Shown: positions 1 through 22,825 of the stretch, piece by piece | Layout of the letters: each line of letters begins with the position of its first letter | Position numbering within the stretch: position 1 is the first letter of the stretch | DNA from: a virus | Length of the DNA stretch: 22,825 nucleotides | Reading direction: 5' to 3' (one strand) | Virus record (IMG/VR): IMGVR_UViG_3300030102_008089 | Location: 1 to 22,825 of that record | Notes under the pieces: generated by a model | Told to the model about the DNA's origin: nothing | The model's database searches: none | The model's input: only the letters and a program-made list of their open reading frames with translations | Translations under genes and position numbers: made by a program

Positions 1-1
1 G

Positions 2-220
2 TCAATCCAGAAACGCTGTCGCATCCAGCCAGGTATGCTGGTCAAAAGCAGTCACGAAGATGTGATTGACAAACTTGCCTTGGTTGTCAAGGTTTCGCCC
101 GCTTGCTCGTTTGACCGAGATTACGAGGGAGCCGAGGAACACATCTTCTATGTGTGTGAGCCTTTTGACGGCACGCCCTCCTTCGTAGATTATGTTTGCA
201 ACTTGGAGCAGGTATCGTGA
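2..220 (+). CDS. Small SH3-like protein, 5' partial
   Basis: The frame is open to the left edge, so the start lies outside the window; 72 residues are visible. After a basic stretch comes IQPGMLVKSS, the same '(K/P)xGxLV' opening seen in the next seven genes, followed by short alternating hydrophobic strands (LALVVKV, HIFYVCEP) and a closing NLEQV like the 'LEV(I/V)S' ends of its neighbours. That pattern fits a five-strand SH3/KOW-type barrel, but this is inference from pattern only. It has no catalytic motif. Its stop codon overlaps the GTG start of the next gene (GTGA), so the two are probably translated together. An ATG at 35 is in frame, but the conserved PG sits before it, so it is unlikely to be the true start. 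Confidence 0.7.
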   Translation, partial: SIQKRCRIQPGMLVKSSHEDVIDKLALVVKVSPACSFDRDYEGAEEHIFYVCEPFDGTPSFVDYVCNLEQVS

Positions 221-390
221 AACTGGGAACCCTAGTCAACTTCAAAGCATATAACGCAGTTCTTGACACTGGGTATGTTTCGAAGTATGATGAGGACCCA
301 GAGTTCATGTGGGTGGAGTGTGTGAAGATGGGTGCCCAGCGAGTACGCAAGGACCACACTTTGTTGGAGGTGATAAGTGAAGCCGGGTGA
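217..390 (+). CDS. Small SH3-like protein (57 aa)
   Basis: Starts with GTG at 217, overlapping the preceding stop; TTGGAGCAGG just upstream supplies the ribosome binding site. An in-frame TTG at 196 is rejected because it would add residues ahead of the family's usual first motif. The protein opens KLGTLVNF, then a GYV strand, an acidic turn (YDEDPEF) and a MWVECV strand, and ends LLEVIS. This is the same small barrel-like layout as its neighbours; no known catalytic or metal-binding residues. It overlaps the next gene by 14 bases. Function unknown; the family membership is my own pattern comparison. Confidence 0.72.
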   Translation: MKLGTLVNFKAYNAVLDTGYVSKYDEDPEFMWVECVKMGAQRVRKDHTLLEVISEAG

Positions 391-574
391 TTTGGTTCGC
401 ATCAGAAAAACCTCCATTGACCACATGTCGTCAAACTGGTTTATCTGGCACGCAGAGCACAAGACCCCGCTGGTTTTGATTGAAGAATTAAACAAAAGTT
501 ACTGGAATGTATTGAAGCCTGATGGCGAGACCGTGTTCATTCACAAAAGCCATTTGACCACGAGGATGTATTGA
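377..574 (+). CDS. Small SH3-like protein (65 aa)
   Basis: GTG start at 377 sits 5 bases after a strong GGAGGTG site (367-371 region), which decides the start. The product opens MKPGDLVRIRK, a clean version of the 'PGDLV' motif that begins many small barrel proteins, then has a TPLVLIEEL strand, a WNVLKPDGE turn and a VFIHKSHL strand. The 'strand, W..L..DG, strand' arrangement is typical of phage SH3/KOW-like miniproteins. No enzyme motif is visible. Its stop overlaps the ATG of the next gene (TGATG). The role is unknown; it could bind nucleic acid or a host protein, as many barrels of this size do, but nothing in the sequence shows which. Confidence 0.78.
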   Translation: MKPGDLVRIRKTSIDHMSSNWFIWHAEHKTPLVLIEELNKSYWNVLKPDGETVFIHKSHLTTRMY

Positions 575-771
575 TGAACCCAGAATGGAAAAGATATAAA
601 GTCGGAGACTTGGTAGGCGTTGCTTCTAACCGAGTGTTCGGCATCATCACCAAGTCTAACTATTGGGCGCTTGATGAATATCTCGGAGGCGAGATTGAGT
701 GCGTTGACGTGATGTTCGGCGACTCGGTTTCCCAACAATACCCAGTTCAATATTTGGTGGAGATGAAATGA
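574..771 (+). CDS. Small SH3-like protein (65 aa)
   Basis: ATG at 574 overlaps the previous stop by one base; a TTG at 571 is a less likely start. GAGG lies about ten bases upstream. Opens with NPEWKRYKVGDLVGVASN, so the VGDLV motif is shifted about ten residues in compared with its neighbours, followed by a VFGIITK strand and an ECVDVMFGDS segment, ending QYLVEMK. The G-I-I-x-K after the first loop corresponds to the 'GLVxK' strand in the 1450 gene. Same predicted barrel architecture, no catalytic residues. Overlaps the next gene by 4 bases (ATGA). Confidence 0.76.
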   Translation: MNPEWKRYKVGDLVGVASNRVFGIITKSNYWALDEYLGGEIECVDVMFGDSVSQQYPVQYLVEMK

Positions 772-1010
772 CTAAGCCAGTTATCAACCGCAAGTGGCGG
801 ACAGACTATGTGCCCCAGATCGGTGACATCGTGAAGTTTCATATGTTCGGCTGCCGTGATAAAGTCGGCGTAGTTTTGGGAATAGAGAAACAAGAAAAAG
901 ATTATACAACCTGTAAAGTTATTGAAGAGGGTTGTTTAGTATCTTATAATAATAAAGAGCCCTACTGGGAACCGCTCTACGCTTTGGAGAAAGTTGATGC
1001 AAAGTACTGA
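768..1010 (+). CDS. Small SH3-like protein (80 aa)
   Basis: ATG at 768 follows GGTGGAGATGAA and shares four bases with the upstream stop. The product has a basic N-terminus, then QIGDIVKFHMFG, a KVGVVLGIEKQ strand, a TTCKVIEEGCLV segment and a closing LYALEKV. 'GD(I/L)VKF...GVVLGI' is the most barrel-like of the set: it resembles the first two strands of KOW/SH3-type phage proteins. Two cysteines (in TTCK and EGCL) are not arranged as a metal site. The 3' half of the gene is more AT-rich than its 5' half. Function unknown. Confidence 0.76.
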   Translation: MTKPVINRKWRTDYVPQIGDIVKFHMFGCRDKVGVVLGIEKQEKDYTTCKVIEEGCLVSYNNKEPYWEPLYALEKVDAKY

Positions 1011-1200
1011 TTTAAAGATCGGCAGCCTACTCCGAATCAAGGAGCACTGCCGAAATAATATAACCATCAAGCACAACGGCGAGTATGGTGTGCTGGCACG
1101 AAATGATAATGGAAAATATATTACTCATGATGTGTTGTTTCCCAACGGCACCCGATGTATTTTTATGCCAGACAATTGGGAGGTAGTCAGTCATGCGTGA
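997..1200 (+). CDS. Small SH3-like protein (67 aa)
   Basis: ATG at 997 is preferred over TTG 994; TTTGGAGAAAG upstream is the binding site. The gene starts 14 bases inside the previous one. The product reads STDLKIGSLLRIKEH, then GEYGVLARND, a HDVLFPNGTRCIFM segment and NWEVVSHA. 'IGSLLRI' matches the family opening, 'GVLARN' the second strand, and 'VLFPNGTRCIF' the 'W.DG....' hairpin; the final WEVVS resembles the C-terminal ends of several neighbours. No known domain beyond this. It overlaps the next gene by 8 bases. Confidence 0.76.
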   Translation: MQSTDLKIGSLLRIKEHCRNNITIKHNGEYGVLARNDNGKYITHDVLFPNGTRCIFMPDNWEVVSHA

Positions 1201-1450
1201 TAAGATGTGGGAAGTTCAACAGCCTGGAACTCTTTTGCGAGCACGCAGTAGTCACCAATATGGTAGATTGGCTTTGGTGCTTGAGAAGGCTTATGTTGGA
1301 CCTATGCCAAGTAACGGCTATCCTCCTCGCCAGTATGTAAAGATGCAGTGGGTTTCAACTGGCGAGCGGTTTGAAGAAATGTTAAATAATGCTCATAATT
1401 GTTTTGACATTGTGAGTTCCTGTGATACACTTGGAGCCGAGGAGAACTGA
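1193..1450 (+). CDS. Small SH3-like protein (85 aa)
   Basis: ATG at 1193 lies behind TTGGGAGGTAGTC. The product opens with WEVQQPGTLLRARSS, giving the PGTLL version of the motif, then RLALVLEKAYVG, a YVKMQWVSTGERFE hairpin and FDIVSSC. 'VKMQWVSTGE' is a good match to the 'v.V.W.DG' hairpin of SH3-like phage proteins. Its stop overlaps the next ATG (TGATG). No enzymatic motif; the acidic C-terminal tail (LGAEEN) may simply reflect the overlap. Function unknown. Confidence 0.77.
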   Translation: MRDKMWEVQQPGTLLRARSSHQYGRLALVLEKAYVGPMPSNGYPPRQYVKMQWVSTGERFEEMLNNAHNCFDIVSSCDTLGAEEN

Positions 1451-1650
1451 TGGCTATTGCACCCAAGTTCAAGCCAGGTCAACTGGTCAAGTACAACCAC
1501 CCTGCCAACTCTACTCTTGGCCTGGTCAAGTCTACACAGTTTGCTCGCCGTCGTGGCAAGCCTGTGCTTGTGCTCGTTCAATGGTGCAACGGTCGGAACA
1601 CAGAAGAATATATATTCCAAAAAGATTTGACACTAGCGGAGGACGTATGA
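1450..1650 (+). CDS. Small SH3-like protein (66 aa)
   Basis: ATG at 1450 overlaps the previous stop; GAGGAGAAC is upstream. The product opens KFKPGQLVKYNHP, then STLGLVKSTQ, a basic loop FARRRGK, a strong VLVLVQWCNG hairpin and YIFQKDL. This is the clearest representative of the tandem family: PGQLV, GLVKS, 'vLVQW.nG' and a final strand are all present in order. The basic loop could contact nucleic acid, but that is speculation. It is the last of the uninterrupted run, overlapping the next, unrelated gene by 4 bases. Confidence 0.8.
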   Translation: MAIAPKFKPGQLVKYNHPANSTLGLVKSTQFARRRGKPVLVLVQWCNGRNTEEYIFQKDLTLAEDV

Positions 1651-2183
1651 ATATTTTTGCCATTGAGGGTGATGTAAAGACTGGCGAGATTGATTGGGTC
1701 AAGTCAGCCCAGTCCCAGGACAACCTGCGTGTTGTCAAGATGATCTTGGAATCTTGCCAGATCTTATCTACCGTACTCAACGAGCAGGGACTTGACGCTC
1801 CCTATCGCTCGTTCAACCCCAAGCACCCGTCGTGCCTCTGGGCTGCCGAGTCCGCAGCCAACTTTATGAACCTCGCCCTACATTGCGAGGCTATGATCAC
1901 CGAGTACGGCGAACGCTTTGGTAAGACCCATAAGTGTGCTGCCGCCCTCCAGAAGTGCGTGGCTCTGTTTGATGCTGATCGCTTTCCGACCACTGAGTGT
2001 ACACCGCTCCGTCTGGCTATGCCCGACGAGTTTCGGTCAGACAATCCAGTAGTGTCTTATCGCAAGTTCTATGCTTCCAAACCACGCTTGCGTTATCCCA
2101 TTGACAAAATTCCATCTTGGGTATATGATTATCGTAACGAACCATTTGAGGTTATTGGAGGACCAAATGAAACTATCGCTTAA
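1647..2183 (+). CDS. Conserved phage protein of unknown function (178 aa)
   Basis: ATG at 1647 follows AGCGGAGGACGT, an ideal binding site. The frame is open further upstream, but that part lies under the preceding gene and has no binding site. The protein begins MNIFAIEGD and contains NLRVVKMILESCQILST (about residues 27-43), HPSCLWAAESAANF (about 61-74), YGERFGKTHKC and LRLAMPDEFRS. I recognise this as the phage family with the 'hVVKM.LE..QlLs ... HPs..W...s..Nf ... RyGK.Hk ... P..MP.e.' pattern, usually annotated as hypothetical. The invariant Lys, Glu, His and Arg residues suggest an enzyme or nucleic-acid binder, but I cannot name the activity. Its codons are richer in C and G than those of its neighbours. 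Confidence 0.85.
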   Translation: MNIFAIEGDVKTGEIDWVKSAQSQDNLRVVKMILESCQILSTVLNEQGLDAPYRSFNPKHPSCLWAAESAANFMNLALHCEAMITEYGERFGKTHKCAAALQKCVALFDADRFPTTECTPLRLAMPDEFRSDNPVVSYRKFYASKPRLRYPIDKIPSWVYDYRNEPFEVIGGPNETIA

Positions 2184-2334
2184 CACTACTGTCGTAGATG
2201 ACAAGACTGGGCTTGAGGGTCGTACTATCGGACCATTCACTCGCAAAGGCGAGCAATGGTGGACAGTATTCTGGAAAGATGGAACCACAACTTCCGAACG
2301 TGAAAAGGATATGCTGGGTGGACAAGAAGCATAA
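2167..2334 (+). CDS. Small SH3/KOW-like protein (55 aa)
   Basis: ATG at 2167 lies behind TTGGAGGACCAA, inside the end of the previous gene (17-base overlap); in-frame ATGs further upstream are not supported by a binding site. The product reads TVVDDKTGLEGRTIGPFT, then WWTVFWKDGTTTSERE and KDML. 'GLEGrtIG....g.qWW.VfWkDG' is a typical barrel layout close to KOW/Tudor-like phage miniproteins and to the tandem family upstream, although the PGDLV opening is absent. No catalytic residues. It overlaps the following GTG-initiated gene by 17 bases. Confidence 0.72.
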   Translation: MKLSLNTTVVDDKTGLEGRTIGPFTRKGEQWWTVFWKDGTTTSEREKDMLGGQEA

Positions 2335-2596
2335 AAAGAAACTCAAACGAGCAGCCAAAAAGAAAAAAGAAAAGGCAGCTAGCCAAGAAGCCCAAAACAA
2401 GATGAAGAAACAGATGGGAATGTTTGACAGGCTCCCAGATGCTTGCTCCACTTGCGAGGAGAATTTCCCAAAGACCCACGAGGCACACAAAACTTGGCGA
2501 GTGGTAGTCAAGACAGAAAAAGAAAAGGTCTGGCTTTTTTGTCCCGACTGTCAACAGAAAGCCAAACAATTGGTGGAGAATAATAATGAAATTTAA
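2318..2596 (+). CDS. Small four-cysteine phage protein, basic N-terminus (92 aa)
   Basis: I place the start at GTG 2318, behind AAAAGGATATG, because relatives of this phage family begin directly with a lysine-rich helix; an in-frame ATG at 2279 would add 13 residues lacking that character. Residues 3-31 are strongly basic (KKHKKKLKRAAKKKKEK). Then follow GMFDRLPDACSTC and a second half with VVVKTEKEKVWLFCPDC. Cys43/Cys46 and Cys75/Cys78 form two CxxC knuckles, so a zinc ribbon is likely. The 'mFD.lPd.C..C...F.k.......W.V.v...k.v.LfCP.C' pattern is common in T4-like marine phages. The basic arm and zinc site suggest nucleic-acid binding, as inference. Overlaps the next gene by 11 bases. Confidence 0.83.
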   Translation: MDKKHKKKLKRAAKKKKEKAASQEAQNKMKKQMGMFDRLPDACSTCEENFPKTHEAHKTWRVVVKTEKEKVWLFCPDCQQKAKQLVENNNEI

Positions 2597-3629
2597 AGAA
2601 GCAGTCACCTACGACGATATGCTTATCGTGCCGCAGTACAGCGACATCGAGAGCCGCAAAGAGGTAGACATCGGTAACAGCCTGGGACACAGAAAGTTTC
2701 GCATTCCGATCATCTCTTCTCCGATGGACACGGTAACGCAAGCCGATATGGCTGTTGCTATGTATCGATCTGGCGGACTTGGAGTGCTCCACCGCTACAA
2801 CACAATCGCTGAGCAATCGATAATGGCTCGTGAGGTTATTGATCACACAGAGTGGTCAGGCAATGTGGCTGCTGCTATTGGTGTGACTGGCGAGTATCTT
2901 AAACGGGCTGAGACGCTGGTTGCTACGGGAGTGGACATTCTCTGTGTGGACGTCGCTCACGGTCACCATTCTTTAATGAAGAAAGCCCTCACGACTTTAC
3001 GGGAAGCATTTGAAAATCACATTTATATTATTGCCGGCAACGTCTGCACATTGGAGGGAATTAATGATCTCGCAGATTGGGGCGCTGATGCTGTACGGTG
3101 TAATATTGGTGGCGGCTCCATTTGTTCTACTCGCATTGTTACAGGGCACGGGCTCCCAGGGCTCCAAACGATCTTCGACTGTGCGAAAACGGACAGGGAT
3201 GTTAAGATCATCGCAGACGGTGGAATCAAAACATCGGGAGACATCGTAAAAGCTCTTGCTGCTGGAGCCGACTTTGTAATGTGCGGCTCGCTCTTGGCAG
3301 GCACGACCGAAAGCCCTGGTAAGATCTTGAACCTGCCCGACAACTCCCGAGTAAAAGAATACCGAGGCATGGCTTCGAAAGATGCCCAACTTGATTGGCG
3401 CAAGAAGTCATCTACTCCAGAAGGTGTTGCATCTTATATTCCATTTAAAGGCAGTGTGGTCGATATTCTCGCCGACCTAGAGGGCGGCATCAAGTCAGGT
3501 CTTTCTTACACTGGTGCTCGTAACTTGACAGAACTGAGAAATAAGGTAGAATGGGCACGCCAAACCCCAGCAGGCACTCAGGAAAGCGGGACTCATATTT
3601 TTACAGCGCAAAATGGAAGTAAAAAATGA
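2586..3629 (+). CDS. IMP dehydrogenase/GMP reductase family enzyme, CBS-less
   Basis: A TIM-barrel enzyme of purine nucleotide metabolism acting on IMP or GMP with NAD(P). Visible motifs: TYDDMLIVPQYSD (8-20), SSPMDTVT (44-51), the GGLGVLHR segment (63-70), VDVAHGH (121-127), GNVCT (151-155), catalytic loop GGGSICSTR (175-183) with Cys180 and Thr182, ADGGIKTSGDI (210-220), CGSLLAGT (233-240), YRGMASK (259-265) and TPAGTQES (327-334). At 347 residues there is no room for the CBS pair of ordinary IMPDH (about 490). The barrel and the 'AGxxES' tail look IMPDH-like, while the length looks like GMP reductase. The Arg-Tyr pair of the IMPDH flap is not evident, and the Glu that GMP reductase has after YRGMSS is Lys here. 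So the direction of the reaction cannot be assigned. ATG 2586 lies behind GGTGGAGAATA. Confidence 0.93.
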   Translation: MKFKEAVTYDDMLIVPQYSDIESRKEVDIGNSLGHRKFRIPIISSPMDTVTQADMAVAMYRSGGLGVLHRYNTIAEQSIMAREVIDHTEWSGNVAAAIGVTGEYLKRAETLVATGVDILCVDVAHGHHSLMKKALTTLREAFENHIYIIAGNVCTLEGINDLADWGADAVRCNIGGGSICSTRIVTGHGLPGLQTIFDCAKTDRDVKIIADGGIKTSGDIVKALAAGADFVMCGSLLAGTTESPGKILNLPDNSRVKEYRGMASKDAQLDWRKKSSTPEGVASYIPFKGSVVDILADLEGGIKSGLSYTGARNLTELRNKVEWARQTPAGTQESGTHIFTAQNGSKK

Positions 3630-4309
3630 ACGTTGAAAAATTAACAAACGATAATGTGGTTCGGAGTGTCGCCGCCGATCAGCATGCCATCATCAGAAAT
3701 ATTATAAAGCTATACGTTCCAGATGGTATTGATTGTGATCCAACCTACAGCAAGGGGGTGTTTTATAAAGGTGCGGGTATCGAACAGCCAAAATATAAAT
3801 TTGACTTATTCCCACAGACTGACGATACTGTTTGTTCCACGGCTGAAGATTTGCCTTTAGAGAATGAAAGTATTGGAAGCTTAATGTTTGATCCGCCTTT
3901 TATGGCTGGATTTACCAAAGAGAAACCAACGGGACTGATGGGGAAGAGGTTTCATGGTTTCCCATACGTTTCTCACCTCTGGAAGTGGTATGATGAATGT
4001 TTGATAGAATTTCACAGGGTGTTGAAGAAAGGCGGCATCCTCGTGTTCAAGTGTCAGGACACAGTTTCCTCTGGTAAGAACTGGTTTTCCCACGTTCATA
4101 TTATGAACTTGGCAGTCAAGGCTGGCTTTTACCCAAGGGATATGTTTGTTTTGACCGCAAAGAATAGAATTATTGGTTCCAACCATTCGAACCAAAAGCA
4201 CGCCCGTAAATTTCACAGTTACTTTTGGGTGTTTGAGAAAAAACCCTGTAGAGTTGATTACACTATCGACCGTCATTCAGAAGTAAAAGATCCCAAGCCA
4301 AGGAAATAA
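3626..4309 (+). CDS. SAM-dependent DNA methyltransferase (DPPF type)
   Basis: A 227-residue Rossmann-type methyltransferase. Residues 34-45 (GIDCDPTYSKGV) look like a motif I with an acidic residue and Gly, and residues 87-92 (MFDPPF) are motif IV of amino-methyltransferases, where DPPF/DPPY binds the target base's exocyclic amino group. Between them is 'STAEDLPLENESI', as in SAM-binding domains where Asp follows a strand. The later segments FHRVLKKGGILVFKCQD and GFYPRDMFVLT are typical of the second half of the fold. No target-recognition domain is visible, so it is a small solitary enzyme, probably N6-adenine or N4-cytosine. Overlaps the IMPDH-like gene by ATGA, so co-translation is likely. 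Confidence 0.85.
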   Translation: MNVEKLTNDNVVRSVAADQHAIIRNIIKLYVPDGIDCDPTYSKGVFYKGAGIEQPKYKFDLFPQTDDTVCSTAEDLPLENESIGSLMFDPPFMAGFTKEKPTGLMGKRFHGFPYVSHLWKWYDECLIEFHRVLKKGGILVFKCQDTVSSGKNWFSHVHIMNLAVKAGFYPRDMFVLTAKNRIIGSNHSNQKHARKFHSYFWVFEKKPCRVDYTIDRHSEVKDPKPRK

Positions 4310-4313
4310 TATA

Positions 4314-4646
4314 ATGTTTTATCGAAAGCCAGCAGAACAGCAACAAAGAGACATTGAACGTAAACCAACAGAAGAAGAAGTGCAATATGGAGCAAGTCCT
4401 ACTTGCTTCGAGGTCCACGAAAAGTGGAAACTCGGATGCGATCAGACAAGTTGCCGCAATTGGATTGATTTTGAGGGTGATTTAAATTGTGCAGTTGTGT
4501 GTGCCAGAAAGCACCCAGCGGGATTAAGCTTACGTGAGGTCGCTGAAAGGATGAATGTTAGCTTTCCTCGCATCAGTCAGATTGAACACGGTGCCTTTAA
4601 GAAAATTTCGAACCTAGGATTATTTGATGATTTGAAGGATGAATAG
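4314..4646 (+). CDS. Sigma-70 region 4-like HTH protein with cysteine cluster
   Basis: A 110-residue protein. Residues 71-98 (LSLREVAERMNVSFPRISQIEH...) closely follow the region 4 helix-turn-helix of sigma-70 factors, whose consensus is 'LTLREVAERLGVSRERVRQIE..AL.KL'. Before it are Cys31, Cys42, Cys47, Cys59 and Cys63, in the arrangement C-x4-C-x11-C-x3-C for the last four, which may bind a metal. Regions 2 and 3 of sigma are absent, so this is not a complete sigma factor. It may be a transcription regulator that binds a promoter or RNA polymerase. This class of small 'C..WIdfe.DLNC ... LREVAERl' protein recurs in marine T4-like phages. A palindromic element starts 13 bases after its stop codon. 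Confidence 0.85.
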   Translation: MFYRKPAEQQQRDIERKPTEEEVQYGASPTCFEVHEKWKLGCDQTSCRNWIDFEGDLNCAVVCARKHPAGLSLREVAERMNVSFPRISQIEHGAFKKISNLGLFDDLKDE

Positions 4647-4658
4647 TCCTTTTACAAT

Positions 4659-4675
4659 ATAGTAAACTATTTATA
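4659..4675 (+). promoter_or_regulatory. ATAGTNNACTATTTATA element, copy 1
   Basis: ATAGT-AA-ACTAT is a 12-base inverted repeat immediately followed by TTATA, 41 bases ahead of the ATG of the acidic protein gene. The same 17-base pattern, differing only in the two central bases, occurs at 7245. This is either an operator or part of a phage-specific late promoter. The reverse complement contains TATAAATAG, which resembles the T4 late promoter box but points the other way. Function is inferred from recurrence and position. Confidence 0.55.
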
Positions 4676-4716
4676 TTTGATTGCCTTTGGCGTCTTACCT
4701 TAAGGAGTAAACCAAA

Positions 4717-5334
4717 ATGACAAAGAAAGCTTCAAAGCTAATTAATGAAAATGTTATTCGTCGCTGGGGAAAGCTTGCCAATATGGCACCTCTCACCGAA
4801 AACTTTATTGACACCCTCGAAGAGGAAGAAGAAGAAATCGCCCTCGCCGAAGATGAAATGGAGGCTGGCGAAGCCGAGATGGAAGCTGGCGAAGAGCCTG
4901 AAGCATCCGCAGGCGAAGAAGAAACAGTTGAGCGCATTGTTGCCGCAGTTGTAGATGCCATCTCCGATGAGACTGGTGTTGAAATTGAGGTCGAAGGCGA
5001 AGCTGGCGATGAAGCTGCTGACGACGAAATGGAAGTAAGCATGGACGCAGAGGACGCAATGGGCGACGAAGCTGACGCCGAAATGGACGCCGCAATGCGT
5101 GACCACGCTATGAATCGTGACGATGAGGAACTCCACGAGCGAGGTAACAAGATGGCTGCCAAGCGTGATGAAGAAGGCAAAGATCATGACCGTGCCGACC
5201 AACGTGACGATGATGAAAAGCACGACCGCAAGAAAATGAAGAAGGAAGAGCTTGAGCTTGAAGTCATTGACGACGAAGAGCTTACCGAAGCTGTTCTTCA
5301 ACGAGTGGTCGAACGACTCCTTAAGCGTCAATAA
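4717..5334 (+). CDS. Highly acidic prohead-core-like protein
   Basis: A 205-residue protein starting at ATG 4717 behind CTTAAGGAGTAAA. The N-terminus NENVIRRWGKLANMAPLTENF is a conserved opening of acidic structural proteins in marine T4-like phages. Residues about 33-130 are dominated by Glu, Asp, Ala, Gly and Met, with low-complexity repeats such as EAGEAEMEAGEE. The middle ETVERIVAAVVDAI and the C-terminal ELTEAVLQRVVERLLKRQ are amphipathic helices. A charged Asp/Lys/His/Arg stretch separates the acidic part from the last helix. T4 internal scaffold (prohead core) proteins are likewise small and very acidic, so a core or scaffold role is the best guess; no homology can be shown here. The strong ribosome site and dense favourable codons suggest high expression. 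Confidence 0.85.
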   Translation: MTKKASKLINENVIRRWGKLANMAPLTENFIDTLEEEEEEIALAEDEMEAGEAEMEAGEEPEASAGEEETVERIVAAVVDAISDETGVEIEVEGEAGDEAADDEMEVSMDAEDAMGDEADAEMDAAMRDHAMNRDDEELHERGNKMAAKRDEEGKDHDRADQRDDDEKHDRKKMKKEELELEVIDDEELTEAVLQRVVERLLKRQ

Positions 5335-5350
5335 TCCCTCGGGAGAAAAC

Positions 5351-6277
5351 ATGAAACGTTTTCAAGCAAACGACCTTCGTAACTTAGTTACCGAGGTCGT
5401 TTCTGCTTATCTAGCAGAAAAAAGAAATAAATGGCTACTGGAAAGCCCCGAAGTAATTGAGGAAGGGGTCTTTGATCCCGGCATCCTCAAAGCAGTCTTC
5501 ACGGCTGGCGGACCAGGCAGCGGAAAATCTTTCACAGCCGATTTGATTTTCGGCATGAGGGATGCAGCAGGCAAGCCGCTCTTCAAACGAGCATCTTTCC
5601 TAGGACCAACGGGATTGAAGTATGTGAATTCAGACAACCTTTTTGAGAAGGGGTTAAAGAATGCAGGTATTGATGCAGGCGACCTAGCAAGAATTGAGAA
5701 GGAAGACCCAGAACTTTGGGATAGGATTCAAGGATCAGAGCCTACCTCTATTCGTAATGTGGCCAAGTCCCAACTTGCTAGTCTCAAAGCGTTCTATGAG
5801 TCGGGACGACTGGGGATGTTGGTTGATGGTACGGGTCGTCGCTATGATAAAATGGTTCGCCAAAAGGAAGCCCTTGAAGCCCTTGGTTATGATACCATGC
5901 TCATTTTTGTTGATACGAGCGAAGATGTGGCGGTGGAAAGAAACAATAGCCGAGAGCGTAAACTTCCAGAAGAAGGCGTCCGAAAAATGTGGCAAGCCGT
6001 ACAGGATAACAAAGCGGGCTTTCAGCAATTGTTTGGGGATGATATGGTGATCATTAACAACGATAGGTTCGGACCTCCCGAAGAAGAAATCATCCAGAAG
6101 ATTACGGGCTTCGTTGACGCTCCAGTCCGCAACCCACTCGGACAGGCATGGATTGAAGACGAACTAGAAATGCGTGGAGTAACTACGCTAGAGCCTGGCG
6201 GAGCAAGTGGCTTCCGTGGTGGTCGCCAAGATGCTGACCGCATACAACAGATGAGGGATGAACGGGGGGAACAGTGA
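5351..6277 (+). CDS. P-loop kinase, zeta-toxin-like
   Basis: ATG at 5351 follows TCGGGAGAAAAC; open frame further upstream overlaps the preceding gene and is not used. Residues 1-24 form an amphipathic helix (LRNLVTEVVSAYLAEK). Residues 52-60 (AGGPGSGKS) are a Walker A loop, YVNSDNLFEKGL (91-102) matches the 'NsD' motif of zeta toxin/phosphotransferase kinases, and MLVDGTGRR (156-164) is the Walker B strand with the 'DGTgr' turn; LIFVDTSEDVAVERNNSR (184-201) is the family's lid region with basic residues. The known members phosphorylate sugars, nucleotides or polynucleotide ends; the substrate here is unknown. The C-terminal about 50 residues (RNPLGQAW...) fall outside the kinase core. Its place among structural-looking genes hints at a virion or head-assembly role. 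Confidence 0.88.
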   Translation: MKRFQANDLRNLVTEVVSAYLAEKRNKWLLESPEVIEEGVFDPGILKAVFTAGGPGSGKSFTADLIFGMRDAAGKPLFKRASFLGPTGLKYVNSDNLFEKGLKNAGIDAGDLARIEKEDPELWDRIQGSEPTSIRNVAKSQLASLKAFYESGRLGMLVDGTGRRYDKMVRQKEALEALGYDTMLIFVDTSEDVAVERNNSRERKLPEEGVRKMWQAVQDNKAGFQQLFGDDMVIINNDRFGPPEEEIIQKITGFVDAPVRNPLGQAWIEDELEMRGVTTLEPGGASGFRGGRQDADRIQQMRDERGEQ

Positions 6278-6651
6278 CGTTTGACGTCCTCAAGTTACTG
6301 GAGCAAGAAGGCTACATTACTAATGGCGAAGATAACTTAGTCCACGCCGAGAAGGCTTTTTTCGCCGCACGAGTTATGCGGTGGATAAGAAATAAAATAA
6401 AGACAGAGCCTGATTTCAATCTTCAAGCCTATTTAACAATGTTATTATATTATAAAACAGACATGGCAGACTTAAAGTTTTGTGAAGAAGAAGATAAACT
6501 ATTGTACAAGATGAAGAATCCTGACGAGGAGATGCACCAAATTGTGGGCCAACTTATTAAATCTCTTGACAAATCTTCTTCGAAACCTCCCTCAAAAGGA
6601 GAAGAACCCACCAGCACCACCGAAGATGCTGATGGAACTCCTGACGCCTAA
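6274..6651 (+). CDS. Hypothetical phage protein (125 aa)
   Basis: GTG start at 6274 overlaps the preceding stop (GTGA), with GGGGGAACA upstream. The first about 90 residues are mixed alpha-helical (FDVLKLLEQEGYI, AEKAFFAARVMRWIRNKI, LTMLLYYKTDMADL); the last about 30 residues (SSSKPPSKGEEPTSTTED) form a Ser/Pro/Thr-rich, probably disordered tail. No recognised motif. Its coupling to the kinase gene upstream and a 26-base overlap with the gene downstream suggest one operon. Confidence 0.8.
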   Translation: MTFDVLKLLEQEGYITNGEDNLVHAEKAFFAARVMRWIRNKIKTEPDFNLQAYLTMLLYYKTDMADLKFCEEEDKLLYKMKNPDEEMHQIVGQLIKSLDKSSSKPPSKGEEPTSTTEDADGTPDA

Positions 6652-7252
6652 AAATATAAAGTCGTACTTTGCCGCCAAAGACTATAAATTCTTTGACACT
6701 CCCGACAAGAGGCTGAACCTTAATATAATTGGCGTCCGTCGAGACAACCAAGGCAGTAACACCTTTGATGATTTCCTGCTTGTAATGTACAGAGAAGAGG
6801 AGCTAATGGTCAGCCATCGGTGGCAAGCAACAACCGACCCAGGGAAGTACTGGCTGATGAACCCGATGAACCCGAAAGGAACTGCCGTTCTTGTGCCTGG
6901 ACAATATCGCAGCACTTGGCAAGTAGGGAACCACCAAGGCAGGTATGAGGCTTTGGTACAGAGAAAGCCAGTTAAGGTTTATCGGGACAACAACAAAGAT
7001 GAGACTATAGATTATAATAATATAACCACACTGATAGATGAGGGTTATTTTGGAATTAATATTCACAGAAGCAACCCTTATGACCAATCATACGTGATTA
7101 ACAAATGGAGTGCAGGATGTCAGGTTTTTAAAAAGGTAGAGGATTATAATAAGTTTATGGAATTGTGTAATGATTCTGCTAAGATTTATGGTAATAGCTT
7201 TACCTACACTTTGATTGACGAGAAAGATTTAAGAAAACACCTAAATAGTTGA
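6626..7252 (+). CDS. L,D-transpeptidase-like phage protein
   Basis: A 208-residue protein taken from ATG 6626; ATG 6632 is nearly as likely because no strong binding site lies close by. Key region: GINIHRSN (143-150) followed by KWSAGCQVF (160-168), giving His147, Ser162 and Cys165. This matches the 'HG...s.GC(I/V)R' catalytic signature of YkuD/ErfK L,D-transpeptidases, with Gln in place of the usual Ile/Val. Other conserved blocks are LNIIGVRRD, ATTDPGKYWLMNPMNPKGTA and LVPGQY. Known relatives in marine phages share these blocks and are often called hypothetical or peptidase. It may cut or cross-link peptidoglycan at entry or exit. No signal peptide or membrane segment is seen. The gene ends inside the second copy of the palindromic element. 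Confidence 0.85.
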   Translation: MLMELLTPKNIKSYFAAKDYKFFDTPDKRLNLNIIGVRRDNQGSNTFDDFLLVMYREEELMVSHRWQATTDPGKYWLMNPMNPKGTAVLVPGQYRSTWQVGNHQGRYEALVQRKPVKVYRDNNKDETIDYNNITTLIDEGYFGINIHRSNPYDQSYVINKWSAGCQVFKKVEDYNKFMELCNDSAKIYGNSFTYTLIDEKDLRKHLNS

Positions 7253-7261
7253 CTATTTATA
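7245..7261 (+). promoter_or_regulatory. ATAGTNNACTATTTATA element, copy 2
   Basis: ATAGT-TG-ACTAT followed by TTATA, overlapping the stop codon of the preceding gene and 29 bases ahead of the next ATG. It matches copy 1 at 4659 in 15 of 17 positions. A further ATAGT at 7263-7267 lets the ACTAT half pair a second way (GACTAT...ATAGTC, six pairs, 6-base loop). A promoter or operator for the 7291-9460 pair is likely. Confidence 0.55.
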
Positions 7262-7290
7262 GATAGTCCTATTGGCAAGGAGAAAATATA

Positions 7291-7557
7291 ATGTCCCAAT
7301 ATAAGATTACTAAGAAGCGGTTAGCTGAAATTATTAAGGAAGAGTACGAGTCTATTCTGTCTGAAAAAGAAAAAGAGAAGGACAGTAAAGATGAGAAAGG
7401 TGATAAACTTAAGAACCCTGAAAAGGCAGACCTCGATGATGATGGCAAGCTATCAAAGTATGAAAAAAGAAGAGGTCAAGCCATTGAAAAGGCGATGCAA
7501 GAGGAGTCTTTAGATTCTATTCGCCAACTAATTCAACAAGAACTTCAGAACCTTTAA
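7291..7557 (+). CDS. Small protein with EF-hand-like motif
   Basis: ATG at 7291 lies behind GGCAAGGAGAAAA. The 88-residue product begins with an amphipathic helix ITKKRLAEIIKEEYESIL, has a very charged Lys/Glu/Asp stretch, then DLDDDGKLSKYE (about residues 47-58), a near-perfect single EF-hand/dockerin-type calcium loop (D-x-D-D-G-x-L-x-x-x-E), followed by KRRGQAIEKAM and a C-terminal helix. The sequence NPEKADLDxDGKLSxYEKxRG is a repeated signature of small phage proteins that I have seen linked to structural regions. Calcium binding is inferred. The first helix resembles the N-termini of other genes here and of capsid-targeted internal proteins. Confidence 0.85.
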   Translation: MSQYKITKKRLAEIIKEEYESILSEKEKEKDSKDEKGDKLKNPEKADLDDDGKLSKYEKRRGQAIEKAMQEESLDSIRQLIQQELQNL

Positions 7558-7558
7558 G

Positions 7559-9460
7559 ATGCACAAGGAACTCCGACCCGAGCAGATTGATATTCTGGTC
7601 GGCAGTCCCGCCGTCAATGGTGAGTTTTCTCAAAAAATAAAAGAGCTTGACCGCAGGCTCCAGGCCAATGGTATGTCTTATCGGGACTGGGATATACTGA
7701 ACGATAGGCAGCATGATATATTTTCAAGCGATATGTTCCTTGATGGAGAATGTGCTACAAGCGTGAAAGATTATGTACACGGGGCAGTAAACTCCTGCGG
7801 GTGCCCAGACACCGAAGAAGACCTGCACCATCACTCTCCAGTTTTGATGAGAGAAATAGAAAAACAACAAGACATGCTGCCGGACATTAAAGTAAAGATC
7901 GGCGAAAACTTAAATAATTTAAATGATGCTATTGATTTGCTCTTAGAGCAAGTCATTCAGGAGGTTTCCCGTAAGGGTGTTGCTCACGAGGATAAAGTGG
8001 GTCGATCGCTAACTAGCATTAAAACTGGAGACACTCTTACCTTAGTGGACTTCAAACATATTTTTAAAGAACAGGGGCAAGAGAAGGAAGACTTCTTTAA
8101 TGCTGTCCAAAATGTTCTCTCTTCCGCTAATCCTCCGATACCAATTGCCTGGACAAGTAATGATAGGGCTGAGTCGCTGCGCTCTAATAATAATGTGGCT
8201 GTCATCGTGGTGGCCCAAGACGACAAAGGCAAAAAGCAGGCTTTCGTCAAGTTTCAAGGTAATAAGACGCTCTGGAGAGAGGTTGACTTTGGCAGAGAGA
8301 CTGGCTGGAGCATCAAAGGAACCCAAGCCTCTAGAGAGAATCTTGCCTTTGGTCCTCGTGCTCTGATCCAGGCTGAGAGTCCCATTGATATTGATAAGCT
8401 GGGCGAGCTTGTTATTAATAATGCGAGCGGTCAGTTACCACAAGTTTTTGTGGATTCGCTCCCTCCTCACTTTAAAAGTTTGTATGCTAAGTCAAGTCCT
8501 CCCGCCTTAAAGTTTGAAGACCAAGAGCAGCGGAACCAGTCTTTACCATCTGTGAAGAAATATTTTGGAGAAATAATCGCCCCAATGATTCTTGGCAAAA
8601 GGTTTATGCTTCAGCCAGATCGTGTACTGGAGGATGCAAAAGAAAATCTACTTGCTCCAGTGGGCATTAGCGACTGGACTGCTGCCACTGCTGTTAGTTA
8701 TCCTGAAGGGTCTGCCCATCCTTTGGTTGATAGTTACTTACATTTTGGCGGAACCGAAACCAAGATAGGTGTTAGTTCTAAGTCGGGGACTGGTGCCGAC
8801 CCGAGTGTAAAGAATTTGTATACAATGCTCTTTGAAGAGGCTGACCCGCAACAATTACAGGAAATACGTGATGCTGGGTATGATGACTACGTTGGACTCA
8901 TAGAGATTTTGCACACTAACAGTATGAAACTGGGACCGATCCGTGCGGCGGTTGAGTTCGACATCCTCAGCGAATCGGAGGCGGAACAGGTCATTCAGTT
9001 TGTAAAAGATAATCCTGAGTTGTCCGAGGTAAGACTTTCTGAGCGTTTAAATGAATTGTCTTCTGGTCACGGCTTGAAATCTACTGGACCTATAACCATA
9101 ACGGGTATTGCGGATTTGGTAAATAACGGTAAGCTTGAGGTTGCAGGTTCTTATCGCCCCGCAAACCATCTGATCGCAGGTATTGCTAAAACGCTTGCCA
9201 AGAAGATTAATGCCGAAAAATTGAACGGACTAACGAAGATCACCCAGTTTGCTCGTGCAGCCTACAGGTTTTCAAATATGGTTCAAATTTATGGTAAGTA
9301 CACTCCATCTGGGGAGACAGATGTTGAGATGGAAGACTTTTCTATTGTTTGGCCTCCTCGATTTGAGGGGGAAATATTATTAAATGCAGGTAAAGGTTAT
9401 ACATCAGCGGGACAAAATGATAAAATAGCCATAGGAATAAGAAAGTCCCGAAGAAAGTGA
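7559..9460 (+). CDS. Large unknown phage protein (633 aa)
   Basis: ATG at 7559 is one base after the previous stop, so translation is probably coupled; the only binding site is a weak AAG. The second largest family of residues here is not recognised. Visible features: CGCPDTEEDLHHHSP (about 79-93), a helical NLNDAIDLLLEQVIQEV, a strand-rich middle (NVAVIVVAQDD, QAFVKFQGN), then HPLVDSYLHFGGTETKIGVSSKSGTGADPS (about 388-416, read as two parts: an Asp-containing strand and a KIGVSSKSG strand), and a C-terminal IVWPPRFEGEILLNAG. An Asp strand followed by 'vSSKSG' resembles the D...(E/S)xK core of PD-(D/E)XK nucleases, but the match is weak. It could equally be a virion protein. It is the longest gene of the window and sits at the end of the assembly-like block. 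Confidence 0.85.
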   Translation: MHKELRPEQIDILVGSPAVNGEFSQKIKELDRRLQANGMSYRDWDILNDRQHDIFSSDMFLDGECATSVKDYVHGAVNSCGCPDTEEDLHHHSPVLMREIEKQQDMLPDIKVKIGENLNNLNDAIDLLLEQVIQEVSRKGVAHEDKVGRSLTSIKTGDTLTLVDFKHIFKEQGQEKEDFFNAVQNVLSSANPPIPIAWTSNDRAESLRSNNNVAVIVVAQDDKGKKQAFVKFQGNKTLWREVDFGRETGWSIKGTQASRENLAFGPRALIQAESPIDIDKLGELVINNASGQLPQVFVDSLPPHFKSLYAKSSPPALKFEDQEQRNQSLPSVKKYFGEIIAPMILGKRFMLQPDRVLEDAKENLLAPVGISDWTAATAVSYPEGSAHPLVDSYLHFGGTETKIGVSSKSGTGADPSVKNLYTMLFEEADPQQLQEIRDAGYDDYVGLIEILHTNSMKLGPIRAAVEFDILSESEAEQVIQFVKDNPELSEVRLSERLNELSSGHGLKSTGPITITGIADLVNNGKLEVAGSYRPANHLIAGIAKTLAKKINAEKLNGLTKITQFARAAYRFSNMVQIYGKYTPSGETDVEMEDFSIVWPPRFEGEILLNAGKGYTSAGQNDKIAIGIRKSRRK

Positions 9461-9466
9461 GGATAG

Positions 9467-10269
9467 TTGAAATCTCTTTTAAGATACCCAGGTGGTAAAA
9501 CAAGAGCACTCAAACACATCATACCCTATTTCCCAAAAAACCTGACAGAAATTGTCAGTCCCTTTTTTGGTGGCGGATCCATCGAGATTCATTACGCTTC
9601 GCAAGGCGTAAGAGTTCATGGGTATGAGATCTTTGAGCCGCTCGTAAACTTTTGGCAAGAAGTATTAAGAAACCCAGAGGAGATTGCTTACCTCCTAGAG
9701 ACATTGTTTCATCCCTGTTCCAAAGATATGTTTTCTAAATTCCAGAAGAAACAATCGTGGACAGATATGGATAATACTCACCTAAATTGGAAGCAGTATC
9801 GTGCGTGTATGTATTATGCTTTGAACCGCTCATCATTTAGCGGGGCAACTACAAGTGGTGGATTCTCTCAACAGGCGGCAGACAAGCGGTTCACCGAAAG
9901 CAGCATTGAACGACTTAAAAAATTCTCATCTCCCTTTCTAACTGTGGAGTTGGCAGACTTCAAAGACAGTCTAGTTCGCCACCACGAGGATGTGTTCATC
10001 TACGCCGATCCGCCTTATGCCACGGAAAATCCAGTTCTCTATGGTAAGAACGGTTCAACCCATAAAGGTTTCGATCATCTGGGTTTGGCGGAAGCAATGA
10101 AACAAAAGAACAACTGGGTTCTATCCTACAACCCCAGCCCATTTATTTTGGACCTATACAAAGATTATGAGATCGTGTATCCTGAATGGAGTTATGGTAT
10201 GTCAAAGGATAAGAATTCCAAAGAGATACTTATCCTGAATGTAAAGAAAGAGGAAGACTTGGTGCTGTT

Positions 10270-10273
<4 letters not shown>
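9467..10273 (+). CDS. dam: DNA adenine N6-methyltransferase, Dam type
   Basis: A 268-residue D12-class methylase that transfers a methyl group from SAM to N6 of adenine in DNA. The start is TTG 9467, with GTGAGGATAG just upstream; no better ATG precedes the conserved N-terminus. LLRYPGGKTR (4-13) is the Dam-family N-terminal motif, SPFFGGGSIE (31-40) is motif I binding SAM, RSSFSGATTSGGF (121-133) is the characteristic central loop, and YADPPY (179-184) is catalytic motif IV. The order of motifs matches T4 Dam and bacterial Dam. A GATC target is usual but not certain here. It overlaps the cupin gene (ATGA). Probable role: protect phage DNA from restriction or control replication or packaging. 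Confidence 0.92.
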
Positions 10274-12197
<1,924 letters not shown>

Positions 12198-12240
12198 AAA
12201 CACAAGTCTAGCGACTAATTAGAACAGCCGGTTACATCAC

Positions 12241-12277
12241 AAAAGACCAGAGTATTTGATGCCTGGTCTTTTTTTTT
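12241..12277 (+). terminator. Intrinsic terminator after groEL
   Basis: AAAAGACCAG (12241-12250) pairs perfectly with CTGGTCTTTT (12263-12272) across a 12-base loop, and a run of nine T follows (12269-12277). This is the strongest terminator in the window. It closes the dam-cupin-groEL unit; the next gene starts at 12289 with GGAG between the T-run and its ATG, so its mRNA must read through or start within the gap 12198-12240. Confidence 0.9.
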
Positions 12278-12288
12278 GGAGCATCTAG

Positions 12289-12747
12289 ATGAGCGACGAT
12301 CTGTTAAAAATTGTTTTACAAAAAGTTGAAAACATGGAGCACAAAATTACTAGTGCTAAGTCGCTCAACGGAGGATTTGATAAACTAGCTGGAGATGTAG
12401 AACACATCAAGGAAGCCCAGAGAGAAGTGCTTGATGCCGTAAGGGGAGTAAAACAAACTCTCTACGAGCCAGATTCAGGTTTATTCAGCAGAGTCAAGGA
12501 GTTGGAGTCAGATTCTAAGATTAGAAATGCCTATGTGAAAGAAACCAAACCAGCGCTGGATTTCGCTAAAGAATTGGTGGTGTGGAAGAAGCACGCCGAC
12601 AAAGAACTAGAACAGTTTGAAAGACTTCAGATTGAGTTTGAGAAACTGAAAGACTGGAAGGACGGAGCCCAAAAAGTTATCTGGCTTATCGCTACTGCTG
12701 CTGGTGGTATGTGGGTCAAACACTTTATGGACCTGATGATGAAATGA
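12289..12747 (+). CDS. Coiled-coil protein with C-terminal membrane segment
   Basis: A 152-residue protein, ATG 12289 behind TTGGAGCATCTAG. Residues 1-125 are heptad-rich and charged (KIVLQKVENMEHKI, EHIKEAQREVLDAVRG, FERLQIEFEKLKDW), and VIWLIATAAGGMWVKHF (130-146) is a membrane-spanning segment. LYEPDSGLFSRVKELE (58-73) matches a small motif that I associate with phage lysis-region proteins of the 'YdPd.GLftRV.eLE' type. Membrane-anchored coiled-coil proteins in phages serve as spanins or holin partners; this is the likely setting, as it is followed by two more small membrane genes. Function not demonstrated by sequence. Confidence 0.83.
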   Translation: MSDDLLKIVLQKVENMEHKITSAKSLNGGFDKLAGDVEHIKEAQREVLDAVRGVKQTLYEPDSGLFSRVKELESDSKIRNAYVKETKPALDFAKELVVWKKHADKELEQFERLQIEFEKLKDWKDGAQKVIWLIATAAGGMWVKHFMDLMMK

Positions 12748-12878
12748 TTGGCTTCATCGTGGGAGCGATTATATTTTCTATCCCTACGATTTACTATCGT
12801 ATCAGACTCAAGAAGTGCCAGGCAGAAAAAAAACAGATAATCAAAAATTCTTGGATGTGGTCTAACTGGGGAGAATAA
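12744..12878 (+). CDS. 44-residue membrane miniprotein
   Basis: A short gene whose ATG overlaps the preceding stop (ATGA) and whose stop is one base before the next ATG. The product starts MIGFIVGAIIFSIPTIYY, an N-terminal transmembrane helix, followed by a basic segment (RIRLKKCQAEKK) and a Trp-rich end (SWMWSNWGE). The packing between two genes and the clear membrane helix support it as real. It may be a holin-like or accessory lysis protein; nothing else is visible. Confidence 0.7.
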   Translation: MIGFIVGAIIFSIPTIYYRIRLKKCQAEKKQIIKNSWMWSNWGE

Positions 12879-12879
12879 A

Positions 12880-13287
12880 ATGAAAAACTGGAAGCCAATT
12901 TTCATAGAGAATAGTAAAATACCAGTGTGGCTCTCGCACTTTGCCCCGCTTAACATTGGAGCCATCACTATATTCTTTTTAGTTTTCAGCCGAGGCAAAA
13001 TGAATGATGTAACCAAGCGGCACGAAACCATCCACTTCCAGCAAACACTTGAAACTGGCGTGATTGGAATGATATTATTATATGTTTGGGATTACCTAGT
13101 CGGTTGTTGGAAATACCGCAACGACTGGAAAGGACATAAGAATACCCGTGGTTGGGAATATCATTCTGCTGCTAACAAAGCTTATCATCGTATCCGAGCA
13201 GAACAAGAAGCCTATGATAATGAGATGGATGTTAATTACCTCGCAACTCGCCCACGTTATTCGTGGATAAAAAAATATAAAGTATAA
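12880..13287 (+). CDS. Membrane-associated HEXXH metallopeptidase-like protein
   Basis: A 135-residue protein starting at ATG 12880 behind GGGGAGAATAAA. RHETIHFQQ (47-55) holds an HEXXH zinc site (His48, Glu49, His52). RAEQEAYDNE (106-115) supplies a possible third ligand (Glu108 or Glu110), as in gluzincins with 'ExEA'. Two hydrophobic stretches, NIGAITIFFLVFS (25-37) and VIGMILLYVWDYLVG (61-75), flank the site, so the active site probably sits at a membrane. Early motif WKPIFIENSKIPVWLSHFAP is common to a family of phage proteins. It may cut an envelope or host membrane protein. The substrate is unknown. Confidence 0.85.
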   Translation: MKNWKPIFIENSKIPVWLSHFAPLNIGAITIFFLVFSRGKMNDVTKRHETIHFQQTLETGVIGMILLYVWDYLVGCWKYRNDWKGHKNTRGWEYHSAANKAYHRIRAEQEAYDNEMDVNYLATRPRYSWIKKYKV

Positions 13288-13294
13288 ATAAAAC

Positions 13295-13325
13295 TTGACC
13301 TGCCTTAGAAGTATGATAATATACT
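13295..13325 (+). promoter_or_regulatory. Sigma70-like promoter
   Basis: TTGACC (13295-13300), a 16-base spacer and TAATAT (13317-13322), within GATAATATACT. It stands just after the stop of the preceding gene and 20 bases before the ATG at 13345. The promoter at 21157 has the same spacing and same flanking letters. TATAAATA (13283-13290) immediately upstream overlaps the preceding stop codon. Confidence 0.65.
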
Positions 13326-13344
13326 AATGTAAGGGAGATAGATA

Positions 13345-13983
13345 ATGTCCTACTGGCACCAGATGTACCCCCGTCGCCAAAAGACTGAACGCCTTGAGGT
13401 GGAGAACGGCGAGGCTCGCTTTGAATCCTTGATGGCTAAGGACTTGTCTGAGCGTGACCGCAAGTTTGCTGAGTCTCTCAAGCGCCAGTTTGAGGATGGT
13501 GGCAAGTTGAGCCCCAAACAGATCGAGTGCGTTGAGAAAATGGAACAACGCTACTCCCCAGAATCTGTGTTGAAGCGTGAGCGCTGGGCTCAGTCCTACA
13601 AGGGTGAGCACCGTGAGGTCGCCATGATCTGCGCTCGCTACTACCGCACCACCAGTTACTTCCGTGACCTTGCTACCAAGGTTCTTTTGGATGAGGACTT
13701 CGTTCCCACCGAAAAGCAGTTCAATGCTCTGACCAAAAACAAGTATGCCAAGAAGGCTATTGCTGCTGCGACTGAGCCGCCTGCCTACCCTGTCGGTTCG
13801 CTCGCCAAGGTGCGTGCCAACTACAACTTGGTTCAGAAGCCACACCTTCACAACCAGATTGGTCTGGTGGTTGCCAACCACCCCGTCGGACTCTACGCCT
13901 CGTCAACCATCCTTGTAAATGGCGAGCACGTCAAGCTTGAGGACCGCTGCTTGAAAGCTGCGGCAAAGAAGAAAAAGAAATAA
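13345..13983 (+). CDS. Conserved phage protein with C-terminal SH3-like module
   Basis: A 212-residue protein directly behind a promoter, ATG 13345 after AAGGGAGATAGATA. The N-terminal half contains LSERDRKFAESLKRQFEDGGKLSPKQIECVEKM (about 30-62), a helical segment seen in many phage proteins as 'FA.SL..QF...G.LS.KQ...V.K'. The C-terminal part, YPVGSLAKVRANY (about 149-161), QIGLVVANHP, ILVNGEHVKLEDRCL, repeats the 'GxLxxV ... GLVV ... V.G....' layout of the small SH3-like genes at the start of the window. The last residues are a lysine-rich tail (AAAKKKKK). Codons are strongly C/G-ending compared with neighbours, suggesting early, high expression. A nucleic-acid-binding role is plausible but unproved. 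Confidence 0.85.
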   Translation: MSYWHQMYPRRQKTERLEVENGEARFESLMAKDLSERDRKFAESLKRQFEDGGKLSPKQIECVEKMEQRYSPESVLKRERWAQSYKGEHREVAMICARYYRTTSYFRDLATKVLLDEDFVPTEKQFNALTKNKYAKKAIAAATEPPAYPVGSLAKVRANYNLVQKPHLHNQIGLVVANHPVGLYASSTILVNGEHVKLEDRCLKAAAKKKKK

Positions 13984-13993
13984 CTTAACAATA

Positions 13994-14029
13994 TCTCAAT
14001 CCTGAGACATAATCCTATTAAGGAGGATT
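13994..14029 (+). promoter_or_regulatory. Ribosome-site hairpin
   Basis: AATCCT (14011-14016) can pair fully with AGGATT (14024-14029), covering part of the AGGAGG ribosome binding site (14021-14026) of the gene at 14036. A second AATCCT (13998-14003) lies within another small hairpin, TCTCA/TGAGA (13994-14007), and could pair with the same AGGATT. The arrangement looks like a two-state translational switch, but the helices are short. Confidence 0.4.
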
Positions 14030-14035
14030 TCGTAT

Positions 14036-14392
14036 ATGCGAGCAACAATTAGTTTTGAAGCAGATGTATCCAGAGTAAACGATATCATGCGCTCTTTGGT
14101 TCTGGAGGAGTCCAACGCCCTTCAGGAAGCTCTGTTGTCCTTAGAGAGAGCGACCTCTGACCGCATCGTGGATGGGGTATCGGACGCTTTGGAGCATATT
14201 TATGGCGTAGCTAACCAGCTAGAACAGTACCGACAGATGATGGTTTCCTTTGAGAAGGCAAAGTTTGAAACCATTCTGCCGCAGCCAGCGGACAGCCCGT
14301 TAGAGTTTGTTGGAAAGTTGAAGAAGTTTGACAACTTTATTGATCGCATCAACGAACAGGAGGATGAAGATGATACGCCCAAAGAAGGGTGA
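14036..14392 (+). CDS. Hypothetical helical phage protein (118 aa)
   Basis: ATG 14036 follows AAGGAGGATTTCGTAT. The product is largely alpha-helical: VNDIMRSLVLEESNALQEALLSLERATSDRIVDGVSDALEHIYGVANQLEQY spans residues about 14-65 in several helices with regular hydrophobic spacing (listed as consecutive segments, not one motif), followed by FEKAKFETIL and an acidic tail EQEDEDDTPKEG. No recognised family and no catalytic residues. It overlaps the next gene by 23 bases, and its translation start is embedded in a possible hairpin. Confidence 0.8.
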   Translation: MRATISFEADVSRVNDIMRSLVLEESNALQEALLSLERATSDRIVDGVSDALEHIYGVANQLEQYRQMMVSFEKAKFETILPQPADSPLEFVGKLKKFDNFIDRINEQEDEDDTPKEG

Positions 14393-14591
14393 TCTGGTTT
14401 ATTTACCATCAGACATTACGCTGATCGACAACACGACGGTCAAAAAGTGGATCAAGCTTGAAGAGCCAACTTTGGCAGTGATGGTAGAGCCCCAGGTCAA
14501 CAAAAATGACATATATCACAAAGTCCATGTCAAAGGGAATGACTGGCTTGTTCGGACAATTGACACATTGGAGGTAATGTCTCGTGTTTAA
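14370..14591 (+). CDS. Small SH3-like protein (73 aa)
   Basis: I take ATG 14370, 6 bases behind AGGAGG (14358-14363); ATG 14364 would sit directly against it. The product opens IRPKKGDLVYLPSD, then TLAVMVEPQ, YHKVHVKGND and IDTLEVMSRV. 'kGDLVyL ... LAVMVEP ... V.vkGn ... LEVMS' follows the family layout of the genes at 1-1650, including the LEV(M)S end. No enzyme motif. It overlaps the next gene by 8 bases. Confidence 0.8.
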   Translation: MIRPKKGDLVYLPSDITLIDNTTVKKWIKLEEPTLAVMVEPQVNKNDIYHKVHVKGNDWLVRTIDTLEVMSRV

Positions 14592-14886
14592 AGTTTCAGA
14601 AGTTTACGAAAAGAAATACAAATCAAGAGAAGAGCGCCCAGATGGCACTGAGTATGTCACATATTTAACAAAATATGCCACTCGTGAAAGTCTCATTAAT
14701 AAGGATTATATTGTGGCCGTTCATCCTCACGAGTTTTCTTCACCATTGATTGAGGAAAAGGTCTGCCAGTCATTCCCATATGGAACTAAGTTTTGCACAT
14801 TGGTGGTGGATGGCAATTCCTTTCGAAAGTCTGAACTTCTCATTGTCGGCTCTTTCGAAAAGCTCTGTGGGTTGCTGGGGGGCTGA
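14584..14886 (+). CDS. Hypothetical phage protein (100 aa)
   Basis: GTG start at 14584, behind TTGGAGGTAATGTCTC. The N-terminus is charged (KVSEVYEKKYKSREERPDG), followed by YATRESLINKDYIVAVHPHEF (about 31-51) and, near the end, LVVDGNSFRKSELLIVGSFEKL (about 73-94). 'Y.tRe.liN.dYIV.v.p ... l..d......e..vVGS.e.l' is a recurring two-part pattern of small phage proteins; its layout is similar to FlbD-like miniproteins, though I would not assert homology. Two cysteines (CQSF, KFCT) are not a recognised metal site. Confidence 0.8.
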   Translation: MFKVSEVYEKKYKSREERPDGTEYVTYLTKYATRESLINKDYIVAVHPHEFSSPLIEEKVCQSFPYGTKFCTLVVDGNSFRKSELLIVGSFEKLCGLLGG

Positions 14887-14887
14887 C

Positions 14888-15601
14888 GTGAAGTTTCCTA
14901 CTTGGGAACAGCTAGTTTCTGGCTTTTGTTCTATTGAAAAAGACAATCCTAATTTTGAAAAGTTTGCTCGCAGACGTTTTAACTATGCTGCGACTCTCGA
15001 CAAACAGTCCTGTCGAATGATTTTTTTAAGGGGCGTTTTGTCTCAAAAAACTAATAAAACTTTGTATCGCAATGGGCGCTTTATTTGGTGTCGCAATTTA
15101 AGATATGAAGGCTTAGGAAAGGACGGTTACAGGGTCGTGTCTTTCACTGTAGACAAAGGTAAGAAAAGATTTTATATACCAGAAAACAATATGATGTGTT
15201 TGCCATCTCAGATTTGTATTGGATATAATCGATACTTTAGTTCCAAGCTCAAGACTTTTTTACCTTTTTCGACGGTCTTTGGATACAAAAACTGTATTCG
15301 TATGATGGCTAGAAACGGAGACTTTAACAGAGAGGAGCTTCTTCGGGCGATTGAAGAAGATTGTCCGTATCGACCAGGCACTCTTATATCTCCCCGCCAA
15401 GGATACTTTTATCCTGACACAAATTTAGCAAAATTGAATCAACAAGAAAAACTCAAACAAGAACATCCCTGTGGTATTATCCTTGGACGATCTCTAGTTG
15501 AAAACAGTTATGTTTCAAGTGAGTTTTATAGAGTCCGCTTTGGGAATACTACTTATGAAAGAATACACCCCGTTCAGATGGAGATTATAAATGAAGTTTA
15601 G
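14888..15601 (+). CDS. Unknown phage protein with SH3-like modules
   Basis: GTG 14888, behind GGGGGGCTGAC, is the first plausible start; the frame is open earlier but overlaps the preceding gene. The 237-residue product begins KFPTWEQLVSGFCSIEKDN and has many aromatic and basic residues. CPYRPGTLISPRQGY (about 157-171), GIILGRSLVE and FYRVRFGNTTYERI repeat the 'PGxL(I/V) ... GiiLg ... v.fg' barrel layout of the tandem miniproteins. The middle part (IWCRNLRYEGLGKDGYRVVSFTVDKGKKRFYIPENNMM as consecutive strands) may be an earlier, diverged copy. AT-rich codon use contrasts with the 13345 gene. Function unknown. Confidence 0.82.
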   Translation: MKFPTWEQLVSGFCSIEKDNPNFEKFARRRFNYAATLDKQSCRMIFLRGVLSQKTNKTLYRNGRFIWCRNLRYEGLGKDGYRVVSFTVDKGKKRFYIPENNMMCLPSQICIGYNRYFSSKLKTFLPFSTVFGYKNCIRMMARNGDFNREELLRAIEEDCPYRPGTLISPRQGYFYPDTNLAKLNQQEKLKQEHPCGIILGRSLVENSYVSSEFYRVRFGNTTYERIHPVQMEIINEV

Positions 15602-15848
15602 ATTATATACAAAGAATGATTGTCCCTATTGTCAAATGGCAATTCGTTTGCTGGCAGAAAATAATAAAGAGTTTGAATGTTATGCACTAGACAGCCAGCC
15701 AAAGTTGCTAAATGAAATAAAATCAACATATCGTTGGGAAACTGTTCCTGTTGTTGTCGAGATCACTGAGGGGCAGGAGAAGTTTATTGGAGGTTTTACT
15801 GATCTTAAAGAGTATTTAGATAAAGGCAAGCAACTTCTTCAAGGATAA
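15591..15848 (+). CDS. Glutaredoxin
   Basis: An 85-residue thioredoxin-fold redox protein. RLYTKNDCPYC (4-14) has the classic CPYC active site (Cys11, Cys14). TVPVVV (51-56) carries the cis-proline before a strand, and GGFTDL (67-72) matches the C-terminal glutathione-binding GG(F/C/S)(T/D)D loop. It reduces disulfides with glutathione; in T4-like phages, glutaredoxin supplies electrons to phage ribonucleotide reductase, but no reductase gene is in this window. It overlaps the previous gene by 11 bases and is 5 bases from clpP. Confidence 0.93.
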   Translation: MKFRLYTKNDCPYCQMAIRLLAENNKEFECYALDSQPKLLNEIKSTYRWETVPVVVEITEGQEKFIGGFTDLKEYLDKGKQLLQG

Positions 15849-15853
15849 AAAAT

Positions 15854-16456
15854 ATGATTTGGACTTCAAAGATCTCTCCACTCCTCAAGGAGGTGGAACT
15901 TCGGAAACCACCAATTATAATAAGGGTTAATAAGTTTACCGAGGAGTCAGCCAAAAAGTTTCACCAAGAGATGGCGATGGCCCATAGCAGCGGGCAAAAG
16001 GTTATTCCAGTTGTTATTGATTCATATGGTGGACAGGTATATTCCCTTATGTCGATGATTTCAGCTATTCAAGCTGCTGATCTTCCTGTCGCTACTATCG
16101 TTGAAGGAAAGGCGATGTCCTGTGGTGCTGTTCTTCTTTCCTTTGGGGAGCAGGGGATGAGGTTTGCAGACCCGAACGCTACGGTAATGGTCCACGATGT
16201 TAGCAGTGGCGGCTATGGAAAGATTGAAGAACTCAAAGCAGATGTCAAAGAAGCTGAGCGACTTGACGAAAAGATATTTACGATGATGGCTCGCAATTGC
16301 GGGAAGAAAGACGACTACTTCAAGAAAAAGGTTTTTAATAAGAAACATGCTGACTGGTTTATGGATGCCGAGGAAGCTAAAAAACACGGACTTGTCAATC
16401 ACCTTAGAGTTCCTAAGCTTAAAATCAAGGTAGATGTGGACATAGATTTTGAGTGA
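15854..16456 (+). CDS. clpP: ClpP-type serine protease
   Basis: A 200-residue ClpP/crotonase-fold peptidase. The oxyanion loop is IDSYGGQVYS (55-64); nucleophile Ser89 in GKAMSCGAVLL (85-95, compare GQAASMG in bacterial ClpP); His114 in VMVHDVSSGG (111-120); Asp167 in ADWFMDAEEAKKHGLV (166-181). So the Ser-His-Asp triad and the oxyanion loop are intact. The C-terminal tail (LKIKVDVDIDFE) is unusual and acidic. There is no ClpX or ClpA gene nearby, so it either works alone, processes phage proteins such as prohead components, or docks to a host ATPase. ATG 15854 follows AAGGATAAAAAAT. Stop overlaps the next ATG. Confidence 0.93.
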   Translation: MIWTSKISPLLKEVELRKPPIIIRVNKFTEESAKKFHQEMAMAHSSGQKVIPVVIDSYGGQVYSLMSMISAIQAADLPVATIVEGKAMSCGAVLLSFGEQGMRFADPNATVMVHDVSSGGYGKIEELKADVKEAERLDEKIFTMMARNCGKKDDYFKKKVFNKKHADWFMDAEEAKKHGLVNHLRVPKLKIKVDVDIDFE

Positions 16457-16941
16457 TGGCCGAATATATATTAGTCTCGTTTTTGGCGTACAACTTTCCC
16501 ACGTATTTTAATACGGAACAGAAACTTAATGCATCTGTTATTATAGACAAGTCCCTAGATGTCGGCGAGGATCCATACTTTATGGTGGCTCTCTCCTGGG
16601 TGGAATCACGAGTCAAAGCAGGGGGCGTATCGCACACAGGAGACTACGGAATATTTCAAATTAATTATCATTTTTGGGCAAAGAAATGGGGATACACGAG
16701 TCGAAAGAAATTCCTAGTTGATATGTCTAGCGCCGCTCACGCCACCGTTGCTGCCACAACTGTTTTGCGAGCAATGCGGAAATACAGAGCGTGTCAAGGG
16801 CTCAACCTTCCAGCTTGTTATAACGGTGGCCCTGGCTGGCAAAAATCAAAGAACAAAGAAAAGATAATTTCATATGCCAACAAGGTGAATAGGATGCGAG
16901 CAATATTTAAGAGGAAGTTTCCGAAGTGGGTGCTAAGGTGA
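16456..16941 (+). CDS. Lytic transglycosylase (SLT domain)
   Basis: A 161-residue peptidoglycan-cleaving enzyme. ALSWVESR (45-52) contains the catalytic Glu50; SHTGDYGIFQIN (59-70) is the conserved 'G.YG(L/I)(F/M)Q(I/L)' motif; CYNGGPGW (121-128) is the 'YN.G' motif. Together they place it in the Slt/EmtA-like transglycosylases, which cut the MurNAc-GlcNAc bond. ATG 16456 is preferred over GTG 16453; both overlap the clpP stop. Residues 4-14 (YILVSFLAYNF) are hydrophobic but too weak for a sure signal peptide. It may be a lysozyme for release or a virion entry enzyme. Confidence 0.9.
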   Translation: MAEYILVSFLAYNFPTYFNTEQKLNASVIIDKSLDVGEDPYFMVALSWVESRVKAGGVSHTGDYGIFQINYHFWAKKWGYTSRKKFLVDMSSAAHATVAATTVLRAMRKYRACQGLNLPACYNGGPGWQKSKNKEKIISYANKVNRMRAIFKRKFPKWVLR

Positions 16942-17270
16942 AACAAACATATGGCATTAAAGTAGAGACCATATTAAATGCCACCGAAAAATTGACTGAT
17001 GATTTAGAATATCTTTGCTCAATAATAGAAAAGCCAGACCCAGAGTTCAAAGTCAAGAACGCTGTTGTTTATGCTCACGCTGTTATGACGCTATCTACGC
17101 ATTTAGATTTTGTATTAGAGGATTTAACTACGAGGGAGTTAACAGAAGACCAAGATCTTGTTAAACTAACTCAAGATGATGTTATAGCTATGAATGAATA
17201 CACCGAAGCTTCTGAGGAGGCTTTAGAAAATTTGGAGGTGCTGTGCGGGATTTCACTAAAAAACAACTGA
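16938..17270 (+). CDS. Hypothetical phage protein (110 aa)
   Basis: I place the start at GTG 16938 (overlapping the preceding stop as GTGA); GTG 16926, with GAGG 11 bases upstream, is an alternative adding four residues. The product is helical: ETILNATEKLTDDLEYLCSII (about 10-30), AVVYAHAVMTLSTHLDFVLEDL (about 42-63) and a long acidic helix ending SEEALENLEVLCG. No known motif or catalytic residue. It overlaps the following membrane gene by 28 bases. Confidence 0.75.
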   Translation: MKQTYGIKVETILNATEKLTDDLEYLCSIIEKPDPEFKVKNAVVYAHAVMTLSTHLDFVLEDLTTRELTEDQDLVKLTQDDVIAMNEYTEASEEALENLEVLCGISLKNN

Positions 17271-17455
17271 TATATGTTAGTTTTTATTATTTTTGGATTA
17301 TATTTTTGGTGGCCTGTATTTTCCATGATCTCTTATACGACGTGGTTACGGGATTTACTTTTGGATATTTTTTCGCTCTATTCTATATGATTTTCAGAAC
17401 GAAGCAAGTTTTACAATTAATGGAGGACCACGATGATTACAAACCCGAGGATTGA
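17243..17455 (+). CDS. Small two-helix membrane protein
   Basis: GTG 17243 lies 4 bases behind a full TTGGAGGTG site, which fixes the start. The 70-residue product has two membrane segments: IYVSFYYFWIIFLVACIF (10-27) and VVTGFTFGYFFALFYMIF (34-51), and a charged C-terminus (LMEDHDDYKPED). It is phenylalanine- and tyrosine-rich. No recognised family; it could be a holin-like or superinfection-exclusion protein. Overlaps the next gene by 23 bases. Confidence 0.8.
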   Translation: MRDFTKKQLIYVSFYYFWIIFLVACIFHDLLYDVVTGFTFGYFFALFYMIFRTKQVLQLMEDHDDYKPED

Positions 17456-17660
17456 AGTTGGTGATGTAGACTACTCAAAACTATCTCGCACTCTTCGTTT
17501 CAAAGTGGCTGCAAATAGCGAATCGATTCAGATGGTCGAGGATATTTGTGGTCGGAGTGATATGACTATGGAGGAGGTCGCTGCGGAGATGGGAAAACTC
17601 CTAGAAAAAGTTATCCTCCTCGACTACAGTCGTGGCGGACACAGGATTAAGTACGATTAA
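17433..17660 (+). CDS. Hypothetical phage protein (75 aa)
   Basis: ATG 17433 follows AATGGAGGACCACG. The product runs MITNPRIEVGDVDYSKLSR, then TLRFKVAANSESIQMVEDIC, and a helix MTMEEVAAEMGKLLEKVILLDYSRGG. The VEDICGRSDMTMEEVAAEM segment has mixed alpha/beta character with no catalytic or metal motif. Codons are fairly GC-rich. Its stop overlaps the ATG of a 41-residue gene (TAATG). Confidence 0.8.
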   Translation: MITNPRIEVGDVDYSKLSRTLRFKVAANSESIQMVEDICGRSDMTMEEVAAEMGKLLEKVILLDYSRGGHRIKYD

Positions 17661-17785
17661 TGTTGAGGGATGTAGCTTATTACGGGACAGTCGCAGCCAT
17701 TGGTTTTGCATACTTAGGACTGCTGGGTTTACATATGATTAAAAGTGCTGTGAAGGATGCAAAGCTTGAACCATTTGACCAGTGA
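17660..17785 (+). CDS. 41-residue membrane miniprotein
   Basis: A short gene whose ATG overlaps the preceding stop and whose end overlaps the next gene by 29 bases. The product has one membrane segment YYGTVAAIGFAYLGLLGLHM (7-26) and a basic/acidic tail (KSAVKDAKLEPFDQ). It fills an otherwise empty stretch in the right frame context, so it is probably real. A weak AGGA lies about 13 bases upstream. Function unknown. Confidence 0.62.
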   Translation: MLRDVAYYGTVAAIGFAYLGLLGLHMIKSAVKDAKLEPFDQ

Positions 17786-18227
17786 CAATTGGATTTCCCT
17801 TGGGGGTAAGCCAATCGTAGATATTCGTAATCGTATCCAGAAGCGTTTTGACGCTGATCGATTCACTTTTCACGTTGGCACAGACAGTAAGTCTTACGTG
17901 GATCACACTGTTATAACTACCACCGTCTGTTTTAGAGAAAATGGCAAAGGTGCTCTCGTTGCATATCAAAGAAATAAAATAAAGAACTTTAATAATATAA
18001 CAGAGCGACTCCTTCATGAAACTATTGTATCGCTTGAGGCGGCACGAATGGTTCAAGACATTACGGGCACCCCTCCTACGATCCACGCAGATGTGAATTC
18101 TAAAGATACCGCCTTAAGTTATAAGATGCTTAATGTTATAATGGGGATGGTCCAGGGGATGGGATACCCTATAAAAGTTAAACCAGACGCTTGGGCTGCT
18201 GACATAGCAGATATGTTTACGAGGTAA
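17757..18227 (+). CDS. RNase H-like protein, YkuK/DUF458 family
   Basis: A 156-residue protein matching the RNase H-like family of Bacillus YkuK (DUF458). FHVGTDSKSY (38-47) has the first acidic residue (Asp43) in the RNase H strand; VSLEAARMV (91-99) supplies Glu94; IHADVNSKD (109-117) Asp112; and IKVKPDAWAADIADMFTR (139-156) holds Asp144 and the family's C-terminal 'KPDs.vAs..A...T' motif. The acidic residues suggest a two-metal nuclease, but activity in this family is unproven as far as I know. ATG 17757 has AAGG immediately ahead with almost no spacing; TTG 17766, with AAGGA 8 bases ahead, is a possible true start. Confidence 0.87.
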   Translation: MQSLNHLTSDNWISLGGKPIVDIRNRIQKRFDADRFTFHVGTDSKSYVDHTVITTTVCFRENGKGALVAYQRNKIKNFNNITERLLHETIVSLEAARMVQDITGTPPTIHADVNSKDTALSYKMLNVIMGMVQGMGYPIKVKPDAWAADIADMFTR

Positions 18228-18228
18228 T

Positions 18229-18489
18229 ATGACTACATCAAAAAAGAAACGCAAGTGCTTGCTTTCGTGCGCTCGCAAAGGGATGTCACATATGGTCACC
18301 AACGAAGTGCTCAAACAATCCTGCCTAGACCCAATTAGTTCCTCCGAGTGGAACTTATGGGCCAATTATTATTTAGACATTGTAAAAAACGATCCTTATT
18401 TTGAACACGAACTTATTAATAATAATCGTTCTTTGGCTTGGTTTGCCAAGGAGCTTAACCGTCGGAAGCATAGAGAAACTATTTCCTGA
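18229..18489 (+). CDS. Hypothetical phage protein (86 aa)
   Basis: ATG 18229, behind ACGAGGTAAT. The N-terminus TTSKKKRKCLLSCARKGM is basic with two cysteines; the rest is helical (WNLWANYYLDIVKND, LAWFAKELNRRKHRETIS). Lysines and arginines at both ends suggest nucleic-acid contact, but no domain is recognised. One base separates it from the RNase H-like gene, 11 from the next gene. Confidence 0.78.
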   Translation: MTTSKKKRKCLLSCARKGMSHMVTNEVLKQSCLDPISSSEWNLWANYYLDIVKNDPYFEHELINNNRSLAWFAKELNRRKHRETIS

Positions 18490-18500
18490 AAGGAAGGTCA

Positions 18501-18875
18501 ATGACCGAAGAAGAGACATTTACAAAGCAGATTGAAACATTTAAAACCTTTTGTAAGAACAACAGGCTAAGATTAAAAGAAGATGGAGATGGGCTGCCAA
18601 TCGCAAGGGCTATCGGTAGATTTAAAGACGATCAATTCTTTTGTAACTTTAAAGATGGGACGATCGGCGTTTATGTTACACGAGAAACTCAAAGACAGTT
18701 TACTTATCTTAACAAAAAGCTCGTTAAGATGGGCTGTATTCCAACACAGCTAGGTGACTTTGAGGCATCTTATGATTTAGAGTGGATGAACATCCCACCT
18801 GTAGCTAAACTCTTGAAGATTAAGAAGGGAGCACCGAAGGTTAAGGACCCGAAGTGGCTAAGAGAAAATGGATAA
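18501..18875 (+). CDS. Hypothetical phage protein (124 aa)
   Basis: ATG 18501 follows TGAAAGGAAGGTCA. The product has a helix ETFTKQIETFKTFCKNN, then RLKEDGDGLPIARAIGRFKDDQFF, a strand GTIGVYVTRETQRQFTYLNKKL, and PPVAKLLKIKKG. Pattern of short strands in 'LPiAR..GrfkDdqf' suggests a small alpha/beta fold common to phage unknowns. No catalytic triad or metal site. It overlaps the next gene by 8 bases. Confidence 0.8.
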   Translation: MTEEETFTKQIETFKTFCKNNRLRLKEDGDGLPIARAIGRFKDDQFFCNFKDGTIGVYVTRETQRQFTYLNKKLVKMGCIPTQLGDFEASYDLEWMNIPPVAKLLKIKKGAPKVKDPKWLRENG

Positions 18876-19059
18876 TGAACAAAAAACATTTGTAGACTGG
18901 AAAGAAGAGTTTGATAGCGGCTCTTCTAAACAGTCTGCTGAACTCGCTGCAAAATTTATGTTTGCAATGTCGTATTATTATGATAGAATGCGTTTGCACA
19001 TGATGCTTCATCCCCTGTTTTATTTGGCAGGGTTCATCACCGCCTACGCTTTATTATAA
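18868..19059 (+). CDS. Small C-terminally anchored membrane protein
   Basis: ATG 18868 overlaps the preceding gene. The 63-residue product is a helical, charged N-terminal part (FVDWKEEFDSGSSKQSAELAAK) and a hydrophobic C-terminus with LHPLFYLAGFITAYALL (47-63), probably one membrane helix that ends the protein, as in tail-anchored proteins. Methionine-rich middle (RMRLHMMLH). No family recognised. Confidence 0.75.
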   Translation: MDNEQKTFVDWKEEFDSGSSKQSAELAAKFMFAMSYYYDRMRLHMMLHPLFYLAGFITAYALL

Positions 19060-19069
19060 GGAGAACAAG

Positions 19070-19309
19070 ATGGCAGGTAGGATTCTAGACAAGACAATTA
19101 CAAGTTTCGAGGAAGCCACGGGCAGGATCGAGGACGCAATCGGATGGGTCGAAAAGGCAAAAGACTATGCCAACGAGTTTGATCCTGGCTGCAAAGCATA
19201 CGTGGACCTCCACCTCGTCGAGCAAGTTTTGAAGAAGGCAAAGAAGAAAGTCTACAAAGCTTCGAACGATCTATGCAAAGAGGTCTTCGACGTCGGCGGC
19301 AAGAAATAA
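19070..19309 (+). CDS. Small helical phage protein (79 aa)
   Basis: ATG 19070, behind ATAAGGAGAACAAG. The product is helical with regular charged residues: TSFEEATGRIEDAIGWVEKAKDYANEF, then AYVDLHLVEQVLKKAKKKVY and SNDLCKEVFDVGGKK. GC-rich codons. No recognised family. It precedes the terminator at 19333, so it closes the transcription unit that starts at 13345. Confidence 0.8.
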   Translation: MAGRILDKTITSFEEATGRIEDAIGWVEKAKDYANEFDPGCKAYVDLHLVEQVLKKAKKKVYKASNDLCKEVFDVGGKK

Positions 19310-19332
19310 GTAATATTCAGCAGGCAAAGGTA

Positions 19333-19357
19333 GGCGAAGCCTTCGCCAAATTTTTTT
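19333..19357 (+). terminator. Intrinsic terminator
   Basis: GGCGAA (19333-19338) pairs with TTCGCC (19342-19347) over a GCC loop, followed by AAA and seven T (19351-19357). The stem is short but perfect and GC-rich. It sits between the genes at 19070 and 19376. Confidence 0.7.
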
Positions 19358-19375
19358 ACAGAAAGGCAGTCCAAA

Positions 19376-19615
19376 ATGACCAAAACCAACAATGAATTTG
19401 AAACCACCGTGAAGGAATTCGTGGAAAAGCTTTCCACCATCGAGAATGAGATGGCAGTCCTTCGACTAGACCGTTCGGAACTCTTTGGGGAGATGAAGGA
19501 GAAGCTCGACCCTCGATCATTTCGAGCAGCGATCAAGATCCATAATTTGCAAAAGTCCACACCTGACCAAACTTCTTTGGCTAGAATCTTGGAAGTTTTG
19601 GAGACTAGCGAATAG
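19376..19615 (+). CDS. GapR/DUF2312-like small protein
   Basis: ATG 19376 is behind AGAAAGGCAGTCCAAA. The 79-residue product is helical, with VKEFVEKLSTIENEMAVLRLDRSELFGEMKEKLDPRSFRAAIKIHNLQKS (about 12-61, in three helices) arranged as in GapR/DUF2312 proteins: 'L..fierIe.LEeEk..i..di.ev..eAk..Gfd.k.lr.i.rlr'. GapR proteins coat overtwisted DNA. Similarity is moderate and the typical 'GFD' turn is DPRSF here. It is well spaced behind its own terminator. Confidence 0.78.
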   Translation: MTKTNNEFETTVKEFVEKLSTIENEMAVLRLDRSELFGEMKEKLDPRSFRAAIKIHNLQKSTPDQTSLARILEVLETSE

Positions 19616-20101
19616 TTATTATACTATGGGGTAACTGAGCCGACAAAACCACTTCAACTTTGTGTAGCCTTTTACAAGGGTGAGGGACGTTGGCACAACC
19701 GAATAGTCCGATGGACAACCCAAAGTAAATACTCGCACGCAGAACTGATCATGCCCGACAATACTTGCATAAGCATAACACCATTCGGCGCAGCAGGCAT
19801 CCGCAGAAAACCTTTTGAAGAACGTGAAGAAGACTATGACATCGTTTGCGTACCAGTCAACACCAATCAACTGGAAATTATCGAAAAGTTCTACGCCGAC
19901 ACTCGGGGGGACGGCTACGACTGGCCTGGGATGTTGTTGTCGAAGTTCACGCCTTTCTTTGTCAAGCGTGTTGGACGCTGGTATTGTTCTGAGTGGATCG
20001 CCTATGCCCTACGACTGGCAGGAGCCGTCAACAACCTATACCATTACCCTGACCTCACGCCCCAAAGGCTGTATGAGGTGTTAAAAAAATATCAAAAGTA
20101 A
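19616..20101 (+). CDS. Permuted papain-like (YiiX-type) peptidase, start missing
   Basis: From 19616 to 20101 the frame is open and coding-like: LCVAFYKGEGRWHNRIVRW, YSHAELIMPDN, then GDGYDWPGMLLSKFTPFF and RWYCSEWIAYAL. The His of YSHAEL (nt 19736-19738) and the Cys of WYCSEW (Cys79 counted from 19751) are the expected catalytic pair of permuted NlpC/P60-like peptidases ('VAFYKG.G...r...W.....ySH.EL ... yDw.G.L ... W.CSE'). But no ATG, GTG or TTG occurs in frame before ATG 19751, which would cut off the His. ATG 19626 is one frame off: adding one G to its GGGG run would give an in-frame start. So either a non-standard start, an indel, or a decayed gene. The evidence favours a gene of about 158 residues. 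Confidence 0.75.
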   Translation, partial: LLYYGVTEPTKPLQLCVAFYKGEGRWHNRIVRWTTQSKYSHAELIMPDNTCISITPFGAAGIRRKPFEEREEDYDIVCVPVNTNQLEIIEKFYADTRGDGYDWPGMLLSKFTPFFVKRVGRWYCSEWIAYALRLAGAVNNLYHYPDLTPQRLYEVLKKYQK

Positions 20102-20112
20102 GGAGTTACAAA

Positions 20113-20382
20113 ATGAATACTATTAATTACCAACAGATCTACGAAGATGAAGTGAGCGATAGCATTAAGGATTCGCTTGAGAAGCCGTCAAGGTTCCACG
20201 ATCTTTCGAGTCACGAGAGAATGCTGGTTGAAGAACTTATTGATCTTGGCTATCAAAGGGCTGTCGAAGATGCTTTGGATCCGACAGTTCTTGAAGAGAT
20301 GTCTGAGCTTTCGATCGAAATGGGAGCACAACTCACATCGCTCGCAGAAGTTTTGAAAAGTTATATTTCCGAAAAAAAATAA
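20113..20382 (+). CDS. Hypothetical phage protein (89 aa)
   Basis: ATG 20113, behind GTAAGGAGTTACAAA. A helical, acidic protein: YQQIYEDEVSDSIKDSLEKPSRF, HERMLVEELIDLGYQRAVEDAL and a C-terminal LSIEMGAQLTSLAEVLKSYISEKK with heptad character. No motif recognised. It lies between the peptidase and two barrel-like genes and 6 bases before the next start. Confidence 0.8.
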   Translation: MNTINYQQIYEDEVSDSIKDSLEKPSRFHDLSSHERMLVEELIDLGYQRAVEDALDPTVLEEMSELSIEMGAQLTSLAEVLKSYISEKK

Positions 20383-20388
20383 AAGAAG

Positions 20389-20730
20389 ATGGCTCTAAAA
20401 TATAAGGTGGGCGACCTAATTAGAGTGGTCGATGGGGAAGGCTCTGGCTTGTGTATTCCTGCGTGGAATAGCAACGTGAAGCATAAGAACCAAGCAAGAG
20501 AGTTTGCACTTAGTTCAAAAGGCACGGAATTTGAAGATTATTTCGTTCCGCTTGAACAAAAAATCGGTTTAATCGTCAAAATAAATAAGAATAGGCTGGA
20601 TCAACCATTGGTGTATGAAGTTCAGTTTGGTCAAAACGTGTGGTTTTTTAAATTTGTTTTTGCCCAAAAATACTTTGAGCCCGTGGAGGACCAGAGCAAT
20701 GATAAAGGAAGGAGACTTCGTACTATTTAA
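20389..20730 (+). CDS. SH3-like small protein (113 aa)
   Basis: ATG 20389, behind AAAAGAAG, a weak site. The product opens KYKVGDLIRVVDGEGSG, the same 'vGDLI(R/V)' motif as the tandem family, then a 50-residue insert, QKIGLIVKINKNR, VYEVQFGQNVWFFKF and YFEPVED. 'GDLIRV ... GLIVKI ... yeVqFg...wfFkf' is one barrel with an extra loop. It overlaps the next member by 32 bases. Function unknown. Confidence 0.8.
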   Translation: MALKYKVGDLIRVVDGEGSGLCIPAWNSNVKHKNQAREFALSSKGTEFEDYFVPLEQKIGLIVKINKNRLDQPLVYEVQFGQNVWFFKFVFAQKYFEPVEDQSNDKGRRLRTI

Positions 20731-20893
20731 ATCTTTTGACACTCAGGAAGAGTGGCAGACAGGACTATTAGTAAAATATGATAGGTTTTTAGGAATCGGT
20801 GAAATAGTTAAGGGTGAGTTTATATTTTATGCTCCAAGGAGATTAATTATGCATATTGATTCTGGGGTTGATAAATGCTCGACTCGTTCCTGA
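20699..20893 (+). CDS. SH3-like small protein (64 aa)
   Basis: ATG 20699 stands behind CGTGGAGGACCAGAGCA; the open frame upstream is inside the preceding gene and not used. The product opens MIKEGDFVLFKS, then WQTGLLVKYDR, GEIVKGEFIFYAP and LIMHID. 'eGDFVlFk ... GLLVKy ... g..ify' again follows the family order. No catalytic residues. It overlaps the next gene by 19 bases. Confidence 0.78.
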   Translation: MIKEGDFVLFKSFDTQEEWQTGLLVKYDRFLGIGEIVKGEFIFYAPRRLIMHIDSGVDKCSTRS

Positions 20894-21153
20894 CCAACCT
20901 ATACGTTTTCAGCCAAGCTATTATCTTTATATTGTATGTACCTGTGTTGCTGACTGTCTGGCGCTCACCCCGTGCAGAGGCTATCAACGTTCCCGCACAA
21001 TTTGCTTTCTTTGTCATTGGCTTCATCGCCGCATTATATATGTATTTTGTTAATGGTGACAAACTGGCAACACTTATTATTTGCGGGCACATTCTTATTG
21101 GTAATCTTTTGCAGGCACTAATGGCACTTTATAAACAAAAAAAATACAATTAA
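20875..21153 (+). CDS. Three-helix membrane protein
   Basis: ATG 20875 lies within the end of the preceding gene. The 92-residue product has three membrane segments: YVFSQAIIFILYVPVLLTVW (10-29), AQFAFFVIGFIAALYMYFV (41-59) and ATLIICGHILIGNLLQALM (65-83), and a basic C-terminus. 'YVPvL.tVWRSPRAEAIN' in the first loop resembles the PQ-loop of SemiSWEET-like proteins, a weak similarity. It may be a small transporter or an inner-membrane protein. Confidence 0.8.
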   Translation: MLDSFLTNLYVFSQAIIFILYVPVLLTVWRSPRAEAINVPAQFAFFVIGFIAALYMYFVNGDKLATLIICGHILIGNLLQALMALYKQKKYN

Positions 21154-21156
21154 AAT

Positions 21157-21187
21157 TTGACAGACCCCTTATCCGTGATACTATACA
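21157..21187 (+). promoter_or_regulatory. Sigma70-like promoter
   Basis: TTGACA (21157-21162), 16-base spacer, TACTAT (21179-21184), within GATACTATACA, 23 bases before the ATG at 21210. The -35 box is consensus. Spacing and the following TATAC match the promoter at 13295, implying the same RNA polymerase holoenzyme reads both. Confidence 0.7.
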
Positions 21188-21209
21188 TGTGGAGAGAGGG
21201 AGAGAACAA

Positions 21210-22121
21210 ATGGGACGTCGTAATCAATGCCAACACTGTGGAGACTGGGGTCACAACCGTCGTGGTTGCCCACAAATCAAAGCCGCCTATGCCAGAGTCG
21301 AGGAGCTTGCCAAGAAATATGGCATCGAGCGTTCGGAAGATGAGCGTGCTTATGCTTCCACTCAGTGGATCAGTAGAATCAACGATGCTGTCGAAGCCGC
21401 TGGCAATACCGAGGATGAAGTGTCCTGGCGTGATCGTTGGCTTTGGGAAGAGATTGCCGATCGCAAGATCGCCCAGGCTAAAAAGAACAAGCGTGGTCGG
21501 GTCTGCGGTTTCTGCGGCGAGAGCGGACACAACGCTCGGACCTGCCCAGCCAAGAAGCAGCATCGCAAGGATGCTGACGCTATGCAAGGTCTGGCTCACC
21601 GAGTTGTCGCTGCCTGCCTGAGCAACGCTGGTATTGTCCCTGGAGCTTTGATGCGACTCAGAGAATGGAACTGGAAGATTGACGACTATGAGCAAGTGAT
21701 GTGCATGGTCACGGGCATCAACTGGGAGCGTGTTGCTGCGCCTGGTTATGACAGCCACCAAGGCTTACCTCGCCACTTTGACGATTGGTTCAAGGGCCCG
21801 ATCATCAAGGTTCGCAAGCCTGACGGACAAGAGGGATACCTTCGGCTTCCCCAAAGCATCAAGCAGCAAAGCCATTACCGCTACTACGAGGGCGATTCAG
21901 TCAGTCACGGTCTGGTGAGCGGTGTTGTCGGCGGTCCTGTCAACAAGAACAGCGGCTGGAAGGGTGACAATGTTACCCTGCTCAGCCCCGATGCCTACGG
22001 TGTCTATCACTGGGGCGTCAACAAGGATGACGACTCGGGCGAGCGGCTGGTTGCCGGTGGCGAACTTGAGGAAGAAGTCAACAATCTCATCAACCAAGTT
22101 TCAAGGTGGGTGGAACACTAA
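21210..22121 (+). CDS. Double CCHC zinc-knuckle protein
   Basis: A 303-residue protein with ATG 21210 behind GGAGAGAGGGAGAGAACAA; GTG 21189 is not needed. Two retroviral-type zinc knuckles follow C-x2-C-x4-H-x4-C exactly: CQHCGDWGHNRRGC (7-20) and CGFCGESGHNARTC (99-112). Between them is a helical SWRDRWLWEEIADRKIAQAKK. The C-terminal half (ALMRLREWNWKIDDYEQVMCMV, GYLRLPQSIKQQSHYRYYEGDSV, DNVTLLSPDAYGVYHWG) is strand-rich and unrecognised. CCHC knuckles bind single-stranded RNA or DNA. Codons are strongly GC-rich compared with neighbours, suggesting high expression from the promoter at 21157. Confidence 0.88.
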   Translation: MGRRNQCQHCGDWGHNRRGCPQIKAAYARVEELAKKYGIERSEDERAYASTQWISRINDAVEAAGNTEDEVSWRDRWLWEEIADRKIAQAKKNKRGRVCGFCGESGHNARTCPAKKQHRKDADAMQGLAHRVVAACLSNAGIVPGALMRLREWNWKIDDYEQVMCMVTGINWERVAAPGYDSHQGLPRHFDDWFKGPIIKVRKPDGQEGYLRLPQSIKQQSHYRYYEGDSVSHGLVSGVVGGPVNKNSGWKGDNVTLLSPDAYGVYHWGVNKDDDSGERLVAGGELEEEVNNLINQVSRWVEH

Positions 22122-22130
22122 GGAGAAACA

Positions 22131-22304
22131 ATGACAACTGAAGAACTAATTAATCAAATGGCACAGACTTTATTAACATTAGAGAAAGCGTATGCTATGA
22201 TGTATGAAATGACGATGGAGAACCATAAACGGCTCAACCATCTTGAAAAAGAATTTCTCAAACTAGAAAAAGCTCAGAAAAAACGAGCAGAAAGGATCCT
22301 TTAA
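22131..22304 (+). CDS. 57-residue coiled-coil miniprotein
   Basis: ATG 22131 follows CTAAGGAGAAACA, a strong site, ten bases after the preceding stop. The product TEELINQMAQTLLTLEKAYAMM... continues as a single charged helix (RLNHLEKEFLKLEKAQKKRAERIL) with heptad leucines, so a coiled coil is likely. Its stop overlaps the next ATG (TAATG). Good ribosome site and tight spacing make it a real gene; function unknown. Confidence 0.75.
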   Translation: MTTEELINQMAQTLLTLEKAYAMMYEMTMENHKRLNHLEKEFLKLEKAQKKRAERIL

Positions 22305-22825
22305 TGAACAAGGATGATTTTTTTAAGGCGTGTCTTGAAGATCCAGACTTCGAAAAGAACAACTGTTTTATGTTGCCGATCGATCTGACTGATCTTTCCG
22401 ATCACGAAGGTGCAAACGAAGTTCGGGTTGTGTTAACCGCTCGCCCTAAGCTTAAGCAGCAGCTTAAGGAATACATCGAGGAAGGGAACACTTTCGATGA
22501 TGGTTCGGGTATCGGTCCTGTTTTGCGTCCGAACATTGTCCCTATCACTGTGTCGGGACCTTCAACGAATCCCACGCAGGATGATGGTTTTAATCGCCAC
22601 CGTGAAATTAGGGCGCTGGCTAAGGAGAACCCAGAGATTACTCACATCTTTGCTACCCGCAGTGACCACAAGAACGAAGCGGGACGCCCAGCTACTAGTG
22701 CTCGCACTTGGTCAATGCTGAACTCCAACGAGACCCTGGACGAAGCACCCGCAACGGATGCTGATTATATTAATGCTGCGGTGGTTGATATCAAGAACAA
22801 CTTGCGCTTTGGGTCGGATTATGAA
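22304..22825 (+). CDS. Unknown phage protein, 3' partial
   Basis: ATG 22304 lies behind AAAGGATCCTTTA and overlaps the preceding stop. 174 residues are visible and the frame runs off the right edge. The N-terminus is acidic (NKDDFFKACLEDPDFEKNN), then LPIDLTDLSDHEGANEVRVVLTARPKLKQQLKEYI, a Gly/Pro-rich segment (FDDGSGIGPVLRPNIVPITVSGP) and THIFATRSDHKNEAGRPATSARTW. No family recognised; the layout does not match the SH3-like genes. GC-rich codons like those of the 21210 gene suggest the same expression class. Confidence 0.78.
   Translation, partial: MNKDDFFKACLEDPDFEKNNCFMLPIDLTDLSDHEGANEVRVVLTARPKLKQQLKEYIEEGNTFDDGSGIGPVLRPNIVPITVSGPSTNPTQDDGFNRHREIRALAKENPEITHIFATRSDHKNEAGRPATSARTWSMLNSNETLDEAPATDADYINAAVVDIKNNLRFGSDYE

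Follow-up and report, generated by a model that had tools for sequence, protein, structure and literature searches.

An invariant ten-base block containing AUG-GGG-UAA precedes a viral YiiX-like peptidase gene without a legal start codon and may provide its translation start

Introduction

Release factor 2 is produced from prfB by way of a +1 shift at CUU UGA, which lies about 25 codons into the reading frame. Shifty stops are reportedly the subject of a 1987 paper by Weiss, and older work also deals with lambda bar minigenes and with how U(−1) affects initiation. At the prfB site the peptidyl-tRNA slips while the stop codon waits in the A site, the shift is needed to obtain the full protein and reviews describe an SD-like stimulator.

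Frameshifting by −1 at Z_ZZN tetramers (IS3 type), as characterized with E. coli reporters, relies on a single tRNA that re-pairs on identical bases, and such signals fuse two ORFs. The efficient motifs named in this study are A_AAG, U_UUC, U_UUU and a few more, in combination with the IS3 pseudoknot, and G_GGG is not among them (PMC4066793). According to the same study, G_GGG with a following G lies above background probably because it acts as an SD sequence and not via shifting. The constructs described there carry no stop directly after the motif and therefore do not test an arrangement in which start, slip and stop succeed each other. The codon position next to AUG is described as the most shift-prone of a frame, with +1 shifts at CCC-C of up to 1% (PMC4519876). 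In yeast YPL034W (YFS1) a +1 shift at a Ty1-like CUU-AGG-C site in a uORF makes the N terminus; that report describes a conserved uORF start, a conserved shift site and an extended main ORF without an AUG in the relatives examined (PMC12719033). Termination-reinitiation, finally, is described at AUGUGA and GUGUGA (PMC9841429).

Here, we analyse a 22,825-nucleotide stretch of viral DNA (the window), which forms part of a 127,433-base virus record and contains a peptidase gene that follows AUG-GGG-UAA. The proposed event resembles that in prfB in that a stop codon would wait in the A site during the slip, but it would be a −1 shift at codon 2 and has no known stimulator. As at Z_ZZN signals, one tRNA would re-pair on identical bases and enter the −1 frame, while the shift would here start a gene. 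The likeness to YFS1 lies in the conserved start and shift site and the extended main ORF, whereas YFS1 is eukaryotic and uses a +1 shift. Termination-reinitiation has a counterpart in a sister clade, where a TGA overlapping a GTG closes a short frame, whereas the clade of the window has no start codon at which to reinitiate, except for a TTG in one relative (L006). Among the literature matches listed, none describes a gene of a bacterium or phage that begins with a −1 shift at codon 2, which is no proof of absence.

The peptidase gene and its protein

The peptidase frame is open from 19616 to 20101, directly after the TAG at 19613–19615, and its first in-frame ATG, GTG or TTG is the ATG at 19751. 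The YSHAEL motif is encoded at 19730–19747; the first-pass annotation was thus right that the region of the catalytic histidine lies upstream of this ATG. Judged from the structure model, a protein begun at 19751 would lack the catalytic His as well as strand 1 and helix 1. The only nearby ATG (19626–19628) is, as also recognized earlier, soon closed: it is followed by GGG and by TAA at 19632–19634, with the G run covering 19628–19631. Although intact and conserved, the gene has a genuinely unusual start. The features of the locus are collected in Table 1.

Table 1. Positions of the features of the peptidase locus in the window
Feature	Position	Strand	Description
Upstream gene	19376..19615	+	79 aa; weak GapR-like match below the curated cut-off; TAG stop 10 nt before the ATG
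AT-rich 5′ half of the element (ATAGTTAT...ACTAT)	19612..19627	+	5-bp dyad, possible weak hairpin; overlaps the stop codon of the upstream gene
Invariant 10-base block TATGGGGTAA	19625..19634	+	U(−1), AUG, GGG, UAA; 10/10 columns invariant in 11 lineages
N-terminal extension, new (proposed)	19631..19651	+	−1 frame; GTA + 6 codons, GTA + 5 in L006–L010
Lost start position	19652..19654	+	Start codon here in most relatives; CTT in the window, CTT/CAC/CAG/CAT/CTA/TTA/TTG across the clade (TTG in L006 only)
Papain-like (permuted, YiiX-like) domain	19652..20098	+	His 19736–19738, Cys in WYCSE motif, stop 20099–20101; from AlphaFold and structure matches

AlphaFold, run with a 43-row alignment, gives a model with a pLDDT of 85.5 in which the first strand is formed by model residues 7–14, from the lost start position. 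The first rows returned by Foldseek are those of the B. cereus cysteine peptidase 3kw0 (E = 3.5e-4). When VIA-align was applied to the Foldseek list, the best superposition was that with E. coli YiiX (2if6_B; Z = 12.7, r.m.s.d. 3.1, 134 residues), followed by 3kw0_C (Z = 11.7) and TseH (6v98; Z = 10.0). Rows below Z = 8 were left uninterpreted, and families absent from that list may still be related. The protein is predicted from these models to have a permuted papain/YiiX-like fold in which the His strand precedes the Cys helix, and the His and the Cys are invariant in 43/43 aligned members. It has this fold and the His-before-Cys order in common with the YiiX/YaeF (C92) enzymes and TseH, but differs from the C92 enzymes in that Pfam Peptidase_C92 (PF05708) does not match the window protein at E up to 1, and identity to the two top structures is 16% and 14%. 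The C92 profile matches two of the 43 aligned members (best E = 0.018). As its cut-off is not reached, we call the protein YiiX-like in fold and do not file it as C92. DUF7487 weakly matches four of the 43 (best E = 0.00027), and other Pfam names match a few members weakly. The segment 19652–20098 is matched by phrog_1128 (E = 6.5e-31), which is named enoyl-CoA hydratase-like; this label is at odds with a YiiX-like fold and is probably wrong.

Genomic surroundings

A terminator-like hairpin (GGCGAAGCCTTCGCC followed by a T run) is found at 19333–19357, before the upstream gene. In L004 the hairpin and its T run recur, ending some 35 nt upstream of the block's ATG with no GapR-like gene found in between, and the GapR-like gene, which is absent or different in some relatives, thus seems to come and go. 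Host-like genes in the window encode an IMP dehydrogenase/GMP reductase (2586–3629), a chaperonin (Cpn60; 10611–12197; 44% identity to the best of the phage-collection matches listed), a glutaredoxin (15591–15848), a Clp protease (15854–16456) and an SLT transglycosylase (16453–16941). The frame at 5252–6277 encodes a 341-residue protein with a zeta-toxin/AAA kinase-like match. The phage record also carries a tmRNA gene (L152:17062–17386; record positions 59062–59386) with the predicted tag ANDDFEMEMAA, and seven tRNAs including Gly(gcc) and Gly(tcc) lie in the stretch taken from it.

Relatives of the window protein

A protein-based scan of IMG/VR yielded 78 loci. Close relatives are the 12 contigs with at least 66% protein identity (66–84%), all from IMG/VR, and their names point to 11 metagenome datasets. 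Leaving out L002 and L005, which nearly duplicate L001 and L004, and including the window gives 11 distinct lineages, which share 61–79% DNA identity. The clade of the window forms one branch (support 100/98), and a sister clade consisting of L013, L014, L018, L020 and L019 is supported at 100/99. Two additional scans of IMG/VR turned up no further close member in either clade; the one that used the clade alignment recovered the 12 known contigs, and the seven distant loci that were new in these scans (L172, L174, L176, L177 and L183–L185) enter no count. There was no DNA match and there were 13 weak protein matches in the phages collection, while the genome collection contained a single relative (41% identity) on a Neomarinimicrobiota MAG contig.

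Neither the window nor 11 of its 12 close relatives have a legal in-frame start. The exception is L006, with one TTG at codon −14 that could be its start and that is found in none of the other ten lineages. This codon, the equivalent of 19652, stands 14 codons ahead of the anchor His (in the window that of HNRIVRW). Outside the clade a legal start stands exactly there in 54 of 65 anchored loci and some legal start is present in all 65 (near-copies are kept in, and L077, from which the anchor is absent, is left out). Within the clade the position is a legal start only in L006, although strand 1 of the fold begins there. Homologs do not begin at an equivalent of 19751, since legal starts lie further upstream in the anchored relatives from outside the clade.

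Five pairs of relatives were compared over the body of the ORF. They differ at 104, 53 and 336 sites in codon positions 1, 2 and 3, respectively, and of the changed codons 270 are synonymous and 115 non-synonymous. The positional counts indicate that the protein is under purifying selection, and they contradict the earlier suggestion of a newly broken gene. Between the block and the old start the same kind of comparison over five pairs gives 7/4/9 differences, with four synonymous and ten non-synonymous changed codons. The residues of the extension are thus weakly constrained, which speaks against any strong claim that the extension itself matters. Its translation is supported by frame, spacing and bounds and not by residue conservation.

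A conserved ten-base block

The sequence ATGGGGTAA is found at the same place in all 12 relatives with at least 66% protein identity. All 12, from 11 metagenome datasets, have four G residues and none has five, a comparison that had been set beforehand; a one-base sequencing error, as considered in the first-pass annotation, is therefore very unlikely, and the DNA sequence at the block is very likely correct. When the 11 lineages are aligned on the ATG, all ten columns of TATGGGGTAA are invariant. In the ORF alignment of the same 11 lineages, where fourfold sites are saturated, the longest invariant run is five bases, and 6/140 third positions and 0/21 fourfold columns are invariant. Conservation directly outside the block falls to 0.49 (position −2) and 0.45 (position +9), and its edges thus match U(−1)-AUG on one side and the stop on the other. 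Many strings of the form ATG-ZZZ-stop with an open shifted frame occur in a 674 kb control. The string alone was for this reason not counted, and only its conservation is telling.

One exact copy of TATGGGGTAA is present in the 127-kb record, together with three one-mismatch copies. A common phage promoter motif was considered for the block and rejected, as there is only this one exact copy and no shared −35 is seen by eye. The AT-rich part upstream is partly conserved, also where no GapR-like gene is found upstream. The fourth pair of its dyad is G-C in six lineages, G-U in four and broken in one (L003), and the element folds to 0.0 kcal/mol in L014 and L020 of the sister clade. The TATACT box reported in the first-pass annotation is indeed present at 19620–19625, but it is not invariant and occurs with TATGGGGTA attached in 6/12 relatives (L001–L005 and L008). 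Rfam gives no match over 18800–20300 at E up to 1.

The three frames behind ATG GGG behave differently. The 0 frame closes immediately in 11/11 lineages, the +1 frame runs into a stop ahead of the anchor in 8/11 and the −1 frame, which is that of the peptidase, is open in 11/11. The extension varies in length by three bases only and contains no stop in any of the 11 lineages, while its residues are weakly conserved. A DNA scan with a free gap of 9–39 bases retrieved 16 contigs, 12 from the clade of the window and four from the sister clade, with match lengths of 51 (five contigs) or 54 (seven contigs) in the former and 41 in all four of the latter. L006, which has the short spacer, groups with L011 and L012, which have the long one (support 92/93, not starred), so the three-base spacer difference arose at least twice on that tree. 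In L006 and L007, TAC TAT GGG GTA is immediately preceded by in-frame stops, and entry into the frame must in those two take place at or after the block and not from upstream.

A possible route into the peptidase frame

On balance, if only slightly, we favour the view that ribosomes reach the peptidase frame by shifting −1 at the second codon of AUG-GGG-UAA. The ribosome would initiate at AUG 19626, decode GGG as glycine and meet UAA. Before release, the fMet-Gly-tRNA would slip by −1 from GGG 19629–19631 to the overlapping GGG 19628–19630, such that the next codon is GUA and the reading M-G-V-T-E-P-T-K-P-LQLCVAFYKGEG... continues to 20101. The stop codon would serve as the pause, in the manner of a −1 'shifty stop', and would keep the enzyme low and termination-sensitive. 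Initiation at UAUG, incorporation of glycine, pausing at the stop codon and a slip by −1 are preferred because together they are the simplest process that makes use of all fixed bases. The earlier idea of a non-standard start is borne out in so far as AUG-GGG-UAA is conserved; that the ribosome uses it by slipping one base backwards is what we infer.

The slippery site G GGG is invariant in 11/11 lineages and the codon is identical after the slip. Shift site and frame are conserved across divergent relatives, and the new frame is under selection. No conserved downstream stimulator was found: z is −2.0 in the window, −1.7 in L009 and between −0.9 and +1.4 in the other nine lineages. Upstream of the slip site there is only a weak hairpin, and a slow stop may suffice. 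A predicted pairing of GGGTA with 19752–19756 was also considered as stimulator and rejected, as no pair is changed on both sides. Nothing SD-like is present in the 20 bases before ATG 19626, the nearest GGAG being 22 nt upstream. An SD-like string lies near a candidate start in 80/104 ORFs from a rough caller, a count that overstates SD use because the caller picks the best of several starts. Initiation at AUG 19626 would be SD-independent, leaderless or coupled. The slip gains support from the shift-proneness described for the codon next to AUG (PMC4519876, for +1 shifts at CCC-C), whereas the reporter result for G_GGG (PMC4066793), the lack of a conserved stimulator and the missing SD sequence weigh against it.

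The sister clade

The block is also kept in L013, L014, L018 and L020, the sole change being TAA to TAG in L013, which is still a stop. In all four, a GTG follows at 13 nt from the A of the block's ATG. GGGGT stands 6 nt before this GTG in the sister clade and may serve there as SD sequence. The −1 frame ends in the TGA that overlaps the GTG, while the +1 frame is open into the gene. The block is thus retained despite the GTG start and the closed −1 frame, and may therefore have another role. A natural comparison is offered by L019 (3972–4003), which is nested in the sister clade and retains the AT-rich half, with the SD-like AAGGAAGTG and a GTG instead of ATGGGGTAA. L015, on a long branch next outside the sister clade, carries a GTG but lacks the block. 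The history may plausibly have begun with an ancestor that had both the block and a start codon; an insertion would then have separated them in the clade of the window, where the block came to feed the frame by slipping while the start codon decayed.

More tentatively, and with a probability that we place a little below even, the ten-base U-AUG-GGG-UAA cassette could be a translation start in its own right, in which synthesis of fMet-Gly is followed by a halt at the stop codon and a slip by −1. It might act in the sister clade as a two-codon leader coupled to the GTG or by a +1 slip from GGG to GGU. The start codon would have become dispensable once the cassette fed the frame, and the cassette could act as a throttle that senses the supply of release factor or glycyl-tRNA.

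Alternative explanations

The absence of a start together with a one-base shift is the usual sign of a sequencing error or a decayed gene, but the same arrangement in 12/12 close relatives and the strong purifying selection make this explanation almost certainly wrong. Readthrough or hopping from the upstream frame could draw on the upstream ORF, which in the window and several relatives lies in the same frame with one stop at −13 (in the window the TAG at 19613). Open frames of 78 and 125 codons, unlike the GapR-like gene, likewise end there in L003 and L004; we would put both observations down to chance or to out-of-frame reading. In L006 and L010 the frame of the upstream stop differs, in L003, L004, L008 and L009 the search found no GapR-like gene that ends at this point, and L006 and L007 have the further in-frame stop directly before the block, which leaves this route extremely unlikely. 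Transcriptional slippage, in which RNA polymerase adds a G at GGGG in some transcripts and so joins the AUG to the gene, fits the invariant G run and would give the same fused protein. Four G residues are, however, a short run for slippage during elongation, a transcript that begins at the G run would exclude the AUG from the RNA, and the conserved UAA would not be required. We regard this as distinctly improbable.

Two further readings are each unlikely but deserve more weight. The block may be part of a promoter or operator (dyad ATAGT-N6-ACTAT) that is kept for transcription, with translation started in some separate way. The AT-rich dyad and TATACT-like hexamers adjoin GGGG, both clades retain the element, as do relatives that lack the GapR-like gene, and L019 retains the AT-rich half without ATGGGGTAA. 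On the minus strand a promoter-like 10-of-12 consensus match (19646–19618) runs antisense across the block and is the best of the scanned stretch, with seven such sites in 18800–20500 against 2.0 in shuffles. Yet its −10 letters are not kept in L009–L012, and the consensus scan gives no plus-strand match at the block; the single exact copy in the record and the lack of a shared −35 count against this reading as well. Moreover, the A-to-G change in L013 preserves a stop, and the gene would be left without a start. Alternatively, GGGG could act as SD sequence for a non-AUG start in frame, either at the invariant GUA or at an NUU at codon −12, and no frameshift would be involved. The GGGGT before GTG in the sister clade, the invariance of GTA and the fixed TT at codon −12 (CTT, ATT or GTT) agree with such a start, as does the G_GGG construct with a following G, which is described as probably acting as SD for low-level initiation at AUA in E. 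coli (PMC4066793). However, GTA is one change away from GTG and GTG is found in 0/11 lineages, there is no shared near-start codon in frame shortly after GGGG (ACT/AAG/ACA, then GAG/GAA/AAG/CCG/ACA/TCA/CAG), and the fixed ATG, T(−1) and stop are left unexplained.

Implications

Gene finders that require a start codon would cut this protein to 19751, without its predicted catalytic His, or overlook it. If the peptidase is indeed reached by a −1 slip at the second codon, start-slip-stop would be a new variant of programmed frameshifting. It would need ten bases and no large stimulator, and the natural shift-proneness of a two-residue peptidyl-tRNA at a stop codon would become testable. Frameshifting could then replace the start codon itself.
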